This document shows positions 1 through 64,000 of a stretch of DNA of 64,000 nt, one piece after another (positions within the stretch are counted from its first letter, which is position 1; every line of letters starts with the position of its first letter). Below the pieces are notes generated by a model that ran no database searches, was not told the origin of the DNA, and saw only the letters and a list, made by a program, of their open reading frames with translations. The stretch lies in IMG/VR virus record IMGVR_UViG_3300021171_000008, positions 1 to 64,000 of that record; one strand, 5' to 3'. This DNA comes from a virus. Made by a program: the position numbers and the translations under genes.

Positions 1-423
1 GACGCCGCCAACAAGACCTACGTCGACAACTTGATCGCCAATCTCCGGCTGTTCCTGGGGACGTGGCAAGTCGCGGCGAACACTCCTGACCTAACTGTCA
101 CGGCGGGATTGACGGCGGGCGATTACTTCATCGCGGTCACCGTCAACCCGACCGTGCCCGAGACGGCGCCAGCAGGCGTTCCTGGCATTGGCGGCCAGCT
201 GATCGCCAACGGCGATATTGTGATCTGGAACGCTGGACTGGCGCTATTCGAGATCATTCAGGGCTCCGGCCTGACGATGGCGGAAGCCGACGGGCTCTAT
301 GTCAGGCTGGACGGCGGCACGATGACCGGCGATCTGATTCTCGATGGAGACCCGACGAACAATTTGGGCGCCGCGACCAAACAGTATGTTGACAATGCGG
401 TGATCGACGCGGGAACTTTCTGA
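1..423 (+). CDS. tail-fibre protein, 3' part (gene enters from left edge)
   Basis: The reading frame is open from the first base, so the N-terminus lies outside the window. The visible part starts with DAANKTYVDNL and ends with a second copy of the same kind of motif, LGAATKQYVDN. The 'aATKxYVD' motif is a hallmark of phage tail-fibre repeat modules, which trimerise into shafts. Between the copies lies a beta-rich segment (about residues 20-105). A structural fibre gene follows 50 bases downstream. An internal ATG at base 31 is possible but would cut the first motif. Confidence 0.7.
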   Translation, partial: DAANKTYVDNLIANLRLFLGTWQVAANTPDLTVTAGLTAGDYFIAVTVNPTVPETAPAGVPGIGGQLIANGDIVIWNAGLALFEIIQGSGLTMAEADGLYVRLDGGTMTGDLILDGDPTNNLGAATKQYVDNAVIDAGTF

Positions 424-472
424 TGCACTAAGGGCCGGAACATTCCGGCTGCGACGCGAGGGCTAGATAGCC

Positions 473-1876
473 ATGGTGAACCGCGTTCAGACGCTTCGCT
501 CTTCGGTGCCGGGGACTGCCCCCGCCCCAGGCACGCGCCAGCCCGGAGAGCTGTACGTAAACTTCCCCGACAATGCGCTCGGCGTCATCGACCCGACGCA
601 AAATCCCGTCGACCTGATCCCAGTGCGCTATTTCTCGTCTTTGGCGAGCTACTTCACCGGGGACTGTGTTCTCCAGAACGGGAGGATCTACGTCGCCACG
701 GGCATTTTCGGACCGGGTCCATTCAACCCGGCCGATTGGAACGTCGTGACGATGGCGACGGACCTCGCCCTCTACATGCCCCTCTCGGGAGGGACGTTCA
801 CGGGCGTGGTGCGGTTCCCGGCGAACAACAGCGTCGTCATCAACGGAGCCGCCGCAAGTCAACGCGCAATCCTCGGTCAGACAGCTGGGTTGAACCGTTG
901 GCAGATGCAGCTGGGGGACTTCACCGCCGAGAGCGGCGCGAACGCGGGGTCCAACTTCGTCCTGACTTCGATGAGCGATGCCGGAGGCAATCTGGGCGTT
1001 CCTCTGTCGATCAGTCGCGCTAGCGGAATAACCACTCTGCAAGGGTTGTCGCTGCCAGGGGGCGCGGCTGGAGACGCACTGACCACAGATGGTGCGGGCA
1101 ACCTATCGTGGGCTGTGCCTGCTGGTGGCGGCCCATCGGGTCCTCCCGTCATAGTCAGCGATACTCCGCCTGCCAATCCGGTCGAGGGCGACCTGTGGTT
1201 TGATAGCATCAGCGCTCAGACCTTCCTTTGGTTTACGGATGCGACCTCAAGCCAGTGGGTAATCGCCAACAACGCGCAGGGCGTGGCGGGTCCGCCAGGG
1301 CCTGCCGGCCCAGCGGGCGCCCCCGGCGCGCCTGGAGCGCCTGGAGCCCCCGGCGTGGGCTTCCCCGACGCACCGACAGATGGCCAGATCTATGGGCGCC
1401 AGGACGTCGCTGGAACCATGAGCTGGACGGCCGCAGCGGGCATCATCGGCGTCATCAATGGCAGCGACGCCGCCGCCGGTCAGGTCGGCGAAGTCATATC
1501 CAGCGTTATTTCTTTTCTCAATCGGGTGAGCGTTCTGGCCAACGCAGTCACCGTTGTCACATCAATTGCGCTGACGCCGGGAGATTGGGACGTTTCTGGC
1601 AATGTTGCGTGTTATTTAAACGCCGAAGTTGCCACGGCGATAAGCGCTAATATTAGTAATTCTGCGACAGTCCTTTCTGCGAATGCGCTTAACGGTTCGA
1701 TGAATGCGCTTCGGCCAAATGGCGGCTTTGCTAGTGCTCAGACAAATTATCTTCCACTCAATACTTGTCGTGTTTCTGTATCGGTTCCGACGACTTATTA
1801 TCTTCTTTGTCAGGTCCAAACCGCGACAATGACTTCCAGTGCTAGCGGCTTTATTTGGGCGAGGCGAGCGCGATGA
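473..1876 (+). CDS. tail-fibre protein with collagen-like segment
   Basis: 467-residue probable fibre. Residues about 271-297 are collagen-like Gly-X-Y triplets (GPPGPAGPAGAPGAPG), which trimerise in phage fibres. The PLSGGTFTG module (about residue 103) and the following GDFTAESGANAGSNFVLTSMS-type segment recur in the next gene, so the two fibres are paralogous mosaics. The C-terminal ~150 residues, rich in Ala, Ser and Val, probably form the receptor-facing tip. The stop overlaps the next start (ATGA). The last ~300 bases are visibly more AT-rich than the rest, which may mark an exchanged tip domain. Confidence 0.75.
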   Translation: MVNRVQTLRSSVPGTAPAPGTRQPGELYVNFPDNALGVIDPTQNPVDLIPVRYFSSLASYFTGDCVLQNGRIYVATGIFGPGPFNPADWNVVTMATDLALYMPLSGGTFTGVVRFPANNSVVINGAAASQRAILGQTAGLNRWQMQLGDFTAESGANAGSNFVLTSMSDAGGNLGVPLSISRASGITTLQGLSLPGGAAGDALTTDGAGNLSWAVPAGGGPSGPPVIVSDTPPANPVEGDLWFDSISAQTFLWFTDATSSQWVIANNAQGVAGPPGPAGPAGAPGAPGAPGAPGVGFPDAPTDGQIYGRQDVAGTMSWTAAAGIIGVINGSDAAAGQVGEVISSVISFLNRVSVLANAVTVVTSIALTPGDWDVSGNVACYLNAEVATAISANISNSATVLSANALNGSMNALRPNGGFASAQTNYLPLNTCRVSVSVPTTYYLLCQVQTATMTSSASGFIWARRAR

Positions 1877-3264
1877 TCGACTTCCCAGCCAGCCCCACCA
1901 TCGGCGATCAGTTCACATCAGGCGGAACCACTTGGGAGTGGGACGGGGCCAAGTGGACGATCGTCCCAGGAACCTCGGGGCCTCCCGTCATCATCAGCGA
2001 CACGCCGCCCGCCAGTCCAGTAGTCGGCGACTTGTGGTGGGATAGCATCGGCGGCCAGCTCTATTGCTGGTTCGTCGATCCGACCTCGTCGCAGTGGGTG
2101 GTGGCGACCAACAACAGCGCGGCGATGCAGGGCTACTTGCCTTTAACGGGCGGCGTACTCAGCGGTCCGCTGACGGGTCAGGCGGCGACCTTCAGCGGGA
2201 TGCTGACTGGAGTGAACGCCACGCTCACCGGCGCCCTGGTCGCCAGCGGCGGCGGCACGCTCGGCGGCGCGTGGACCTTCAGCAACAATGTGACAGTGAA
2301 CGGCGCGACGACGCTCGCCAGTCTCACGACGAACGCGGCGACGGCCAACAACGGCCTCACGGTCACGGGCGTTCTCCCCGGCGGGCCGTTCGCCACCTAC
2401 GGCCTAGCGGTCGATGGCGGCGCGGATGGGGGGTACATCGCGCTGAACGCTGCGACGGCTGCCGCCGGAACCGGCGTCTTTGGTTATGTCGGCGACTTAG
2501 CGCGTTGGGGAATCAATCTCGGCGATGGCGCGGCGGAAACCGGCGCCAATGCCGGGTCGAACTTTTCAATCACTTCTTACGACGACACGGGCGCTGCTCT
2601 CGACACGCCGCTCTCGATCAATCGCGCCACCAGCAGCGCGACGTTCAGTAGCAACGTCACCGCCATTGGCTTTTTTACGACTAGCCTTGCAAGTGGTGAG
2701 TCGGTGATCGAGGTCGGCGGCGGGATACCCCAAGCCGGTGGCGGCCCTTGGTGGTTTCACACTACTGGCGGCGACTGCTTCGTGACTTTTCTCATTGATG
2801 GTGCGTTCGGGACCAATTTCGGCCTCAACGCCAACGGCCACTTCTACCAGGGCGGCTGGTCTGACGGCCCTGTTTACACGCAGTTTTGGACGTCAGCCGA
2901 CTTCGCCAATCCGGCTTGCGACTACCGGATCAAGGCGGATGTCGCGCCGCTCGCCTCGACCTGGGATCACGTCAAAGCGCTCAAACCGATCCGCTATCGG
3001 CAGAAGGAATTTTCGTTTCAGGAGCTTCCGGCGCCGACGCAGAGACGCGAGACCAATGTACCGTTGATCGAGGCCGACGATCGAGAGCGCTGGGGCTTCA
3101 TCGCCCACGAGCTTCAGGAGACGCTGGGTGAAACCGCTGCGACCGTAAGCAAGGATCATCCTGATCGGCTTCAGTCTCCGAACTTGATGGCTTTGATCGC
3201 CGCGCTGACGCGCACGGTGCAGGAACTCCAGGCGCGCGTCGAAGAGCTGGAGGCGCGGCCATGA
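1873..3264 (+). CDS. tail-fibre protein with C-terminal S74 intramolecular chaperone
   Basis: 463 residues. It opens with MIDFPASPTIGDQFTSGGTT, a module repeated at the start of the next gene. Middle: fibre repeats (YLPLTGGVLSGPLTG) and a GANAGSNFSITSYD segment shared with the previous gene. About residues 352-463 match the S74 (endosialidase chaperone) domain: DYRIKADVAPL, WGFIAHELQETLG, then LMALIAALTRTVQELQARVE, a coiled-coil trimer end. In this family the chaperone folds the trimer and cuts itself off. ATG at 1873 overlaps the upstream TGA and is preferred to the TTG 18 bases earlier. Confidence 0.8.
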   Translation: MIDFPASPTIGDQFTSGGTTWEWDGAKWTIVPGTSGPPVIISDTPPASPVVGDLWWDSIGGQLYCWFVDPTSSQWVVATNNSAAMQGYLPLTGGVLSGPLTGQAATFSGMLTGVNATLTGALVASGGGTLGGAWTFSNNVTVNGATTLASLTTNAATANNGLTVTGVLPGGPFATYGLAVDGGADGGYIALNAATAAAGTGVFGYVGDLARWGINLGDGAAETGANAGSNFSITSYDDTGAALDTPLSINRATSSATFSSNVTAIGFFTTSLASGESVIEVGGGIPQAGGGPWWFHTTGGDCFVTFLIDGAFGTNFGLNANGHFYQGGWSDGPVYTQFWTSADFANPACDYRIKADVAPLASTWDHVKALKPIRYRQKEFSFQELPAPTQRRETNVPLIEADDRERWGFIAHELQETLGETAATVSKDHPDRLQSPNLMALIAALTRTVQELQARVEELEARP

Positions 3265-4520
3265 TCGACTTTCCAGCCTCCCCTACGGTAGGCCAAGAAT
3301 TTACTTTCGCAGGCGTTACTTGGACTTGGGACGGGACCAAGTGGCTGGCGGCTGGGACCAGCCCTGGCTTCCTGCCGCTGACCGGCGGAGTCCTGACCGG
3401 CAATCTCGGCGGCGTAACCGCTGATTTTAGTGGTCAGGTGAATGCTCAGACGTTGGCTGGCCCAACCGGCGTTACGCCTCCCGTGGCGGCGGCGTCCCCT
3501 CCAGTCGCCGACAACAGCCTCGATTTGGCGACCACGGCGTGGGCCAACGCCAACGTCAAGATGGGCGACAACAGGCTCATCAATGGCGACATGCGGGTCG
3601 ATCAGCGTGGCGTCGCCAGCGGCGCGGGCGGGACGGCGGCCGGTTATACTATTGATCGCTGGCAATATTCTGCGATACAGGCTGCCAAAGGGACATGGAC
3701 GCGAAGTGCTTCGTCTGCGCCTGGGTTCCCTTATGCCTTGATGTTCACATCGTCGTCGGCTTACGCCGTTGTGAACAACGATATCTTCCTCTTCCTCCAA
3801 AACATCGAAGCCGACATGATCAGCGACTTCGCGTGGGGAACACCCAATGCGCAGCCGGTCACCTTGTCGTTTTGGGCTTATTCCAGTCTGATCGGGACGT
3901 TCAGCGGTGGTATCCGCAATCTCGCTATCCAGCGTGCTTATCCATTCACCTATTCGATTCCGGCTGCGAACACCTGGACGAAGATCAGCGTCACCATTCC
4001 GGGTGACACGGGTGGCGCATGGCCGCTTTCCGGCAGTGGAATCGGCGCGACGCTGGGTTTTAGCCTGGGGGCTGGGACCGGGACTTATAGCGCCCCTGCC
4101 AATGTGTGGGGCTCGACTTATGCCCTTGCTGCCCCTGGCTCGGTTAGCGTCGTCGGGACCAACGGCGCGATTTTTCAGATCACCGGCGTCAAGTTGGAGA
4201 TTGGCCCCGCAGCAACGCCGTTTAATCGCCAGTCGCTGGCCAAGAGTTTGGCGGATTGTCAGAGGTATTATCAGGCAAGAACGAATATGATCCAAATCGT
4301 TTCTTACATTAACGCTGGGGCTGATTTATATCAAGTCAATGGACTCCCCGTAACCATGCGTGTTGCTCCAACTGTCAACTTCACTGCTGCTTCATACTCT
4401 AATTGCAGTGCCGCTACTCTTAATCAAATTAGCCAAGATTGGATTACTGCACAAGCATCAGCTACAGCGACGGGCACTGCCTTCTTTACCATAACTTACG
4501 AGGCATCAGCGGAGCTTTGA
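3261..4520 (+). CDS. tail-fibre / receptor-binding protein
   Basis: 419 residues. N-terminal MIDFPASPTVGQEFTFAG module and PLTGGVLTGNLGG repeat are shared with the preceding fibre. About residue 112 reads NRLINGDMRVDQRG, followed by IDRWQYSA; this is a common junction between fibre shaft and beta-sandwich head domain in phage fibres. The C-terminus contains KSLADCQRYYQARTN, another recurrent fibre signature. The start overlaps the previous stop (ATGA). The 3' end is AT-richer, like the end of the 473-1876 fibre, consistent with an exchangeable receptor-binding tip. Confidence 0.75.
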   Translation: MIDFPASPTVGQEFTFAGVTWTWDGTKWLAAGTSPGFLPLTGGVLTGNLGGVTADFSGQVNAQTLAGPTGVTPPVAAASPPVADNSLDLATTAWANANVKMGDNRLINGDMRVDQRGVASGAGGTAAGYTIDRWQYSAIQAAKGTWTRSASSAPGFPYALMFTSSSAYAVVNNDIFLFLQNIEADMISDFAWGTPNAQPVTLSFWAYSSLIGTFSGGIRNLAIQRAYPFTYSIPAANTWTKISVTIPGDTGGAWPLSGSGIGATLGFSLGAGTGTYSAPANVWGSTYALAAPGSVSVVGTNGAIFQITGVKLEIGPAATPFNRQSLAKSLADCQRYYQARTNMIQIVSYINAGADLYQVNGLPVTMRVAPTVNFTAASYSNCSAATLNQISQDWITAQASATATGTAFFTITYEASAEL

Positions 4521-4522
4521 CC

Positions 4523-4738
4523 ATGGCCTATACGCAAGTCTGGGATTCTACGCGCAACCAAGTCCACGACGGCATTATCCAGCGCGACGAGGACGGCGCG
4601 TTCATCCCGTTCGACCCCGCTAACCGCGACTATCAGGACTATTGGGCTTGGCTCAATGAGGGCAACCAGCCCGCTGCGCCAGCGCAGACGCCTGCCCCGC
4701 TGCCAGCTAGACCGCCGCAAAAATCAAGCCGCAAATGA
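4523..4738 (+). CDS. small tail-fibre-assembly-like protein
   Basis: 71 residues, two bases after the fibre stop. FIPFDPANRDYQDYWAWLNEGNQPAAP is the pattern found at the end of many phage tail-fibre assembly or tail-tip accessory proteins (x-IP-DP-N-Y-x-WL-x-EGN-x-P). The tail is Pro-rich and basic. The ATG at 4523 is chosen because the codons before it belong to the end of the fibre gene in another frame. A role as fibre chaperone is inferred from position and motif. Confidence 0.6.
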   Translation: MAYTQVWDSTRNQVHDGIIQRDEDGAFIPFDPANRDYQDYWAWLNEGNQPAAPAQTPAPLPARPPQKSSRK

Positions 4739-5535
4739 GCTACACCTACGCCCAGTTTCAGCTCGCGCTCGCGAGCGAAATGATCGTTCCGAACAACAAC
4801 GTGAACGAGCCGAATTTCGTGCTCATTCTGCCAACGATCATCGATTACGCCGAGCAGCGCTGCTACCGCGAGCTGGACTGCCTGCACGCCGAGGCGCGGC
4901 AATGGTTCCCGATGACCGCCTACCAGCGCGAGCAGAGTTTCCTGGCGAGCGCCGCGACTTCAGCGAACCCGTCCCCCGCGCAGCAGATCCTCATCCCCGA
5001 GCGCGTCATCATCCAGCCTGTCGGCGCCACGCCTCCGATTGCCGGCGTGCCGCCCACGATGGGAGGCGAGCCCGCCGTTCCGGTCACCGTCGATTATATC
5101 GACGCCATCTACAGTGGCCTGTTTCCCGATCCTGGCCCATTTGGTCGGCCGAAAGTCTTCGCGCCGCTCACCGACACGGTCCTCGCTTTCGGCCCGACGC
5201 CGGATCAGCCCTATTCCTTCCTGATCCATGGCAAGTGCCGGCCGGTCCCGCTCTACAACGCGCCGCCCGGAGACGGCACACAGACGACGTTCCTGACCCA
5301 GGTCTTGCCCGATCTGTTCCTCGCCGCCGCTATGGTTTCCGCGAGCGGCTATCGCCACAACTTCGGCGCCCAGTCCGACGATCCGCGCATGGCGGTGAGC
5401 TGGGAGGGCCAGTACAACGAGCTGCTCGGCAGCGCGAAGAACGAAGAGACCCGGAAGCGCTTCCTCGGGTGGAACCAGCTGTCGTCCTACAGCGCGACCC
5501 AGGCGGCGCAACCGCAACCGGCCCCAGCGGGATGA
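4735..5535 (+). CDS. head-tail adaptor / tail-tubular-A-like protein
   Basis: 266 residues. Residues 30-46 (LPTIIDYAEQRCYRELD) match the start of the adaptor proteins that sit under the portal in podoviruses (T7 gp11-like family), where 'I-x-AE-x-R-I/C-Y-R-E/D-LD' is typical. The C-terminal half has LPDLFLAAAMVSASGY and a helical NELLGSAKNEETRKRFLGW end, also usual. The start overlaps the preceding stop (ATGA), and the next gene is the probable nozzle partner. Family assignment is from pattern memory; confidence is moderate. Confidence 0.6.
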   Translation: MSYTYAQFQLALASEMIVPNNNVNEPNFVLILPTIIDYAEQRCYRELDCLHAEARQWFPMTAYQREQSFLASAATSANPSPAQQILIPERVIIQPVGATPPIAGVPPTMGGEPAVPVTVDYIDAIYSGLFPDPGPFGRPKVFAPLTDTVLAFGPTPDQPYSFLIHGKCRPVPLYNAPPGDGTQTTFLTQVLPDLFLAAAMVSASGYRHNFGAQSDDPRMAVSWEGQYNELLGSAKNEETRKRFLGWNQLSSYSATQAAQPQPAPAG

Positions 5536-5538
5536 TCG

Positions 5539-7752
5539 ATGCCTTTCTCCACGGTGAAATTGATGCCGGGAGTCAAGGCGGTCCAGACGCCGACGCTCCT
5601 CCAGGCGAATGTCGTCGCGTCTAATCTGATCCGCTGGAGAGGCGGCCTGCCGGAGAAGTACGGCGGGTGGATGAATTTCTTCTCCTCCATCTTGGGGCCT
5701 TCGGCCGGCGGCCCGTCGAACGTCGCGATCCCCGGCGTCACGCGCGAACTGTGCGCATGGGCTGACCTCAACCTCCAGAACCATCTCGCGGTCGCTGGCA
5801 CGGCAGGCCTAAGCGCCCTGACGCCGACCCAGAACGGCACGCCATTCACGCGGAACATCTCGCCGCAATATATGGTGAGCAATACGAGCCAGATCTTCGT
5901 GACTGCGGCGGGCTCGCCGGTCGTTCAGATCACTGACAACGGCGCGGCGGTCAATAATTACGGCTCGGTCCAAGTCCAATGCCATGTCGCGGTCGGCGGC
6001 ATCGTCGTCTTCGGTTCGTTCCCGGTCACGGCGATGCTGACGGCGTTGCAGTACACAATCATGCTGCCCTTCAATGCGGCCTCGGCGGCTACGGTAAGCG
6101 CGCCATGCGTCGCGACGTTCACCTCGGTCCCGAACAGCGAAGTGATCACCGTCAATCTGCCCAACCATGGGCTCGTGCAGGGCTCGACCTTCGCCCTCCC
6201 GATCCCGACCGTCGTCGGCGCGAATGGCGAGGTCTCGCTTCAGGGCTTCTTCACCGTCCAGCTCATCATCGACGCGAACAACTTCATCATCTTCGCGCCG
6301 TTCTCCGTCCCGACGGCGGCCACCGTTCCCGAGGGCAATTTCGCCGGCTATCCGCAGATCCTCTATTGGGTCACGCAGGCGCCGCTCCTCCCGAACTCAG
6401 GCTGGGGTGTGGGCGGCTGGGGCGTCGGCGGCTGGGGCTCCGGCGCGCAGCCTACCCCGATCGTCGCCAATGAGTTCCCGCCGAATCCTGGGACGCCGGG
6501 GTTCGGCAACATCTCCGAGGACAGTTGGTCGCTCGGCAACTGGGGCTCGCAGCTGATCGCGAACGCGACCAATGGTCCTTTGTTCTTCTGGGACCCGATC
6601 AGCGGCATTCAGAACGCTCAGATGATCGCCAACGGGCCGAGCAATTGCACCGGCTTTTTCATTGGCATGCCCGAGCAGCAGATCATCACCTACGGCGCGA
6701 GCACCGCCCAGGTGCAGGACCCGATGCTGGTCGCATGGTGCGACAACGCGAACTTCAACGCCTGGACTGCGAGCGTCTCCAATCAGGCGGGAACCTACCG
6801 CCTCACGCGCGGGAGCAAGATCGTCGGCGGCATCCAGGGGCCGCAGCAGGCGATGCTGTGGACCGACGTCGGGCTCTGGGCAATGGCGTACATCGGCTAC
6901 CCCGACGTGTTCGGATTCAACGAGGTGGCGCAAGGCTGTGGGCTGATCGGCAAGGACGCCATCGCTGTCTACGGCCCGCAAGTTTTCTGGATGTCGCGTG
7001 ACGCCTTCTGGATGTACTCCAACGGCGTCGTGCAAAGATTGCAGTGCGACGTCTGGGATGTGATCGTCAAGAACCTGAACAACGCGAGGGACAGCAGCGG
7101 AAATTATCTCTATTTCGCGCACATCCGGGGCGCGGCGAACAGCGGCTACGACGAGGTCATGTGGCACTTCCCCTCGCAGGCCTCGGTGAACGGCGAGAAC
7201 GATAGCTGGGTCAAATTCAACCCGGTCACGGGCGAGTGGGACTATTCGCTCTCGACCCCGCAGCAAGGCATGGTCGGCAATACGCCGATCAATGTGAGCG
7301 CGTGGATCGACAACAACATCTTCGGCCATCCGATCAGCTCGATGATCGCGGCCGGCGGCGCGACCTCCATCATCATGCAAATGGAGATGGGAAACGACGC
7401 CAACGGGAAGCCGATCAATTGGATGATCCAGACTGGCTTTTTCATGCTCTCCGACGGCGAGGACAAAGTCTTCGTCGACTTCCTGCTGCCGGACTTCCGC
7501 TGGCGGCGCTGGCAGCAGCCGCAGAGCGTCAGCGCCCAGGTCCAGATCACACTTTACACGGCCGAATATCCGGACGATCCGCAAGATCAATGGGTGGCCT
7601 ACGGTCCCTTTATTGTCACGAATGCCACGGGAGGGATTGAGCCCCGAGCAAGAGGGCGCTATTTCTTCGCCGAGATTCAGGGCAACGACCTCGGATCTTT
7701 CTGTAGGTTGGGCGGTATAAAATTCCGGTTCGCCGCAGACGGGCGAAACTGA
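5539..7752 (+). CDS. tail nozzle / hub protein (T7 gp12-like)
   Basis: 737 residues, beta-rich. Residues 28-43 (SNLIRWRGGLPEKYGG) and a following 'G-x-T-R-E-L-x-A-W' stretch match the N-terminal signature of podovirus tail nozzle or packaged-DNA stabilising proteins ('N-L-I/V-R-x-x-G-L-P-E-K-x-GG'). Later blocks include VAWCDNANFNAW, a GCGLIGKDAIAVYGPQVFWM strand set and a C-terminal jelly-roll-like segment. It lies 3 bases after the adaptor gene, the usual order of the two tail-tube proteins. In virions such proteins form the tube distal to the adaptor. Confidence 0.6.
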   Translation: MPFSTVKLMPGVKAVQTPTLLQANVVASNLIRWRGGLPEKYGGWMNFFSSILGPSAGGPSNVAIPGVTRELCAWADLNLQNHLAVAGTAGLSALTPTQNGTPFTRNISPQYMVSNTSQIFVTAAGSPVVQITDNGAAVNNYGSVQVQCHVAVGGIVVFGSFPVTAMLTALQYTIMLPFNAASAATVSAPCVATFTSVPNSEVITVNLPNHGLVQGSTFALPIPTVVGANGEVSLQGFFTVQLIIDANNFIIFAPFSVPTAATVPEGNFAGYPQILYWVTQAPLLPNSGWGVGGWGVGGWGSGAQPTPIVANEFPPNPGTPGFGNISEDSWSLGNWGSQLIANATNGPLFFWDPISGIQNAQMIANGPSNCTGFFIGMPEQQIITYGASTAQVQDPMLVAWCDNANFNAWTASVSNQAGTYRLTRGSKIVGGIQGPQQAMLWTDVGLWAMAYIGYPDVFGFNEVAQGCGLIGKDAIAVYGPQVFWMSRDAFWMYSNGVVQRLQCDVWDVIVKNLNNARDSSGNYLYFAHIRGAANSGYDEVMWHFPSQASVNGENDSWVKFNPVTGEWDYSLSTPQQGMVGNTPINVSAWIDNNIFGHPISSMIAAGGATSIIMQMEMGNDANGKPINWMIQTGFFMLSDGEDKVFVDFLLPDFRWRRWQQPQSVSAQVQITLYTAEYPDDPQDQWVAYGPFIVTNATGGIEPRARGRYFFAEIQGNDLGSFCRLGGIKFRFAADGRN

Positions 7753-7753
7753 A

Positions 7754-8044
7754 ATGGCGGGTCAGGTCAGCGGCGGCGAATTGCAGACGTTGATCTCAAC
7801 GCTGCAAAACGGAAACACGCAACTCGGCCATATTTTTCAGGCGCTAGGCGGCGTTGCCCCGCTGGCCACCGCGATCTCCGCGCTCGCTGCCACCTCCGCC
7901 GCCGTCCCGCAGATGGGCGAGGTCGTGTCGCGCACTGGCGGCGCTGGCCTCTCAGCGCCTCTGCCGGACGCCCCAGAGGGCTACGTCACCATCGACATTC
8001 CTGGCGTGGGGCCTCGGCTCATTCCTTACTATCCGGTGGGATAG
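7754..8044 (+). CDS. small hypothetical virion-cluster protein
   Basis: 96 residues, one base after the nozzle gene. Predicted helical N-terminus (GELQTLISTLQNGNTQLGHIF), an Ala-rich central helix (residues 34-55) and a C-terminal VTIDIPGVGPRLIPYYPVG strand. No family is recognised. Its position inside the structural operon suggests a virion or assembly role. Confidence 0.55.
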   Translation: MAGQVSGGELQTLISTLQNGNTQLGHIFQALGGVAPLATAISALAATSAAVPQMGEVVSRTGGAGLSAPLPDAPEGYVTIDIPGVGPRLIPYYPVG

Positions 8045-8048
8045 CGCC

Positions 8049-8768
8049 ATGAACGGCTCCGGCTACAACCCTTCGGCGATTCAGATCCGGCGGCAGCTCG
8101 GCGCCACGCGGCCGGTTCGCCCGCCGAGACTGCCGACGGCGAACGCGAACCCGAAGCTCGGCGGATCGCTCAACCTTCACTCGCTGATGCGGCCAGGGCG
8201 CGCGAGCGGCGGCGCAATCAACGACAGCCCCGAGACCCCGTTCACGGGCGGCATCATGTCGGTTGGAGCTGGTCGCGCCGATGACGTCCCGATGCACGTT
8301 CCTGACGGGGCTTATGTCGTGCCGGCGTGGGGGGTCAGCCACCTGGGCGAGGGGAACACGATGAGCGGCATGGCCATGCTCAAGGGCATGTTCGGGCAGC
8401 CGTGGGGCGCGGCGAAAGCGCCGTGGGGCGCGCCGCAGCCCAAGTCGATGTCGGGGGGAAAGGGCGTCCCGATCCCGAAGCCTCCGCCCATGCATTTTCA
8501 GCCGCCGAATTTCTATCCGCAGGGCATGTCAGCGGAGAACCCCGCGCTCGCGGACCCGAGGCAGAAGCACGGCGGCGCGGCGCGCGGCCCCGGTCCGGCA
8601 GTCCCGATTAACGCGAGCGGCGGCGAGTTCATTATCGCTCCAGATGAGGTCGCACGGATCGGGGACGGTAATATCGACAAAGGACACCTTGTCCTCGACA
8701 AGTGGATCACGCTTCTCAAGAAGGAAGCCGCGAAGACACTGATGAAGCTACCGGGACCAGCCAAATGA
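8049..8768 (+). CDS. Pro/Gly-rich virion-associated protein
   Basis: 239 residues, low complexity. It contains YNPSAIQIRRQLGATRPV near the N-terminus; a similar segment (RAIQIQRQLGQARAKA) occurs in the 1081-residue protein at 9524-12769. Blocks such as RASGGAINDSPETPF, MHVPDGAYVVPAWG and INASGGEFIIAPDEVARIGDG resemble repeated segments of large phage ejection proteins. The latter block is seen in many phages next to a 'xx-A/S-GGEF-I-V/I-P-P/D-E-x-V' motif. No enzymatic motif is visible. ATG at 8049 lies 5 bases after the preceding stop. Confidence 0.6.
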   Translation: MNGSGYNPSAIQIRRQLGATRPVRPPRLPTANANPKLGGSLNLHSLMRPGRASGGAINDSPETPFTGGIMSVGAGRADDVPMHVPDGAYVVPAWGVSHLGEGNTMSGMAMLKGMFGQPWGAAKAPWGAPQPKSMSGGKGVPIPKPPPMHFQPPNFYPQGMSAENPALADPRQKHGGAARGPGPAVPINASGGEFIIAPDEVARIGDGNIDKGHLVLDKWITLLKKEAAKTLMKLPGPAK

Positions 8769-8769
8769 A

Positions 8770-8804
8770 CTGGGAGGACGAGACGTGACCCTCATCCTCC
8801 CAGC
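8770..8804 (+). terminator. strong hairpin after structural operon part 1
   Basis: CTGGGAGGA and TCCTCCCAG form a 9-bp perfect stem directly after the stop codon at 8768. There is no U-run, so it is either a processing/stability hairpin or part of the repeat region that follows. Confidence 0.45.
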
Positions 8805-8805
8805 C

Positions 8806-8914
8806 TTGGCGTGCCTGCCTGCCTTGCCTTGCCTCGCCATGCCACGCCAAGCCTCGCGCCGCCCCGCCGAGCCGCGCCTTGCCATGCCTCGCATGGCCAC
8901 CGCCATGCCCCGCC
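8806..8914. repeat. pentanucleotide (GCCNN) array 1
   Basis: From 8821 to 8900 the plus strand reads in strict 5-base phase: gcctt gcctt gcctc gccat, then gccac gccaa gcctc and on for about 16 units. The phase is looser on both flanks. Because 5 is not a multiple of 3, no frame can encode a uniform repeat. Two further arrays lie at 52612-52885 (GGC strand) and 62690-62766 (GCC strand). Confidence 0.85.
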
Positions 8915-8942
8915 CAGATAACATGATTTGCACGAACTGCAA
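8915..8942 (-). promoter_or_regulatory. palindromic operator with minus-strand promoter
   Basis: TTGCACGAACTGCAA (8928-8942) is one of eight copies of the TTGCA-N5-TGCAA palindrome. Read on the minus strand it supplies a -35 TTGCAG (8942-8937), a 16-base spacer and a -10 TATCTG (8920-8915). Transcription would run left through pentamer array 1, with no recognisable gene to serve, so it may make an antisense or non-coding RNA. The palindrome also ends 12 bases before the plus-strand gene at 8955. Confidence 0.5.
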
Positions 8943-8954
8943 GGGCGCTCAGCC

Positions 8955-9521
8955 ATGAAAGATTTTAGCCGCGAGCACGAGAACGAGCTGCGCTCGACGC
9001 CACCGCGCATCCCGATCCGCTTAGCCGACGACGACGACGAGTTGGGCATCTTAGACATGTGCCGGTTGATGCACCGCGAGCAGCCCTATCACAGCTTAAA
9101 CATCGGCAAGGTCGCGGCGATGATTCGGCTAGCCATCCATCAAGGGCCGGAGCGGCGCGGCATCCTCGGCGTCATTGGCGAGCGCGATCATCTCAGGGCG
9201 GCCATCTTCCTGCTGATCGAGCCGATTTGGTACAGCGACGACTGGCAGTTGTTGGAATTTTTCAATTTCGTGCGGCCCGAATATCGGCGCCAAGCTTACG
9301 CCCAAGACCTCATCGCTTACGCCAAGCGCTGCTCCGATCAGATCGGCCTCGATCTCACCATCGGCGTGTTCTCGAACGTCCGGACCGCCGCGAAGATCCG
9401 GCTCTATCGCCGCTGGGTCCCGCAGTTCGGCGCGTTCTTCTGTTACGCGCCGCCGAACCGGAAACCGTTTATCGATCGCCTCGCTGAAATGACCCCCGCG
9501 AACAAAGTCGCTGCGGAGTAG
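8955..9521 (+). CDS. GNAT-like N-acetyltransferase
   Basis: 188 residues. Residues about 85-150 fit the GNAT fold: a strand (LRAAIFLLIEPIWY), then EFFNFVRPEYRRQAYAQDLI, where 'V-x-P-x-Y-R-R-x-x-x-A-x-x-L' corresponds to the acetyl-CoA loop and helix (motif A), then LTIGVFSNVRTAAKIRLYRRW (motif B). The substrate is unknown. ATG at 8955 has a weak AAGGG upstream; a TTG at 8928 would start inside the operator palindrome and is rejected. Similar proteins sit next to ejection-protein genes in other podovirus-like phages. Confidence 0.65.
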   Translation: MKDFSREHENELRSTPPRIPIRLADDDDELGILDMCRLMHREQPYHSLNIGKVAAMIRLAIHQGPERRGILGVIGERDHLRAAIFLLIEPIWYSDDWQLLEFFNFVRPEYRRQAYAQDLIAYAKRCSDQIGLDLTIGVFSNVRTAAKIRLYRRWVPQFGAFFCYAPPNRKPFIDRLAEMTPANKVAAE

Positions 9522-9523
9522 CC

Positions 9524-12500
9524 ATGGGCTCCAAGGGCGGGACCACTCAGCAAACGTCATCCTCTTCGGGGCCGCCTCCCCAGGTAATGGCTGAGTATCA
9601 GGGCTTAGTCGACCGCGCCACCAACGTCGCGAACCAGCCCTATCAACCCTACACGGGCGAACAGGTCGCCCCGCTGACCAGCCAGACGCAGGCAGGGCTC
9701 GGGGGAATCAGTCAGTACGCGGGCGCGGCGCAGCCCTATCTCGGTGCGGCGGGGGCGATGACGATGGGAGCGAGCGCTCCCGTCAATCCCGCGCAATTCC
9801 AAGGCATGGGTAGCCTTAGTCCTTTCATGAATCCGTACACGTCCTCGGTCGTCGACACGACCCAGGCCGAAATGAATAATCAGAACCAACAGCAAAGCCA
9901 ATTTTTAAACAGCGCCAACATCAGTTCTGGGGCGTTTGGCGGCGACCGCGCCGGCATCGGTCAATCGATCCTCGCCAACCAGCAGCAGCTCGCCGAAGCG
10001 CCGACGATCGCGGGCCTCAACCAAGCGAACTTCACCCAGGCGATGAGCGACTGGACGGGCCAGCAAGGCGTCAACCTCGCGGCGCAGCAAGCCAACCGGA
10101 GCGCCCAGCTCGCGGGCGGCGCCCAGCTCGGGCAGATCGGCTTGAGCGCGCAGAACGCGGGCATGCAGGGCGCACAGGCGGACATCCAGGCGGGCATGAT
10201 CCCGCAGCAGGAACAGCAGGCGATCGATACCGCCGCCCAGCAGATGTACCAGCAGGGCCAAGCCTATCCGTTCACGACGACGGGATGGCTCGGCAATATT
10301 ATCGAGGGCGTTGGCGGCCAATCAGGAGGCCAGAGCCAGACCACTTCGCCGGGACCGAACTCGATCACGCAGGGGCTCGGCGCGGCGTCGCAAGGCCTCG
10401 GCCTTCTCACCAGCCTCATCCCCGGCCTCTCGGACGTGCGCGCGAAGGAAAACGTGGAGGAGATCGGCAAGACCTACGACGGGCAGAACATCTACCGCTA
10501 CAATTTCAAGGGCGATCCGCGCACGCAGATCGGCTTAATCGCGCAGGAGGAGGCCTACCACGATCCTGGCAGCGTCCAGCGCGTTGGCATGGGCGATCTG
10601 CTCGGCATCGACTACGAGCGCGCGACGGAAGGCGCGGCCGAGCGCGGCCATTTCGCCGACGGCGGCGCGCCGGATCAAGGACCGCCTCCTGGCGGCATGA
10701 CGCAGGGCGTGACGCAGGGCGCCGGCCAGCCGCAGCAAAGACCGCAAGCGATGACGCCCGATCAGTCGCTCATGTACATGGGCGATCCCAGCGCGCGCGC
10801 GGGCATGGGCTCGTTCGCTCTCATGGGCGGGACCAATATGCATCCCCAGCCCGAGATGCCGATCGCGGGATCGCGAGGAGCGCCGCCGCCTCAAGTTCCA
10901 CTGGGTGGAGGTGGAGCTGGCCTGTCGCCTCTCGGCGCCCCCTTGGAGCCTATCTTCACAAGCCAACCCCAAGGCCAAGGGAGCGGCGGCGCGTGGCGCG
11001 GCGGGCGGCAGGGCTTCCAAGGCGGCGGCCAAGCCCCCGTCGCGGGTAACCCCGCGTTCGGCATGGCGACTCCTGGGTTCCAGCCTGGGGTCGATCCGCT
11101 GAATGATCTCGCGGGCGTTAACGAGGCCGTCTTCGGCGAGGAGACCGCCGGCTCCAAGAACCCCTACTACGGGCTCGATTTTGACCAGATCCAGGCGATC
11201 AGCGGCGGGCAGTGGATGCCGCCGCAGACCGGCGCGGTGCAGCCGGACTATGGGAACCTCCAGACCTCGCCCGAGTATGGCGCGGCCGAGTCTTCTCTCG
11301 CAGGGCAATTCGGAGGCGGCTACACGCCGGGATCGACGACGCTTGGACCCGGCGGCGCGGGCCCGACAGCTCCTGCCGCCAATGCTGGTGGCGGCAGCGG
11401 CTTCATGGGCGCCCCGGCGATGGGCGGGATTGTCGGCGGAGCGCGGAGTCCTGGCGCGATGGGCGCGGCCGGCGCGACGCAAGGCGGGCTGTCTCGGGGC
11501 CAGCTCTCCGATATCTTTAGCGAATATTTTGGCGGCGAGTCGCCTGCGCAGGCAGCGCCGCCGCAGGGGCCCCTCCCAGGTCACGCGGACGGTGGTCGCA
11601 TCGAGCGGCAGATGGGCGGTCCGACGTCGACTCTGGCGCTCCCCATCAATCAAGGGCCATGGGGCGTTCAGAGCGGCGGGAGCGGCGGCGGGACCCAGCC
11701 AGCGGCGAATAGTGGCGGCGGGGGCGGGCCATGGACGCAGATGATGGGCACCCCGAGCGCCATAAACCCGAGCGGCAACGCGCAAGTCGGCATGGCGAAC
11801 TGGGCCGGGTTCTCAGGCCCGCAAGGCATGATGGAAGCGGACGCGGAAGGCTTTAGGGCCGACGGAGGAGGAGTGAACATGAACGGTCGCTCTGGCTTCC
11901 AACGCGGAGGCAGCCCCTTCACCACGTACCAGCCCACGGCGAACCCGGCGCGCAATCCGCCGACCTACACCGCGCTCGACCTCTCGCACCTGTTCGGGGG
12001 CGGGCAGCCGCAGCAAGCGCCGCGCGCCATCCAGATCCAGCGTCAGCTCGGGCAGGCGCGCGCCAAGGCGGCGGTTCAGCGCGGCATGGTGCGCCCTCGC
12101 GTCATCGCGCCGGACCCGGTGACCGGCCAGCATCACGACATCACGCCGCAACCGGACCATCCTTCGACCGCGCGCTATCCCGGTTGGCCGACTCCTGGCC
12201 CTGGCTCTCCCGAAGGGCTGCCGATGTCGGCGCCACGATCGGTCGCGCCCGTGGGAGGTCAAGATCCCCAAGCCGCGAGGGGCCCGCTGCAGCTGAGTTC
12301 GCGCGGTCCTGGCATGGGCTATCCGGCCAGAGGCATAGTCCCGGCAGAGGCAGCAGGAACGCCTGAAGCAGGAACGCTGACCAATGCGGCGTTCCGGTAT
12401 CCCATGCCGAAGCAAGAGGTCCCTGCGAGATCTTCGCCGATTTATGAGGGCGGGCGCGGCCTCGCGACGGTCACGCCGCCGCTTGAGGCACGCAGGAGTG

Positions 12501-12769
12501 GAACAAGCCTTCGACCAGTGTCGAAGAGCCGATGGAGAGCCGCGAATTTTCAGAGGCTCCTACCGGGCGTCCGCTGGCCGCGCCGAGGCTCGTCGGCGCC
12601 GATCCGATGGGGCAAGGCCATAGCCTCTTGGCGCCGCACTCGATGCAGGCGCTCCCGCCGCCGTCGGGCGATGAAGCGCCCATGTGGACGAACGACAACG
12701 TCGACATCCCCGGCGTCTTCCGAGGCGCGGGCCGAGGGTTCACTGAGGCGCGCGGCGGTCGGGTCATGA
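9524..12769 (+). CDS. large ejection-type virion protein with S74-like chaperone segment
   Basis: 1081 residues as an open frame. Residues 1-265 are Gln/Ala/Gly-rich (YQPYTGEQVAPLTSQTQAGL, then many Q-rich helices), like internal or tail proteins of podovirus-type phages. Residues about 302-345 (SDVRAKENVEEIG..., IYRYNFKGDP, IGLIAQE) match the S74 chaperone signature. The rest is Gly/Pro-rich with short repeats FADGGAPD, HADGGRIE and RADGGG. After about base 12480 (residue ~986) the composition becomes Arg/Ser-rich and out-of-frame-like, while natural sequence continues in the -1 frame as the next gene. The true C-terminus may therefore be near 12480, or the two ORFs may be one gene. Confidence 0.65.
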   Translation: MGSKGGTTQQTSSSSGPPPQVMAEYQGLVDRATNVANQPYQPYTGEQVAPLTSQTQAGLGGISQYAGAAQPYLGAAGAMTMGASAPVNPAQFQGMGSLSPFMNPYTSSVVDTTQAEMNNQNQQQSQFLNSANISSGAFGGDRAGIGQSILANQQQLAEAPTIAGLNQANFTQAMSDWTGQQGVNLAAQQANRSAQLAGGAQLGQIGLSAQNAGMQGAQADIQAGMIPQQEQQAIDTAAQQMYQQGQAYPFTTTGWLGNIIEGVGGQSGGQSQTTSPGPNSITQGLGAASQGLGLLTSLIPGLSDVRAKENVEEIGKTYDGQNIYRYNFKGDPRTQIGLIAQEEAYHDPGSVQRVGMGDLLGIDYERATEGAAERGHFADGGAPDQGPPPGGMTQGVTQGAGQPQQRPQAMTPDQSLMYMGDPSARAGMGSFALMGGTNMHPQPEMPIAGSRGAPPPQVPLGGGGAGLSPLGAPLEPIFTSQPQGQGSGGAWRGGRQGFQGGGQAPVAGNPAFGMATPGFQPGVDPLNDLAGVNEAVFGEETAGSKNPYYGLDFDQIQAISGGQWMPPQTGAVQPDYGNLQTSPEYGAAESSLAGQFGGGYTPGSTTLGPGGAGPTAPAANAGGGSGFMGAPAMGGIVGGARSPGAMGAAGATQGGLSRGQLSDIFSEYFGGESPAQAAPPQGPLPGHADGGRIERQMGGPTSTLALPINQGPWGVQSGGSGGGTQPAANSGGGGGPWTQMMGTPSAINPSGNAQVGMANWAGFSGPQGMMEADAEGFRADGGGVNMNGRSGFQRGGSPFTTYQPTANPARNPPTYTALDLSHLFGGGQPQQAPRAIQIQRQLGQARAKAAVQRGMVRPRVIAPDPVTGQHHDITPQPDHPSTARYPGWPTPGPGSPEGLPMSAPRSVAPVGGQDPQAARGPLQLSSRGPGMGYPARGIVPAEAAGTPEAGTLTNAAFRYPMPKQEVPARSSPIYEGGRGLATVTPPLEARRSGTSLRPVSKSRWRAANFQRLLPGVRWPRRGSSAPIRWGKAIASWRRTRCRRSRRRRAMKRPCGRTTTSTSPASSEARAEGSLRRAAVGS

Positions 12770-15700
12770 GGCTGGCAGGAGGCCGGATCGGGTTCGCCGA
12801 TGGCGGCGATATCGACACGTCCTACGGCCCGCAACAGTCCGTAAGCGATCTGAGCGATGCGCAATTCGGGAGCGCGCTTCAGGATGAGATGAACCAAGCG
12901 GGCTCCGGCAACCTCGGCTGGATCGACCAGCTGGATACCTCGTCGATGGGTTCATCGCCCCGGCGCGCTCAGATCGATCCGCGAGCTGTCGCCCAAGCGC
13001 CTAGCTTCCAGGGCGCTGGCGGCGGCGGAGGCGGCGGTCCGCCCTTCACTCAAGTCTCAAACATGGGCGGGCCGCCGATCTCCGCGCTCGACCTTTCGGG
13101 CCACTACACGCCGACGACCGGCAACGCTCGGGGGGCGACCTACGTCCCTGGCTCTCCTGGGGCCGGCATCAGCCCGAACGCGCGCGCTCAAGCGCCGGAG
13201 CATCCTGCGATCAAGATGGCTCGGCATATCTACGCGGCGGGCCATGCGGCGGGGAGGAAAGCGGCGGCGGCGCCAAATATCGACACGTCCTACGGCCCGC
13301 AGCTCTCGGACAAGATCGATACGTCCTACGGACCGCAGCAGCCGCCTGCAGCCTATGGCCACAGCTCGATCTCGCCCAGCTTCCAAGGCGGCGGCGGCGT
13401 CATGGGCTCCTCGCCCGTGATGAACGCGGGCGGCTACACGCCACAGGGCGAGGGCGTGACCGGCCAGACCTCGCAGGGCCGAGGCATGGGTTTCGGCGAC
13501 CTGTTCGGAGGCGGCGATCGGGCTGGCTTCGCCAGCGGCGGGCTGTCTTCCACAGCCGATCCGTTCCTGGCTGAGATCACAGCTTCGATGCCGCAGGCGC
13601 AAGGTGGGGGCGGGCACGGGCCTCCTGCGCCGCCTCCACCGGCGCCCCCTCCGCCGGCCGGCCAAGATCCGACGAAGGGGCTCGGCGACAGCCTGGGCAA
13701 GCTCGGCACCGCCGCGAAGAAATTCATGGGCCAGGACGCCGGCAACCAGACGACGCCGCAGAATTTGTCGCCGGCTGATCAGGCCACCATGCCGAACTTC
13801 ACGCCGGCCGACACGTCGACGATAGACGCTGGGATGTCAGGCTCCGTCTTTGACGGGCTCCAAGACTCGGATCTCGGCTTTAAGACAGGAGGTGGCGTAG
13901 GGCTTGGCTCCCTGCGCGGTGGCTTTTCAGATGGGGGGACGCCCGATACGGCCGATGCGCCCTCTGGGTTCGATCTCGCCGTTACGGGCGCTGCGCCGGT
14001 AGCCGCTCCGACGGGCGGTGGCGCCGCTCCTGCGGTGCCGGACTTGATCAAGCAGAACTTCGGCAGTCGGGCTGGATACGCCTCGACCATCTCCTCGCTC
14101 GAAAGCGGTTATGGCAAGAACTATGTCGGCGATGACAGCTCGTCGTTCGGGCCATTCCAGCTGCATATGGGCGGGCTCAGCGAGAAATATCCCCACCCTG
14201 GCCTCGGCGATGAGTTCAAGAAACAGACTGGCCTCGATGCGCGCGATCCCAAGACCGTGCCGCAACAGATCGCCTTCGTTTCGGACTACACGGCCAAGCA
14301 CGGCTGGAACGACTGGTCGACGAAGGCTCAAGCAGACAAGATAGCGGGCGGAGCCGACGTCCCGAGCGCGAGCGCTCAGCCCGCCCAAGCGAGCACGGAA
14401 TCCTACGGCGGCGGCTTCCAGCTTCCTGGCCCAAGCCAGAGCGGTCCTCCACCGGGCCAGCTGGACCGATCGAATCTCCAGGCGCCCACCATGGGCGACG
14501 AGCTGAAGCACGATCCTGGCGGTTACCTGATGAGCGTCGGCGCGGCGATGATGGCCAGCCGCTCGCCCTGGCTGGGCGTCGGCATCGGCGAGGGCCTCGT
14601 GGCCGGCAACAAATATCTCCAAGAGCAAAAGGAGCTGGAGAAGAGCTGGGGCTCGACCCAGGCGCAAATCAACAACCTGTCGCAGGAAGCGCGCGACCAT
14701 GGCGCGGACGCGGATCTGAAGGCCCAGCAGATCCAGATGGGCGCGCTGAATATGAGGCTCTATATGGCGGTGCTGCGCCAGAAGGGCTTGCTCGGCGGGG
14801 GGAGCACTAGCGACGGATCGGCCCCGTCAGGGCCCACAGGAGGCCCAGCAGCGCCCTCGACGGGTCTCAAGCCCTTCACGGGCCTCGGCGACCAGACGGG
14901 CTCCAGCGCGGCTCCTGGCGGCCCTGGTGGGCCGTCTGGCGCGGCTCCTGCGGGCAGCATCCCTAGCCTCAACGATGACCCAGCCTATAAGGCGGGCGTC
15001 GCCCTGGAAGCGCAGGGCAATCAGCAAAACATCATCAGGCCGGGGATCGGCAACGATCTTATCACAAAAGGCAAGGCCCAGCAGGAAGCCGCGAAAGCAG
15101 CCTGGGATAAGAAGGCCGAGATCGCGGCCAAGGGGCAAGAGGCGGTAACGTCGGCGACGACCGAGGCGCAGAAGCCTGCCCTTCAGTCCTATATAGAGAA
15201 CAGGCAGAAATTCGAGCAGAACTACGACCAGACCCGGAGCGAAATCTCCGAGCTGTCGAACATCTACCAGCATTTCCAGGCCGGTCGTTCGACCGAGGCG
15301 CAAGCCGAGCTGGCGAGCTGGGCGAATGCTTTCGGCCTCAAGCTGCCCCAAGCGGCGGGCTTCGACGCCGGAATGAAGTCGGCGATTCAGCAGGCCTTCG
15401 CTGCTGTCGCCAACTCGGGGCTCCAGAAAGCGCCGCGCGCGGGATTGCGCGAGGCCACGATGATGGTCGCCTCGCCATCGCGCGACCCGGCCGCGTTGCG
15501 CAAGATCCTCACCGATCAGCTCGCGACGCTCGATTACAATCACGATCTCTACCAGAACGTCCCTGGCCACAATCTGAGTGTCAGCGATGACATCGAGGGC
15601 TTCACCAAGGCGCACAAGTACGAGGACTATCTGGGCAAGGCGCGGAAAGAGATTCCGCTGTTCAAGGGCATCACGCCCGAGACGCTGAAGACTACGACCG

Positions 15701-15825
15701 GCGAAGATTGGCCGGCACCGGCTTTGCCGAGCGGCCTCCCGGCTGGGACGAGGTGGAGTCCATCGCAAGAGAAGTGGTTCGACCCGTCGGGGAGGGCTTA
15801 CGACCAGACTGGGAAACCGATCTGA
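12532..15825 (+). CDS. large ejection-type virion protein with lysozyme-like domain
   Basis: 1097 residues; its frame is open from 12487, in the -1 frame relative to the upstream ORF. N-terminal half: Gly/Pro-rich, with three IDTSYGPQ copies and repeated FADGG, FASGG and FSDGG motifs. Residues about 503-610 look like a lytic transglycosylase/lysozyme-like domain: STISSLESGYGKNYVG with probable catalytic Glu near 523, then SSSFGPFQLHMGG and the helices IAFVSDYTAKHGWNDWS. C-terminal third is helical. In podoviruses such proteins open the peptidoglycan for DNA entry. The ATG at 12532 has no clear RBS. The stop overlaps the next ATG (TGATG). Confidence 0.65.
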   Translation: MESREFSEAPTGRPLAAPRLVGADPMGQGHSLLAPHSMQALPPPSGDEAPMWTNDNVDIPGVFRGAGRGFTEARGGRVMRLAGGRIGFADGGDIDTSYGPQQSVSDLSDAQFGSALQDEMNQAGSGNLGWIDQLDTSSMGSSPRRAQIDPRAVAQAPSFQGAGGGGGGGPPFTQVSNMGGPPISALDLSGHYTPTTGNARGATYVPGSPGAGISPNARAQAPEHPAIKMARHIYAAGHAAGRKAAAAPNIDTSYGPQLSDKIDTSYGPQQPPAAYGHSSISPSFQGGGGVMGSSPVMNAGGYTPQGEGVTGQTSQGRGMGFGDLFGGGDRAGFASGGLSSTADPFLAEITASMPQAQGGGGHGPPAPPPPAPPPPAGQDPTKGLGDSLGKLGTAAKKFMGQDAGNQTTPQNLSPADQATMPNFTPADTSTIDAGMSGSVFDGLQDSDLGFKTGGGVGLGSLRGGFSDGGTPDTADAPSGFDLAVTGAAPVAAPTGGGAAPAVPDLIKQNFGSRAGYASTISSLESGYGKNYVGDDSSSFGPFQLHMGGLSEKYPHPGLGDEFKKQTGLDARDPKTVPQQIAFVSDYTAKHGWNDWSTKAQADKIAGGADVPSASAQPAQASTESYGGGFQLPGPSQSGPPPGQLDRSNLQAPTMGDELKHDPGGYLMSVGAAMMASRSPWLGVGIGEGLVAGNKYLQEQKELEKSWGSTQAQINNLSQEARDHGADADLKAQQIQMGALNMRLYMAVLRQKGLLGGGSTSDGSAPSGPTGGPAAPSTGLKPFTGLGDQTGSSAAPGGPGGPSGAAPAGSIPSLNDDPAYKAGVALEAQGNQQNIIRPGIGNDLITKGKAQQEAAKAAWDKKAEIAAKGQEAVTSATTEAQKPALQSYIENRQKFEQNYDQTRSEISELSNIYQHFQAGRSTEAQAELASWANAFGLKLPQAAGFDAGMKSAIQQAFAAVANSGLQKAPRAGLREATMMVASPSRDPAALRKILTDQLATLDYNHDLYQNVPGHNLSVSDDIEGFTKAHKYEDYLGKARKEIPLFKGITPETLKTTTGEDWPAPALPSGLPAGTRWSPSQEKWFDPSGRAYDQTGKPI

Positions 15826-17762
15826 TGGCCGCGCTCCCCGATGATCTGGTTGACCCGGCACCGCCGCCTTCTGCTGCGCCCGCTGCGCCCGCGCTCCCGA
15901 GTGATCTCGTCGATCCAGCTGGCGCAGCTCCAACTGCGGGAGCTGGCGATAGCGATAGCGCCGCAGGCGCCTTCGGTTACGGCGTGATCAAGGGCATTCC
16001 TGGCGGCTCAACTATCGCCTCGCATGGAGTTCCGATCGCCATGCGTATTGGCAACGCCCTGAACTGGCTGAAGGGCGGCCCCAACGCAGACCAAATAAAA
16101 GCCATGGGCGGGGTGCCCCAAGATGCTGACGCGGCAAGCGCGGCGCTGTCGTCCAAGGGCAAGGCAGCGGCTGAAGAACACCCATGGCTTTATACGGCGG
16201 GAACCGCGCTCCCGATGGCTTTGGCTCCTGGGAGCGGCTCAGTCGCGGGGGCGGCTGGCTACGGCGGAGCGCTTGGCGTCAGCGAGGGCGTCGATGAAGG
16301 CGACAGCTACGCCGGCATCGCCACCAAGGGGGTTCTTGGCGCGGCTGGAGGAGGTCTTGGAGCCGCCGCCATAAACAAGGTCGTTCCCGTTTTTGGAGAC
16401 GCCACGCGCAAGGCCGTTCTTGAAGCCGCACAGCGCTTGAACACGACCATGCCGCGCTTCGCGGCCTCGACGAGCCCGCTTGTTAAGCGTGCGGGCATGA
16501 TTGGCTTCAGCGTCCCTGGCATGTCGACGCCGATCGAGGAAGCAACCCACGCATCAGTGTCAGGAATGGGCGCTGCTGCGGAGCAGACGGCGGCTGGCGC
16601 GACGAAGCAAACCGCTGGCGAGGCGGCGAGCACCGGCCTCAAGGATTGGATCGGACCAACCTCACAAGGCGAAGTCGACGCCTACTACAACCGCGCCAAC
16701 GCCGCGATGAATCAGAGCGCCAAAACGCCGCTCTATACGACGCAGTCCATCGCCAGTCAGATCGCCCAACGCCGACAAGCCGCCGGCATCTCAGGCACCG
16801 GAGGCGCGGTCGACCACGTCATGGATGCGCTCCAGCGGCCCGGTGGGCTGACATACAACGGCATCAAAGATCTGCGGTCGAGCGTCGGCGAAATGATGAA
16901 CCAGAGCATCCTCCCGCAGGGGATGTCTGGGGCCGAGCTGAAACAAATCTACAGCGGCTTGAGCACCGATCTCGATCGCGCAGCGTATACGGCTGGTGGC
17001 CAGCAAGGATTGCAGCTGCACAACGCCGCGAACGCTTTCGCGAAACAAACCGCCGACCGCCGGGATCAGTTATCCGCGCTCTTGGGTGGTCCGAAGGCGG
17101 GTGCGTCGGATGAGGCGGTCTTTCAGGCGCTCAAGACCGCCGCTGGCAAAACAGGCGGAGCAGACATCGATCTCTTGAGGAAAGCGAGCACGGCCATTAC
17201 GCCGCAGAGCTGGGACCATGTCGCTCGTGGCATGGTTTCGACGCTGGGCCGAGACGCCGATGGCAACTTTAGCCCGCAGCGTTTCATAACCGATTACGGG
17301 AAAATCTCGGACGACGCGAAGGGCGTCCTGTTTGGGCAGAATCCCCAGCTGCGCCAGAACCTCGACGACCTCCACACTGTATCATCACAGTGGAAGAGCC
17401 TTTACAAATACGCGAACCCCTCGGGGACCGCCGGACATGGCGCGGGCATCGGCATGGCGATCGAGGGCTGGCGCCACCCGCTTAAAACGCTCGGGCTGTA
17501 TCTCACTGGATCAGGCGTTGGCAAACTCTTGGCGACCCCTGCGGGCGCAGGAGGAGCCGCAAATTTTGTGAGGGCAGTAGGCTCTGGGAATCTCAACGCG
17601 ATCCGAGACGCGGCGACGCGGGTTTCGGCGACCGCAGGGGCACAGTTTGGCGCGCGCGTCGATCCTATGGCGCTGGCCGCCTTGGCGATGGAGCGGCCTT
17701 GGGAAGGAGAAGGTGGAGAGCACGGCGCAGGGGATACAGGCGGCGGCGGGCAGCCTCAATGA
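15825..17762 (+). CDS. ejection-type internal virion protein
   Basis: 645 residues, Ala/Gly-rich. It starts MAALPDDLVDPAPPP, with the same DLVDPA element repeated 20 residues on. A glycine-rich hydrophobic region (about 120-200: GTALPMALAPGSGSVAGAAG, KGVLGAAGGGLGAAAINK) could insert into membrane. Helical middle (DAYYNRANAAMNQ, IKDLRSSVGEMMNQ, IYSGLSTDLDRAAYTA) resembles helical shafts of DNA-ejection proteins. Starting at 15825 uses the TGATG coupling with the previous gene; an upstream ATG at 15708 would overlap that gene by 118 bases. The 3' end overlaps a convergent minus-strand gene by 98 bases. Confidence 0.65.
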   Translation: MAALPDDLVDPAPPPSAAPAAPALPSDLVDPAGAAPTAGAGDSDSAAGAFGYGVIKGIPGGSTIASHGVPIAMRIGNALNWLKGGPNADQIKAMGGVPQDADAASAALSSKGKAAAEEHPWLYTAGTALPMALAPGSGSVAGAAGYGGALGVSEGVDEGDSYAGIATKGVLGAAGGGLGAAAINKVVPVFGDATRKAVLEAAQRLNTTMPRFAASTSPLVKRAGMIGFSVPGMSTPIEEATHASVSGMGAAAEQTAAGATKQTAGEAASTGLKDWIGPTSQGEVDAYYNRANAAMNQSAKTPLYTTQSIASQIAQRRQAAGISGTGGAVDHVMDALQRPGGLTYNGIKDLRSSVGEMMNQSILPQGMSGAELKQIYSGLSTDLDRAAYTAGGQQGLQLHNAANAFAKQTADRRDQLSALLGGPKAGASDEAVFQALKTAAGKTGGADIDLLRKASTAITPQSWDHVARGMVSTLGRDADGNFSPQRFITDYGKISDDAKGVLFGQNPQLRQNLDDLHTVSSQWKSLYKYANPSGTAGHGAGIGMAIEGWRHPLKTLGLYLTGSGVGKLLATPAGAGGAANFVRAVGSGNLNAIRDAATRVSATAGAQFGARVDPMALAALAMERPWEGEGGEHGAGDTGGGGQPQ

Positions 17763-17964
17763 GAGCCGCGCGCGCCTCGCGCGTCTCGCGCGCATTGTAT
17801 TCCTCCAACGACTCCCCGCCTCGCGCCTTCTGCGCCCTCCAATATTCCTGCGCCCATTTTTCGCGCTCCTCGGTTTCCTTGCGGTCGTTAGAACCGCCGA
17901 AAAGCACTTCGGCGAGAAGGATAAGGATGAAGGTTGCGGGGGAAACAATCCAAATGACGGTCAC
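17665..17964 (-). CDS. small membrane-anchored coiled-coil protein
   Basis: 99 residues from a GTG start. AGGAGTCGAAACC precedes the GTG, the phage's characteristic ribosome-binding motif; the upstream ATG at 17988 lacks one. Residues 3-21 (VIWIVSPATFILILLAEVLF) form one transmembrane helix, followed by charged helix (RKETEEREKWAQEYWRAQ). Such topology is seen in spanin-like i-proteins, but nothing specific supports that here. Its 3' end overlaps the convergent ejection-protein gene. Confidence 0.6.
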   Translation of the reverse strand: MTVIWIVSPATFILILLAEVLFGGSNDRKETEEREKWAQEYWRAQKARGGESLEEYNARETREARAALIEAARRRLYPLRRALHLLLPKAAPSPRRPAP

Positions 17965-17989
17965 GGTTTCGACTCCTGTAGGCGACATA

Positions 17990-18017
17990 AATATAGCGTT
18001 ATTTGCACGATCTGCAA
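17990..18017 (-). promoter_or_regulatory. operator/promoter for the 17964 gene
   Basis: Minus strand: TTGCAG (18017-18012), 16-base spacer, TATATT (17995-17990), about 26 bases before the GTG. The palindrome TTGCACGATCTGCAA (18003-18017) covers the -35 element, so a bound repressor would block the polymerase. This is the clearest example of the motif acting as a promoter. Confidence 0.6.
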
Positions 18018-18093
18018 GTGCCGGTCAGGGCTCGCACACCTTGTCCGAAGCGGCAGTCGGTACCATGCTTCAGCGGACGCGATGGTCATCAGG

Positions 18094-18423
18094 TCAGGCC
18101 TCCCGGCGCCGCTGCGCTGCCGCTTCAAGATCTTCTGCTCGGCGAATGAGCCCTGCGGCTCTCGCCCTCAACTGCTCGGCGCGCCTGATCAGAAATTCTG
18201 GGGCGACCTCATTGGCCGTGAAGCGTTCGCCGTCGATGGCGAGTTCCAATTGATCGGATTCCAGCTCAGTTGCGATGATCTGTCGGAGGCGAGTCCGGCC
18301 CAGGCGCTCGCGGGTTTTTTCCGGCAGGCTTGCCCAGACTGCGTCTTCAAGCGTGGTGGAGCGGTGCTTGTCGGCAAGGGCGGCTTGGATACGGTCTGTG
18401 ATGGGGGTCTGGTCATCTTGCAT
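18094..18423 (-). CDS. hypothetical helical protein
   Basis: 109 residues beginning MQDDQTPITDRIQAALADK. Helical, with DAVWASLPEKTRERLGRTRLRQIIATELE and a C-terminal Ala/Arg-rich coiled coil. No family is recognised. Further in-frame starts exist upstream (to 18513), but they would run into the divergent plus-strand gene at 18482. Confidence 0.5.
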   Translation of the reverse strand: MQDDQTPITDRIQAALADKHRSTTLEDAVWASLPEKTRERLGRTRLRQIIATELESDQLELAIDGERFTANEVAPEFLIRRAEQLRARAAGLIRRAEDLEAAAQRRREA

Positions 18424-18481
18424 CTGGCTGTCTCTCGCGTCACCCTTCCGATCCCCTACCATGACGTGAGAGACACCGAAA

Positions 18482-18787
18482 GTGGCGATTACAAGAGACA
18501 GAGAAGGACCCATTCAGCGGGTGATACTGGCGACGCTGACGCGGTTAAACAACCTCACTGTTCTCGATTTGACGGCGATAGGGCTCAAGATCGAGCGCGA
18601 GAAAGCGACAGACATCCACATCAGAAGCGTGAAGCGCGCGCTGAAGCGTCTAATCGAAACTGGGAAGGTCATCGAAACCCGCTTTCGCACAAAGAACGGG
18701 GAGAAACAATATTCGCTCGTAGGCGGAGCCCAAAGGAAGCGCGAGCGGAAACCGCCGCCGCGAAAACCGCTATCGGTCGTCAAATAG
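18482..18787 (+). CDS. small winged-helix-like DNA-binding protein
   Basis: 101 residues from GTG. IQRVILATLTRLNNLTVLDLTAIGL, then IRSVKRALKRLIETGKVIETRFRTKNGEKQYSL, reads as a winged helix: two helices, a recognition helix and a beta wing. The C-terminus is Arg/Lys/Pro-rich. A regulatory role is inferred from the fold only. It is divergent from the 18423 gene and lies 9 bases upstream of the next, apparently ACG-initiated, gene. Confidence 0.55.
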   Translation: MAITRDREGPIQRVILATLTRLNNLTVLDLTAIGLKIEREKATDIHIRSVKRALKRLIETGKVIETRFRTKNGEKQYSLVGGAQRKRERKPPPRKPLSVVK

Positions 18788-18796
18788 GAGGCCGCC

Positions 18797-19798
18797 ACGG
18801 CTAGCACGTACACCCCCAACCTCGCCCTCGAAATTCCGGCCCACGGCGACTACGCGGCGACGGGTTGGGACAATCCGATGGACAACTCGCTCAATCAGCT
18901 CGACACGGGTTATGGCGGGTTTCTCTCCCTCTCGTGCACAGGCGGCAGCCTCTCCCTCACCGTCGCCCAGGCCTCGAACCCGGTCATCGAGCTGTACGGC
19001 ACGCTCTCCAGCGACCAGTACATCTCCTTCCCGCCGATCGCCGGCCGCCGCGTCATCATCCAGGCCATCAATCTCAATGGTTTCACGCTCTATGTGCGCG
19101 GCAACAACTTCAACGACCCGACCGGGATCTATTTCTTCACCAGCTTCGGCATTCCCTATCCGATCATCGTCACCCCGAGTCGGGTCTACTGGGATTACGG
19201 TCCCGTCGGGCCGGGGACGATCGCGGAGATGCCGACGACGTTCATTCACAATGGCTGGCTGCCGTGCGACGGCCGCTATGTGAGTCAGACGCAGCACGAT
19301 CTCCTGTACGACATCATTGGCGGGACCTGGGGGATCAGCGGCGCCTATTTCGCGCTTCCCGATTATCGCGGGTCGGTGACCGCGATGGCGGACAACATCG
19401 GCGCCGTCCCGGCCTCGGGGCCTTACTCCGTCAATGAGGGTAGCCGGGGCGTCCTGAACGGCTGGGGGGTGGTGACCTTCGCGGGCGAGGCGGCGCATCA
19501 GCTTCAGGTCGCCGAGCTGCCGGGGCACAATCACCCCGGCAGCGGGGACTCGGGGCACGCGCACGGCGTCTACGATCCTGGCCACGCGCATGGCGGGGTC
19601 GTCACCGGCTTGTCAGTGCCGGGACCGATAGCGGGCGGACAGGGCGGCAATCTCGCCATGGGCGTCTCCGCTGCGGCGGGAACCGGCATCGGCATCGAGG
19701 TCGGTTACGCCAACATCGTCGTCGCGGCGCAAGGCAGCTGGGTGGCCCACAACAACGTCCAACCGACGACATGCACAATGAAGATGATCAGGTGGTAG
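18797..19798 (+). CDS. tail collar-domain fibre protein, apparent ACG start
   Basis: 333 residues. N-terminal TYTPNLALEIPAHGDYAATGWDNP is the common start of phage tail proteins of this type, but no ATG, GTG or TTG precedes it: the frame is stopped at 18785 and the first ATG is at 18878. A perfect AGGAGG (18786-18791) sits 5 bases before ACG at 18797. Residues about 150-190 (GWLPCDGRYVSQTQHDLLYDI, FALPDYRGSV) are a phage tail collar domain. A His-rich strand (HNHPGSGDSGHAHG) and the C-terminal NNVQPTTCTMKMI are also typical. Either ACG initiates translation or an ATG has mutated or been misread. Confidence 0.7.
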   Translation, partial: TASTYTPNLALEIPAHGDYAATGWDNPMDNSLNQLDTGYGGFLSLSCTGGSLSLTVAQASNPVIELYGTLSSDQYISFPPIAGRRVIIQAINLNGFTLYVRGNNFNDPTGIYFFTSFGIPYPIIVTPSRVYWDYGPVGPGTIAEMPTTFIHNGWLPCDGRYVSQTQHDLLYDIIGGTWGISGAYFALPDYRGSVTAMADNIGAVPASGPYSVNEGSRGVLNGWGVVTFAGEAAHQLQVAELPGHNHPGSGDSGHAHGVYDPGHAHGGVVTGLSVPGPIAGGQGGNLAMGVSAAAGTGIGIEVGYANIVVAAQGSWVAHNNVQPTTCTMKMIRW

Positions 19799-19870
19799 CC
19801 CAACGGTCACGGAATCGTGTTATCGCCTGAGGGCTCGAAAGGGAGAGACCCCCCAAAAGGAGAAAAAGCA

Positions 19871-20626
19871 ATGGCACGAGGTCAACGTCAGCTAGTTTGG
19901 ATTACACCAGTTCATTTCGATCACTCGGGACGCCCCGTCGATCCCGACTATGGAATCGATGAAGGCGGACGCCCCGGACAGGGGCTTCCCGGTTGGGGCG
20001 GTCGTCCCGAAGGCGGGTGGGATCGTCCCGAGCGTCCCGAGCGCCCTGGTCACCTTCCGGGTTGGGGCGGTCGCCCTGTCGATCCGGGCTATGGCGTCGA
20101 GGGGCCTGAGGGCGGCGGCGGCGAGCCTCCCGTCTGGCCGGTCGATCCGGAATACCCGGATCAGGGCCTGCCTCCGTCTGTGCCTCCTGGCATTCCGGAG
20201 CTGCCTCCGGGCGCCATCTGGCCGCCGTTGCCTCCGAGCATTCCTCCCGGCAAGGCAGTTGCGATCATCTACATTTCCGGCGTCGGCTCGCGCTGGGCGG
20301 TGATCGATGTTCCGGAGCGCCCCGAGCGGCCCGAGCGGCCGGTCGATCCGGACTATGGCGTCGATGAAGGCGAGCAACCCGAAACCCAGCCGCCAGGACG
20401 GCCAGGACAGGGCTTGCCGCGCCCGCCGCAGGGTGGCCGTCCAGAGCGCCCCGGCCAAGGCTTGCCTCCGCAACGTCCGGGTATGCCCGAGCGCCCAGAG
20501 CGTCCCGAGCTTCCAGGCCAAGGCCTGCCCCCGACCCGCCCGACACCTCCCGCAGGCGGCGTCGGCGGCAGGCCTCCGCAGCGTCCAGGCCCAGCTCCGA
20601 TCCCGCCGCGTGAGCCGAAGCGGTAA
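19871..20626 (+). CDS. Pro-rich repetitive protein
   Basis: 251 residues, extremely rich in Pro, Gly and Arg. Repeated units are RPVDPDYGIDEG / RPVDPGYGVEG / RPVDPDYGVDEG and PGQGLP (five or more times). One ordered island, KAVAIIYISGVGSRWAVID (about residues 130-150), is a pair of beta strands. AAGGAG precedes the ATG. No enzymatic motif is present. Similar Pro-rich proteins follow collar-fibre genes in other phages; they could be virion decoration or linker proteins. Confidence 0.55.
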   Translation: MARGQRQLVWITPVHFDHSGRPVDPDYGIDEGGRPGQGLPGWGGRPEGGWDRPERPERPGHLPGWGGRPVDPGYGVEGPEGGGGEPPVWPVDPEYPDQGLPPSVPPGIPELPPGAIWPPLPPSIPPGKAVAIIYISGVGSRWAVIDVPERPERPERPVDPDYGVDEGEQPETQPPGRPGQGLPRPPQGGRPERPGQGLPPQRPGMPERPERPELPGQGLPPTRPTPPAGGVGGRPPQRPGPAPIPPREPKR

Positions 20627-20713
20627 AACAAATCGCCGAGTCTCTAGCGCGGGGACATAGGCGGTAAGGCAGCGGCGGCGCGTTCCTCCCACAGCGTCGC
20701 CGCAGCTGATTTT

Positions 20714-20743
20714 TTGCACAGCTTGCAAATTACGTGTTATGAA
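20714..20743 (+). promoter_or_regulatory. operator/promoter upstream of the PEP-CTERM gene
   Basis: Palindrome TTGCACAGCTTGCAA (20714-20728) followed by TATGAA (20738-20743), an 18-base spacing, 51 bases before the ATG at 20794. The spacing is two bases longer than at the 18 kb and 53.7 kb copies. Confidence 0.5.
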
Positions 20744-20793
20744 TTTGTGGTCTTAGAGTCGTAAACCCAATCTCGAAAGCGGGGTACTTCGGA

Positions 20794-21516
20794 ATGAACA
20801 AGCTTCTATTGACCACAGCGCTGTTCGCGGCGATCGGCGCGAGTCCGGCCAAGGCGACGCTCCAGATCGCCTTCACTGACGGTTCGACCGTAGTCACTTG
20901 CGCCGACGGTCAGTCCTGCGATCTCGCTGGACCGGCGCACAACATCATCATCCTCAACGAAACGGTGGGCGCGTTCCACATTATCGGCACCGTGGCCGCG
21001 AGCGTCAGCGGCTCGGCCGAGGATAACCTCCAGTTCTCAACCTCGCTGATCTCGAACAGCGGATCGAGCGAAGGGCATTTGCGGATCGTGGTGGGCGACA
21101 CCAATTTCGTCGGCCCGGTCAATGCGGTGCGGGAGAGCGCATCCCTGACCTTCAACGATGCGCTCGGCAGCGGGCCTTCGACGCTCGGCTTCTTCGCCGA
21201 TCCGGCCAATGGCCAGCCAGCGGGCATCGGCCTCGCCACTCCCGGCCAGACCCTGTTTCAGGACAGCGGCTCGCCGTCGTCCAACCCGTTCTCGTTCGCG
21301 GGCTCCAACCTGTCGCCGTTCTTCGCTAATGGTCCGTTCAGCATGTCGGAAGCAGCTACGCTCGGATTGCGCGGCGGCGCGAGCATCACCGGCTTCAACG
21401 AGAGCATGGAATCGAACGCGATCCCCGAGCCCTCGACCTGGGCGATGATCTTGCTCGGCTTCGGCGTGCTGGGGCTCCTCGGGTTTCACAAGCGCAAGGC
21501 CCAGCTCGTGGTCTGA
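20794..21516 (+). CDS. PEP-CTERM exported protein
   Basis: 240 residues. Residues 1-22 form a Sec signal peptide (MNKLLLTTALFAAIGASPAKA). The C-terminus carries IPEPSTWAMILLGFGVLG and then a KRK cluster, the standard PEP-CTERM tripartite sorting tag recognised by exosortase in Gram-negative, often biofilm-forming, bacteria. The middle is Ser/Asn/Gly-rich and beta-type, with a likely disulphide pair near CADGQSC. Such proteins are host surface proteins; finding one between fibre and lysis genes marks a moron. It has its own operator/promoter and terminator. Confidence 0.85.
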   Translation: MNKLLLTTALFAAIGASPAKATLQIAFTDGSTVVTCADGQSCDLAGPAHNIIILNETVGAFHIIGTVAASVSGSAEDNLQFSTSLISNSGSSEGHLRIVVGDTNFVGPVNAVRESASLTFNDALGSGPSTLGFFADPANGQPAGIGLATPGQTLFQDSGSPSSNPFSFAGSNLSPFFANGPFSMSEAATLGLRGGASITGFNESMESNAIPEPSTWAMILLGFGVLGLLGFHKRKAQLVV

Positions 21517-21542
21517 CCGGCTTTCTCCAGTAGTCGGTTCTT

Positions 21543-21567
21543 GGGGCGGCTTCGGCCGCCCCTTTTT
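21543..21567 (+). terminator. rho-independent terminator
   Basis: GGGGCGGC-TTCG-GCCGCCCC followed by TTTTT. A UUCG tetraloop, 8-bp stem and U-run 27 bases after the PEP-CTERM stop. Confidence 0.9.
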
Positions 21568-21654
21568 GTTGCGGGAACGAATCGAGATCGTTCGCGACCG
21601 CCGTGCGGATGTGGCATAACGATGGCGGGCTAGCCGTTCGGCATGGGGGAACCC

Positions 21655-22110
21655 ATGACCCAACTCACAGAACATTTCACGCTCTCGGAGTTCACCGACT
21701 CGCAGACGGCAGCTCGCCAGGGCATCCACAATGTGCCGCCGGCCAGCAGCCAGGAGCGCAAGAACATCCAGCGCACCGCAGAGGTGATGGAGAAGGTCCG
21801 CACCCTCCTCGGCGACAAGCCTATCTTGATCAGCTCGGGCTACCGCTGCCCACAGCTCAACGCAGCGGTGGGGGGCAGCAAATCGAGCGCCCACATGAGC
21901 GGGCTCGCGGTCGACTTCAGTTGCCCTGGCTATGGCACGCCGCTCCACATCTGCAAGCACTTGCACTCGCACATGAAGGAGCTGGGCATCGACCAGCTGA
22001 TCCACGAATATGACACTTGGGTGCATCTCGGGCTGCGCGCTACTGACATGACGCCGCGTCATCAGGCGCTGACCATCGACAGCAAGGGCACCCGCAGCGG
22101 GTTCGCATGA
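21655..22110 (+). CDS. M15-family peptidase, endolysin
   Basis: 151 residues. Peptidase_M15 (VanY / L-Ala-D-Glu type) domain: SSGYRCPQLNAAVGG then SSAHMSGLAVDF, with the S-x-H-x-x-G-x-A-x-D zinc motif, and TWVHLGL supplying the second His. It cleaves peptidoglycan peptide bridges for lysis. The ATG at 21655 has GGGGGA 4 bases upstream; the ATG at 21643 has none. There is no signal peptide, so the adjacent holin-like protein would release it. The stop overlaps the next start. Confidence 0.88.
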   Translation: MTQLTEHFTLSEFTDSQTAARQGIHNVPPASSQERKNIQRTAEVMEKVRTLLGDKPILISSGYRCPQLNAAVGGSKSSAHMSGLAVDFSCPGYGTPLHICKHLHSHMKELGIDQLIHEYDTWVHLGLRATDMTPRHQALTIDSKGTRSGFA

Positions 22111-22418
22111 TGCTCGCCCAGCTTCCGCCGACGGCCTCCACAAAGATTGTCGATTACCCAGGAGTGGTTGCGTGCATTGGCATCGCCACCGTCACTGCGG
22201 GGCTTTTGTGGGTCATCAATCGATACGATGCGACGGGCGGCACGCTGACCATCTCACTGATTGTGGTGCTGGCGTTTGTCGCGGTCGTCGCGTTCTCTTT
22301 GCTCTACAATATCCCTTCAGACGATGAGGTGACGCCGGGAGTTGTTGGCGGCCTCGTCGCCGCGTTCGGCGCGGTCGTCGCGTTCTGGCTGGGGAGATCA
22401 AGGGAAGGTCCGAAATGA
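22107..22418 (+). CDS. putative holin
   Basis: 103 residues with three probable transmembrane segments (about 17-36, 45-67, 76-95) and a short charged C-terminus (GRSREGPK), like class I holins. It directly follows and overlaps the endolysin gene. Assignment rests on topology and position. Confidence 0.65.
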   Translation: MMLAQLPPTASTKIVDYPGVVACIGIATVTAGLLWVINRYDATGGTLTISLIVVLAFVAVVAFSLLYNIPSDDEVTPGVVGGLVAAFGAVVAFWLGRSREGPK

Positions 22419-22603
22419 GTCCGCTCGGAATCATCCTCCTCATCGTCCTGATCGTCATCTTGTTTGGAGGGATCAGCCCGCACTTCTATCAGGGCGCGCC
22501 TTGGGGACCGGGCTACGGCTGGGGCAACGGCGGGATCGGCCTCATCGGCATCCTCCTGATCGTCCTCCTCCTGCTGCTGGTCTCGGGGCACTTCCCGTAC
22601 TAA
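22415..22603 (+). CDS. DUF3309-like small membrane protein
   Basis: 62 residues: hydrophobic helix (LGIILLIVLIVILFGG), a glycine/aromatic loop (YQGAPWGPGYGWGNGG), then a second helix (GLIGILLIVLLLLLVSG). This layout matches the DUF3309 family, common in proteobacteria. As the third gene of the lysis cassette it could be a second holin or pinholin; its function is not known. Confidence 0.65.
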   Translation: MSPLGIILLIVLIVILFGGISPHFYQGAPWGPGYGWGNGGIGLIGILLIVLLLLLVSGHFPY

Positions 22604-22807
22604 AGGGGAGGCCGCACTTCCGTAGGAGGTAAATCTAGGAGAAGGCGGCCTCCCAAGTCGCCCCCCGCAAGGGCGGTGCAAGGGGGGCTGACATGGCTAG
22701 GTTGTGGGACCCAGCCAATTCCACGCCTATAGCGCGGTCCACGGGGATTTGCACGTTCTGTTTTGCACCCCGTGCTAGGGATAACTACCTAGCGCGGGGG
22801 AAGTTCC
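22604..22807. other. structured intergenic region between converging operons
   Basis: No gene. Three perfect stems: GGGAGGCCGC/GCGGCCTCCC (22606-22615 with 22645-22654), CACGGGG/CCCCGTG (22740-22746 with 22768-22774) and GCTAGG/CCTAGC (22774-22779 with 22788-22793). The second loop contains ATTTGCACGTTC and TTTGCAC, half-sites of the phage palindrome. It probably works as a two-way termination or processing zone. Confidence 0.5.
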
Positions 22808-23056
22808 TCACCGCTGGCCGCTCCAGCCATCTTCGATCCACGGGGCGTCTTCTTGCCGTCGCTGCGAGTGCTTGGCCCACGGCGGCTCCTCGGGAACCTT
22901 GGCCCGGTCTTGCCGTTGCAACTCTTTGATATTCGCGCGCAGCGTTGCGATGGCTTGTCTGGCTTCGTCCAGACCGGGCTCCCCGGCTTTCTCCAAGCGG
23001 GCAAAATCAGCCTCGCAGATATCAAGGATCTTCCAGTACGGCTCTAGGTCCAGCAT
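22808..23056 (-). CDS. small helical hypothetical protein
   Basis: 82 residues, MLDLEPYWKILDICEADF..., with helix-rich charged sequence (LDEARQAIATLRANIKELQRQDRAK) and a Pro/Trp C-terminus. GGAGTCGAAT precedes the ATG. It is the last gene of the leftward recombination operon. No family is recognised. Confidence 0.6.
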   Translation of the reverse strand: MLDLEPYWKILDICEADFARLEKAGEPGLDEARQAIATLRANIKELQRQDRAKVPEEPPWAKHSQRRQEDAPWIEDGWSGQR

Positions 23057-23074
23057 ATTCGACTCCGTTGACTG

Positions 23075-23422
23075 TCACGACAGCGCGATCAGCTGATCGG
23101 CGATGGCGTAGGCCGTGTCCGTGTCCTTCGTCGACCAGTCCGTGACCGGGTTCTGGCCGCGCCGCACGATCGCCAGCGAGACAGCGAGGATGGCGTCGCG
23201 CCGCGCCTCGGAGCGCTTGATCGCGTTGCCGTTAGCGGCGGCGGCGATGCCGAGATCCACATCGCCATGGATCTCCTTGTCGGACGGCGGGATGGAGCCG
23301 AGCATGCGCTTGAACGCAGGGGCTTCGCGCAGCGGCGCGCTCGCTGGAATGCCGACGCCAGGGCGAATGGCTTCGTGATCAGCAAGAGAAGATGTGGTGG
23401 CTTGGTAGGCGTCGTCACTCAT
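23075..23422 (-). CDS. hypothetical protein
   Basis: 115 residues. N-terminus polar; core GDVDLGIAAAANGNAIKRSEARRDAILAVSLAIVRRGQ is helical and basic; C-terminus DTAYAIADQLIALS. Overlaps the upstream gene by ATGA. An alternative frame over the same bases gives only an Arg/Ser-rich shadow. No family is recognised. Confidence 0.6.
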   Translation of the reverse strand: MSDDAYQATTSSLADHEAIRPGVGIPASAPLREAPAFKRMLGSIPPSDKEIHGDVDLGIAAAANGNAIKRSEARRDAILAVSLAIVRRGQNPVTDWSTKDTDTAYAIADQLIALS

Positions 23423-23715
23423 TTGAGTTGTTCCTTCAGTTTATTGAGTCCCCTGGCCCGGTCGGGGTCTTGGACCGTCTCTGGCGCCGTGACCTCGATG
23501 CGCGGCTCGTCGAGGTTCCAAGTCGGAGGCAGCTTGGTGATCTCAACCGTCCAGTCGCGGTCTTGCTCACCGGCGCGATGCTGAAGCGCCTCTGGCGCAT
23601 AGGCGGTGTAGCAGCGTTGCGGCCACGGGTACTTCCAGATGGCGTGCTTGCGACATGCGGCGGCCGAGGGGGTCGCCAGTGTGATGGCGATCACAGCGAG
23701 CGCGGCCCGTTTCAT
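23419..23715 (-). CDS. small exported hypothetical protein
   Basis: 98 residues. MKRAALAVIAITLATPSAAAC is a signal peptide ending in Ala-x-Ala. CRKHAIWKYPWPQRCY follows, with two Cys suited to a disulphide in the periplasm, then a Pro-rich WTVEITKLPPTWN segment. A lysis-accessory (o-spanin-like) or superinfection role is possible but nothing decides it. Coupled by overlap to both neighbours. Confidence 0.6.
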   Translation of the reverse strand: MKRAALAVIAITLATPSAAACRKHAIWKYPWPQRCYTAYAPEALQHRAGEQDRDWTVEITKLPPTWNLDEPRIEVTAPETVQDPDRARGLNKLKEQLK

Positions 23716-24242
23716 GCGCCACTCAGAGCTTCAAGGACTTGGGCGAACGAATGATGATCCTCAAGGACATTGCCTTGCGCCTTCTCAAGCCACTCGCGGC
23801 TCTCCATCATGTATGGCGGGATCAGCACGAGCCCCTTCTCCCCGTCGAAGCGGACGAGCCCGACGAATCCGGTGCGCCGAATCAGCCATGCCCGCAGCTC
23901 GGGGTCCCGGTGGGCGTCAGGGTATTTCGGATCACACCAGATCTGGATGGCGGGGATTCGGACCTCGCCGAACTTGGGGTCCTGTGCCGTCACATAGTCC
24001 GGCATGATATCGATTACGTAATGGCTTCGATCCGGGCGGCGCAGATCGCTCGCGTCATCGCCCTGAAGCCAGACGCAATTCCACATGCCGCATTCCCAGG
24101 GAAAGCCTAGCTCCGGCTTGTGGTAGACGGCGCACCCCTTCCCGTGGCGTTGATGCTGGCAGCGCGTGTTCGAGGGCTTGTTGATGCCTTTGACGGGCAG
24201 CAAGCGGCAGCAAAGGGTACAGCTCCCGCATTCTCGACTCAT
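23712..24242 (-). CDS. YkgJ-like cysteine-cluster protein
   Basis: 176 residues. CGSCTLCCRLLPV (residues 4-16), CQHQRHGKGCAVY and CGMWNCVW give the Cys spacing of the YkgJ/UPF0153 zinc- or iron-sulphur-chelating family (C-x2-C-x2-CC, then C...C). Proteins of this family are common in phages and bacteria and have no firm function. The ATG at 24242 directly precedes the motif; 34 upstream residues in frame are basic, low-quality sequence. Confidence 0.65.
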   Translation of the reverse strand: MSRECGSCTLCCRLLPVKGINKPSNTRCQHQRHGKGCAVYHKPELGFPWECGMWNCVWLQGDDASDLRRPDRSHYVIDIMPDYVTAQDPKFGEVRIPAIQIWCDPKYPDAHRDPELRAWLIRRTGFVGLVRFDGEKGLVLIPPYMMESREWLEKAQGNVLEDHHSFAQVLEALSGA

Positions 24243-24277
24243 GTCATTCCCCTTGGGCCGCCGCACGGCCCCGTTGT

Positions 24278-24835
24278 TCAGAGCGTGTCGTCGCCCTGGA
24301 TGTCGATTGTGCCGAACATGGCCTCGTGGCGTCCCGGCGCGCAATTGCAGATGAAGGCGTCCATCCGCCGCATCGCGACTTGCAAACTATCCGAGATCAC
24401 GGGCATCAGCGGCGGCTCGCTCGGTGCTGGCGGCAGCGGCAAATGCCGAGGCGCTTGCGATCGATGGTCGCTGCTCCGGTAGCTCTCCAGCTGCGCTTGG
24501 CTCCTGATGTAGTCGCGTTCGAGCTGGAGGCGTGTGCGCTGTTCCTCCACGAACATGCGGAGGAGCGCATCGTGCGCCTGTCGGAGGCGCCGCAGCTCTT
24601 CGTTCTCCACCTCCGCGTGCGGCTGATATGGCGACGTGATCGTGCGCAGCTGGGCATCGCTTTGGTCGCGATCGGCGCGGGCCGCGTCGCGGGCCGCCTC
24701 GCAAATGCGCAGCTTCTCCTTCAGCTCGGCGATGTAGGTGAGCAGCGTCTTGTTCGGGTCCAGCTCGGGCCGCTTTGGCCGCGAGAGAATCGCGCTCCCA
24801 ACGAGCGACAGTATGAATGCGAGTGGTCCTGTCAT
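24278..24835 (-). CDS. membrane-anchored coiled-coil protein
   Basis: 185 residues. Hydrophobic start (MTGPLAFILSLVGSAILS) then about 100 residues of coiled coil (ELKEKLRICEAARDAARADRDQ, VENEELRRLRQAHDALLRMF, RTRLQLERDYIRSQAQLESY) and a Pro-rich linker. GGAGGAGAGCAC precedes the ATG at 24835. No family recognised; Rz-like topology is possible. Confidence 0.6.
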   Translation of the reverse strand: MTGPLAFILSLVGSAILSRPKRPELDPNKTLLTYIAELKEKLRICEAARDAARADRDQSDAQLRTITSPYQPHAEVENEELRRLRQAHDALLRMFVEEQRTRLQLERDYIRSQAQLESYRSSDHRSQAPRHLPLPPAPSEPPLMPVISDSLQVAMRRMDAFICNCAPGRHEAMFGTIDIQGDDTL

Positions 24836-24848
24836 GTGCTCTCCTCCT

Positions 24849-25070
24849 TCAGTAACCATTTCCTCGACTTGCTTCGACCCGACCATTCCCTTGCCCCTTT
24901 CTTTCCAGCGCCTCCAGCCGCGCCGTCATCCACTCCACCTCGCGCCGATAGACGATCAGCGCGGCTAGCGTGGCCTGGGTCGCTTTCTGTGTGCGCCATG
25001 CGTACCAAGCGCTCCCGGCGACCATGACCAGAATCCAGATTTGCAACGCGAGAGTCGTCCACTGGATCAT
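24849..25070 (-). CDS. small single-pass membrane protein
   Basis: 73 residues: MIQWTTLALQIWILVMVAGSAWYAWR is a transmembrane helix, then a helical basic tail (LAALIVYRREVEWMTARLEALERK). Start chosen by the ATGA overlap with the 25282 gene. With the two neighbouring membrane proteins it forms a small envelope-related cluster. Confidence 0.6.
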   Translation of the reverse strand: MIQWTTLALQIWILVMVAGSAWYAWRTQKATQATLAALIVYRREVEWMTARLEALERKGQGNGRVEASRGNGY

Positions 25071-25282
25071 TGGATCGACTCGATCCAGTCGATGACCTTC
25101 TCCCGGTCCTCGCTCATCGCGTGCATCGTCCCAGCCAAGACGAAGGCGTGGTGGATCTTCATATCGCGCCGCCGGTTGACCTCGACGCCGATCAGCTGAA
25201 CTGCATGCTGGAGATCCCCGGCGCGCGCCAGCTCCAGCGCCCGCGCTTTGAGATCGGCTAGCCATTCCTCCTTCGTCTTCAT
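25067..25282 (-). CDS. small helical hypothetical protein
   Basis: 71 residues: MKTKEEWLADLKARALELARAGDLQHAVQLIGVEVNRR..., all-helical with an acidic C-terminus. Translationally coupled to RecT upstream and to the membrane gene downstream. Confidence 0.6.
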   Translation of the reverse strand: MKTKEEWLADLKARALELARAGDLQHAVQLIGVEVNRRRDMKIHHAFVLAGTMHAMSEDREKVIDWIESIQ

Positions 25283-26562
25283 TAAGCCCCCACCTTGTCA
25301 GCGACGACGCGCCATGCTTTCAACTGCGCCAACGAGATCCGAGCCATCTCGTCCGGGGGTAATTCGTTCACCCATTTCTCAAGTTCAGGGCGGCCCTTTT
25401 GGGCCATGTTCGCGCCGCGCATCTCGATCGACGGCGTCAGGAGATCGGAACGCTCGGTGCGTTTACGGGATGTCCCACCGGGAGCTTGCGAGGGGGTTTT
25501 CGCCGCTCCCGGTGGCGCTTGCGAACCGGATAATTGCGGCTGATCCGGCTCGGGCGTGACGACCGAAGAGCGGGGAGCCCCCTGGTCGCCAGCATCCGGA
25601 GCCGGGGGAATCTCGGCCCCAGATTCAGATAGTTGCGCGGCCCCCTCGGAAGCCCCGGCGCCTACTCCGGAAACATCGTCATGGGGGGCCGCGCGTTCCT
25701 CGGACGCAGGAGTCGCCACGTCGTCGGAAGCTGGAAATTCGCCGGTCTCGGGATCGACTCCTACGAGAAAGTCTAGGCGGTCTGACAGTACGCGCGGCGC
25801 CTGAACCCGGTCCGCGCGATCGCGGTCAACATCATATAGCTCATCATCCCGCGATAACAAACCAAGGATGTCGCTCGACATTGGGAGCTGCTTGGCATGA
25901 CGCCGCGCGACCGTTTTTTTCGCCATCTCGGCGAACGATCGCCGCCACGCGGGCGAGAACTCGCCCTTGCGGTTCTTCCGCGCATAGGTATCGCGAACCA
26001 GCTCGACCTCGGCGCGGGTCATGACGTCGCGCGACTTGTCCCCACCCTTTATCGTCGCGACGGAATAGACATGGGTGAGGACACCATGGTCGAGATGTTG
26101 ACGCAGGCGCTTGTTGAAAGCGGCCTCGTCTTCGTCCGTGCCACGCTCCAGCGTGGGGGCCATGTAGGGCTTGTGGCGGATGAACGGGGTATCGCCCAGC
26201 TCGTAGTCGAAGTGATCCTTGGAGAAGACTGCCGTCACATCCCATGAGGTGACGTCGCCCGACCGGCGGACCTTCTTTCTGACGCCGGCAACCATCGGCA
26301 TCCAAGTGACTTGACCGTCGAAGGCAACCAGGGCGCCGTCATGCCCGTCCGGCACCAGCCCGTCGCTCGCCGCCTTCATGGCCGCGTTCATCAGGCTGCG
26401 TCGGTTGGCGTTGAGCAGCTCCGGGTTGAGCGCGATCGCTGTCATGATGACGCGAACGAACTTTTTCGGGCTGATGCCGGACCCGGCCAGCGCCGCCTCG
26501 AACTGGCTTACGCGCTGGCCCAGCTCCTGCGCGATCGTGAGATCTCTAGACTCCGCCATCAT
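25282..26562 (-). CDS. recT: RecT-family single-strand annealing protein
   Basis: 426 residues. Residues about 10-250 are RecT-like: VRVIMTAIALNPELLNANRRSLM, AAMKAASDGLVPDGHDGALVAF, VTWMPMVAGVRKKVRRSGD, then SWDVTAVFSKDHFDYELGDTPFIRH and the basic helix FSPAWRRSFAEMAKKTVARRHAKQLP. These follow the family order (LxxAA-x-DGL-P-DG, P-M-x-x-G). The C-terminal ~150 residues are acidic, Pro/Ser-rich and disordered, a possible partner-binding tail. It overlaps the YqaJ exonuclease gene, the usual recombinase/exonuclease pair that anneals strands after 5'-3' resection. Confidence 0.85.
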   Translation of the reverse strand: MMAESRDLTIAQELGQRVSQFEAALAGSGISPKKFVRVIMTAIALNPELLNANRRSLMNAAMKAASDGLVPDGHDGALVAFDGQVTWMPMVAGVRKKVRRSGDVTSWDVTAVFSKDHFDYELGDTPFIRHKPYMAPTLERGTDEDEAAFNKRLRQHLDHGVLTHVYSVATIKGGDKSRDVMTRAEVELVRDTYARKNRKGEFSPAWRRSFAEMAKKTVARRHAKQLPMSSDILGLLSRDDELYDVDRDRADRVQAPRVLSDRLDFLVGVDPETGEFPASDDVATPASEERAAPHDDVSGVGAGASEGAAQLSESGAEIPPAPDAGDQGAPRSSVVTPEPDQPQLSGSQAPPGAAKTPSQAPGGTSRKRTERSDLLTPSIEMRGANMAQKGRPELEKWVNELPPDEMARISLAQLKAWRVVADKVGA

Positions 26563-27490
26563 CGATTCCTTTGACCGAAACTTGCGGGTATTGCGTCGGC
26601 TTCACGGTGTAAGATTTCTTTTTAATTACTTTCACCGTCACCACGCGCGAACCGCAGCGCGCGCCAGGAGCATTGGCCAACTTCATCATGATCCGCGCGT
26701 CGAGGATCTTGCGCTGATCCGTCGCGTCCGCGCCCGCCTTTTCGACCTGCTTAAATTGGGCTCGATCGTTGAGGATGTCGCGAAACTCGCCATCGTCCGA
26801 CAGATCGATGATCGGCCCGGAGCCTTCCTCGTAGAGGTCGAAGACGGTCTTCCGATCTTTCCCGAAATCCGGGTCATAGGGCTCGTCCTCGGCCACGCGG
26901 CGCCAGAACTCGCCAACCAGATCCTCGATTCGGTGAATCAGGTGGGGCTTGAGCGGGATGTCGATGTAGAGCACCTCGATGCCGCCGTCGCCAAGCTTCA
27001 TCGCCGCCACGCCAGCCCAGGACGCGCCGATCAGATAGGCCTCGATCGAGGCCTGGACGGCCACCCAGGTAGGCACCGCGATGTCGCCGTGCTCATCGTG
27101 CCAGCGGCGCTTGAACGCGAACTGGCCGACCGTTTTGATCTGGACGGTCCCTCGGCCGTAATCGGTGGGCCGGGTGGCGTAGACGTCCGGCGTGGCGCCG
27201 ATCCGCGTCGAATCGTCCCAGTAATAGACGTTGGCTGGGCTAAGGTGCCAGTCGGGGTAATCCTCCTTTAAGATCTCGATGACGATTGGCTCGAACAGCC
27301 GTCCCCGCCGCAGGATCTTGCTGTCACCGGGCTCTGGGATCTTCTCGCACTTCAGCGCCCAGAGTTTGTAAGGCGTCAAAAACGGATGGATCTCCGGGCC
27401 GAACAGCGCCGCGATCTCGCTGGCGTTGACGTTCTGCTTTCGCCGCGCGAGCCATTCCTCGCGGGAAGACACTGGCCAGCTATGGATCAT
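26546..27490 (-). CDS. YqaJ-like viral exonuclease
   Basis: 314 residues. The N-terminus REEWLARRKQNVNASEIAALFG plus ILRRGRLFEPIVIEIL, RIGATPDVYA and TVQIKTV are the motifs of the YqaJ/lambda-Red-alpha PD-(D/E)xK nuclease family: an early Glu, the catalytic Asp in GATPD and the Q-x-K pair. It makes 3' overhangs for the adjacent RecT. It lies immediately upstream of RecT with a 17-base overlap. About 210 residues are core; the C-terminal extension is helical. Confidence 0.85.
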   Translation of the reverse strand: MIHSWPVSSREEWLARRKQNVNASEIAALFGPEIHPFLTPYKLWALKCEKIPEPGDSKILRRGRLFEPIVIEILKEDYPDWHLSPANVYYWDDSTRIGATPDVYATRPTDYGRGTVQIKTVGQFAFKRRWHDEHGDIAVPTWVAVQASIEAYLIGASWAGVAAMKLGDGGIEVLYIDIPLKPHLIHRIEDLVGEFWRRVAEDEPYDPDFGKDRKTVFDLYEEGSGPIIDLSDDGEFRDILNDRAQFKQVEKAGADATDQRKILDARIMMKLANAPGARCGSRVVTVKVIKKKSYTVKPTQYPQVSVKGIDDGGV

Positions 27491-27915
27491 TCAGCCTTCA
27501 CCGCGCGCGTCTTCTGGTTAACGAGGTATTTGCGAACCATCGCCCGATGCCCGATTTCGGCGTCCTCCCAGCTGCTGTAGCGCTCACAATCGAGCGATGT
27601 CGGATAATAGATCCGCTCGCCATAGGCCCCCTCGAACCATTTGCCTTCCTCGATAAAGGCCATGGACTCGAACACGAGCGGCGGCCCGCCGCCCATGTGC
27701 CGGTGATCGAGGCCCAAGAAAACGGTGCTCACGTACTTGGTCTTGTTGCCGGTGAAGGCGACTTGACGATGCCCAACATCGTTGAGCCACTCGCCCCATT
27801 GGGTGAGCGAATAGCAGGGGATCGGCGTGCGCCCCTCTTCGCCGCCGAGGATGTACTGGCCCAGCCATGGCATGTCTGGAAAGTCATCCAGCATGCGCGG
27901 TTTGCGTCGGCCCAT
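27487..27915 (-). CDS. hypothetical protein of the recombination operon
   Basis: 142 residues, mixed alpha/beta, aromatic-rich (MPWLGQYILGGEEGRTPIPC, WGEWLNDVGHRQVAFTGNKTKYVSTVFLG, WFEGAYGERIYYPT). No catalytic motif is recognised. Its position next to the exonuclease and the overlaps at both ends suggest a replication or recombination accessory role. Confidence 0.6.
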   Translation of the reverse strand: MGRRKPRMLDDFPDMPWLGQYILGGEEGRTPIPCYSLTQWGEWLNDVGHRQVAFTGNKTKYVSTVFLGLDHRHMGGGPPLVFESMAFIEEGKWFEGAYGERIYYPTSLDCERYSSWEDAEIGHRAMVRKYLVNQKTRAVKAE

Positions 27916-28306
27916 CGTTCAGACTCCAGAATCTGCCATCTCGGACGATCTTCCCCTGTTTTTGCCATTGCGAGATCAGGCTGTTCAGCGAGCTTTCGGA
28001 GAGCCCGCCCGCCGCAAGGGCCGTCCTTAGATCGCCCCAGCGTTTCGGTCCCGTCCGCAGCGCAGCCTCGACTACCTCTTGGCGCTTGCCAGGAACCGCA
28101 GCCCTACGCTTCGGCGTGGCGACCTTCTTGTAGAGGTTCTCGTCGATCATCTTGCGGGTGTGCGCGTAGCCTGACTCTTGCGGCGTTGGCTGAGACGCAG
28201 GCCAGAGCTTCAGCTCCGGATCGTAATCGAGCTTGCCGCCAAAGGCGGCTGCGACGACATCAGGCAGGCGGGTGGCGCTGACCAAAAATTGAACGCGATA
28301 TTTCAT
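27884..28306 (-). CDS. hypothetical protein with C-terminal winged-helix-like domain
   Basis: 140 residues, first gene of the leftward operon. GGAGTCGAAC precedes ATG 28306. Residues 1-60 are alpha/beta; residues about 75-135 (RQEVVEAALRTGPKRWGDLRTAL, LSESSLNSLISQWQKQGKIVRDG, RFWSL) read as a winged helix with recognition helix and wing. A DNA-binding early regulator or accessory is inferred. Confidence 0.6.
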   Translation of the reverse strand: MKYRVQFLVSATRLPDVVAAAFGGKLDYDPELKLWPASQPTPQESGYAHTRKMIDENLYKKVATPKRRAAVPGKRQEVVEAALRTGPKRWGDLRTALAAGGLSESSLNSLISQWQKQGKIVRDGRFWSLNDGPTQTAHAG

Positions 28307-28533
28307 GTTCGACTCCCTGCGGGGGCGGCCCACATAAAGGCCGCCCCCGACCTCCCACGGACCGCTCAGCTCATTGGCGCGCGCCTAAGCGGCCACTTCG
28401 CTGCCGTTCCCGACGACCAGCGCATCGAATCGGCCGAACGAGCTGAACGATGGGCACGCCTATCTTGCCGGTTGCACCAACTGCAAGTCAATCGAATTTG
28501 CATTCGGCGCAAGAACGCCTATCTTTCGCCGCC
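28307..28533. promoter_or_regulatory. divergent control region (operator, two promoters, leader hairpin)
   Basis: Leftward: TTGCAG (28486-28481), 16-base spacer, GATAGG (28464-28459); the palindrome TTGCACCAACTGCAA (28472-28486) covers it. Rightward: TTGCAT (28498-28503), 16-base spacer, TATCTT (28520-28525), placing the start of transcription at or within a few bases of the ATG at 28534, so a leaderless message is likely. ACGCCTATCTT occurs twice (28457 and 28516). The leftward leader has a 10-bp hairpin GGGGGCGGCC/GGCCGCCCCC (28321-28348) just before the GGAGTCGA site. The layout resembles a phage genetic switch. Confidence 0.6.
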
Positions 28534-28749
28534 ATGCGACTGAGCGTGTATCTCGCCAAGAATCAGCTGAACCCCGAGCAGTTCGCTGCGCGGGTAGGGG
28601 TCCACCCTACGACTATCTACCGGCTGCTATCCGGCGCGACGATTCCTAAGCGGCAAAATCTGAAGAAAATCTTGGCTGCGACCGAGGGCGAGGTCGACAT
28701 TAGCGATCTGATGTTCGCGGTCTCCCAGGTCGGCAAGGAGGCAGTATGA
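28534..28749 (+). CDS. Cro/CI-type HTH regulator
   Basis: 71 residues. LNPEQFAARVGVHPTTIYRLLSGATIPKRQNLKKI is a helix-turn-helix of the Cro/CI family: 'Q-F-A-x-R-x-G-V' then 'T-I-Y-R-L-L-S-G' recognition helix. The short size suits a Cro-like dimer. It sits at the divergent switch beside the TTGCA-N5-TGCAA palindrome and is the best candidate to bind that motif genome-wide. ATG at 28534 appears close to the transcription start. Confidence 0.8.
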   Translation: MRLSVYLAKNQLNPEQFAARVGVHPTTIYRLLSGATIPKRQNLKKILAATEGEVDISDLMFAVSQVGKEAV

Positions 28750-29189
28750 CCGATCGACCGAATGGGCCAACTCAAGAGGAAACCGAGGAAGTCGTCCAGG
28801 CGATCGAAGGCTATATGGCCGATCTCCTGTCGGAGAAAGCGCTCTACATGTCGCGCTGCAAACCCCTCCATGAGGCCATCAAGGACACGATCGAAGACGC
28901 CGTCAAAACCAAGGGTTTCGACAAGAAGGCGTTGAAGGTGGGCGTGAAGCAGCGCGAATACCTAAGAAAAATGGAGAAATTGGAGAACGAGCTGGACGAG
29001 GTCACGCAGACCGCGCTCGATCGCCTCCAGAGCCAACTCGGAACGTTCTCTGATTCGCCGCTCGGCAGGGCCGCCATGGACGCGGCGAAAGCTGGCACGG
29101 CGCGGCGCCCGCGCAAGAGGCGCGACCCCATCGATGAGCTGGTGCGCGAGGAAGACCAGCCGCCGGAAGACGCCGCCGCCGCCGAATAA
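28746..29189 (+). CDS. GapR/DUF2312-like helical protein
   Basis: 147 residues, highly charged helices: IEGYMADLLSEKALYMSRCKPLHEAIKDTIEDAVKTKGFDKKALKVGVKQREYLRKMEKL. The 'K-x-K-GFD-x-KALK-x-x-x-x-x-R' portion resembles the GapR (DUF2312) nucleoid-associated family of alphaproteobacteria, usually 80-90 residues. The C-terminus has a basic patch RRPRKRRDPIDEL. Overlaps the HTH gene (ATGA). The assignment is tentative. Confidence 0.5.
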   Translation: MTDRPNGPTQEETEEVVQAIEGYMADLLSEKALYMSRCKPLHEAIKDTIEDAVKTKGFDKKALKVGVKQREYLRKMEKLENELDEVTQTALDRLQSQLGTFSDSPLGRAAMDAAKAGTARRPRKRRDPIDELVREEDQPPEDAAAAE

Positions 29190-29200
29190 CCGGGGCGGCC

Positions 29201-29758
29201 ATGACCAAGATCCTGGCGATCGACTGCGCGACGCAATGCGGCCTCGCTTCCGGCGAGCCGGGAGAAACTCCACGACTCGAAACCGTTCACTTTGGGGATA
29301 ACGGGGACAACCATTTGCAGGTTGGCGCCCAGTGCTTGAAGTGGATCGCCTTTCGGCTGTCTGATGACCGTCCGGACGAGATCTGGATGGAGGAGCCGTT
29401 GGCGTTCAGTGGGAAGGAAGGCGAAACGAGCGCCGCGTCCCGCGTGCGGCTTAACGGCCTTTACATGATCATCGGCGCGGCGGCGCGCCTCAAGGGCGTG
29501 CCTGTGCATCCCGTCAAGATCACGACCGCCCGCAAGGGGTTTCTGGGCCATGGCGGGCTCAAGCGCGCTGTGGCGAAGAAGCGCTCTCGCGCGATGTGCC
29601 GGTTGCTCGGCTGGACCCCTCAGAACGACGACGAAGCGGACGCCGGCTGCATATTCTGGTTCGCCGGCCTCGCCCACGGCAAGCCCACGCCGATCTCCAA
29701 GCTCATGCAGAAGCAGATCGTCGAGGTTGTCCCGTTCCGGCGGCGGGTAGCCGCATGA
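29201..29758 (+). CDS. RuvC-like Holliday-junction resolvase
   Basis: 185 residues, RNase H fold. ILAIDCATQCGLASGE gives the first-strand Asp, EIWMEEPLAFSGKEGE the acidic residue of the fourth strand, and NDDEADAGCIFWFAG the C-terminal Asp pair of RuvC-like enzymes. LNGLYMIIGAAARL and VHPVKITTARKGFLG are the expected middle helix and strand. Resolves branched DNA before packaging. Part of the rightward replication operon. Confidence 0.8.
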   Translation: MTKILAIDCATQCGLASGEPGETPRLETVHFGDNGDNHLQVGAQCLKWIAFRLSDDRPDEIWMEEPLAFSGKEGETSAASRVRLNGLYMIIGAAARLKGVPVHPVKITTARKGFLGHGGLKRAVAKKRSRAMCRLLGWTPQNDDEADAGCIFWFAGLAHGKPTPISKLMQKQIVEVVPFRRRVAA

Positions 29759-29979
29759 CCGAGACGGAAGACTGGCACGCTCTGAATAAGCGCTATGTCG
29801 CGTTCATGATGACCGATCTGGGCAAGCTCTATCGCGCTTACGACAAGGCTCTGATCGACTATTGGCGGCATGAGCGAGACGACAACATCTCGCACAATAT
29901 GCGCAAGGAATTGGAGGAGTGCTGTCGGGAGGCGACTAACGCCTTTGTCGCTCAGCTGATGGAGCTGGCGAATGTCTGA
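29755..29979 (+). CDS. small helical hypothetical protein
   Basis: 74 residues, helical (HALNKRYVAFMMTDLGKLYRAYDKALIDYW, then a charged helix with two Cys: ELEECCREATNAFV). ATG overlaps the resolvase stop. No family. Confidence 0.6.
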   Translation: MTETEDWHALNKRYVAFMMTDLGKLYRAYDKALIDYWRHERDDNISHNMRKELEECCREATNAFVAQLMELANV

Positions 29980-30298
29980 CACGAGCATCATCGATCGCAA
30001 GGCTGACGAGGCGGCCAAGGACGTCAAGCGCGAGCGCATGCTTGAGTTCATTCGCGACACGCTGATCGAGCGCGCCTACGGGCTGCGCACCGGCTTTGAG
30101 GCCAATTCATTCCTGTACTGCCAGAGCCCCGAAGGCAAAGAACACTTGAAGCGGCTGATCGCCATGGAGGCGGCGGCCGACGTTTTCACGCACCTCGTCG
30201 GCCAGTGGCAGAGCGCCGACGAGAGGCACCCGCGCCCGGAGTGGCTGAAGACGATCGCCCGACAGGCGATGGCCACCTTTATCGAGGCGTTTCAGTGA
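29972..30298 (+). CDS. hypothetical helical protein
   Basis: 108 residues: IIDRKADEAAKDVKRERMLEFI, FEANSFLYCQSPEGKEHLKRLIAMEAAADVFTHLVGQWQ. Predicted all-helical. Overlaps both neighbours. No family recognised. Confidence 0.6.
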   Translation: MSDTSIIDRKADEAAKDVKRERMLEFIRDTLIERAYGLRTGFEANSFLYCQSPEGKEHLKRLIAMEAAADVFTHLVGQWQSADERHPRPEWLKTIARQAMATFIEAFQ

Positions 30299-30474
30299 CG
30301 CTGCCAAAGGAGGTTTGGGACCATGGACCGACGCTGACGCGAAAGCAGAGTGAGTTCTATCAGCCGCGCAAATCGCGCGAGGCCACCCAGGTCTACGATC
30401 GCGCAGCGGTGCAGGAATATCTCAGCGGGAAGATACCCCGCGAGGAGATGCTGAGACGAATAAGAAGACGTTGA
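30295..30474 (+). CDS. small hypothetical protein (GTG start)
   Basis: 59 residues from a GTG that overlaps the preceding TGA (GTGA). Charged, with QSEFYQPRKSREATQVYDRAAVQEYLSGKIPREEMLRRIRRR: basic helix, possibly nucleic-acid binding. The longer in-frame start at 30205 lies inside the previous gene. Confidence 0.5.
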   Translation: MTLPKEVWDHGPTLTRKQSEFYQPRKSREATQVYDRAAVQEYLSGKIPREEMLRRIRRR

Positions 30475-30508
30475 ACTTAGCGCCCAAATTCGGAAGGCGG
30501 ACCGAGAG

Positions 30509-31705
30509 ATGGCGCGTGCAAGTAGGGCAGAATGGGAGAACTGGATCGCGCTCGCCCGAACGCGGGACATCCATGATGTCGCGGTCGAATATGGCGCCCA
30601 TCTAAAGCGCGATGGCCATGAGTGGATCGGCCCCTGCCCCATCTGCGGCGGGCGAGACCGCTTCGCCGTCAACCAGCAGAAGCGCATCTTCAATTGCCGA
30701 GGCTCGGGCGAGGGCACGTATGGCGCCGGCGATTCCATCAACTTGGTCATGCACGTCGTCGGTTGCGATTTCATCGAGGCGGTCGAGCGCATCACCGGCA
30801 CGCCGCGACCGGACCGGACCCGCGACGAGAACGCGGACGAGCGCAAGAAGCGGGAGCTACGGCACCGCGCGCTGGCGACCGAATACGCCAAGCGCGAGGC
30901 GGACGAGCGGGCCGCCATGGAGCGCAAGGCGGCGCGGGACGAGGCGTCGATCGCCGACATCATCAAGCGCGCTAAGCCGCTCGACGGGACAACCCACGCT
31001 GACCACTACATGCGCGTTGCGCGCCACCTGAATCCGCCGCGTTGGCTTATCGGCGATCTGCGTTTCGTCGCAACCTTAGACTATTGGGGAGCGGGCGATA
31101 ACGGCAGTAACGAGCCTGTCCTTCTCGCCAGCGTACCGGCTCTGATCGCGATCATCCGCGACCAGCTCGGCGACGTCATCGGCATCTCGCAGACCTTTCT
31201 TGATCCCAACGAGCCCACAAAGTGGAAGCCAACCGGGAGCCCGCGAAACAGCCCGAAGAAAATTCGCGGGCGTAAACAAGGGGGCATGATCAGGCTGGGT
31301 CGCCCAGCTGAAACGATCGCGATAGCGGAGGGCTGGGAAAATGCTCTGGCGTGGCATGCGCTTGGGTTGGGGCCGGAAGAGGTCATGCTGGCCGCCGCCG
31401 TCGATCTCGGCAACCTAGCAGGCCGCGCGACCGGGCAGATCGCTCACAAAACGCTGGTCGATCCAGAAGGGCGACCTAGGCGAATGCCGAACGGTCTGCC
31501 GGACCCTAAGAGCCCCGGTGTGATCCTGCCAGATGGGATCAAAAACGTAATCATCATCGCGGATTCTGACTCCGAAAGCTACGCCACGGCGGCCCTTCTC
31601 GCGGTAGCGGTGCGGCGCTTCCAGGCGCAGGAACTCAACGTCGAGATCAGCTGGCCGCCGACAGGCAAGGATTATAACCAACTTTTGCTGGAGGAGAGTC
31701 GATGA
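30509..31705 (+). CDS. DNA primase (CHC2-type zinc finger and Toprim)
   Basis: 398 residues. Residues 40-75: CPICGGRDRFAVNQQKRIFNC, then GSGEGTYGAGDSINLVMHVVG, a CHC2-type zinc ribbon with the usual 'G-D-S/A-I-x-L-V' helix. Charged linker about 100-160. The Toprim-like part is at about 260-390: IAIAEGWENALAWHALG (catalytic Glu) and NVIIIADSDSESYATAALLAVAVRRF (D-x-D) as in phage bifunctional primases. Primes DNA synthesis together with the helicase gene that follows, from which it is separated only by a 13-codon ORF. Confidence 0.8.
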   Translation: MARASRAEWENWIALARTRDIHDVAVEYGAHLKRDGHEWIGPCPICGGRDRFAVNQQKRIFNCRGSGEGTYGAGDSINLVMHVVGCDFIEAVERITGTPRPDRTRDENADERKKRELRHRALATEYAKREADERAAMERKAARDEASIADIIKRAKPLDGTTHADHYMRVARHLNPPRWLIGDLRFVATLDYWGAGDNGSNEPVLLASVPALIAIIRDQLGDVIGISQTFLDPNEPTKWKPTGSPRNSPKKIRGRKQGGMIRLGRPAETIAIAEGWENALAWHALGLGPEEVMLAAAVDLGNLAGRATGQIAHKTLVDPEGRPRRMPNGLPDPKSPGVILPDGIKNVIIIADSDSESYATAALLAVAVRRFQAQELNVEISWPPTGKDYNQLLLEESR

Positions 31706-31743
31706 CGCCACTTGCACCAACTGCAAATTTGGCTAGCCTATGA
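31702..31743 (+). CDS. 13-residue bridging micro-ORF (MTPLAPTANLASL)
   Basis: ATG overlaps the primase TGA (ATGA), and its own TGA overlaps the helicase ATG (ATGA). GAGGAGAGTCG precedes it. Its codons run through the operator TTGCACCAACTGCAA (31712-31726). It probably couples translation of the primase and helicase genes; the peptide itself need not be functional. Confidence 0.35.
   Translation: MTPLAPTANLASL
31712..31739 (+). promoter_or_regulatory. operator/promoter inside the primase-helicase junction
   Basis: TTGCACCAACTGCAA (31712-31726); TTGCAC, 16-base spacer, TAGCCT (31734-31739). If it is a promoter, transcription starts a few bases inside the annotated helicase ORF, so that message would use a later start. 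Otherwise it is a pure operator. Confidence 0.4.
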
Positions 31744-33065
31744 CCATCTACCCCGCCGTTCTGGAGCACCCAGTCGGGATCGAATCCGGTGCCGATTTCC
31801 TCAAGCGAATCGCTTTCATCTTCGACCAGCCGGTGAGGAGCAAATTTGGAGCACTTTACTTGGACGAATTGGACAACCCCGGACCCGAACACAACTGGCT
31901 CGTACAGGGCTGGTTGGCGGCCAACGAGGTGAGCGTCGTCGCCGGCGCCTCGCGCTCGGGCAAGAGTTTTCTCGCCCTGGAGACTGGGCTGTGCGTCGCC
32001 GAGGCGCGCCCGTTATTCGGGTTGAAAGTGAAGCATGGCGCCGTGGTCTATCAAGCGGGCGAGGGCGCGATAGGCGTCAAAAAGCGCTTGCGTGCTTGGC
32101 GCCAGCATCATGGCCGGGTCTGGACCCGAGAAACCCCGTTCGTCTTGTTGCAGCGGCCGATCGATATCTATCACTCCACCGAAGAGGTCGATTCGCTGAT
32201 CAGCGAGATCCTGGCGCACGCGAAAGTGTTCGAGGACCCGCTCCGGCTCGTCGTCATCGACACCTTAGCGACAGCAACCCCCGGAGCCGATGAAAATTCC
32301 GGCCGGGACATGTCGACGGTTCTCGGGAACGTCGCCAGGATCTGCGACAAGTGCCAGTGCCACGTCATGCTCGTGCATCACTTGAACGCGGCCGGGGGCA
32401 AACTGAGGGGCCACACAAGCGTCTACGCAAATGTTGGTCAGGTGATGCTGGTCGAGCGTGACGAAGACACCGGAATCAGGACGGTCAAGCTCGACAAGCA
32501 AAAAGACGACATTGATGGCAAGGAAATGAAATTCGAGTTGATGCAAGTTGTGATCGGCGTGGACGAGGACGGCGAGAAGATCACGTCCTGCATTTGCCTC
32601 CCCGTTGGCGAGAAGGACGCCGTCCGGCGCGAGGAAGAATTAAAGGGCTTCCGCCTCAATAAGACCCAAGAGGTCTTCATGCAGGCGTTCTTCGACGTCG
32701 AGCGCCGATACGGCCAGCCAGTCCCGCGCGAGGTTTCCTTGCCCGTCTACGTGCGTTCGCTGGCCCCATGGGAAGACGTCAAACGGGTGTATGGCGACAT
32801 GAGCCCGTCCGACGCCCTCACGCCAGATCAACAGACGACGGCCGAGGCGGAGATCGCGGACAAGCGCTGGCGCGAGACGATGAAAAAACGAATCCAAAGG
32901 ATGCGCGAGGATCTGGAAGCGCTCGGCATCCTGGGCGTCGTGCGCCACGAGGGGCGGACGTTTGTCTACTGGACCGGCAAGCCGCTCCGCGCGTTTCCCG
33001 AGACACAACCCCGCCCCAGGACCGAGAGCGAAGATTCGGAGCCTGTGGCTGACGTGGAATTTTGA
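31740..33065 (+). CDS. RepA/RAD55-like AAA replicative helicase
   Basis: 441 residues. Residues about 55-280 are a RecA-fold ATPase: NEVSVVAGASRSGKSFLALE with Walker A (GASRSGKS), VVYQAGEGAIGVKKRLRAW, RLVVIDTLATATPGADEN with Walker B Asp, and CHVMLVHHLNAAGGKLRGHTSVYANVGQV sensor region. This order (x-H-H-x-x-K) is typical of AAA_25/RepA-type phage helicases. C-terminal region: ETMKKRIQRMREDLEALGIL, winged-helix-like. Unwinds DNA with the upstream primase. Confidence 0.8.
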   Translation: MTIYPAVLEHPVGIESGADFLKRIAFIFDQPVRSKFGALYLDELDNPGPEHNWLVQGWLAANEVSVVAGASRSGKSFLALETGLCVAEARPLFGLKVKHGAVVYQAGEGAIGVKKRLRAWRQHHGRVWTRETPFVLLQRPIDIYHSTEEVDSLISEILAHAKVFEDPLRLVVIDTLATATPGADENSGRDMSTVLGNVARICDKCQCHVMLVHHLNAAGGKLRGHTSVYANVGQVMLVERDEDTGIRTVKLDKQKDDIDGKEMKFELMQVVIGVDEDGEKITSCICLPVGEKDAVRREEELKGFRLNKTQEVFMQAFFDVERRYGQPVPREVSLPVYVRSLAPWEDVKRVYGDMSPSDALTPDQQTTAEAEIADKRWRETMKKRIQRMREDLEALGILGVVRHEGRTFVYWTGKPLRAFPETQPRPRTESEDSEPVADVEF

Positions 33066-33067
33066 GC

Positions 33068-33301
33068 ATGCGCAAACGTGACCGCAAGATCCCGGTGGCA
33101 GATTCGGTGCAGTGGATGGGCCTCTGCCCATGCGGCTGCGGCGCGTACAACGCTATCCTCCTCGATGAGCACGAGAAGGAGATCGGCATATTCGGCTGGG
33201 ATCGCGAGGGCTGGATCGCCTTCCTAGCGGGCGTGATGCGGCAAATTGACGGGGAGGAGTCGAGTGAAGGGCCTGTATGCGAACACCACACTGCACACTG
33301 A
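33068..33301 (+). CDS. small hypothetical protein
   Basis: 77 residues. VQWMGLCPCGCGAYNAILLDEHEKEIGIFGWDREGWIAFLAGV is a compact beta hairpin/helix with a CPCGC metal-type cluster. TTG at 33062 or ATG at 33068 could start it; ATG is chosen. Its end overlaps the next gene. Confidence 0.55.
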   Translation: MRKRDRKIPVADSVQWMGLCPCGCGAYNAILLDEHEKEIGIFGWDREGWIAFLAGVMRQIDGEESSEGPVCEHHTAH

Positions 33302-33680
33302 GTCGGCGTGCCTGAACTGCGGCAAGGGGCTCGATGCTTCCTCGGTGCATAGCATAGAGCAGCCTAGTCGCGGCCCTGGCGATGGCGACATCACGATCTG
33401 CATCTATTGCCGTCACGTCATGGCGTACCGCGCCGATCTCTCCCTGCGGCCTCTAACTGACGCAGAGATCGTCGATGTCGCTGGAGATCCGCGCTTGGTT
33501 TCGATGATCGATCTTGTTGGCGCCTACCAGAAGGACAAAGAACTTGCGGCCCGACGTCGAGAAGGTCGTCCACTCGCTGGCGACAAAGAAGCTAGCCGAC
33601 AAGTACATCGGCAGGCACGGCGAGCCGCCATCGCTTTTCTCACGGCAGCTCGCCGCGAGGCAGCAAGACCTAAACGATGA
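33264..33680 (+). CDS. zinc-finger-like small protein, C-terminus doubtful
   Basis: 138 residues from GTG with GGAGTCGA upstream. CLNCGKGL ... ICIYCRHVMAYRADLSLRPLTDAEIVDVAGDPRLV is a two-CxxC zinc ribbon with the typical 'D-A-E-I-V' helix of phage zinc-finger proteins. After about residue 95 the sequence becomes Arg/Ala-rich and overlaps 137 bases of the next ORF in the +1 frame. The natural product may end near residue 95 through a frameshift, or both frames are used. Confidence 0.5.
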   Translation: MKGLYANTTLHTESACLNCGKGLDASSVHSIEQPSRGPGDGDITICIYCRHVMAYRADLSLRPLTDAEIVDVAGDPRLVSMIDLVGAYQKDKELAARRREGRPLAGDKEASRQVHRQARRAAIAFLTAARREAARPKR

Positions 33681-33846
33681 CGACCGCAAACACCTCAAAT
33701 GGTGCCTGGGCGCAATTGAGCGCGGCATTGCAAGGGGGAAGATCGAACAATTTAAGGATGCGCAGGCCGCGCTCGACTTCATCACCGCGCTGCTTGAGCG
33801 TGACTACAACCTGTACCCAGAAAGGCAATTACATGGTGATCGATGA
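33544..33846 (+). CDS. small hypothetical protein (TTG start)
   Basis: 100 residues: RPDVEKVVHSLATKKLADKYIGRHGEPPS, then NDDDRKHLKWCLGAIERGIARG and a helical QFKDAQAALDFITALLERDYN. Sequence quality is natural, unlike the overlapping frame. No ATG is present; TTG 33544 follows AAGGACAAAGAAC. Confidence 0.5.
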   Translation: MRPDVEKVVHSLATKKLADKYIGRHGEPPSLFSRQLAARQQDLNDDDRKHLKWCLGAIERGIARGKIEQFKDAQAALDFITALLERDYNLYPERQLHGDR

Positions 33847-34030
33847 ATTGATTGACCTGACCAAGCTGTTCGCCAAGACGCTGCGCGCGCCGATCAGCGC
33901 CCATGTCGAAAAGCATGGTCTCGTCATCGTCGGAAACGATCTCCTGATCGCCCACGATCCGCACACCGGCCGGATCGTCATCACGTTTGAGGTCGAGCAA
34001 GCGTTGCCGGTCAGGCAGGCGGCCGAATGA
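33833..34030 (+). CDS. small alpha/beta hypothetical protein
   Basis: 65 residues: MVIDELIDLTKLFAKTLRAPI helix, then HGLVIVGNDLLIAHDPHTGRIVITFEVE beta sheet. Starts inside the previous gene and ends in ATGA overlap with the next. No family. Confidence 0.6.
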   Translation: MVIDELIDLTKLFAKTLRAPISAHVEKHGLVIVGNDLLIAHDPHTGRIVITFEVEQALPVRQAAE

Positions 34031-34245
34031 CCATTGGGCCAGGAAAATACGACGACCTCGTCACCCCAATACAAGCCTCGACGCAAGCGCGCGGCGTGAT
34101 CTTGATCGTGGTCGGCGGCAATCGAGGCGAGGGCTTCTCCTGCCAAGCCACGCTGGAGGTGACCTTGGCCTTGCCAGCGATGTTGAGAAGCATCGCGGAT
34201 CAAATGGAGGCAGATATCCCGATTGTGAAAGGTGAAGCACAATGA
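34027..34245 (+). CDS. small hypothetical protein
   Basis: 72 residues: YDDLVTPIQASTQARGVILIVVGGNRGEGFSCQATLEVTLALPAMLRSIADQMEAD. The 'G-x-I-L-I-V-x-G-G-x-x-G-x-G-F-x' strand and LPxMLR-x-x-A helix are seen in small phage proteins of unknown function. Coupled on both sides. Confidence 0.6.
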   Translation: MTIGPGKYDDLVTPIQASTQARGVILIVVGGNRGEGFSCQATLEVTLALPAMLRSIADQMEADIPIVKGEAQ

Positions 34246-34517
34246 ATGACACCGCGCCCCCTACCCATCCCTTCCCGCGCTCGATCGAGGCGTTCGAGGA
34301 GATCCTGAAGCGCGCGCAGGATGCGCAGATCTCAGCCTTCGCCGTCATCACCGTCGATCCTAACGGGATTGTGGGGTGGCGTTGGCATTTCGGCAACCGG
34401 CCCCAAACGGATCTCATCGGGGGCATCGAGTGCATGAAATGGACGATCGTCACCAAAGCCATGCAGCCGATCGAGCAACCTCCAATTCCGGACCCGCCGA
34501 CTGATGTCCGACAGTGA
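34242..34517 (+). CDS. small hypothetical protein
   Basis: 91 residues: SIEAFEEILKRAQDAQISAFAVITVDPNGIVGWRWHFG, then a Met/Trp strand and a Pro-rich tail. No family recognised. Coupled upstream by ATGA. Confidence 0.55.
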   Translation: MNDTAPPTHPFPRSIEAFEEILKRAQDAQISAFAVITVDPNGIVGWRWHFGNRPQTDLIGGIECMKWTIVTKAMQPIEQPPIPDPPTDVRQ

Positions 34518-34734
34518 GCTGAAGGCGTCGATCGCGGCGGTGCTCGCGGCGGCCGACGAGATCGAGGCCTACCTCGTGGATCTAAGGAGTCGAGATGGGG
34601 ATCGGGAAAATACTACTGGGCGGCTTCCCCGTGATGAAGCGCCAGTGCGAAACGTGCATTTACAGCAAGGCGTGGCAAGAGCTGGGCGGGACGCCGATCG
34701 CGGTCCTAGAAGATCAGGTCCGCGAAAAACATAA
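34504..34734 (+). CDS. short helical protein, C-terminal part doubtful
   Basis: 76 residues. Only the first ~32 (MSDSELKASIAAVLAAADEIEAYLVDLRS) look natural; the rest is Arg/Asp-rich and overlaps the next gene in another frame. The ATG overlaps the previous gene's end. Either a short acidic helix protein with an overlapped tail or a gene eroded by indels. Confidence 0.35.
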   Translation: MSDSELKASIAAVLAAADEIEAYLVDLRSRDGDRENTTGRLPRDEAPVRNVHLQQGVARAGRDADRGPRRSGPRKT

Positions 34735-34894
34735 GGGCGCGACCGGCTTCAAGGGATCTCGGATCTGCCACTCGCAGGAAAAGGGCGGTAAGGCCACCTG
34801 TCGCGGTTTCTGGAACCGGCACAAGGATGAGTTTGCGGCGGGCCAGATCGCGCAGCGGTTCGACTGCGTCGAGTTTGTGGAGCCGACAAAATGA
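34595..34894 (+). CDS. cysteine-containing small protein
   Basis: 99 residues with an exact GGAGTCGAG site before ATG. MKRQCETCIYSKAWQELGG, RICHSQEKGGKATCRGFWNRHKDEF: a C-x2-C ... C ... C pattern suited to one metal site. Function unknown. Confidence 0.6.
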   Translation: MGIGKILLGGFPVMKRQCETCIYSKAWQELGGTPIAVLEDQVREKHKGATGFKGSRICHSQEKGGKATCRGFWNRHKDEFAAGQIAQRFDCVEFVEPTK

Positions 34895-35038
34895 TTTCGC
34901 TCCGGCGTCCCGGTGAGACACGCAACCTCGGGATGGGTCCCCAGGAGAAGGGATCGGCTGAACCGTTCCTTCCACGCCCTCGTCGGCGTTGGGACTTTGC
35001 AATTGGCTCAACGAAAGCACGGGCGGAACGGGGGAGGG

Positions 35039-35236
35039 CTAATGGCTCTCCCCTTGTCGCCTCGCCAGTTCAGCCTCGCACTCCGCCTTGTCCCGGCTGG
35101 CAAAGATCACGCCCAGGCCTTCGATGACCGCCCAGGCCTTGCCGAACGGCGCGACCTGCATCGGCCGGCTGGCCGCCGGGTTAGGCCCCGGCGGCAGCCG
35201 CGCTTCCGATTTCTTCGCGCGTTTTGAGGCGGCCAT
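35039..35236 (-). CDS. small basic protein on the opposite strand
   Basis: 65 residues: MAASKRAKKSEARLPPGPNPAASRP then QVAPFGKAWAVIEGLGVIFASRDKAECEAELARRQGESH. The second half is a natural beta-beta-alpha unit. The start codon shares the palindrome CCATGG with the divergent methyltransferase gene. A 6-bp stem (GGGGAG/CTCCCC, 35032-35055) lies at its stop and could end transcription. Confidence 0.5.
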   Translation of the reverse strand: MAASKRAKKSEARLPPGPNPAASRPMQVAPFGKAWAVIEGLGVIFASRDKAECEAELARRQGESH

Positions 35237-35774
35237 GGGCAAGCGCTCCACGTTCGAGAGGGTTGAGAGAGATCTCTACAATACGCCTGCGGAGGCCGTC
35301 AGGCCGCTCCTGGGCTGGCTCCATCGGGGAACGCCCTTCATAGAGCCTTGCTACGGCGAAGGGGCGCTGGCGCGCTCCCTAATGGCCGCAGGGCACCGGC
35401 TGATGGCACGCCACGATCTGCCGACCGACGCGCGCGAGCATGACTACGGCGTGCTCCCCGGCGAGATCTTCATCACAAATCCCCCAGCATGGGGCCGGCC
35501 GAAAGATCTGCATCCCTTGATCGAGAACCTCTCGGATCAGGCGCCGACGTGGCTCCTGATGTCGAGCGACTGGCTGTTCAACCAGTCCTCCGGCGCGATC
35601 ATCGCCAAGCGGCTGCGCCGGATTGTCGCCGTCGGCCGCGTGCGGTGGATTCCCAATTCGCCCCATGTCGGTAAGGACAATTGTGCGTGGCTGCTATTTT
35701 ATCGCTACGGTCGCCGCGCAACCTTTATCGGCCGCGCCAATGGACAATCTCGCCAACGGACTCTCGTGTCGTGA
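35235..35774 (+). CDS. DNA-methyltransferase-like protein
   Basis: 179 residues. STFERVERDLYNTPAEAVRPLL opens many phage N6-adenine MTases. GTPFIEPCYGEGALARSLMAAGH fits SAM-binding motif I (E-P-x-x-G-x-G-x-L), HDLPTD the motif II acidic residue, and EIFITNPPAWGRPKDLH the catalytic NPPW-type motif IV. The target-recognition part is small, so specificity is unknown. It could protect phage DNA from host restriction. ATG 35235 is used rather than the in-frame 35088, whose extension is low-quality and covers the opposite gene. Confidence 0.7.
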   Translation: MGKRSTFERVERDLYNTPAEAVRPLLGWLHRGTPFIEPCYGEGALARSLMAAGHRLMARHDLPTDAREHDYGVLPGEIFITNPPAWGRPKDLHPLIENLSDQAPTWLLMSSDWLFNQSSGAIIAKRLRRIVAVGRVRWIPNSPHVGKDNCAWLLFYRYGRRATFIGRANGQSRQRTLVS

Positions 35775-35970
35775 GCGCGAATGTCTCCTATGGATCGCTC
35801 GCGGCAAAACGTACCACGAGACGGCGACGATCACTGGCATCGCCTACGGGACGGTCAAAACCTATCTCGACAAAGCGCGCCACAAGCTCAATTGCGCCAC
35901 CCTGCCACAAGCGACCGCCCTCGCGGTCGCGCGGGGCATCCTCACGTCGATTGATCTGGAAGGGCGCTAG
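35740..35970 (+). CDS. LuxR-type HTH protein
   Basis: 76 residues, almost only an HTH: LSCRERECLLWIARGKTYHETATITGIAYGTVKTYLDKARHKL matches the LuxR/GerE DNA-binding domain ('L-S-x-R-E-x-E-x-L-x-W-x-A-x-G-K-T-x-x-E-I/T-A', 'G-T-V-K-x-Y/H-L'), ending in ALAVARGILT. It overlaps the methyltransferase end by 35 bases. A small phage transcription regulator, last gene of the rightward operon. Confidence 0.8.
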   Translation: MDNLANGLSCRERECLLWIARGKTYHETATITGIAYGTVKTYLDKARHKLNCATLPQATALAVARGILTSIDLEGR

Positions 35971-36003
35971 AGGCTTCTCGGCTCTATTCATCCCGAGAGC
36001 CTC
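35970..36003. terminator. hairpin between convergent operons
   Basis: GAGGCTTCTCGG and CCGAGAGCCTC pair around a 10-base loop, exactly at the stop of the plus-strand HTH gene and across the 3' end of the minus-strand 36209 gene. There is no long U-run on either strand. Confidence 0.5.
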
Positions 36004-36209
36004 CTGTCGTCGTCGGGCCACAGAGGGCCGTGCGGCAGGCTCCAGCGACCGTCGCGCGTGAGCACCTTGCGGATCTTGTACGGCAGAGCCTCGACTTGAT
36101 CCTCGTCGAGCGTGGCGAGGCCGCGATTGACCGCCTCGCGCAGCATCTCGAACTCGTTGTCTGTGAGGCGCAAGCGCCAACCTCGGCGCATGCGTGAGAC
36201 GTTCATCAT
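35988..36209 (-). CDS. small hypothetical protein
   Basis: 73 residues: RGWRLRLTDNEFEMLREAVNRGLATLDEDQVEALPYKIRKVLTRDG. Acidic and helical. AGGAGTCAAA (one base off the usual motif) precedes ATG. Last gene of the large leftward operon. Confidence 0.6.
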   Translation of the reverse strand: MMNVSRMRRGWRLRLTDNEFEMLREAVNRGLATLDEDQVEALPYKIRKVLTRDGRWSLPHGPLWPDDDRRLSG

Positions 36210-36218
36210 TTTGACTCC

Positions 36219-36365
36219 TCAGAGTAAGTGAAGCTGAATAATAATTGGCGGGGATGGCGCAGAGAAGTGAACAATAGTAAGCATAATGCCTGCCCATGCC
36301 GCCGTCATGGTAAGCAAAGTGGCGATCGATTTGATTATTTCCCAGCGCTGTTCTTCGTCATTCAT
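36219..36365 (-). CDS. short membrane protein
   Basis: 48 residues: MNDEEQRWEIIKSIATLLTMTAAWAGIMLTIVHFSA, one transmembrane helix with a short amphipathic start. Start chosen by overlap with the 36358 stop. Unknown function. Confidence 0.5.
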   Translation of the reverse strand: MNDEEQRWEIIKSIATLLTMTAAWAGIMLTIVHFSAPSPPIIIQLHLL

Positions 36366-36636
36366 CGTCGTCACTGAGCTTGACGGTCGAGCCATCCTTG
36401 AAACGAAGCACGCGGTCCGAGAACCACGACCGCAACACAATGCCGGCCGTCATTCTCCGGGTTCCGTTGTTCCCGTCTCTCGGGATCGTATCCGGCGGAC
36501 AGTCGAGCGCCTCGACCAGGGCGACAAACTTCGCGAACGAAAATTCGCCGTCCTGGCCGCGCGACCGCTCGGTGAGGAAACGGTCGTAAGCGTCGCCTGA
36601 GTGTTTTGGGTATTGCCTGCGCCTAATCCGCGACAC
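36358..36636 (-). CDS. hypothetical protein
   Basis: 92 residues: DAYDRFLTERSRGQDGEFSFAKFVALVEALDCPPDTIPRDGNN, VLRSWFSDRVLRFKDGSTVKLSDDDE. Helical then a beta hairpin. No family recognised. Confidence 0.5.
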   Translation of the reverse strand: MSRIRRRQYPKHSGDAYDRFLTERSRGQDGEFSFAKFVALVEALDCPPDTIPRDGNNGTRRMTAGIVLRSWFSDRVLRFKDGSTVKLSDDDE

Positions 36637-36811
36637 GGTTCACCTCGCGGACTTCGATCTTCAGCCTGTCGATGCTGTTTTGCAGCCGCGTGGTGAGCGC
36701 AACTTGAACGACGAATTGGTCGCGCAAGTCTGCGAGGTCATGCTCGATTCGGGTCAATTGCTGTTGGATCTTCTTAAGGACCGCGAGAGTTAGGCTTTCA
36801 GCCTCCGTCAT
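36623..36811 (-). CDS. coiled-coil small protein
   Basis: 62 residues, continuous heptads: LAVLKKIQQQLTRIEHDLADLRDQFVVQVALTTRLQNSIDRLKIEVREVN. Likely an oligomerising helix. Overlaps the 36798 gene by 14 bases. Confidence 0.6.
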   Translation of the reverse strand: MTEAESLTLAVLKKIQQQLTRIEHDLADLRDQFVVQVALTTRLQNSIDRLKIEVREVNRVAD

Positions 36812-37004
36812 CGGACACCTCCCCGGCGTGACAAATCACCTTGGTGATGCGCGCGCCCTCGTGCTCGCTAACCCATGGGAAGTCAGCGCTACGCGCCATG
36901 TCGAGCGCTTTCGCTTGCGCTTCGCCGAACCCCTCGGCCACGATTTCGATCGTCGCCTCTTGGCGCGGGTATCGTTGCAGCTCGACCGTGAAGCGCTGCT
37001 TCAT
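36798..37004 (-). CDS. small alpha/beta hypothetical protein
   Basis: 68 residues: MKQRFTVELQRYPRQEATIEIVAEGFGEAQAKALDMARS..., beta-beta-alpha-beta. Start from ATGA overlap with the 37001 stop; the longer form adds only Arg/Pro-rich residues. Confidence 0.55.
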   Translation of the reverse strand: MKQRFTVELQRYPRQEATIEIVAEGFGEAQAKALDMARSADFPWVSEHEGARITKVICHAGEVSDDGG

Positions 37005-37222
37005 GACGGCCTCCGCAACAGGAAGCCCAATAGCACTGCGGCGGCGCGATAATGGAACGCCTGGACCTTCTGCCACTCCGCCGCGTAATCGGGCATGCCC
37101 CGGCGCAGCGCGTCGACGGACTCAGCGTGAGCAAACGCCGCTGCGCCTTGATGCAGCGCGGCGCCGTGCTTCAGCTCCTCGTCGGTTAGAAAGGTCCATG
37201 TTTGAAAGGGCTGTGCGCTCAA
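37001..37222 (-). CDS. small hypothetical protein (TTG start)
   Basis: 73 residues from TTG with GGAGGG upstream and a TTGA overlap with the preceding stop. TWTFLTDEELKHGAALHQGAAAFAHAESVDALRRG... WQKVQAFHYRAAAVLLGFLLRRPS: helical, with a possible C-terminal hydrophobic helix. Only the last third of a longer in-frame ORF is natural. Confidence 0.5.
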   Translation of the reverse strand: MSAQPFQTWTFLTDEELKHGAALHQGAAAFAHAESVDALRRGMPDYAAEWQKVQAFHYRAAAVLLGFLLRRPS

Positions 37223-37707
37223 TTCGCCCTCCGTTTGTTGTCGAGAAGATTGTCGAAAACGCCGGTGAATCGGTCCTCGACCGCCGAGAGGGCGCGCAGC
37301 TCGGTGCATGTTCCATCGGCCGCGCGCACCGTCTGCAAGGTCTGGTAGCGATGCTCGCCGGCCTTGTTGGCGGCCATGGCGACGACGCACTCTTGCCGGT
37401 CCGGGCTCTCGCTCGGCATCGGCCCGGTGTACTCCTTGCTCGGATCTCCCTGGACGCGCAGCATCCAGGCCTCGGTCAGCATGCTGTACGCGGTGCACCG
37501 CCTCTCGCGCATGACGTCGCGCATGGTTTCGATCACGAGATGCTTCTCGCGATTGTTCCCCCACGGCGTGGCGTAGACCGTGACATCGTCCGGCTTGTCG
37601 CCCTTCTCGGTGACCAAGAGCCATATGGGCGTCAGCTCGTCCTTGGTGCCGACCATCACCCGGTTAGCTTGGTCCTTGGCCAGTTCCATCATTTTATCCA
37701 ATGTCAT
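37219..37707 (-). CDS. hypothetical alpha/beta protein
   Basis: 162 residues: LDKMMELAKDQANRVMVGTKDELTPIWLLVTEKGDKPDDVTVYATPW..., then RDVMRERRCTAYSMLTEAWMLRV and RQECVVAMAANKAGEHRYQTLQTVR. It looks like a complete single-domain protein. This 'sensory-type' beta-alpha pattern recurs in phage proteins of unknown role. No catalytic motif. Confidence 0.6.
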   Translation of the reverse strand: MTLDKMMELAKDQANRVMVGTKDELTPIWLLVTEKGDKPDDVTVYATPWGNNREKHLVIETMRDVMRERRCTAYSMLTEAWMLRVQGDPSKEYTGPMPSESPDRQECVVAMAANKAGEHRYQTLQTVRAADGTCTELRALSAVEDRFTGVFDNLLDNKRRAN

Positions 37708-37710
37708 CGC

Positions 37711-38022
37711 TTAACCCTCCGAACCGCGCTCGTCCGCGTCCTCGACCGGCCAAAACCAGGGCTCCTTGCGCGCGAACATGTTGAAGTGAAGCTTCTGGGT
37801 GGGCTCGATCGCCTCGACGATCTCCCGAAGCTTGCTGATCAGCTCGCGCATTTCGCTCACGCTGAGATATTGCGCGCTCGCGTATGCGATCTCGCCGCGC
37901 AATTGCAGCGTCGCGCTTTCCGGGCTCGACTTGTACAGGCGGATCATAGGCGTGCGATCGACCTCATACCGGCGTGGGTAACGCCCCATTTCGATATGCT
38001 TCTTGATATTCAGCTCATTCAT
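37711..38022 (-). CDS. hypothetical protein
   Basis: 103 residues: TPMIRLYKSSPESATLQLRGEIAYASAQYLSVSEMRELISKLREIVEAIEP then an aromatic, acidic end. GGAGTCGAAA precedes ATG. Leader (38030-38086) is GC-rich and hairpin-prone (GGGG...CCCC around 38036-38060). Confidence 0.6.
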   Translation of the reverse strand: MNELNIKKHIEMGRYPRRYEVDRTPMIRLYKSSPESATLQLRGEIAYASAQYLSVSEMRELISKLREIVEAIEPTQKLHFNMFARKEPWFWPVEDADERGSEG

Positions 38023-38086
38023 TTTTCGACTCCTTCCGGGGATTGCCCGCGACCGCGCCCCATCTCTGAGGCGCGCACGCTGGCAA

Positions 38087-38296
38087 TCAGTCCAGCTGGT
38101 CGAGGAGATCCTCGATCGCCGCCTCTTGCGTCGGTCCGGTTCCGACCTTGCAGCCTAGATCGTAGTCGCCGACCGTCGCCGACCATCCAAAATGCGAATA
38201 GCGCGGCGCGTAATCGTCATAGGTCTTGATGTCTTCCAGGCGCAGGCCCCTAGCTGCACAGATGCGGTGCAGCCGCTCGTCGTTTTCGTTAGCCAT
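38087..38296 (-). CDS. small hypothetical protein
   Basis: 69 residues: NENDERLHRICAARGLRLEDIKTYDDYAPRYSHFGWSATVGDYDLGCKVGTGPTQEAAIEDLLDQLD. Resembles a small double-stranded-RNA/phage 'AIEDL' beta-beta-alpha unit. GGAGTCGAAACC sits inside the end of the SNF2 gene, which it overlaps by 8 bases. Confidence 0.55.
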   Translation of the reverse strand: MANENDERLHRICAARGLRLEDIKTYDDYAPRYSHFGWSATVGDYDLGCKVGTGPTQEAAIEDLLDQLD

Positions 38297-40286
38297 TTGG
38301 TTTCGACTCCTTAATGATCGCCAGCAGATCGGCCGGAACCTGCCGCCCATACTTGATCGCGAGCTTCCGGCCGTACTGGGCTTGCTTCTGGCTCAGCGAT
38401 TCGCGGTGGGCCAAGCTGTGGCCAAAGTCAGTGTCCAATTTATTGAAGCCGCAGCCATCAAGGACTTGAGCGCCGTCACATAGCCCCGCGATGATCCTCA
38501 GAGCGTCGTGGACGGCTTGGACTTGCTGGCCGGTCAGATCATCCGCGCCAGGAGCCGGAGGGGCCTGGACGGGCTTCTCTGGGGCTCGGACGGGCTCATC
38601 GAGAGGCTTGGGCGCCGGGAGCGCGGCCCCAGGCTTGTCGAGCGCCGCGTCGGCAATCGCCGCCTTGTCCACGTTCACCTGCGCAATGTGCGCGTCCAGC
38701 GAACCGTCAAGCACGACATACTGGATGAGAACCGACTCGCGCTGACCAATGCGGTGGGCCCGATCCTCGGCCTGTTGGTTCCAACCTGGGGTCCAATCTT
38801 GCTCGGCGAAGACAACGTGAGTCGCCGCCGTCAATGTGATGCCAACGCCGGCGGCCTTGATCGAACCGACAAACACGCGGCAGCTCGGATCAGATTGGAA
38901 ACGGTCAATCCGCGCCTGCTTATCGGCCGCGCTATCGCCGCCCATAAGCTTGACGGCGCCGACATCGGAAAACTCTTTCGTCAGGGCTTCGACGACGTCC
39001 CGGTGATGGGCGAAAAGTAAAATTTTACCTTCGCTGCCGTCCAGCGCATCGCGAACGTGCTCGATCACTTGCGGGAGCTTGGCGAGGGCGATTTCATGCC
39101 GCAGCGCGCTCATCTCCTCGAAAGCGGCCCCAGAGGCGTCCTCTAGGGCCGCCACAGCCGCCTCGAACGCTTTGGGGTCTTCTGAGGCCTTCGACGCCTG
39201 GAGGGCTTCCTTGGCCTGCGTGACGCGCTCTGCGAGGGCGTTCTGCCGCTCGATCAGGGCGCGCGCCTTCTTGCTCGGCTCAAGCACGATTACCTGCCGA
39301 CGCTTGGGGGGCAGCTCGGTCAGAACCTCGCTCTTCAACCGGCGGATCATGAACGCAGCGCGGAGCTTGCTGTTCAGCTCAGGGAGGTTCGACGCGCCGT
39401 CGATGTCCCAGCCATATTCGGTCTGATGACCGGCACAGTAGCGGACGTGGAAGCCCCGCCAATTGGCGCCCAGCCCCTGCCGGTCGAGCGCGTGAACGAT
39501 CGTCCACAGCTCTTTCGGGCGGTTTAAGATGGGCGTGCCGGTCAAGAACAGGCGGCGCGCAGCGCGGATCGGCGCGACCTTCCAGGCCTTCGCGGCAGCG
39601 TCCCACTTGCCGAATATCGCCTGGGTGCGCTGCGCCTTGCCGTTCTTGACGTAGTGGCACTCGTCGAAGATCGCGAGATCCCAGTCCACCGCCTTGATCT
39701 CGGCGTCGAACTTGCGCAGCACGTCATAATTGACGATCACCACGTCAGTCGCCGGCCAGCCGCCGTTGGCGACGCCAATGCTGAGCGGACGCACCAGCCA
39801 CTTTCGCAGCTCCCGCTCCCAATTGATTTTGAGGCTCGCAGGGCAGACGACCAGAACCTTGCGGATCGACGGCGTGGCATTGATGACGCCCGCAGCCTGG
39901 ATCGTCTTGCCCAGGCCCATTTCATCGCCGATCAGGGTATTGGTGCGCGCCGCCGCATAAGCGATCCCGGCCCGCTGGTAGGGGAGGTAGTTGAGCCCTA
40001 ACTTGCGGCAGACGTCGGACAAGGGAAGGTCGATCGCGGCATCGGTCGCGTGCGAGGCGACAATGGAGGCCTCGCGAGCCTGATGCTGCGCCTGCCGCTC
40101 GGCGTTAATGCGGGCGACGAGGTCCGCGTTGTCGCCGTCGATCTTCGCCGCGATCTCCGGCTTGTCGGTCCACCAGACTTTGCGATCGGGGTTCCACCGG
40201 AACCCGGCCGCCTTCACGATATCCTTGTCCGCGTAGTCGGACCGCGCGATCCAAATGCGGCCCTCTTGCACAACTTTGATTGCCAT
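38289..40286 (-). CDS. SNF2-type superfamily 2 helicase
   Basis: 665 residues. N-terminal GRIWIARSDYADKDIVKAAGFRWNPDRKVWWTD is a substrate-recognition module seen in phage SNF2-like proteins. Helicase motifs in order: I GDEMGLGKTIQAAG, II FDECHYVKN (DECH), III LTGTPILNRPKELW, V/VI ILLFAHHRDVVEAL, GGDSAADKQARI, AGVGITLTAATHVVF, WNQQAEDRAHRIGQ. C-terminal Pro-rich linker and helical tail. It probably remodels replication forks or recombination intermediates (UvsW/SMARCAL1-like role). GGAGTCGAG precedes ATG. Confidence 0.85.
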   Translation of the reverse strand: MAIKVVQEGRIWIARSDYADKDIVKAAGFRWNPDRKVWWTDKPEIAAKIDGDNADLVARINAERQAQHQAREASIVASHATDAAIDLPLSDVCRKLGLNYLPYQRAGIAYAAARTNTLIGDEMGLGKTIQAAGVINATPSIRKVLVVCPASLKINWERELRKWLVRPLSIGVANGGWPATDVVIVNYDVLRKFDAEIKAVDWDLAIFDECHYVKNGKAQRTQAIFGKWDAAAKAWKVAPIRAARRLFLTGTPILNRPKELWTIVHALDRQGLGANWRGFHVRYCAGHQTEYGWDIDGASNLPELNSKLRAAFMIRRLKSEVLTELPPKRRQVIVLEPSKKARALIERQNALAERVTQAKEALQASKASEDPKAFEAAVAALEDASGAAFEEMSALRHEIALAKLPQVIEHVRDALDGSEGKILLFAHHRDVVEALTKEFSDVGAVKLMGGDSAADKQARIDRFQSDPSCRVFVGSIKAAGVGITLTAATHVVFAEQDWTPGWNQQAEDRAHRIGQRESVLIQYVVLDGSLDAHIAQVNVDKAAIADAALDKPGAALPAPKPLDEPVRAPEKPVQAPPAPGADDLTGQQVQAVHDALRIIAGLCDGAQVLDGCGFNKLDTDFGHSLAHRESLSQKQAQYGRKLAIKYGRQVPADLLAIIKESKPNG

Positions 40287-40299
40287 TGAACTCGACTCC

Positions 40300-40365
40300 A
40301 AAAAAGAAAACCGGGCGGTAGGCGCCGCCCGGTCCTGATATGGCATGCTCTGCAAAAACCGTCAA
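40300..40365 (-). promoter_or_regulatory. promoter plus attenuator-like terminator in SNF2 leader
   Basis: Minus strand: TTGACG (40365-40360), 17-base spacer, CATATC (40342-40337), then CCGGGCGG/CCGCCCGG hairpin (40332-40311) followed by TTTTCTTTTTT, then GGAGTCGAG and the ATG. An intrinsic terminator between promoter and gene implies either read-through control or a very stable leader. The -35 context ATCTTGACGGTTTTTGC recurs at 42.58 and 50.84 kb. Confidence 0.65.
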
Positions 40366-40379
40366 GATGACGCCAGTTT

Positions 40380-40778
40380 TTATCTCGCCGCATAAGCCTT
40401 GCGGGCGTAACTCAGCGCGCAGCGGAGCGTGCAGAACGGGTCATAGCCGCCCGTCCACGATTCGCCGTCCCACACTTCCCGGTAGGCGTGCAGGGTGGGC
40501 GTGTCGGTGTAGAAGCGCGGGTCCGGCTCTTCCCTCTTGCGCGCGAGGCCGCCAGCCCATGAGGTTCGTTTTTGCTGATCGGCCAGGAACTCCGCTTTGA
40601 GCCCCAGCCGGCTCGGCTCGCTCGTCTTCCAGACGACGCCGTTGCCGGTATAGCTCGGCATCGGCTCGCCCTCGGGCCAGCGCACGTCCTCCTGATGCGT
40701 ATGGCGCTGGCCATACTTGGCGCCACAGTGGACGCAAACCGGGCGGCTGGACCTCGCCATGCTGTGAGGCCGGGTCAC
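40380..40778 (-). CDS. cysteine-containing hypothetical protein
   Basis: 132 residues from GTG. VCVHCGAKYGQRHTHQE and PFCTLRCALSYARKAYAAR form a two-part zinc ribbon, with NGVVWKTSEPSRLG and WDGESWTGGYD between. GTG overlaps the TGA of the preceding micro-ORF; ATG at 40760 is the alternative. Confidence 0.55.
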   Translation of the reverse strand: MTRPHSMARSSRPVCVHCGAKYGQRHTHQEDVRWPEGEPMPSYTGNGVVWKTSEPSRLGLKAEFLADQQKRTSWAGGLARKREEPDPRFYTDTPTLHAYREVWDGESWTGGYDPFCTLRCALSYARKAYAAR

Positions 40779-40819
40779 AGCTCCACCTGATTGCGGACCC
40801 AGCTATAGCGCAGGCTCAT
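40775..40819 (-). CDS. 14-residue bridging micro-ORF (MSLRYSWVRNQVEL)
   Basis: ATG overlaps the stop of the 41025 gene (ATGA) and its TGA overlaps the GTG of the 40778 gene (GTGA). Same arrangement as the 13-residue ORF at 31702. Probably a translational coupler. Confidence 0.35.
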   Translation of the reverse strand: MSLRYSWVRNQVEL

Positions 40820-41025
40820 CGCAGCCCCCTATGGGTTGGCCCATAAGGCAAAGCGCGGCCTAAACAATTGTTCATTTCCTGCGCCATATCGCGGCGCGCA
40901 TCGGCTGTCCGCAGCTCGGGTTTGTCGTTGCTCTCAAAAAGCTTAGTCATGATGCGACAAAGCCGGATGTAATCGTCGCGATCGAGGAGGTAGTGCTCCG
41001 CGTCTCGCGCGCTTTGGTGTTCCAT
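40816..41025 (-). CDS. small helical hypothetical protein
   Basis: 69 residues: AEHYLLDRDDYIRLCRIMTKLFESNDKPELRTADARRDMAQEMNNCLGRALPYG. GGAGTCGAACCC precedes ATG. Leader has hairpin ATGCGCG/CGCGCAT (41069-41091) and the tandem GATCGATCGATCGA. Confidence 0.6.
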   Translation of the reverse strand: MEHQSARDAEHYLLDRDDYIRLCRIMTKLFESNDKPELRTADARRDMAQEMNNCLGRALPYGPTHRGLR

Positions 41026-41105
41026 GGGTTCGACTCCTTCTCGGTTTCGATCGATCGATCGTCCGGTCATGCGCGCCGCCTAGACGCGCATGGCCTCACG
41101 TTCGC

Positions 41106-41312
41106 TCAACCCATCGCGGCGAGCTGGAGGGCGTCGCACATATGCTCGAACGCCTTCCACTCGTTGTCATCGCGAGTGATCCGCGATTGCTCGCTTCTGA
41201 GGCGGCCCAGCGCGTAGCCAACCTCCTCCGCCGAATAGAGTCCGGCGAGCGCGAGGGCGCGCAACGCCACGCGATACAGTTCAACGGCGTCTTCGCTTGG
41301 GGCATCAATCAT
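41106..41312 (-). CDS. small helical hypothetical protein
   Basis: 68 residues: EDAVELYRVALRALALAGLYSAEEVGYALGRLRSEQSRITRDDNEWKAFEHMCDALQLAAMG. Helical. GGAGTCGAACC lies inside the upstream gene, which it overlaps by 8 bases. Confidence 0.6.
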   Translation of the reverse strand: MIDAPSEDAVELYRVALRALALAGLYSAEEVGYALGRLRSEQSRITRDDNEWKAFEHMCDALQLAAMG

Positions 41313-41592
41313 GGTTCGACTCCTTCAATCGACCGAGGGCGCGTGCCGCCTCTGCTTGTCGTTTCTCTTGAGCGGCGGCGCCCCTAACCTCGTTCCAATG
41401 AGCGCGCAGCTCACGATCCAAACAGCCACAAGACTTTGTGTGGCCCCTGCGCAGATTGTTGCTGCGCGCGATCGAGGTCGCGCCGCAGTCGCATGAACAA
41501 TTCCAAAATGTGTGCTTGCCAGCTCGCGCGGCGAGTCGGACGGCAATGAGCCGCCCGAAACGGATTCCGCTCAGATCGACGATGGCGGGCAT
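41305..41592 (-). CDS. zinc-finger-like DNA-binding phage protein
   Basis: 95 residues: IRFGRLIAVRLAARAGKHTFWNCSCDCGATSIARSNNLRRGHTKSCGCLDRELR. The 'F-G-R-L-x-V', 'W-x-C-x-C-D-C-G', 'N-L-x-x-G-x-T-x-S-C-G-C' signature belongs to the small phage zinc-ribbon family found near HNH or AP2-type proteins. Start overlaps the ArdC stop (TAATG). Confidence 0.75.
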   Translation of the reverse strand: MPAIVDLSGIRFGRLIAVRLAARAGKHTFWNCSCDCGATSIARSNNLRRGHTKSCGCLDRELRAHWNEVRGAAAQEKRQAEAARALGRLKESNHD

Positions 41593-42506
41593 TAGGCGGC
41601 CTCCAGAGCGGGTTCCTCCTCGTCCGCCTCCTCTGCACTCACCTTGCCGCGTAACCAGTCTACGGCCTTGCTGGCCGCACTGGCGGCGGTCACGATCGCC
41701 GTCTCTTTCTGGGACAGGAGCGAAACCCAGTGGTCGATGTAGGCGGCCGGAGCCTCGCCCATGTCGATGCCCCACTCGGCGCAGACGAAAGCCGCCGTTA
41801 GCTCGGCGATCAGCTCCTCGGCCGCATATTCGCGGTCCCCAAACTTGCCCTTCAGCTCGCGGCCCAGGCGCGAGGGATGCCCGGTCGCGTGGCCCATCTC
41901 ATGAAAGAGCGTGCTGTAGAAGGCATGGGCGCCGACAAAGGCCTCAAACGCGGGCATCTGGATGCGATCGAGCGAGGGCGCATACTGGGCGCGCGCGCCT
42001 CGGCCTTCCTCGATGCGGATCTCGGTCGCGGCGACGAAGGCGTCGAGATCAGCGTCGCGCCCGTCAGGATTGACCGGGGCATGCTGGCGAGGCTCGCCCA
42101 GGCCCATGACCGAATCCGGCAGCCCCTCGCACTGCGCCACGTTGAAAACCGTGTAGCTGCGCAAGAAACCAATGGTCTTTTTCTCGCCAGGATTCTTATC
42201 GTCCTTTACGAGCATGCGCTTGACGAAGATCACGGCGACGCCGTGCTCGTGTTTCTTGACGTTGCCGCCTGCCGCCTTGGCCTGCTTGAAGGTCAGCCAG
42301 CGCGGCGTGCTGTAGCCCTCGACCTCGGCCACGCCCCAGAGCAACAGGACGTTAGCGCCGCTGTAGAAGCGGCCGGTGACCGCATTGCGCGGCATCACGC
42401 TGCCATGCGCGCCAACGCGCTCGGACCAGGGCTTGCGCCAGGGCGCAACGCCAGTTTTCAGCTGGGCGAGAATCTTGTCGGTGATCTCGCGGTGCATGTC
42501 TCGCAT
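41592..42506 (-). CDS. ardC: ArdC-like antirestriction protein
   Basis: 304 residues. N-terminal ssDNA-binding domain (DUF1738-type): REITDKILAQLKTGVAPWRKPW, AVTGRFYSGANVLLLWG, WLTFKQAKAAGGNVKKHEHG. C-terminal zincin-like metallopeptidase: STLFHEMGHATGHPSRLGR with HExxH, and AAEELIAELTAAFVCAEWG supplying the third ligand region. ArdC proteins protect incoming DNA from type I restriction and are typical of conjugative elements and phages. Preceded by a strong promoter, leader hairpin and GGAGTCGAACCC. Confidence 0.88.
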   Translation of the reverse strand: MRDMHREITDKILAQLKTGVAPWRKPWSERVGAHGSVMPRNAVTGRFYSGANVLLLWGVAEVEGYSTPRWLTFKQAKAAGGNVKKHEHGVAVIFVKRMLVKDDKNPGEKKTIGFLRSYTVFNVAQCEGLPDSVMGLGEPRQHAPVNPDGRDADLDAFVAATEIRIEEGRGARAQYAPSLDRIQMPAFEAFVGAHAFYSTLFHEMGHATGHPSRLGRELKGKFGDREYAAEELIAELTAAFVCAEWGIDMGEAPAAYIDHWVSLLSQKETAIVTAASAASKAVDWLRGKVSAEEADEEEPALEAA

Positions 42507-42530
42507 TGGGTTCGACTCCAAAAAGTTAAA

Positions 42531-42585
42531 GGGCGCGGGTAGGCCTGCGCCCCTCTCAGATAGCGTTAGATGCAAAAACTGTCAA
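42531..42585 (-). promoter_or_regulatory. promoter and leader hairpin of ardC
   Basis: Minus strand: TTGACA (42585-42580), 17-base spacer, TATCTG (42562-42557); then GGGCGC/GCGCCC hairpin (42552-42531) followed by TTTAACTTTTT, the same promoter-hairpin-U-run-RBS order as in the SNF2 leader. The -35 context ATCTTGACAGTTTTTGC matches the 40.36 and 50.84 kb promoters. Confidence 0.7.
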
Positions 42586-42752
42586 GATGGCGACGATTTT
42601 GGATTGCGGGCGCGCCGCTCGGCCTCGGCCCTGGCCGCCGCCTTTTCCTTGGTGCAGTGGCGAATATGCGCCGCCTTCCCCAGCGCATTGTTGGTGATAC
42701 GATCGCCGCAGATCGGGCAGACGACACGCCGCCAGCGAATTTTGCGGGTCAT
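42582..42752 (-). CDS. small zinc-ribbon protein
   Basis: 56 residues: MTRKIRWRRVVCPICGDRITNNALGKAAHIRHC, a C2HC-type finger (C-x2-C ... H-x3-H-C), then a basic Ala/Arg tail. Starts on the TGATG overlap with the 42928 gene; AAGGAG upstream. Probably nucleic-acid binding. Confidence 0.65.
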   Translation of the reverse strand: MTRKIRWRRVVCPICGDRITNNALGKAAHIRHCTKEKAAARAEAERRARNPKSSPS

Positions 42753-42928
42753 CAGCGCAGCTCCTTCCGCCGCGAATCCAGCTCGGCGCGGATGGCCTGA
42801 AGGTGAAGCTCCAGCACGCTCATCGCCAAACCGCACCGGGTTGAATCGCCGCTCTTGATGGCCTCTTCCGCGCGGCGCGCCTCGCGACGAATCTCGCGGC
42901 AGCGCGTAATGATGTTTACGCAGTCCAT
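42752..42928 (-). CDS. 58-residue helical protein behind hammerhead ribozyme A
   Basis: MDCVNIITRCREIRREARRAEEA, then RCGLAMSVLELHLQAIRAELDSRRKELR: two amphipathic helices. GGAGTCGAGAA precedes the ATG, 25 bases after the ribozyme's 3' end. Stop overlaps the zinc-ribbon ATG. No family recognised. Confidence 0.6.
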   Translation of the reverse strand: MDCVNIITRCREIRREARRAEEAIKSGDSTRCGLAMSVLELHLQAIRAELDSRRKELR

Positions 42929-42956
42929 TTCTCGACTCCTTCAGATTGCTGTGAGT

Positions 42957-43022
42957 AGGCTCATCAGGCGGCGCCTTACGCCGCGACACAGAGGCCCCAG
43001 GACGGGCCTCCGCGTTTCGCCC
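42957..43022 (-). ncRNA. type II hammerhead ribozyme A
   Basis: Read 5'-3' on the minus strand: stem II 3' side GGGC (43022-43019), core GAAA (43018-43015), stem III CGCGGAGGCCC with GGGCCTCTGTG (11 pairs including G-U), cleavage triplet GUC (42987-42985), stem I GCGGCG/CGCCGC with loop TAAGG (42984-42968), core CTGATGA (42967-42961), stem II 5' side GCCT (42960-42957). The last A of GAAA pairs with U of GUC, as the family requires. Predicted cut is between 42985 and 42984, 56 bases before the downstream ATG. All invariant core residues are present; activity is inferred. Confidence 0.85.
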
Positions 43023-43047
43023 TGGTTCAGAGTCCCGCTCGCGTTCC

Positions 43048-43392
43048 TCAGACGTAGACTTTCCCGCTGCCGCCCTCTTCGATGTCGATCGGGTCATATT
43101 CGCCCGTGACCGCGCCGAACTCGTCAGGCTGCAACAGATATTCGCGGACATGTTCCCAGCCGCGATCTGCGGTGCGAGGCACGATGCGCAAAAGATGCTC
43201 CGGCGGGAACCCAAAGGACTCGTCCTCAAAATCAACGCGCACGCAGTCCGCCGTCTCGCGCTCGCTTCCAGTGACAGTCGCCAACTCGCAAGCGACCAGC
43301 CGTCCGTCCCAGTCGGCAATGTCATCGCCCTCAAGGTCCACTCGGTCGCCAATGCGAATATCGGCGGCCTTCACTTCGATCATGCATTCCAT
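43048..43392 (-). CDS. hypothetical beta-rich protein behind hammerhead ribozyme B
   Basis: 114 residues: MIEVKAADIRIGDRVDLEGDDIADWDGRLVACELATVTGSERETADCVRVDFEDESFGFPPEHLLRIV. A KOW/SH3-like beta barrel is plausible. GGAGTCGAAGACC precedes ATG; the ribozyme ends 20 bases upstream. Ends 26 bases before hammerhead A. Confidence 0.6.
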   Translation of the reverse strand: MECMIEVKAADIRIGDRVDLEGDDIADWDGRLVACELATVTGSERETADCVRVDFEDESFGFPPEHLLRIVPRTADRGWEHVREYLLQPDEFGAVTGEYDPIDIEEGGSGKVYV

Positions 43393-43411
43393 GGTCTTCG
43401 ACTCCGTTGGT

Positions 43412-43467
43412 AGGCTCATCAGTGGCGGCCAAACCGCCAGACGCGCGCCAGAGCGCGCGTTTCGCCT
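43412..43467 (-). ncRNA. type II hammerhead ribozyme B
   Basis: Minus strand 5'-3': stem II AGGC (43467-43464), core GAAA (43463-43460), stem III CGCGCGC-TCTG-GCGCGCG, perfect, extended by the A-U pair, cleavage triplet GUC (43442-43440), stem I TGGCGG/CCGCCA with loop TTTGG (43439-43423), core CTGATGA (43422-43416), stem II GCCT (43415-43412). Every core position fits, and sequence differences from ribozyme A are compensated in the stems. Predicted cut is between 43440 and 43439. It begins right after the stop codon of the upstream gene. Confidence 0.88.
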
Positions 43468-43650
43468 TCAGAACTTGACCGGGATCATGGTGACGCAATT
43501 GTCCTCTGTCTTTTCCAGGCGGACATGGCGCCACATATGGAGTTCGCGATCCCGGCGGATGCGCGCGAACTGTTTAGCCTCGGACTCATTGTCGAAGGCG
43601 CGGATCAGGTCTTGAGTGATACCGGGGTAGGTCACGATCCACTTGGTCAT
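43468..43650 (-). CDS. small hypothetical protein
   Basis: 60 residues: MTKWIVTYPGITQDLIRAFDNESEAKQFARIRRDRELHMWRHVRLEK. Beta-alpha-beta. ATG overlaps the upstream TGA. Its stop is immediately followed by hammerhead ribozyme B. Confidence 0.65.
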   Translation of the reverse strand: MTKWIVTYPGITQDLIRAFDNESEAKQFARIRRDRELHMWRHVRLEKTEDNCVTMIPVKF

Positions 43651-44039
43651 GCTGCCCTCCCGAGCGGGAACCGCACCGGCAGAGCCTCGCGGGCAAGACG
43701 ATCGCGCTTGGCCGCCATGGCCGCCTTGTAGGCCTCGACAATGCCCCCGTGCATGCCGACGCGGTCGAGGGAGAGTTTGCCGGTCGCCCAGGCGGCGCGA
43801 TCGGCGTTAGCCTGCGCCGCGAACTCAGCGCGAATCTTCGCGCGGTGTTTGGCGTCGTCGACGTGCGCCGTCTTCTGCCCGCTCGGGGCATTAGTCGGCC
43901 AAGTGTCGACCGCGACCTTGCGGCCGGGTTTCGCTGGCTTGGTGTAAATTGGCCCCCAGGACTCGGGCTCGACGCGCTTGCCGTCGCGATAGGGCAAGTC
44001 CTCGAACGAAAACGGGCGCAGATCAGATTCGCGTGACAT
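43647..44039 (-). CDS. hypothetical protein
   Basis: 130 residues: RPFSFEDLPYRDGKRVEPESWGPIYTKPAKPGRKVAVDTW..., then helical KHRAKIRAEFAAQANADRAAWATGKLSLDRVGMHGGIVEAYKAAMAAKR. GGAGTCGAACCC precedes ATG. No family. Confidence 0.6.
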   Translation of the reverse strand: MSRESDLRPFSFEDLPYRDGKRVEPESWGPIYTKPAKPGRKVAVDTWPTNAPSGQKTAHVDDAKHRAKIRAEFAAQANADRAAWATGKLSLDRVGMHGGIVEAYKAAMAAKRDRLAREALPVRFPLGRAA

Positions 44040-44057
44040 GGGTTCGACTCCAGTTTG

Positions 44058-44111
44058 GGCGCCGTAGGCGGCGCCTGTCCCTCAAATAGGGGGTTACGGT
44101 ACGCCGGTCAA
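44058..44111 (-). promoter_or_regulatory. promoter and leader hairpin of the 44039 gene
   Basis: Minus strand TTGACC (44111-44106), 17-base spacer, TATTTG (44088-44083), then the self-complementary arms GGCGCC...GGCGCC (44075-44058), then the GGAGTCGA site. Likely the promoter for the ribozyme-bearing operon. Confidence 0.6.
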
Positions 44112-44443
44112 GCTATTTTCGTCGTCATCGTGACGATTTTCTCGAGCCGGAACGGACTCCTTATTACATTGTCCCCAGCCAGTCCCCTTCCCAGGCTCGA
44201 GGAACAGCCAGTTTGTCCCGCGCTTGTCCCCAGCTCGGACATGTCCTCGTTTGTCCCTCGCAGCTGTCCCTTTTCGGTCCCTCAAGCCACAAAACGCGAT
44301 AGGCGATTAAACGGCCAGAAACGGTCGCTGAGACGCCCCTTTTTGCAGTCGATGCAGATCCCCTAGATTGCAGAGCGCCCGTCAGCGCCCTGTTTAAAGC
44401 CCAGCAAAGGGCTAAAGGTGTTACAACCTAAGCGTCAGTTGTG
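44112..44443. repeat. GTCC/GTCCC iteron-like cluster in an intergenic region
   Basis: No gene. Plus-strand GTCC elements begin at 44171, 44182, 44215, 44226, 44243, 44253, 44266 and 44277; most are TGTCCC or TTGTCCC. Steps are 11, 33, 11, 17, 10, 13 and 11 bases, mostly near one helical turn. Also present: a degenerate operator TTGCAGTCGATGCAG (44343-44357), and a minus-strand terminator-like hairpin (TAGCCC/GGGCTTTAAA around 44395-44415) for the HTH gene. Candidate origin or operator array. Confidence 0.55.
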
Positions 44444-44746
44444 TTAGGTCGGTTTCAGGTTTTTGAGGTAATTTTCCGAAATTTGCGCGCTAAGCCTTTG
44501 GCGACCTTCAGTGTACCAAGCTGGGGTTCTTTCCCTCGCAAGCGGATTCGGCGGCTTAGGCGGGACATGCAGGCTCAATCCCCGACGCCGTTGACCGAGG
44601 GCATAGATCTGCCGGACCCGCTCGCGCGACAAGCCAAACTCATCGCCGACCGATCGCAGCGTTCGCCCCGATAGGACCGCAAGCCTTATTGCCTCATCGC
44701 GTTCCGGCGTCCTCGTCCAATTGCCTTCAGCGATCCCGTACAGCAT
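44444..44746 (-). CDS. sigma-70 region-4-like HTH regulator
   Basis: 100 residues. TLRSVGDEFGLSRERVRQIYALGQRRRG follows the sigma-70 region 4.2 signature (T-L-x-x-V-G-x-x-F-x-x-T/S-R-E-R-V-R-Q-I), but region 2 is absent, so it is a stand-alone -35-type DNA binder. The basic C-terminus is disordered. GGAGTCGAACC precedes ATG 44746. The palindromic operator at 44767-44781 lies 20 bases upstream. Confidence 0.75.
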   Translation of the reverse strand: MLYGIAEGNWTRTPERDEAIRLAVLSGRTLRSVGDEFGLSRERVRQIYALGQRRRGLSLHVPPKPPNPLARERTPAWYTEGRQRLSAQISENYLKNLKPT

Positions 44747-44766
44747 GGTTCGACTCCTCACTCCAC

Positions 44767-44781
44767 TTGCAGATCATGCAA
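44767..44781. promoter_or_regulatory. palindromic operator
   Basis: TTGCAGATCATGCAA, one of eight TTGCA-N5-TGCAA copies, between the 45431 gene's stop and the 44746 gene's ribosome site. No clear -10 accompanies it, so it may act as a roadblock operator. Confidence 0.5.
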
Positions 44782-44816
44782 ATGGACGCCAGGAATGGAT
44801 CGCGGTCAAGAGCGCT

Positions 44817-45431
44817 TCAGTGGATCTCGTCGTCGACGTCGAAGTCTCGCTTGGGCGATGGCTCACGGTCGTCGATCGCTTGCCAGTTGCGCTCGGTCTT
44901 TTGAGCGCGAATTTTCGCCAGCTCTTTGTCCGTGAGCGTGCCGAACCGATCGACCAGCTCAAGCTTGCCGCCGTTGTACCAAGCCGCGCCTTTGGTCGGA
45001 TTGATGAGCCGACGCCAGACGTCGCCGTGCTCGGCCTGGAAGCGCAACCGTCGATCGCGGACGAAAGCGCTGTCCGCAATGATCTCCACCGTGTCAGGGA
45101 TCTCGCCACGCCGCAGATAGGGCCACAGGCGCGCAGCGATGATCCACTCGCGGCAATTGGGCTTGCGGAACGCCTCATGCGCCCAACGCCCGCAGTGGGC
45201 TAATTCGCCGCTATCGCGAATCCAGGCCAAATCGCCATAACGCCGCTCGGTCAGTACGCGCGCCGTCAAAGTGCGGTCCGAGCGTTTCGCGGCCGGTCCA
45301 GGGCGCCGAATGGAACAGGTGATCAGCACCGCGCGCGTGGCTCGATTGATCACCGCCCAAGGCTCAAACAACGCCAGAACCTCATCAGCGCTCGCCAGGG
45401 TTGGACTTCCCCGCCTCGCAATTTCAATCAT
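44817..45431 (-). CDS. hypothetical protein, first gene of leftward operon
   Basis: 204 residues, alpha/beta: MIEIARRGSPTLASADEVLALFEPWAVINRATRAVLITC, then ARVLTERRYGDLAWIRDSGELAHCGRWAHEAFRKPNCREW, and an acidic, basic-flanked tail. GGAGG 5 bases before ATG 45431; the longer TTG start is rejected. Related proteins occur in alphaproteobacterial phages; function unknown. Confidence 0.55.
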   Translation of the reverse strand: MIEIARRGSPTLASADEVLALFEPWAVINRATRAVLITCSIRRPGPAAKRSDRTLTARVLTERRYGDLAWIRDSGELAHCGRWAHEAFRKPNCREWIIAARLWPYLRRGEIPDTVEIIADSAFVRDRRLRFQAEHGDVWRRLINPTKGAAWYNGGKLELVDRFGTLTDKELAKIRAQKTERNWQAIDDREPSPKRDFDVDDEIH

Positions 45432-46120
45432 TTGCGCCTCCGCTACCAAAACCTGTCAAGCGAAATCGCCACTCCAAAAACCCCAATCTTATCAAAGCCA
45501 AAACCCTAAGCCCTTGACATCCTTCAACTGTCCCTGCTATCCCCTCGCGCGCGAATCCCTAACAAATTACAGCAGCCCACTGGGCCTAGGCGTCGCTAGG
45601 CCCCCTGTGGGGATGCGACTGCAAATGATCAACCATAAAAAACCTTCGATCTTAGGGCTTCTAGGGGACGTTAGCGTCCCTATCTCCTCCCTTTCTGCAC
45701 CTTCTGCAAGCGCTTCTAAGCGCTTCGCGCCTTACGGCGAAGCTTAGAAGCTCTCTCCTATAAAAAGACAGCACAGAGCCTCTACCTTCGTTCCCCTTCA
45801 CCCGCTGGTCCCTTCCTCGGAGACTGAAACGAGTGTCGTTTTGTCCTGTCCCTGGCCGGTTCTGCGCCGGTTGCGCGTCGAGCGCTGCGAGCGGGCTCAA
45901 ACAGGGGCTAAGTGCTTGATGTTGCTGAGTGCTGTGCGTGTATCTGAAGATTGTGAGACACGCAATAAACGCATACCACTTCCGGGGCGTGCATCGTGCC
46001 AAATCAGTGCCAATAGAGGGCCGCTGCGGCGGCAGGAGGGTGGGGGGGGGACCGCCCATCTTGAACTTTTAGGCTTGTAGCGTTGAGGTAAAAATCTGGT
46101 TGGTTTGGCGGAGATTGAAC
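45432..46120. other. long structured intergenic region upstream of the terminase operon
   Basis: About 690 bases without a supportable gene. Plus-strand promoter TTGACA (45514-45519), 18-base spacer, TATCCC (45538-45543). Stems: outer CCCAC/GTGGG and inner GGGCCTAG/CTAGGCCC (45576-45611); GGGACG/CGTCCC (45665-45680); long GCTTCTAAG...CTTAGAAGC with inner CTTCGC/GCGAAG (45712-45751). Near-match operator CTGCACCTTCTGCAA (45695-45709). A run of ten G at about 46042. It could carry a non-coding RNA, origin or packaging site. Confidence 0.5.
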
Positions 46121-46699
46121 ATGGCAGATCCGGGAAAGCCAAGGGCACGGAAGAGCAGGGCGCTGACGAGTGAGGAATTGGCGGAGCGGGAGAAGCAGGC
46201 GAAGGAGATGGAGGGTTCGATTGAGCAGATGTCGGCGAATGGTCTGACGCCTCAGGAGATCAGTTTGCTGACGGGGTTGAGCGCGGATCGGCTGTACAGG
46301 AAGTACAAGGGGCAGATGATGAAGGGCGGGGCGAGGCGGACGAACGAGGTTGCGCAGGCGGCGTATTTGATGGCGACGGGGGGACCGGAGAAGAACTGGC
46401 GACAGGCTGACGCGAGTATGAACAAATTTTGGTTAGAGCGTCGTGGTGGGCCGATCTGGGCGCCGCCGAAGCCGGATCAGGAAGCGGGGCCGGACTTGAC
46501 GCGGTTGAGTGTTCCGCAATTGATTGAGTTGGAGCGGGCGTTGCGGCCGCTAGCGAGACATCCGGTGCTGATTGATGCCGAGGTCGAATCTACCGAGCCA
46601 CGAGGCGGTGGTGGCGGAGTTGATGAAAAGGGAGCTGGGGATTTCGTCGATGGAGGCGTCGGCGAGCGTGTCGACGGTTCGGGAGCGGTGCCGGAATAG
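46121..46699 (+). CDS. terS: terminase small subunit (putative)
   Basis: 192 residues. Lys/Arg-rich start, then SANGLTPQEISLLTGLSADRLYRKYKGQMMKGGARRTNEVAQAAYLMATGG, an HTH followed by an oligomerisation-type helix, then NWRQADASMNKFWLERRGG, a pattern common in small terminase subunits ('P-x-x-x-A-x-x-F-W-L-K-x-R'). The last ~40 residues are Gly-rich and overlap the large-subunit gene by 125 bases. Recognises phage DNA for packaging. ATG 46121 has GGAG upstream. Confidence 0.7.
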   Translation: MADPGKPRARKSRALTSEELAEREKQAKEMEGSIEQMSANGLTPQEISLLTGLSADRLYRKYKGQMMKGGARRTNEVAQAAYLMATGGPEKNWRQADASMNKFWLERRGGPIWAPPKPDQEAGPDLTRLSVPQLIELERALRPLARHPVLIDAEVESTEPRGGGGGVDEKGAGDFVDGGVGERVDGSGAVPE

Positions 46700-48233
46700 T
46701 TTGGTGAATTTTGTTGAGGAGGCGTGGCCGATTTTGGAGCCCCGGATGGTGTTTGTGAAGGGGCCTTTGGTCGAGGCGATCTGCGAGCATTTGGAAGCGG
46801 TTTCGGCGGGGCTGATTACGCGGCTGTTGATCAATGTTCCGCCTGGGTCGGCGAAGTCGCTTTTGGTCAGTGTGCTTTGGCCGAGCTGGGAATGGGGCCC
46901 TCGGGGTCTGACGTCGTATCGGTACATCAGCTCCAGTTTTGCGGAGAGCGCGTGCGTTCGGGACGTTCGCAAGATGCGGATGTTGGTGACCAGCGACTGG
47001 TATCAGCGTCACTGGCCGCATGTTGAGTTGACGCGCGGTGGGGAGCTGTCGTTTGAAAATTCGATGACGGGGACGCGGGACGGGGTTGCGTTCTCCAGTC
47101 TGACTAGCCGGCGCGGTGACAGATTGATTCTGGATGACCCGCACAGTGTGGAGAAGGCGGAGAGCCCGAACGATCGGGAGAAGGCGACGCGGCGGTTTCG
47201 GGAGAGCGCGGTGAACCGTCTGAACGATCAGGCGCGCTCGGCGATCGTTGTGGTGATGCAGCGGCTGCACGAGGCGGACATCAGCGGGGTGATCATGGAG
47301 TACATGCCCGATTATTGTTTGTTGGTTTTGCCGATGGAGTACGAATCGTCGCGGCATTGCGAAACGAGCATTGGATTTAGCGACTGGCGGCGCAGCGAGG
47401 GGGAGCTTTTGTTTCCGGCGCGGTGGGGCCGGCAGGAGGTTGAGAACCTCAAGCGGGACATGGACAAATTTGCGTGGGCTGGCCAGTACCAGCAGCGGCC
47501 GGCGCCGCGAGGCGGGGGGCTGTTTCCGTATGGCGGCTGGGAATATTGGCATCGCGGGATTGCGCTGACGTTCGGCAGGAACGAATCGCAATATCCGGAC
47601 ATGGACGTGATCCTGGGCTCGCTGGACCCGGCTTACGGCGAGAAGCAGGAAGCCGATTTTTCGGCCTTCATCGTGCTCGGGCTCTGGACGAACCATCGCG
47701 GGGTGCAACAGGCGATGTTGATGGCTTGCTGGCAGAAGCGGCTGGCGTTGAACGATCTGGTCGAGGAGGTGATCAAATCGTGCAGAAAATTGAAGGTCGA
47801 TCGGCTCTTAATCGAGCTGAAAGCGTCAGGGATCTCGGTCGCGCAGGAGATTTCGCGGCTGACGCGGGACGAGGAATTTGCGGTCCAGCGGATCGATCCG
47901 GGTAATATGGACAAGGTTTCGCGCGCGAACGCGCTGTCGCATTTGTGGGGCGAGGAGCAGGCGGATGGCAGTGTGCGCAAGGGCGTCATCTGGTGCCCAG
48001 CTCAGACGCAGAGTAACGGGGCGGTTTGGCCTCGGGATTGGGCCGAGCTGTGCATGAGCCAGTGCGCGAGCTTCCCGAAAGGGAAATTCGACGACATCGT
48101 TGACGCCTTGTGTCAGGCGCTGAAGTGGTGCCGCGATCGGGGCTTGCTGAAGAAGTCGACCGAGGTCCAGGCGGAGGAATACGCGGAGCTGATGGCGTCG
48201 CCGCTTCCCCCGCAGCCGCTGTACCCGATTTGA
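46575..48233 (+). CDS. terL: terminase large subunit
   Basis: 552 residues. ATPase: Walker A VPPGSAKS (88-95), Walker B DRLILDDPHS, coupling region QRLHEADISG. Nuclease: ILGSLDPAYGEKQEADFSAF with first Asp, VDRLLIELKASGISVAQE, KFDDIVDALCQAL with the last Asp. Together these are the complete packaging motor and headful/cos nuclease. Codons use visibly more G- and T-ending choices (ttg, ttt, gtt, ggg) than surrounding genes. Start at ATG 46575; TTG 46572 adjoins. Confidence 0.92.
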   Translation: MPRSNLPSHEAVVAELMKRELGISSMEASASVSTVRERCRNSLVNFVEEAWPILEPRMVFVKGPLVEAICEHLEAVSAGLITRLLINVPPGSAKSLLVSVLWPSWEWGPRGLTSYRYISSSFAESACVRDVRKMRMLVTSDWYQRHWPHVELTRGGELSFENSMTGTRDGVAFSSLTSRRGDRLILDDPHSVEKAESPNDREKATRRFRESAVNRLNDQARSAIVVVMQRLHEADISGVIMEYMPDYCLLVLPMEYESSRHCETSIGFSDWRRSEGELLFPARWGRQEVENLKRDMDKFAWAGQYQQRPAPRGGGLFPYGGWEYWHRGIALTFGRNESQYPDMDVILGSLDPAYGEKQEADFSAFIVLGLWTNHRGVQQAMLMACWQKRLALNDLVEEVIKSCRKLKVDRLLIELKASGISVAQEISRLTRDEEFAVQRIDPGNMDKVSRANALSHLWGEEQADGSVRKGVIWCPAQTQSNGAVWPRDWAELCMSQCASFPKGKFDDIVDALCQALKWCRDRGLLKKSTEVQAEEYAELMASPLPPQPLYPI

Positions 48234-48265
48234 CCTAAACGGCCACGGCGGCTATATTCGCCATT

Positions 48266-48475
48266 ATGACCACAGATGAGGCCGTGACCATTTTGGACAA
48301 CATTCCGGGGAATGTGGTCGTTCCGGCCGCTAAGGTCGTTCAGATGTTGCGCGCATGGAAAGGCGTCGATGCAAACGAGGTCATCGACGTGCTGGAGCAG
48401 TTGAGGCCGTCTGAGGTGCTTGAAGTCGTCGCGTTCGCCGAGCGCAAAATCGCCCGCCGGAATCGGCCGCGCTAG
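48266..48475 (+). CDS. small helical hypothetical protein
   Basis: 69 residues: TTDEAVTILDNIPGNVVVPAAKVVQMLRAWKGVDANEVIDVLEQLRPSEVLEVVAFAERKIAR. All-helical, possible dimer. Located between terminase and radical SAM genes. Confidence 0.6.
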   Translation: MTTDEAVTILDNIPGNVVVPAAKVVQMLRAWKGVDANEVIDVLEQLRPSEVLEVVAFAERKIARRNRPR

Positions 48476-48487
48476 GAGCGTTGGAAG

Positions 48488-48721
48488 ATGACGCGGGCGG
48501 AGGCGATCAGGGCGATGGATCGGCGGATGAGGGTCCGAGTCGGTGCGTTCCGTAATCCGGACAGCTGGGGTTATTGCGAGGGAGTGATCACGCACATCTG
48601 CCGCTGCGGCGTGGTTGGCGTCGAGGACGATGGCGGGACGACCTATTTCCGGCCGCAGCGGACTGTGCGGGCGGTGGGACCGGCCCCAGCGCCGGAACCG
48701 GCCCCTTCAGTCCATCCGTGA
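48488..48721 (+). CDS. small beta-rich hypothetical protein
   Basis: 77 residues: RRMRVRVGAFRNPDSWGYCEGVITHICRCGVVGVEDDGGTTYFRPQRTVRAV, an SH3-like barrel pattern, then a Pro/Ala tail. GGAAG precedes ATG. Confidence 0.6.
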   Translation: MTRAEAIRAMDRRMRVRVGAFRNPDSWGYCEGVITHICRCGVVGVEDDGGTTYFRPQRTVRAVGPAPAPEPAPSVHP

Positions 48722-48781
48722 GGCGCGTTGGCGGACCGAACCTCCGGACTGTACACCTCCATCCTGGGAGGAAAAAGCGAC

Positions 48782-49606
48782 ATGACGCTGATCCGGGTGT
48801 TTCCACGCAAGACGAAGGCGACGCCGGACGACGAGCTGGCCTATTTCGGACCCCCTGATTTGTTCGCGCGCGCCGACGAGGTGCATGTTTCGGTGGCGTT
48901 CACCTACGACAAGCCGAAGGCGGAATGGCTGGCCGAGCAATGGCGGCATGTTGCGCCGGTCAAGGTCGGCGGCGTCGCTTATGGCGATCGCGGTGATGAG
49001 TTTGTTCCTGGCCGCTACATCAAGCCAGGGTACGTCTTCACCAGCCGGGGGTGCCCTCGGCGTTGCTGGTTCTGTTCGGTCTGGAAACGCGACCCGGTTC
49101 CGAGGTTGTTGCCGGTCATCGACGGCTGGAACATTCTCGATGACAATCTTCTCGCCTGCCCGCGCGAGCATGTCGAGGCGGTGTTTGCGATGCTGCGGGG
49201 GCAGAAGCGGCGGGTGGAGTTCACTGGGGGTCTGGAGGCGCTGGCCTTGGAGGATTATCAGGTCGATCTCTTGGCGGGTCTCACGCCTCGACCGAACATG
49301 TTCTTCGCCTACGATCCCGGCGACGAGTTCGAGACGCTGCGCTCGGCGGCGCGGCGGCTTTTGGATGCCGGGTTCACTGCCGAATCGCATCGGATGCGGG
49401 TCTATGTGCTGATTGGCTATCCCAAGGATACGATCAGCGCCGCCGTAGAGCGGTTGCGCGCTATGGAGGGAATTGGGTTCACGCCGATGGCGATGCTGTG
49501 GCGCCCGGAGACGCTGAGTCAGGAGAAATGGACGCCGGATTGGCGCTGGCGCGGGTTTCAGCGGCGGTGGGCGCGGCCAGCGCTGATTCATGCGCGTGCG
49601 GTGTAA
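48782..49606 (+). CDS. phage radical SAM protein
   Basis: 274 residues. SRGCPRRCWFCSVWKR holds a C-x3-C-x2-C 4Fe-4S motif at about residue 88. VEFTGGLEALALEDYQ, FFAYDPGDEFETLRSAARRLLDAGF, RVYVLIGYPKDTISAAVERL and FTPMAMLWRPE follow the order of a small TIM-barrel radical SAM core, with GG and GxIxGY-like SAM-contact positions. Substrate unknown. Related proteins are found near packaging genes of other phages. ATG at 48782 has GGGAGG upstream; the longer form adds no conserved residues. Confidence 0.8.
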   Translation: MTLIRVFPRKTKATPDDELAYFGPPDLFARADEVHVSVAFTYDKPKAEWLAEQWRHVAPVKVGGVAYGDRGDEFVPGRYIKPGYVFTSRGCPRRCWFCSVWKRDPVPRLLPVIDGWNILDDNLLACPREHVEAVFAMLRGQKRRVEFTGGLEALALEDYQVDLLAGLTPRPNMFFAYDPGDEFETLRSAARRLLDAGFTAESHRMRVYVLIGYPKDTISAAVERLRAMEGIGFTPMAMLWRPETLSQEKWTPDWRWRGFQRRWARPALIHARAV

Positions 49607-49611
49607 CCCCG

Positions 49612-49824
49612 ATGGGCATCTGGGCGTTGATCGTGATGTGGTGGCGGGCGCGGCAGCGGGACGTCGACATGGAGATCCTGTGGCCGATCTGCCTGCGGGA
49701 GGCGGGCGATCTCGACCGGGCGAAAGCAGCATTTGCATTTCATGCTATGAACGACCCCGCGTGGTTGTGCCTGGGCGAGGAGCGGTTGCTCGCCTTCATC
49801 GACCGCCTGGAGGCCTATGACTGA
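49612..49824 (+). CDS. small hypothetical protein
   Basis: 70 residues: MGIWALIVMWWRARQRDVDMEILWPICLREAGDLDRAKAAFAFHAMNDPAWLCLGEERLLAFIDRLE. TPR-like helices ('D-x-x-R-A-x-x-A-F-x-x-H'), as in small phage proteins that end 'WxxLGE'. Membrane-like first 12 residues. Confidence 0.6.
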   Translation: MGIWALIVMWWRARQRDVDMEILWPICLREAGDLDRAKAAFAFHAMNDPAWLCLGEERLLAFIDRLEAYD

Positions 49825-50036
49825 TGCCGACGAGCCGCCGTCTCTATGGAAACGCGGTTGATCAGATTGCCGATCGACTGACGGAGTCGCGCAAGCTCCT
49901 GCTTGAGGCGTTCAAAGCGATGGTGGATGAGCGCCCTGGCGAGGCGCAGACGTTGCTCGAACAGGCTGAGATGACGATTAGCGGCGCGGCGACGTTGGCC
50001 AAGTGGGCGACGACGCTCGTGAAGGAGGCGCGATGA
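49824..50036 (+). CDS. small helical hypothetical protein
   Basis: 70 residues: NAVDQIADRLTESRKLLLEAFKAMVDERPGEAQTLLEQAEMTISGAATLAKWATTLVKEAR, a helical hairpin. Stop overlaps the next ATG. Confidence 0.6.
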   Translation: MPTSRRLYGNAVDQIADRLTESRKLLLEAFKAMVDERPGEAQTLLEQAEMTISGAATLAKWATTLVKEAR

Positions 50037-50119
50037 GGATCGCGATTGTGCTTTTGGCCAATGCGCTCGTTTGGACGGCGCTTTGGCAGCTGGCGTCAGC
50101 GATGGCGCAATTCCGATGA
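50033..50119 (+). CDS. 28-residue hydrophobic micro-protein
   Basis: MRIAIVLLANALVWTALWQL then ASAMAQFR: one short membrane or signal-like helix. Overlaps the previous stop and the next ATG (ATGA on both sides). GAAGGAGG lies 6 bases upstream of ATG, so it is translated in all likelihood. Confidence 0.5.
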   Translation: MRIAIVLLANALVWTALWQLASAMAQFR

Positions 50120-50283
50120 CCTCGCCAGCGCGGCAGCGGTTGTTGGACTTGGCGCAGAAGCTGGAGGATAGAGTTCCTCTGACGCCGAAGGAAAAGGCCT
50201 TTCTCGTGAGCGCCCTGTTAGCGATCAGCTTGGGCGTGGACGCCAATGAGGCGCTGTGGCTTAAGGACCGCAAGCCCAGGTAG
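50116..50283 (+). CDS. small hypothetical protein ending inside tRNA-Phe
   Basis: 55 residues: TSPARQRLLDLAQKLEDRVPLTPKEKAFLVSALLAISLGVDANEALWLKDRKPR. Helical. Its stop codon TAG (50281-50283) is part of the tRNA gene that starts at 50274. Confidence 0.6.
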   Translation: MTSPARQRLLDLAQKLEDRVPLTPKEKAFLVSALLAISLGVDANEALWLKDRKPR

Positions 50284-50350
50284 CTCAGTTCGGTAGAGCG
50301 CTGCGTTGAAGGCGCAGGCGTCGGAGGTTCGATTCCTTCCTTGGGCACCA
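50274..50350 (+). tRNA. tRNA-Phe (GAA)
   Basis: 77 bases. Acceptor GCCCAGG/CTTGGGC with one G-U pair, D arm GCTC...GAGC, anticodon stem CTGCG/CGCAG around loop TTGAAGG (anticodon GAA), T arm GGAGG-TTCGATT-CCTTC, discriminator A and encoded CCA. No intron. Lies directly after the 50283 stop and just before the nuclease-like gene, whose in-frame TTG falls in the acceptor. Confidence 0.93.
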
Positions 50351-50820
50351 ACCAACATGCCAGATTCATCGAGCGCTTGCGCGGCTCGAAACCGGGCGTG
50401 TTCGCTTTCGCCTATTGGCTCAACTCGCGCGGCTACTGGGTCGAGATTGCGCCGACCAGGGAAGCGCCGTGCGCGGCCGAGCACCCGCAGTACATCGACG
50501 GCGGCGACCTATTCGCCTGGAAGGATGGCCCGAGGCTGCGAATCGAGGTCAAGACGCTTGGCGTCACCTTTCGCGGCCGAAACGATTGGCCCTATCCCAA
50601 TGTTTTCGTCGCTAGCGCGATGTCGGTCGATCGCGCGATCGGCGAGGTCTATGCCTGGGTGAGCGTGAGCCATGACCTCGCCGCCGCCGTGATGATGGAG
50701 GCGACGACGTTCGGGACGTGGACCCGCACAACGAAGACCGCCAGCAATACCGGGAATGACGAGATCTTCTACGCGGCCCCGATGGAGGGGGTGAAATTCA
50801 TCAAATTGGCTCAGAGTTGA
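50341..50820 (+). CDS. PD-(D/E)xK nuclease-like protein next to the tRNA
   Basis: 159 residues from a TTG in the tRNA acceptor, or 139-140 from GTG 50398. FAFAYWLNSRGYWVEI, then GGDLFAWKDGPRLRIEVKTLG gives D ... E-V-K, the core of a PD-(D/E)xK or Hjc-like fold, with WPYPNVFVASAMS and AWVSVSHD strands afterwards. Substrate unknown; it could act on branched DNA or host DNA. The beginning is uncertain because no ribosome site is visible. Confidence 0.55.
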   Translation: MGTNQHARFIERLRGSKPGVFAFAYWLNSRGYWVEIAPTREAPCAAEHPQYIDGGDLFAWKDGPRLRIEVKTLGVTFRGRNDWPYPNVFVASAMSVDRAIGEVYAWVSVSHDLAAAVMMEATTFGTWTRTTKTASNTGNDEIFYAAPMEGVKFIKLAQS

Positions 50821-50837
50821 CACTAGTTGACACCATC

Positions 50838-50866
50838 TTGACGGTTTCTGCGGTTGGTGCAAGATG
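50838..50866 (+). promoter_or_regulatory. promoter for the 50911 gene
   Basis: TTGACG (50838), 17-base spacer, AAGATG (50861-50866). Its -35 context ATCTTGACGGTTTCTGC matches the promoters of the SNF2 and ardC genes almost exactly. Confidence 0.55.
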
Positions 50867-50910
50867 GCGGTCGCCAACCTTAAAGGGAGGCGCGTCACAG
50901 GAGTAAGCGG

Positions 50911-51180
50911 ATGGCCACTACAGACACGTATAAGTCGATCAACGATCCGGGTTATCGGATCGATGAGGTCGATCAGGCGAAGGAGCGCATTGCGGGGCGG
51001 TTTCGGCGCAAGATCGAGCTGGTTCAGCAGATCAATCGGGCTAAGGGCGAACTCTATGCCATGGAGATGGAGGACGCCGCCGATCGGTATCTCATCAAGG
51101 AGCTGAACAAGTCGCCGTACAGCTCGCTGAAGAGCTACTTCAAGGTTGAGGCCCGCAACCAGCCTGAGTTGCGGAACTAA
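50911..51180 (+). CDS. small helical hypothetical protein
   Basis: 89 residues: DEVDQAKERIAGRFRRKIELVQQINRAKGELYAMEMEDAADRYLIKELNKSPYSSLKSYFKVEARNQ. Charged helices. Monocistronic: own promoter and terminator. AGGAG precedes ATG. Confidence 0.65.
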   Translation: MATTDTYKSINDPGYRIDEVDQAKERIAGRFRRKIELVQQINRAKGELYAMEMEDAADRYLIKELNKSPYSSLKSYFKVEARNQPELRN

Positions 51181-51187
51181 GGGGGAA

Positions 51188-51213
51188 GGGCCGCTTCGGC
51201 GGCCCTTTTCATT
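51188..51213 (+). terminator. rho-independent terminator
   Basis: GGGCCGC-TTCG-GCGGCCC followed by TTTTCATTT, 8 bases after the 51180 stop. Confidence 0.88.
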
Positions 51214-51221
51214 TCTGGGCC

Positions 51222-51251
51222 TTGACGTTTCGCAGATCGTGCAAATATGGG
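51222..51251 (+). promoter_or_regulatory. promoter with degenerate operator
   Basis: TTGACG (51222), 18-base spacer, TATGGG (51246-51251). The spacer contains CGCAGATCGTGCAA, a one-arm-degenerate copy of the palindrome. Serves the gene at 51296. Confidence 0.55.
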
Positions 51252-51295
51252 CGAAACCACGGCCTACCGTTGGCTATTACAGCAAAGGAGTCGAA

Positions 51296-52111
51296 ATGAA
51301 GTCCCCGAGGGTGACGGCTAAGAAAGAATCCGTCGAAATCAAACCGATTGAGATGCGCAAATTCGTCGTCCATCTGGTCGGCGAGAATCTTCTCATGCAC
51401 CGCTTCGCGCAAAAAGCGTGGCAAGAACTGCTTTTGCCCGCCTCGAAAGGGAAGGCGGCCGAAGGCGCGCCGCTCAAGCATGATCCTCTGAGCGAGTTTC
51501 GCGATTCGCTCTATCGCTGCCGCGACGTCCAGGCGCCAACCCTGTTTCACTTGCCGAACGGCATCGTGAGCAAGGCCATGGCGGCGGCGGCGCTCGACAT
51601 GGGCGGGGCGTTCAAGACACAAATCCAGCGGCTGACCATGGTTCTGACGCCGACGCTGCATTTGTACGGCGTGCCGGAGCTGCGCATGGACATGGTGCGC
51701 AACTCCGATATGGCCAGGACGCCGGATGTGCGGACGCGGCCGATCTTTAAGCGCTGGGCGCTCCCCAATGTGGTGATCCAGTACAAGGTCGCGCCGCTCA
51801 ACGACAGCCAGATGCTGAATCTGCTCGCGGGCGCCGGCCAGATCGTCGGTTTCGGTGATGGTCGCCAGCAAAAGGGCGGTGGCCCGGAGGGCGGCCCGTT
51901 CGGCTGCTTCCGCATCGTCAGCGATCACAATGATCCGGAGCTGAAGGAGATCATGGCGACCGGCGGGCGGGCCGCACAGCAGGCCGCGTGGACCGATCCG
52001 GAGATGTTCGACGAGAACACCGCCGAATTGATGGACTGGTTCAACGTTGAGATCGATCGCCGCCACAAGCCTCGTCGGGGCGATGGCGCCGCCGTGCAAG
52101 TGGGAGCTTGA
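51296..52111 (+). CDS. hypothetical phage protein with GFGDGRQQKGG motif
   Basis: 271 residues. MRKFVVHLVGENLLMHRFAQKAW, then LFHLPNGIVSKAMAAAALDMGGAFKTQIQRLTMV, FKRWALPNVVIQYKV and IVGFGDGRQQKGGGPEGGPFGCFRI. The order (sheet strand with L-x-H-R-F, central helix, G-x-G-D-x-R-x-x-K-G-G with G-x-F strand) recurs in phage proteins of unknown function and recalls ferredoxin-like RAMP domains only loosely. GGAGTCGAA precedes ATG. Confidence 0.6.
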   Translation: MKSPRVTAKKESVEIKPIEMRKFVVHLVGENLLMHRFAQKAWQELLLPASKGKAAEGAPLKHDPLSEFRDSLYRCRDVQAPTLFHLPNGIVSKAMAAAALDMGGAFKTQIQRLTMVLTPTLHLYGVPELRMDMVRNSDMARTPDVRTRPIFKRWALPNVVIQYKVAPLNDSQMLNLLAGAGQIVGFGDGRQQKGGGPEGGPFGCFRIVSDHNDPELKEIMATGGRAAQQAAWTDPEMFDENTAELMDWFNVEIDRRHKPRRGDGAAVQVGA

Positions 52112-52112
52112 A

Positions 52113-52604
52113 ATGGAGCAAGAACGACGAGAGCTTTTGTGGCAGGCGTTGGTCGCCAGCGCTGTTGACGGTCTCATCACGGCCGATAGCGTGGTCGAAG
52201 CCGCGAAGGACCCCGCGAACGTCCTGCACGGCGAGTTCGAGTGGCGGGACGATGTCGCCGCTCACCGATACAGGCTGCAACAGGCGCGGCAGCTGATCCG
52301 GATCTATTCCCCGCGAGTGGATTACATCTCGATCAAGGACGAGGCGCCGGTCGAGCGCGACATCGTCTACTTGCACGATCCGCGCGTCGGCCCGCGTGTC
52401 CAGGCCTACGTGTCGTCGGCCACTCTCGCGGACGATGGCGACGCTTCGCTCACGGCGGTCTTGCTCGAACTCAGGTCCGTCAGCGCGGCGGTGACGCGGC
52501 TCGCGCGCGTCGCTCATGCTCTGGGAGTCGAGTGCCCGACTGGGGATCTGGAGGCCGCCGTCCAGGCGTTGGCTGAGCGTCTCCAGGGGCGGAATGCAGC
52601 GTAA
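52113..52604 (+). CDS. hypothetical protein
   Basis: 163 residues. Helical start (RELLWQALVASAVDGLITADSVVEAAKD), a charged middle (WRDDVAAHRYRLQQARQLIRIYSPRVDYI), and a C-terminal helix LRSVSAAVTRLARVAHALGV. One base after the previous stop. No family recognised. Confidence 0.6.
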   Translation: MEQERRELLWQALVASAVDGLITADSVVEAAKDPANVLHGEFEWRDDVAAHRYRLQQARQLIRIYSPRVDYISIKDEAPVERDIVYLHDPRVGPRVQAYVSSATLADDGDASLTAVLLELRSVSAAVTRLARVAHALGVECPTGDLEAAVQALAERLQGRNAA

Positions 52605-52611
52605 GTGCGTA

Positions 52612-52885
52612 TCAGGCAAGGCAGGCACGGTTAGGTGGGGCCGGGTAAGGCGAGGCAGGGTCAGGTTAGGTCCGGTGAGGCAGAGCAAGGCAGGCGCGGC
52701 TGGGCTGGGCAAGCCTTGGGCGGCATGGCTGGGCGCGCTTTGGTATGGCTCGGCAGGGCTCGGCAGGCACGGCGTGGCAAGGCGCGGCGAGGCTTGTCAA
52801 GGCATGGCTGGGCTAGGCGAGGCAGGCGAGGCAAGGCGAGGCTCGGTCTGGTGCGGCCGGGTCAGGCGAGGCAGGCCATGGCACG
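52612..52885. repeat. pentanucleotide (GGCNN-type) array 2
   Basis: About 54 units of a degenerate 5-base repeat with GG(C/T) every fifth base, e.g. aggcg aggca gggtc aggtt and later caagg cgcgg cgagg. It fills the gap between the 52604 stop and the terminator, so it would be the 3' UTR of the 51296-52604 transcript. No reading frame is coherent; short open frames over it are Gly/Ala/Arg artefacts. Confidence 0.88.
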
Positions 52886-52890
52886 GGGGA

Positions 52891-52919
52891 GGGGGCGGCT
52901 TCGGCCGCCCCCTTTCTAT
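52891..52919 (+). terminator. rho-independent terminator
   Basis: GGGGGCGGC-TTCG-GCCGCCCCC followed by TTTCTATTT, just after pentamer array 2. The end overlaps the stop codon of the minus-strand resolvase. Confidence 0.88.
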
Positions 52920-53566
52920 TTGTCGACCATCCTCGACACGACCGATCGCGTGAACGGGCGGCCGGACGAGCTGACAAAGCCCTGGTTCGCCAGCGCTGCG
53001 CGCACCGCGTTGAGCGATGCGCCTGCCTGACGCAGCTGCTTTGCGATCTTGGTCATCTTCGGGTCCATTTCGGCCCAGGATTTTCTGCCCTCGCACTTGC
53101 CGGTCGTGGCCTTCTTGCGGTCGCGCGCCGCCTTGAGCTTGGCGACCGTCAATGCCCGGTCGAACTCAGCGACCGCGCCCAGGATCTGCCGGACCAGGGA
53201 CGCCGTCGGCGTGTCCTCGACGAAGCTCCCAGGCGAATCGACGGCGACCAACTCGACGCCGAGATCTTGAAGCATCTTCCAGCCGGTTTCCTGCACCATG
53301 AGATCGCGGGCGAAGCGGTTGGCGGTCTCGACGAGGATCGTTCTCACGCCATTCCCGGCGATCCGCTGGAGCATGAGGCCGAAGCCCTCCCGCTGGGTGA
53401 CCGGATCGGCGCCGGAGACGGCGGCGTCGTAATATTCGGCGACGATCGAGATATCGTTTCGCTCGGCGAACTGGCGGACGGCCCGCTCTTGGCGGCCGAG
53501 GCTGTCCTTGTCGACGCCGACGTTGGTGGCGGACGAGGTTCGGAAGTAGGCGACGGCTTTTTTCAC
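52916..53566 (-). CDS. serine recombinase / resolvase
   Basis: 216 residues from GTG. Catalytic domain: AVAYFRTSSATNVGVDKDSLGRQE (nucleophile in R-x-S-S), GFGLMLQRIAGNGVRTILVETANRFARDLMV with the conserved R pair, DSPGSFVEDTPTASLVRQILGAVAEFDR. C-terminal basic linker KAARDRKKATTGKCEGRKSW and HTH IAKQLRQAGASLNAVRAALANQGF. Size suits a resolvase/invertase, not a large serine integrase. In a phage it may resolve multimers or invert DNA. CAGGAGTTTAGCA precedes the start. Confidence 0.82.
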   Translation of the reverse strand: MKKAVAYFRTSSATNVGVDKDSLGRQERAVRQFAERNDISIVAEYYDAAVSGADPVTQREGFGLMLQRIAGNGVRTILVETANRFARDLMVQETGWKMLQDLGVELVAVDSPGSFVEDTPTASLVRQILGAVAEFDRALTVAKLKAARDRKKATTGKCEGRKSWAEMDPKMTKIAKQLRQAGASLNAVRAALANQGFVSSSGRPFTRSVVSRMVDK

Positions 53567-53881
53567 TGCTAAACTCCTGTTGGCGACCGAGTCGCCTTTC
53601 TCCTGTTGATGACGGGGGCCGCCGCGAATCCGCAGGCGCGGCGGCCTTTCTCGTTAGCTGGCGGCGGATCACGAGCACCCCAGGTTTAGTCCCCAGGAGC
53701 GGCAAGCCGATGCCGTGTCCGCCTGTTTCTCATATAGCGCATTGCGAGACAGGTTGCAAGTTCTGCAAATCGACGTATCGTGCAAATCAGCGGAGACTCT
53801 TGTCCCGCTCGGGCGGTTCGCGAGCGAAACCCGCCCCCCGGATATCGCGATGGGGCCGCCCGTCCTTTTGGAGGAAACCAA
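53567..53881. promoter_or_regulatory. divergent promoter/operator region with leader hairpins
   Basis: Rightward: TTGCAA (53754), 16-base spacer, TATCGT (53776-53781), overlapping palindrome TTGCAAGTTCTGCAA (53754-53768) and a further half-site GTGCAAAT. Leftward: TTGCAA (53759-53754 region), 17-base spacer, TATATG near 53730, reading toward the resolvase. The resolvase leader contains GGCCGCCGCG/CGCGGCGGCC (53617-53646) and GGCGAC/GTCGCC (53582-53596); read on the plus strand both are followed by TTTCTC. Confidence 0.55.
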
Positions 53882-54160
53882 GTGAGCGAAACGAAGGAAA
53901 TTGTTGAACGATTGAACCGTCTGTTGAAGACGGTCAGCCGGGTGATCGGGCTCGATATCGAGGTCGAGGAATCCGGCGATCACCTGATTTTCATCGACGC
54001 GGACGGCGAGCCGATCACGAATGACGGCGAAGAAATTATCGCCGCGACGCCGCAAGAGCTTGAGGCGAAGACGTTCCTCGTCGACTTCCCGGTTCGGGCG
54101 TTCCGGGCGGGCATGATGGCCAAGTATCAGGACATCTCCAGGGCGAGGTCAGAGCCATGA
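53882..54160 (+). CDS. hypothetical protein (GTG start)
   Basis: 92 residues: ETKEIVERLNRLLKTVSRVIGLDIEVEESGDHLIFIDADGEPI..., helix then beta, then FRAGMMAKYQDIS. GGAGGAAACCAA precedes GTG. No family. Confidence 0.6.
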   Translation: MSETKEIVERLNRLLKTVSRVIGLDIEVEESGDHLIFIDADGEPITNDGEEIIAATPQELEAKTFLVDFPVRAFRAGMMAKYQDISRARSEP

Positions 54161-54291
54161 GCGTCTTTCTGGACGAGCTGGACGAGCTGATCGAGTCGAC
54201 GATCGAGGATGGCTCCATGACGAAGGACGCGATCATCGCCGATCTGGAGCTGAAGGTGGCGATGCTCAAGGAGGAGAAGGGCGACTCATGA
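54157..54291 (+). CDS. 44-residue acidic helical protein
   Basis: MSVFLDELDELIESTIEDGS, then TKDAIIADLELKVAMLKEEKGDS. Acidic amphipathic helices. ATGA overlaps on both sides. Confidence 0.55.
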   Translation: MSVFLDELDELIESTIEDGSMTKDAIIADLELKVAMLKEEKGDS

Positions 54292-54644
54292 TCGAGATCG
54301 GACGACGCGGATTCATCACTGGGCTTGCCGCTCTCGTCGCCGCTCCGGCGATCATTCGCGTCGCGCCGCTCATGCCGATCTCGACGCGGCTCACCCCGCT
54401 CTATGTGCCGATCGATTGGCTCGCGGATGCGATCATCGACATGGGGAATCGGGTTGAGAGGACCGGGTTGGGGAAGCTTGAGAGGATCGAGTTGGAGAGG
54501 CTTGAGAGGATCGAGTTGGAGAAGCATGCGTGGTCGAGGCCGCTGGCGGACAACTGGATCAATCTCCGCGATTACGATCCTGACTTCGTCCGGCAATGGA
54601 CCGGCAATGGCGAACTCACGAGTCCGGAGTACTGGCTGTCATGA
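54288..54644 (+). CDS. small protein with twin-arginine signal
   Basis: 118 residues. IGRRGFITGLAALVAAPAII is a Tat signal (RR-x-F-I then hydrophobic stretch, A-P-A). A heptad repeat LERIELE is duplicated at about 62-76. It ends LRDYDPDFVRQWTGNG. A family of such small RR-F proteins is seen in phages; the exported role is unknown. The duplication looks recent at DNA level. Confidence 0.6.
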   Translation: MIEIGRRGFITGLAALVAAPAIIRVAPLMPISTRLTPLYVPIDWLADAIIDMGNRVERTGLGKLERIELERLERIELEKHAWSRPLADNWINLRDYDPDFVRQWTGNGELTSPEYWLS

Positions 54645-54853
54645 GCGACGACTTAAATGGCGTGCCGGACAATCAACTCTTGAATCGCGCCGCGCGACTC
54701 AACGCCGAGTTACGTCGAGGGCGTAGACTGGTGAAAGAGGGTGAGGGGATCATCAGGGCAACCATTGGGGAATTTGTCGCCCATCAGAACGAACTCCAGT
54801 CTCGGGCGTCCCAACGCCTCGAACAAGAGACAGACAGGTTGGAGACGGTATGA
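54641..54853 (+). CDS. small coiled-coil protein
   Basis: 70 residues: NQLLNRAARLNAELRRGRRLVKEGEGIIRATIGEFVAHQNELQSRASQRLEQETDRLE. Helical. ATG overlaps the previous stop. Confidence 0.6.
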   Translation: MSDDLNGVPDNQLLNRAARLNAELRRGRRLVKEGEGIIRATIGEFVAHQNELQSRASQRLEQETDRLETV

Positions 54854-55170
54854 GCGAGCATCAGCTCCGCCAGCAGGCTAAGATCCGCAGCGCTTTCGAG
54901 GTGCGGCCCATCCTCGACAGGATCGCGGGCAAGATCGGCGAGTTCCACGGCGTCGTGCTCGGCGTCGGTCATACGCCCGAGGGGCTGTTCTTCATCAACC
55001 AGCTCGGCGAGATCGTGCGCGACGGCCCGGTGCACCTGATCGCTTGCAGCGAAGAGGAGATCGGGAGCGGCGAATTTTTGAAATTTTTCACGCCGAGATG
55101 CTTCTATGCCGCGCTGTGCGAGGCCTTCGCCCAGGACTATGTCCGGAGGCAGATGGGCGGCATCAATTGA
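54850..55170 (+). CDS. hypothetical alpha/beta protein
   Basis: 106 residues: ILDRIAGKIGEFHGVVLGVGHTPEGLFFINQLGEIVRDGPVHLIACSEEEIGSGEF. Beta strands then a helical end rich in aromatic residues. Coupled at both ends. No family. Confidence 0.55.
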   Translation: MSEHQLRQQAKIRSAFEVRPILDRIAGKIGEFHGVVLGVGHTPEGLFFINQLGEIVRDGPVHLIACSEEEIGSGEFLKFFTPRCFYAALCEAFAQDYVRRQMGGIN

Positions 55171-55607
55171 CCTTCACGAATCGAGAGCTGGAAAAGTGCG
55201 CGGCGCGCGAAGTGGCGATGCGCAAGAACGTGTTCGGCAAACGGGGCATCGGCCCGAAAGAGGAGCGCGAGATCGCCCTGATGGAGGCAATCGCCGCGCA
55301 TTTCAAAAAGCTTGCCGACCAAGCGCTGGCCGACCAAGCGCTGGCCGGACCGACGGGCGACTTCCCGCACGGCAAGCTCAGCCCTGATGATGAGGGCGGA
55401 ATCAACGTCGCGCTCAGCCACTTTAACGCTCCGGACGGCACTCGCATGGTGCGGCTAGACTACGGCAAAGAGGTCGCGTGGCTGGCGTTGCAGCGCGAGG
55501 AAGCGGTTGCGTTTGCGTCTCTCATCCTGCGACATGCCGGAGTGGGAATCGAGATCGGAGCCATGGGCGATGCCGGCGATCCTAGAGAAGGCGGTCAAAG
55601 CCATTAA
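55167..55607 (+). CDS. hypothetical protein (TTG start)
   Basis: 146 residues from TTG overlapping the previous TGA (TTGA). VFGKRGIGPKEEREIALMEAIAAHFKKLADQALADQALAG contains a perfect LADQA duplication; GTRMVRLDYGKEVAWLALQREEAVAFASLILRHAG is beta-alpha. The 123-base upstream extension is a shadow of the previous gene. Confidence 0.5.
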   Translation: MTFTNRELEKCAAREVAMRKNVFGKRGIGPKEEREIALMEAIAAHFKKLADQALADQALAGPTGDFPHGKLSPDDEGGINVALSHFNAPDGTRMVRLDYGKEVAWLALQREEAVAFASLILRHAGVGIEIGAMGDAGDPREGGQSH

Positions 55608-55812
55608 GAAATCGAGCCCTGGCGTGAACCCGTGGGCTGTGGCGACGAGTACGCTGCAAAAGGCGGGCGAGCTGAAGAAGGGCACGAATCAGCCGACTAA
55701 GCTTGGCGTGAAGCGCGGCAAGATGTCGCGCGCAGAGCGGCACGCGAAGCCGCTCGCGATCGGCGGCGCGGCGAAGGCGCCCTCACTCGGGAGAACTGGG
55801 CGCCATGGCTGA
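55570..55812 (+). CDS. small basic phage protein
   Basis: 80 residues: MPAILEKAVKAIKKSSPGVNPWAVATSTLQKAGELKKG, KRGKMSRAERHAKPLAIGGAAKAPSLGRTGRHG. 'NPWAVA-x-x-L-Q-K-A-G' is a widespread small-phage-protein motif. The last segment GGAAKAPSLGR is repeated in the 62867-63757 protein. Confidence 0.6.
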   Translation: MPAILEKAVKAIKKSSPGVNPWAVATSTLQKAGELKKGTNQPTKLGVKRGKMSRAERHAKPLAIGGAAKAPSLGRTGRHG

Positions 55813-56008
55813 CGAGATCGAACCGACTCAGCCGCCGCCGCCCAAGGCTGCTCCGGCAGTGGACGAAGGGCTTTCCGCCTGGGCGAATCTAGTCCGCGAC
55901 CATCTTACGGCGCAGAGCGGCGTCGAGATCGTTGGAAAGGACGGTGGATCGGTCCATTTCAAGTTTCGCGGCCAGGAGTTCTCGATGTACATCCAGCGGG
56001 TCCGCTAG
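55805..56008 (+). CDS. small hypothetical protein
   Basis: 67 residues: Pro-rich start, then GLSAWANLVRDHLTAQSGVEIVGKDGGSVHFKFRGQEFSMYIQRVR, helix plus beta hairpin. Overlaps the previous gene. Confidence 0.55.
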   Translation: MADEIEPTQPPPPKAAPAVDEGLSAWANLVRDHLTAQSGVEIVGKDGGSVHFKFRGQEFSMYIQRVR

Positions 56009-56074
56009 CCTGCCTCTTGACGAGTCGCCCAGTCGCTGCGCGAAATCCTCGCCCGCAAGTAGGCGAGGAACCCC

Positions 56075-56434
56075 ATGGCCCAATCTCCCCAACGTCCGGC
56101 GTCGCCCAGTCGGTCCGCGCCGCCCACCCGAGAACCGCCCCCGCGCCATCCCGCGCAGCCGCCGGCCGCCCGTCCTGGCGTTGCCCAGCGCGATCAGCAG
56201 CCCCAGCCGGAACCAGAGCCAGAGAAGGAAGAGAGAGCTGTCAATCCGGCCGAGGCCGGTGCGCTCTTCCGCGCTGGTCACCGCCTCAAGAGACGGGGCG
56301 ATCCACCGGACAAATGGTTCGCGGCGTTCCGACTGCACAACACTCTGGTGATCTGCTACCCGATCGATGACGAGATCGAGAAGCAAGTGCTGGATCAGGA
56401 TCTGGTCCTTGCGGACGAACCGCCTACCCAGTGA
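56075..56434 (+). CDS. hypothetical protein next to portal
   Basis: 119 residues. First 50 Pro/Ser/Arg-rich, then acidic linker (EPEPEKEERAVNP), then AGALFRAGHRLKRRGDPPDKWFAAFRLHNTLVICYPIDDEIEKQVLDQD. Pre-portal position suggests packaging or assembly. Confidence 0.55.
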   Translation: MAQSPQRPASPSRSAPPTREPPPRHPAQPPAARPGVAQRDQQPQPEPEPEKEERAVNPAEAGALFRAGHRLKRRGDPPDKWFAAFRLHNTLVICYPIDDEIEKQVLDQDLVLADEPPTQ

Positions 56435-56451
56435 CGTGACGGAGGTCCGCT

Positions 56452-59208
56452 GTGGCTGGACTCGGTGGACTTGGCGCAATCAGGCTGCCTCCGAGTCCGA
56501 TCGACGGCAGTCTCGATGACCCGGACGACTTAGCGACTCGGTTCGCGCCGAAGGACATCGACCTCGACGCGGACGACGGCGATATCGACTACGACAAGGC
56601 GACCAAGATTGAGACCGAAGACGGCGGCGTTGTCGTTTTTGTCGGTCCCAGGCGCATCGCGAAAGAGGATACGGAGTTCGGCGACAACCTCGCCGAATCG
56701 CTCCCCGAGACCCAGCTCAACTCGATCGCCGACGAGCTGATCCGGCTCATCGAACAGGACAACGAATCCCGCCGCGAGTGGCTCGACACGCGCGCTCGCG
56801 GCATGGAGCTAATGGGGCTGCGCATCGAGGCCATGCGCTCGAACGGCAGTGATGGCAGTGCGCCGCTGGAGGGCCAGTCGCAGATCCGGGCGACGCTACT
56901 GGCGGAAGCGGTAATCCGATTCGGCGCCAACGCCTTCGCCGAGTTGTGCCCCAGCGATGGGCCAGCCAAAGTCTCCGAAGACACATCGGGCTCGACTGAA
57001 GATCTCGACGTGCTTTCCAGTGCGTTGGAGCACGATCTCAATCACTACTTGACCACCACCGACAAGGTTTGGGTTCCCGACACGGACCAGATGCTCCTCA
57101 GAGTGGGTCTCGATGGGTGTGTCTTCAAGAAAATATACCATGACCCGATCCTTAGAAGGCCGGTAAGTCGTGCGGTATTCGGCGATGATCTGATCGTCAA
57201 CAATTCCTCTACTTCGATCTATGACGCGGGCCGAATCACCCACCGGGTTTTCATGCGGCCCAGCATGATACGTCGGATGCAGCTCTGCGGAGCTTATCGC
57301 GACTGCGATCTGAGCGAACCTGGGTACATCGAGAAGACGCCGACCGAGATGCAATCGGAGCAGATCTCAGGCATCCGCAAATATGATTCCTGGGAACAGG
57401 ACGATCGTGATCATGAGATCCTCGAAACCTATTGTGAACTCGATCTGGAGGGGTTCGAGCACGAGACCGACGGCGAGCCGGATGGCTTGGCGGTCCCCTA
57501 CAAAGTGGCGATCCACAAGGAGACAAGAACAATCCTCGATATGCGGAGGAATTGGAACGAAGACGACGAGATGTGTTTGCCGAAAACGTATTTCGTACAG
57601 TTTCCGTTCATCCGTGGCTTCGGATTTTATGCTATTGGCCTCTCGCATCTACTTGGCAATATTACGAACGGCATCACGGCTGCTTGGCGAGAGATCGTCG
57701 ACGCCGGCATGTTCGCCAACTTTCCTGGCCTTCTAGTTGCAAAAGGCGCGGCTAGACAGAATAACAACATATTCAGGATTCCGCCAGGGGGCTCGGCTGA
57801 AGTCGAGACTGGGGGTTTGCCCATCCAACAAGTTGCGATGGGCATGCCGTACAAATCCCCGGACGCGGTCTGGACGAGCTTCGTCCAGCAGCTCAACCAA
57901 GAGGGCAAGAGCCTCGGCGGCACGGCTGAGATCATGGTCGGCGAGGGCCGCCAGGACGCGCCGGTTGGCACCACGCTGGCGTTGATCGAACAGGCGATTA
58001 AACCGCTCATGGCGACGCACAAGCGGTTGTGCGCGGCCCAGTCCGACGAGCTTCAGCTCCTGTGCGAGCGCTTCAAGGAGGACCCCGAGGCGTTTTGGCG
58101 CGCGAACAAGCGGATGGCCTGGGATTGGGACTCGCAAGTCTTCCTCCTGGCGCTCGAACGGAGCGAAATTGTCACCCGCGCGGACCCGAATACGGCCTCG
58201 CACCTCCAGAGGATGCTGCGCAACGCGGCCCTCTATCAGATGGCGAAGGACGAACCGGGCGCCTTCAACGTCACCGTGATCCGCCGCATGTGCATTCGCG
58301 GCATCGGCTTCTCGAACCCGGACCAGTTCATCAATCCGATGCCGCAAGGGCCGCCGCCGGACCCGAAAGCGCAGGCTGCGATGCTGACGGGCCAAGCGGC
58401 GATGCTCGACGCGAACACGCGAGCCGGCCAGCTCCAGTTCGACAAGCAGAACGCGCCGCTTGAGGCGCAGCGGCAACAGGTCGAGAGCCAGACCAAGATC
58501 GAGACGTCGAAGATGGCGCTGCAAAAGCAGCAGCTCGCGACCAAGACCGCTGGTTTCCAGGCTCAGAATGAGGCCCGCAAGCCGCAAATGGAGCAAGCGA
58601 AGCAGGTTCACGAGAGCCAGGAGGCTCAAGCCGATCGCGCGCACGACACGGCGAAGCAATTGCGCGATCAGGCGCACGAAATGAACCTGGAGAGGGGCGG
58701 CTGGGCGCACGAAGACCAGCTCCACGCGCGCGATCAGCAGCATGAGACCCAGATGGGCGTCCGCGATCAGATGCACGAGCGGGTGATGGGCGCGCAACAG
58801 CAGCAATTCGAGGCTCATCAGGGCGCGCAGGACCGCCAAATGGACGCCGCGAACGCGCAGCAGGACCGCGTGCACGAAGATCGGATGGGTCAGCGCGAGC
58901 AAGCGGTCGAATCGCAGCGCGAAGAGCGCGGCATGCAGCATGAAGAGCACATGAGCGAGCGCTCGCAGCAGCATGAGCGCGTCATGGGCCAGCAACAGGC
59001 TCGTGCAAAGATCCAAGAGGTGAAAGCGCGGCCTCAACCGCAGCGATCGAGCAGCTCGGGCTCAGATCGGCAGAAACGGGCGAGCGGCGGCTCGGTCCAT
59101 CATCAGATTGACACGCCCTACGGCATGGCGCGGCGGGCTCCTGACGGTGAATTTTACGTCCAGCATCCTCACACCGGGCAATATTTCAGGATTCGGAGGC
59201 GAGCATGA
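56452..59208 (+). CDS. portal protein
   Basis: 918 residues from GTG (GGAGG upstream). Residues about 85-560 are portal-like: LNSIADELIRLIEQDNESRREW (clip/wing helices), SQIRATLLAEAVIRFGANAFAELCP, GCVFKKIYHDPILRRPVSRAVFGDDLIVNNSSTS, GFYAIGLSHLLGNITNGITAAWREIVDAG, and TTLALIEQAIKPLMATHKRLCAAQSDELQLLCERFKE. C-terminal residues about 640-860 form a long Gln/His/Glu-rich helix (QMHERVMGAQQQQ). C-terminus IDTPYG motif is shared with the ejection protein. Dodecameric DNA gate of podovirus-like phages. Confidence 0.85.
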   Translation: MAGLGGLGAIRLPPSPIDGSLDDPDDLATRFAPKDIDLDADDGDIDYDKATKIETEDGGVVVFVGPRRIAKEDTEFGDNLAESLPETQLNSIADELIRLIEQDNESRREWLDTRARGMELMGLRIEAMRSNGSDGSAPLEGQSQIRATLLAEAVIRFGANAFAELCPSDGPAKVSEDTSGSTEDLDVLSSALEHDLNHYLTTTDKVWVPDTDQMLLRVGLDGCVFKKIYHDPILRRPVSRAVFGDDLIVNNSSTSIYDAGRITHRVFMRPSMIRRMQLCGAYRDCDLSEPGYIEKTPTEMQSEQISGIRKYDSWEQDDRDHEILETYCELDLEGFEHETDGEPDGLAVPYKVAIHKETRTILDMRRNWNEDDEMCLPKTYFVQFPFIRGFGFYAIGLSHLLGNITNGITAAWREIVDAGMFANFPGLLVAKGAARQNNNIFRIPPGGSAEVETGGLPIQQVAMGMPYKSPDAVWTSFVQQLNQEGKSLGGTAEIMVGEGRQDAPVGTTLALIEQAIKPLMATHKRLCAAQSDELQLLCERFKEDPEAFWRANKRMAWDWDSQVFLLALERSEIVTRADPNTASHLQRMLRNAALYQMAKDEPGAFNVTVIRRMCIRGIGFSNPDQFINPMPQGPPPDPKAQAAMLTGQAAMLDANTRAGQLQFDKQNAPLEAQRQQVESQTKIETSKMALQKQQLATKTAGFQAQNEARKPQMEQAKQVHESQEAQADRAHDTAKQLRDQAHEMNLERGGWAHEDQLHARDQQHETQMGVRDQMHERVMGAQQQQFEAHQGAQDRQMDAANAQQDRVHEDRMGQREQAVESQREERGMQHEEHMSERSQQHERVMGQQQARAKIQEVKARPQPQRSSSSGSDRQKRASGGSVHHQIDTPYGMARRAPDGEFYVQHPHTGQYFRIRRRA

Positions 59209-59480
59209 GCCAAGCACTCGATCCCCAGGAAGCGGCCACCCTGTTTTACTCGGGCTCGGTGATGGCTTTTGTTGGCGCGCCCACAGAGAGCTTCGTTTGC
59301 GGTCAATGGCAGGGCCAGCGCGCCATGGTCTTCCCGATTCCGTTCGATGACCCGGTCGCCTACTTCACCGCTCACCCAGTTATGCTTTTCAACCCGGACG
59401 CGCCTGGAATGACGGCGACGATCACGGTCGGAACTCCCTACACGCCGGCTCACAAGGAGAGGAAACATGGTCGAACTTAA
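59205..59480 (+). CDS. small beta-type virion protein candidate
   Basis: 91 residues: EAATLFYSGSVMAFVGAPTESFVCGQWQGQRAMVFPIPFDDPVAYFTAHPVMLFN. Beta-rich. Four-base overlap with portal stop, next to an Ig-like protein gene. Possible head decoration or adaptor. Confidence 0.55.
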   Translation: MSQALDPQEAATLFYSGSVMAFVGAPTESFVCGQWQGQRAMVFPIPFDDPVAYFTAHPVMLFNPDAPGMTATITVGTPYTPAHKERKHGRT

Positions 59481-59907
59481 CACTGGACAATCTGTCGATC
59501 TGACCGTCGCCTACACCGATGCTCAGGGCGCACCCGCCCACCCGCCTGGGCCGGTCAATTGGACCTCGTCTTCCCCCTCGATCGCGACCGTCTCGGCCGG
59601 GGACGATGACACCCAGGCGACCGTGGTTTCGGTTGCCGATGGACCCGCGACCATCACCGCCGAGTCGAACGGGATCACTTGCGCCATCGATCTGATGGTT
59701 GGCGGAGGCGAGGCCGGGGCGAGTGAGGGGGAAATCACGGCCGGCGAGCCCTACGACACGACGGGGACGCCGGTACAGCCTCTGCCGGATCAGCCGCCCC
59801 CAGGCCCTGGTTGGCTACCGGGTCAGCGGCCAGGGGTGCAGCGGCCGGGTCAGCCGGCCCCGCGACCGGGTCAGCCGGTGGTGCGGACAACGACGATTCG
59901 CAGGTAA
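59467..59907 (+). CDS. Ig-like (BIG2-type) virion protein
   Basis: 146 residues. Residues 1-75 form one bacterial Ig-like domain: LTVAYTDAQGAPAHPPGPVNWTSSSPSIATVSAGDDDTQATVVSVADGPATITAESNG. Then a Pro/Gly/Gln tail with repeats PGQRPGVQRPGQPAPRPGQP. Ig-like decoration proteins bind capsids or carbohydrate in many phages. Confidence 0.7.
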   Translation: MVELNTGQSVDLTVAYTDAQGAPAHPPGPVNWTSSSPSIATVSAGDDDTQATVVSVADGPATITAESNGITCAIDLMVGGGEAGASEGEITAGEPYDTTGTPVQPLPDQPPPGPGWLPGQRPGVQRPGQPAPRPGQPVVRTTTIRR

Positions 59908-62232
59908 ATGGTCGACGATCTCGGCGACTATGATGTCACCCCTGTCGAGGGAAACCCCTTCGGCTCGATGGCGTCGTCGCCGAACGACTACGACGTCTCG
60001 CCGGTCGATCACGATCCTTTCGCTGGCGCTGGCGAAAACCCGGCGCCAGACCAATTTGAGCTAGCCTCGCGGCAGCCCGAGGCCACGCCGTCGAGCGCAG
60101 GCAGGCCACCGCTCGATCCTGGCGATCGCGATCTCCTCATCAAAACGGTTTTCGGCGAGGCGAGCGGCGAGCCGCCGCTTGGTCAGGCTGGCATCGCCCA
60201 CGCCATCCTGAACCGGGTCCGCGCTGGCGACTATGGCTCGGGGATCGCGGGCGTCGTGAAGGCTCCGGCTGCCGGCTTGAACCCGCGCCTTGGCTACCAT
60301 GAGTTTTCGCCCTGGAACACGGGGCGCGCCACCGAGGGCAATCCCACCGCGCAGCACCTCTCGCCAGACAATCCGAATCCGGTTCTGGCCAGGGCCTACC
60401 GCAACATCGGCGACGTCGTCGACAAGGCCTATTCGGGTCTCATACCCGATCCGACCGGCGGCGCGACCCACTATTACGGGCGTATGCGCGGTCACCCGTC
60501 TTGGTCGCCGCCGCTCGCCGCGCAGAATCAGGTCCGGATCGGGGGCACGACGTTCGTCGGCCGCGAGCACGGCCCAGGCGAAATAGCGAGCCAGACGGCC
60601 AGCGGCTACGCTGGCGGCGGTCCAGTGCAGCTCAACGCAGACTTGCGGCGCCGCCTCTCGATGATCACGCGGCCTCGCTTCGCCGAGGGCGGCGCGCCGG
60701 ACGATGATCCACTGGGCTCCAGTGTCACCATGGCGTCTGACCAAACCGCCGACGCGCCCATTGCCTACACGCCTGAAGACATCGACCAACCGGGGCCGAT
60801 GACGGAAACGCTGGCCCATTACGCAGGGAACCCGGCGCACGCGATGCCGATGCGGGTCGGCGCCGCGATCGGCGAGGAGGCCAAGCGCATGGGGCAGGGG
60901 CTCTGGAGCGCGGCCACGGTCCCTGGCGACGTCGCTACCGGCAAAGCCTCGATGGCGGACCCGGAAACACAGCAGCGGGTCACGAGCCTCGCCGCGTCGT
61001 TGCCAGGAGGGGGGCCGGAGGCGGCGCTCGGCGCGCGCGGGCCGGTTGGCGCGGCGGCCAAGGCGGTCAAGGGCGCTCCGGCGACGCGCGAGCTTAATGT
61101 CTGGAATCCGACGACCGGCCTGTGGGAGGGCCCGAAGCCGACGCTGAACCCGCCGGAGGGCGTGCATTACGATCCGATGTTCAATTTCGATCCGGCTTTG
61201 ATGAACAAGGTGCCGGACGTGCCGCAGTTTGAATTGCAGCGCTATGACCCGCCGCGTGGCGTCTCGGACCGCATGCGCGATCTGGTGACCAACTCGGACG
61301 TCCGCGCTCAGATGATCGGCATCGTCCGCAACGGCATGCAAACGGTGGGGCTGAGCTGGTACAATACCGGCCAGCTTCGCGCGATGTTCTTAAAGGAGCT
61401 TGGCGACGACGCCGGCCAGCAGGCGTTCGAGAAGTATATGAACCTCGTGTCGGCCACGAGCCCCGAGAATAAAATCCCGCAGAACATCCGGACTGCCAGC
61501 TATTTCTATGAGCGCGACGCCGCAGGCGTGCCGCCGCCGGAAAGAGGGGACCCGATCGCGCAGCCTTACGGCTCGAAAGCGCAGAAGCTGCATCAGCAAA
61601 ACGTGGGCAACGTCCTGACCGAGGGCTACGACGTCCTCAAGAACCCGAAGCCGCCGTCCTTCGTTCAGAATTTGATGGGCAATTACGCCCCCGGCACGAT
61701 GGACCGGCACGCCTTCAAGTTGCCAGCGATTCTCTCGCGTGATCCGCGTTTCTTGGAGACGTCGTTCACGCCGGAAAAGGGCGTGGAGCCGGTGCGCCCA
61801 CAACGGATGTTCCAAAACGGTGAACTGTCGATAGACGACGCCGTCAATCAGCCGACGATGTGGGCTGGCATGCCGAACAAGAACGAGTATGCCGCGCTTG
61901 AGGGCTGGTACAAGTCGATCGGCGACGAGCTGGGGATCACGCCTGCCCAGGTGCAGGCGTCGGCCTGGGTTGGCGGGGGACATATCACGGGTCTGGCCTC
62001 GGCCGCCGACGAGACCTTCCTGCATTCCTTCCAGGGACGGGTGTTCAATACCGCTCACCACACCGGCCAAACGCCCTCAGAGGTGGTCAAGCGGATGATC
62101 AGGGGCGAGCAGCCTTTGCTTTCCGGCGGGCCGGGGATGGCTCCGACAGCAGCTCAAACTTCGACGGCTGGGGCGGGAGGTTCGCCTCCGCCACCATCTG
62201 ATCAAGCAGAGCCCGGACATCCGTTTTATTGA
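59908..62232 (+). CDS. SleB-type cell-wall hydrolase fused to a large C-terminal domain
   Basis: 774 residues. Residues about 70-220: DLLIKTVFGEASGEPPLGQAGIAHAILNRVRAG, LGYHEFSPWN, ATHYYGRMRGHPSWSP, a SleB/hydrolase_2 fold (catalytic Glu in FGEA). Residues about 225-380 are Gly-rich with YAGGG and RFAEGG motifs. Residues 430-740 (SWYNTGQLRAMFLKELGDDAGQQAFEKYMNLVSATSPENKIPQNIRTASYF... GHITGLASAADETFLHSF) form a second large domain of unknown function found in large phage polyvalent proteins. Likely a virion-carried peptidoglycan hydrolase. Confidence 0.7.
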   Translation: MVDDLGDYDVTPVEGNPFGSMASSPNDYDVSPVDHDPFAGAGENPAPDQFELASRQPEATPSSAGRPPLDPGDRDLLIKTVFGEASGEPPLGQAGIAHAILNRVRAGDYGSGIAGVVKAPAAGLNPRLGYHEFSPWNTGRATEGNPTAQHLSPDNPNPVLARAYRNIGDVVDKAYSGLIPDPTGGATHYYGRMRGHPSWSPPLAAQNQVRIGGTTFVGREHGPGEIASQTASGYAGGGPVQLNADLRRRLSMITRPRFAEGGAPDDDPLGSSVTMASDQTADAPIAYTPEDIDQPGPMTETLAHYAGNPAHAMPMRVGAAIGEEAKRMGQGLWSAATVPGDVATGKASMADPETQQRVTSLAASLPGGGPEAALGARGPVGAAAKAVKGAPATRELNVWNPTTGLWEGPKPTLNPPEGVHYDPMFNFDPALMNKVPDVPQFELQRYDPPRGVSDRMRDLVTNSDVRAQMIGIVRNGMQTVGLSWYNTGQLRAMFLKELGDDAGQQAFEKYMNLVSATSPENKIPQNIRTASYFYERDAAGVPPPERGDPIAQPYGSKAQKLHQQNVGNVLTEGYDVLKNPKPPSFVQNLMGNYAPGTMDRHAFKLPAILSRDPRFLETSFTPEKGVEPVRPQRMFQNGELSIDDAVNQPTMWAGMPNKNEYAALEGWYKSIGDELGITPAQVQASAWVGGGHITGLASAADETFLHSFQGRVFNTAHHTGQTPSEVVKRMIRGEQPLLSGGPGMAPTAAQTSTAGAGGSPPPPSDQAEPGHPFY

Positions 62233-62356
62233 GAAGCTCGTTGAGCGGCAGCCGCTCAAGCACGGTTCCGCCGTCCTCGCCGAAGACTTCCAGCTCCCAG
62301 CGGCCACCTAAGCTGCCGTGCTCCCGCCAGAGCGGCCAAGCTTTGTAAGCGCTCAT
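62099..62356 (-). CDS. small hypothetical protein
   Basis: 85 residues: MSAYKAWPLWREHGSLGGRWELEVFGEDGGTVLERLPLNELLNKTDVRALLDQMVAEANL. GAGAGTCGACG precedes ATG. Its 3' end overlaps the convergent SleB-type gene by 134 bases. Unknown function. Confidence 0.55.
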   Translation of the reverse strand: MSAYKAWPLWREHGSLGGRWELEVFGEDGGTVLERLPLNELLNKTDVRALLDQMVAEANLPPQPSKFELLSEPSPARRKAKAARP

Positions 62357-62452
62357 CGTCGACTCTCTTTAAGCGCCGGGGCCTTCAGCGGCCTAGTCCC
62401 CGGCAGTCCGTTCTCACCCGCTAGCTTAGGCGTCCGCGAACCTGTATCCCTA

Positions 62453-62635
62453 CTATTTCCGCGCCGTTGGGTCTTTCGGCAACGCGGCGATCAAGCGTTG
62501 GTGGCGCTCATATTCGGCGAGGCCGACGGCGAGGTCGGGGTGCTTTCCGGCATGGATGCTTTGCATCTTGGAGGCAAACCGAACCGGGCCATTGGTCTTG
62601 CCATGTTTGTCGATGTCCTGCGTAAGCGTGCTCAT
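62453..62635 (-). CDS. small helical hypothetical protein
   Basis: 60 residues: MSTLTQDIDKHGKTNGPVRFASKMQSIHAGKHPDLAVGLAEYERHQRLIAALPK. GGAGAGTCGA precedes ATG, with hairpin GGGGCGGG/CCCGCCCC (62659-62683) just upstream, the usual leader layout of this phage. Confidence 0.6.
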   Translation of the reverse strand: MSTLTQDIDKHGKTNGPVRFASKMQSIHAGKHPDLAVGLAEYERHQRLIAALPKDPTARK

Positions 62636-62689
62636 TCGACTCTCCTATTTGCATGACTGGGGCGGGACCCACGGCCCCGCCCCCTGCCT

Positions 62690-62766
62690 GCCTCGCCGCG
62701 CCTTGCCTTGCGCCGCCCTGCCACGCCTCGCCAAGCCTTGCCTTGACAGGCCTTGCCTCGCCTCGG
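62690..62766. repeat. pentanucleotide (GCCNN) array 3
   Basis: Plus strand from 62690 in strict phase: gcctc gccgc gcctt gcctt, then gcgcc gccct gccac gcctc, about 15 units, with one gacag interruption. It lies in the leader of the minus-strand 62635 gene, directly downstream (minus sense) of the operator palindrome. Arrays 1 and 3 have the same strand and the same order relative to the operator. Confidence 0.85.
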
Positions 62767-62771
62767 TGCAT

Positions 62772-62786
62772 TTGCACCAACTGCAA
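62772..62786. promoter_or_regulatory. palindromic operator
   Basis: TTGCACCAACTGCAA, identical to the copies at 28472 and 31712, between divergent genes (62635 leftward, 62867 rightward). No convincing -10 at the expected distance on either strand. Confidence 0.55.
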
Positions 62787-62866
62787 GATAAGGGCCCTTT
62801 CGCGCAATTGCAATCGGCGCTAGGAATTGCCGCGTTGAAAGGCTGGACCCCAAAGAGGGTTCCGCC

Positions 62867-63757
62867 ATGGGCGAACACAGTCAAAAGAGCTTCACGGCCG
62901 ACAAACTCCGAAAGTTTGAGGTCTCGGGCAAAAACGGCGGCTCCGGAAACGGAGACAAGGGCGCTTCGGCAGACGATTTCGGGCGGAAAGCCGCCCGCAC
63001 GAGCGATTCTTCCGCGTTCGCCGCTGGCGGCGCCGCGAAGGCGCCCTCGCTTGGTCGCGCCGGCCGCGCGAAAGGCGGACGCATCAATCGCCCTGCGGTG
63101 GCTTCGGCTGACTTTAAGCCGTCGAAGACCGGCGGCAATTATCCCGGCAAGATTCCAGACAACGAGGGCGGCAAGGCCCGCAATCTTTCTATGCTCACCG
63201 ATGGCGGTCCGCGATCCTATGGCGATCGGCCGTTGATCATTGGCCATGGCGACCAAAACGCCATGCGCGCTAGAGGCGGCAAGGTTTCGCGCGCCAGGGG
63301 CGGCCGAACCGAAATTAGTGATCTGAGGGACGACAAGACTTCGCTCGCCAGAGGCGGGCGGGTCGGCCGCGCGCACGGCGGCAAGGCCAAGGGCGCGAAG
63401 GGCAAAACCGTCGTCAATGTCATCGTGGGCGGCAAAGGCGATCAGCAGCAGCCGCCTCCGACGCCTCCGATCATGCCGCACCCGATGGTGCCTCCTCCAC
63501 CTCCTCCGCCGCCGCCGCAGGGGATGCCTCCTGGTGGGATGCCGCCGGGGATGCCTCCTGGCGCTGGTATGCCGCCTCCGCCGCCGCCGAGACCGCCTAT
63601 GCCGCCTCCGGGTGGCATGCCGCCGGGAATGCCTCCTCCGGGCATGGGCCGCGCGCACGGCGGGCGGATCTCCGAGAAGTTCGGCGCGGGCTCCGGCCGA
63701 GGCCGGATGGAGAAGACCAAGCGCCAGGGCCACGGGAAGGTGAAGCTAGCCGAATGA
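62867..63757 (+). CDS. low-complexity virion-type protein
   Basis: 296 residues. N-terminus SFTADKLRKFEVSGKNGG; AAGGAAKAPSLGRAGRAKGG repeats the end of the 55570 protein; several RARGGK / ARGGR / RAHGGK copies; KTVVNVIVGGKG strand; then a Pro/Met/Gly region (PPGGMPPGMPP repeats, about residues 205-265) and RAHGGRISEKFGAGSGRGR. Probably disordered, Arg-rich, DNA- or capsid-associated (scaffold/ejection-like). Confidence 0.55.
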   Translation: MGEHSQKSFTADKLRKFEVSGKNGGSGNGDKGASADDFGRKAARTSDSSAFAAGGAAKAPSLGRAGRAKGGRINRPAVASADFKPSKTGGNYPGKIPDNEGGKARNLSMLTDGGPRSYGDRPLIIGHGDQNAMRARGGKVSRARGGRTEISDLRDDKTSLARGGRVGRAHGGKAKGAKGKTVVNVIVGGKGDQQQPPPTPPIMPHPMVPPPPPPPPPQGMPPGGMPPGMPPGAGMPPPPPPRPPMPPPGGMPPGMPPPGMGRAHGGRISEKFGAGSGRGRMEKTKRQGHGKVKLAE

Positions 63758-63993
63758 GCCATGTCGTGAACGTGAACAGCGAGAGCGATGAGCGCGTCGT
63801 CAACAACGACGTGCGCCACCAGTACCGCGTGCTCTCCGATCCGGAGAAGGCGGCGATGGTGCGCCTCAAGGATCTCGGGCTGGAGTTCCTCAAGGCGATC
63901 GATGATTGCGTGCCGGTGGGGCGCGAGCGCTCGCTCGCCCGCACCAAGGTTGATGAGGCCGTCATGTGGGCGGTTCGCGGACTGACGCAATGA
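63754..63993 (+). CDS. Acb2/Tad1-hairpin-like protein (candidate anti-CBASS sponge)
   Basis: 79 residues: DVRHQYRVLSDPEKAAMVRLKDLGLEFLKAIDDCVPVGRERSLARTKVDEAVMWAVRGLTQ. A helical hairpin with 'H-x-Y/F-R-x-L-x-x-x-E-K', 'I/L-K-D-x-G-x-E-F', 'G-R-E-x-S-L-A-x-T-K-x-x-E-A-V-M-W-A-V' as in phage Acb2/Tad1-hairpin-domain proteins. Acb2 hexamers bind cyclic di- and trinucleotides and block CBASS or Thoeris signalling. Assignment is from motif memory. It overlaps the previous gene by ATGA. Confidence 0.6.
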   Translation: MSHVVNVNSESDERVVNNDVRHQYRVLSDPEKAAMVRLKDLGLEFLKAIDDCVPVGRERSLARTKVDEAVMWAVRGLTQ

Positions 63994-64000
63994 GCGAGCT

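Follow-up and report, generated by a model that had tools for sequence, protein, structure and literature searches.

Two complete type II hammerhead ribozymes, HHR1 and HHR2, are predicted on the minus strand of the window (the whole 64-kb stretch of DNA that was analysed, from a virus entry of 78,422 bases in IMG/VR in which a terminase is present), where they lie between three consecutive small genes of the same strand. The best explanation of the pair is mRNA processing, to which we give a probability of about 0.78. HHR1 abuts the stop codon of a 60-aa gene and ends 19 nt upstream of the ATG of a 114-aa gene, and HHR2 starts 25 nt past the stop codon of the latter and ends 28 nt upstream of the ATG of a 58-aa gene. 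The features of the region are:

43468-43650, minus strand: upstream small gene, 60 aa, family F16 (ORF list), its stop abutting HHR1
43412-43467, minus strand: HHR1, type II hammerhead ribozyme (Rfam, phage model and fold)
43439-43440, minus strand: predicted cleavage site of HHR1, 3' of C17 (43440), from the GUC before stem I
43393-43411, minus strand: HHR1 3' tail (ACCAAC), and GGAGTCGA as the ribosome-binding sequence of the gene whose ATG is at 43392 (sequence)
43048-43392, minus strand: 114-aa middle gene of family F17 (translation), the cassette enclosed by HHR1 and HHR2
42957-43022, minus strand: HHR2, type II hammerhead ribozyme (phage model and fold)
42984-42985, minus strand: predicted cleavage site of HHR2, 3' of C17 (42985), from the GUC before stem I
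42929-42956, minus strand: HHR2 3' tail, and GGAGTCGA upstream of the gene whose ATG is at 42928 (sequence)
42752-42928, minus strand: downstream small gene, 58 aa, family F14 (translation)
41592-42506, minus strand: downstream ArdC-like antirestriction protein gene (ArdcN and MPTase-PolyVal domains; Pfam PF08401, 8.8e-37, and PF18818, 2.3e-41)

HHR1 has the sequence AGGC-GAAA-CGCGCGC..GCGCGCG-UC / UGGCGG..CCGCCA-CUGAUGA-GCCU, and HHR2 the sequence GGGC-GAAA-CGCGGAGGCCC..GGGCCUCUGUG-UC / GCGGCG..CGCCGC-CUGAUGA-GCCU. The conserved core of HHR1 consists of GAAA, an NUH cleavage triplet and CUGANGA, and HHR2 likewise combines the conserved core with three stems (fold and strict descriptor); both have the type II order, with stem II open (4 bp) and stems I and III closed. 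Stem III is 8 bp long in HHR1 (counting the A15.1-U16.1 pair) and 12 bp in HHR2, and stem I is 6-7 bp in each. Folded alone, each has the three-helix structure as its minimum free energy form. A strict descriptor matches exactly these two elements in the 64 kb, and 200 shuffled windows give no match at all. A covariance model built from 57 other phage hammerheads (four of them from sister phages, with the window sequences excluded) scores HHR1 at 61.4 bits (E 2e-15) and HHR2, which was left out of the training, at 48.7 bits (E ~1e-11); the next best site in the window reaches 9.9 bits, and the remaining 14 kb of the record contain no match to this phage model. The preliminary description had placed type II hammerheads in both leaders, and at the level of sequence and predicted fold this is confirmed, with descriptor, fold and phage model agreeing on the same minus-strand places. 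The Rfam covariance model (RF02276, Hammerhead_II) bears this out for one of the two: HHR1 scores 39.3 bits, above the gathering cutoff of 37, whereas HHR2 has no match, even at E<=5. HHR2 probably falls under the threshold because of its longer stem III; that threshold is a curated detection limit and not a defining chemical feature.

The ribozymes differ in their possible tertiary contacts and in their folding in context. A pseudoknot between loop I (UUGG) and the 3' tail (CCAA) can be read from the sequence of HHR1; in HHR2 loop I (GUAAG) pairs with the tail (CUCAC) with one A-C mismatch, giving no clear Watson-Crick pseudoknot. Such pseudoknots are frequent, though not universal, in type II hammerheads, and across 173 unique ribozymes the loop-tail complementarity is 3.29, against 2.91 with shuffled tails (sd 0.06). 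HHR2 also has a competing fold in which CAGG pairs with CCUG of the core, and with both flanks included its three-helix fold makes up a minority of 0.1-1% of the equilibrium ensemble. This value is typical, the median for phage type II hammerheads scored likewise with their flanks being 0.3%, and the share is low for HHR2 and the class alike because the calculation ignores tertiary contacts.

Covariation inside one genome had also been claimed for the pair. The stems do stay paired, but there are just two differing sequences, and a wider comparison is better support. A spaced-core search of IMG/VR (GCGAAAC..GTC..CTGATGAGC, pairing not required) identified at least 120 stretches, and among the distinct core-pattern matches listed both stems pair in 87 of 154, with 0.22 expected after shuffling of the spacers. 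This pattern-only test was used since covariation counts from descriptor-chosen sequences are partly circular, the descriptor itself demanding pairing. GAAA and CUGANGA are kept in all 150 aligned model matches, although the model search itself favours intact cores. Two weak model matches, at L174:1372-1444 (minus strand, 19.0 bits) and L150:2081-2174 (plus strand, 16.1 bits), may be decayed or chance hammerheads.

The 60-aa F16 gene has no match in Pfam or PHROG; its relative in contig L143 likewise precedes a hammerhead. Further downstream is the ArdC-like gene, and we note an HNH endonuclease-like ORF (41305-41604, minus strand) after it, downstream of the ribozyme cassettes. Spacing and strand indicate that the genes probably share a transcript. 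A search for sigma-70 promoters within this putative operon, uninformative for such a genome, found none. Some junctions of the operon lack a ribozyme, and cutting is therefore not needed everywhere. A comparison with annotated phages finds no DNA similar to the window region, and terminase relatives are distant (at most 30% in genome contigs and at most 41% in phages), with Paracoccus, Erythrobacter, Roseobacter and Rhizobium phages among the better phage matches.

Close relatives are found among sister-phage contigs, in which the terminase is 80-99% identical. The same class of element occurs in at least nine of them, with one to five hammerheads each, in the stretch that runs from the terminase to just beyond the ArdC-like gene. 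Most begin -1 to 5 nt past a stop codon, the exceptions being HHR2 (25 nt) and one after the ArdC-like gene (12 nt), and for one sister hammerhead no preceding stop was found; they end 15-31 nt before a start codon, with GGAGTCGA in between, and the element made up of the HHR1 tail and GGAGTCGA is also present in sister phages. The hammerheads of L127, L130, L132, L143 and L144 are all under the Rfam threshold and all above 40 bits with the phage model. As with HHR2, they differ from RF02276 in that stem III is long and loop I is often of the GURAGGC type, whereas HHR1 has a core and stem order identical to those of the Rfam family.

Of 165 phage hammerheads, 79% have a stop codon no more than 60 nt upstream and a start codon preceded by a Shine-Dalgarno sequence no more than 70 nt downstream, compared with 18% of random places; at the median they stand 2 nt past the stop and 23 nt short of the start. 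All 89 adjacent hammerhead pairs are on the same strand, some contigs having been sampled more than once, and the intervals between ribozymes range from ~200 to ~2000 nt. In two loci, L026:5057-5185 and L185:8229-8354, two hammerheads stand back to back in one gene gap, ~11 nt apart; in the L026 pair, parts of both members would also fit a type III hammerhead. The phage loci surveyed contain, taken together, 14 hammerheads of types I and III and 183 of type II, numbers that do not measure a preference since the loci were picked by a type II pattern. The phage contigs L011, L019, L080 and L100 have mixed-type arrays with two type I hammerheads each, which have a near-identical GTAACACTGATGAGC..GTCTGTTAC frame in common, and L019 and L080 additionally have a type III hammerhead.

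Much larger arrays exist in other phages. When whole records are searched, IMGVR_UViG_3300017605_000570, an uncultured phage, proves to have 24 type II hammerheads, all of them on the same strand and above the Rfam threshold, and three other records have 11, 9 and 9. A single ORF occupies 20 of the 23 intervals of the 24-ribozyme array, with its start 13-20 nt past one ribozyme and its stop at -2 to +4 nt relative to the next. This array (L182:1933-9521; 9939-17519 of the record) is the largest here, nearly every small gene having its own ribozyme. Cultured phages also contain these elements: Streptomyces phages Marav (OQ995441.1, 40828-49688; L185) and Salutena (MT708548.1, 37929-47356; L187) have 13 and 12 type II hammerheads, and Rhodobacter phage RcWaterboi has one, most of them confirmed by Rfam. 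In the Marav stretch 12 of 12 hammerheads fall entirely within the intergenic gaps of an annotation made by others, and the cultured-phage records have no annotated features under the matches examined.

We propose that HHR1 and HHR2 cut the polycistronic mRNA of the accessory region in cis at the gene junctions, during or just after transcription. Cuts after C17 at 43440/43439 and 42985/42984 would free a 455-nt one-gene mRNA. At each cut the stem III hairpin and a 2',3'-cyclic phosphate would form the 3' end of the upstream message, and a 5'-OH and the stem I hairpin would head the downstream one, ahead of its own GGAGTCGA ribosome site. That the operon mRNA would be split, with stem I at the 5' end of each downstream mRNA, as foreseen in the preliminary description, follows from the anatomy. 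Only the type II permutation gives one closed hairpin per product; in type I the upstream product retains the two closed hairpins, and in type III the downstream product does. Both new ends would therefore be shielded and the gene units independent. End hairpins and a 5'-OH are expected to slow exonucleases and the 5'-end-sensing RNase E in bacterial mRNA decay, and we infer that the messages may in this way be protected and their expression uncoupled.

A role in mRNA maturation, which had been suggested for the pair as an alternative to differential gene dosage, draws its backing from the position of the elements in relatives, past a stop codon, before a ribosome site and on the coding strand. 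Cleavage in vitro has been shown for the tandem hammerheads of A. tumefaciens, Azorhizobium and C. scindens, and for the A. tumefaciens set in E. coli as well (PMC3088659). Counting against the processing reading are the miss of HHR2 by Rfam, its want of a clear pseudoknot, its minority fold with flanks, the ribozyme-free junctions of the operon, and the 4 of 18 consensus hammerheads that did not cleave (PMC3088659).

A reading that adds to mRNA processing, the two not excluding each other, is that the ribozyme and its leader persist chiefly as a portable shared sequence for recombination and swaps of small genes, the cut making the cassettes independent; we hold this possible, at somewhat less than even odds. 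It draws on the differences between sisters. The window and sister contig L003/L127 are ~95-97% identical over most of the region and have in common the middle gene (100% identical), HHR2 and the F14 gene that follows it, but the genes before the middle gene and the HHR1 sequences differ, homology restarting inside the ribozyme; further upstream L003/L127 has an extra gene and a third hammerhead that the window lacks. F16 and a hammerhead precede F17 in the window but F60 in L143, F22 and F23 precede hammerheads that are followed by differing genes in L144 and L145, and a near-identical ribozyme 3' half and tail (UCUGGCGGUUUGGCCGCCACUGAUGAGCCUACCAAC) stands before three unrelated genes (F17, F33 and F21).

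For downstream genes common to two sisters, the same upstream neighbour is present at one of 14 ribozyme junctions and at 14 of 19 others (Fisher p 0.0002), but counted from the upstream gene the difference vanishes (1/7 against 14/44, p 0.66). For these counts ribozymes were taken from model matches, the sample is small and the ORF-based gene calls are coarse, and because sister pairs are not independent the turnover is a lead and no proof. Ribozyme-free junctions moreover often overlap (ATGA), which itself favours conservation, and DNA homology alone would not preserve a catalytic core. The sequence comparisons suggest that ribozyme junctions are places where neighbouring genes differ between sisters. 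A broader proposal, that type II hammerheads are general gene-cassette joints of phages, from which genes or gene pairs would be freed as two-hairpin mRNAs and could be gained, lost or swapped without disturbing their neighbours, is likewise tentative and falls short of an even chance.

The remaining readings are much less probable than mRNA processing. Regulated cleavage, riboswitch-like or dependent on Mg2+, could tune the dosage of the downstream gene in time, a possibility raised for phage hammerheads (PMC3088659) and one that the competing fold of HHR2 might serve; we consider it unlikely, there being no conserved sensor domain, with loops that are mostly short and stems that vary freely between copies. 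That the motifs arose by chance, or are decayed and inactive, finds some encouragement in the failure of Rfam to detect HHR2, but is highly improbable in view of the shuffled windows, the score of HHR2 with the separate model and the recurrence of the element class in sister contigs. Least probable are RNA circles or a retrozyme-like mobile RNA, since, although tandem ribozymes bound a 455-nt unit as in the unit-length RNAs of viroids and retrozymes, the stems differ between copies, interval lengths vary widely, the unit amounts to a gene that has a ribosome site to itself, and circles and spliced products were sought and not found by the authors of PMC3088659.

The synthetic insulator RiboJ is built on a satellite-RNA hammerhead with an added hairpin. 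Like the window ribozymes it is a hammerhead in a 5' leader, with a cut (predicted in their case) after which a hairpin heads the RNA upstream of the ribosome site, and in E. coli it raises transcript ~2-fold and protein 2-10-fold (PMC6206723). RiboJ sits after a promoter, whereas the natural type II elements of the window lie between genes and would also leave a hairpin on the upstream RNA.

Type II hammerheads were described by Perreault et al. 2011 (PMC3088659), clustered around prophage genes, and processing into gene-length mRNAs was proposed; clustered phage type II hammerheads and tandem cleavage are thus already known, and the HHR1/HHR2 pair, a group of same-strand hammerheads that flank phage genes, belongs to that kind. 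A 2017 review (PMC6155905) notes that several hammerheads flank small non-conserved phage ORFs and calls their role an open question. Like the window, the prophage clusters have several type II copies flanking single genes or short blocks, the genes are not constant, and an antirestriction gene is nearby: the A. tumefaciens triple adjoins ardA, and the window ribozymes have the ArdC-like gene downstream. The present elements differ from those clusters in that HHR2 and most of its sisters lack a loop I of the canonical UGG form and go undetected by Rfam, and in that the sister-phage ribozymes stand at joints where genes differ. Among open-licence papers we found no report of arrays beyond a few ribozymes or of ribozymes as joints for cassette exchange.

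Across an entire phage lineage most type II hammerheads escape the Rfam model, which points to under-counting. The order of stop codon, ribozyme, ribosome site and start codon, the predicted hairpins on both sides of the cut, the turnover of genes at the junctions and the arrays in Streptomyces phages together make the role of phage hammerheads testable in a laboratory phage.
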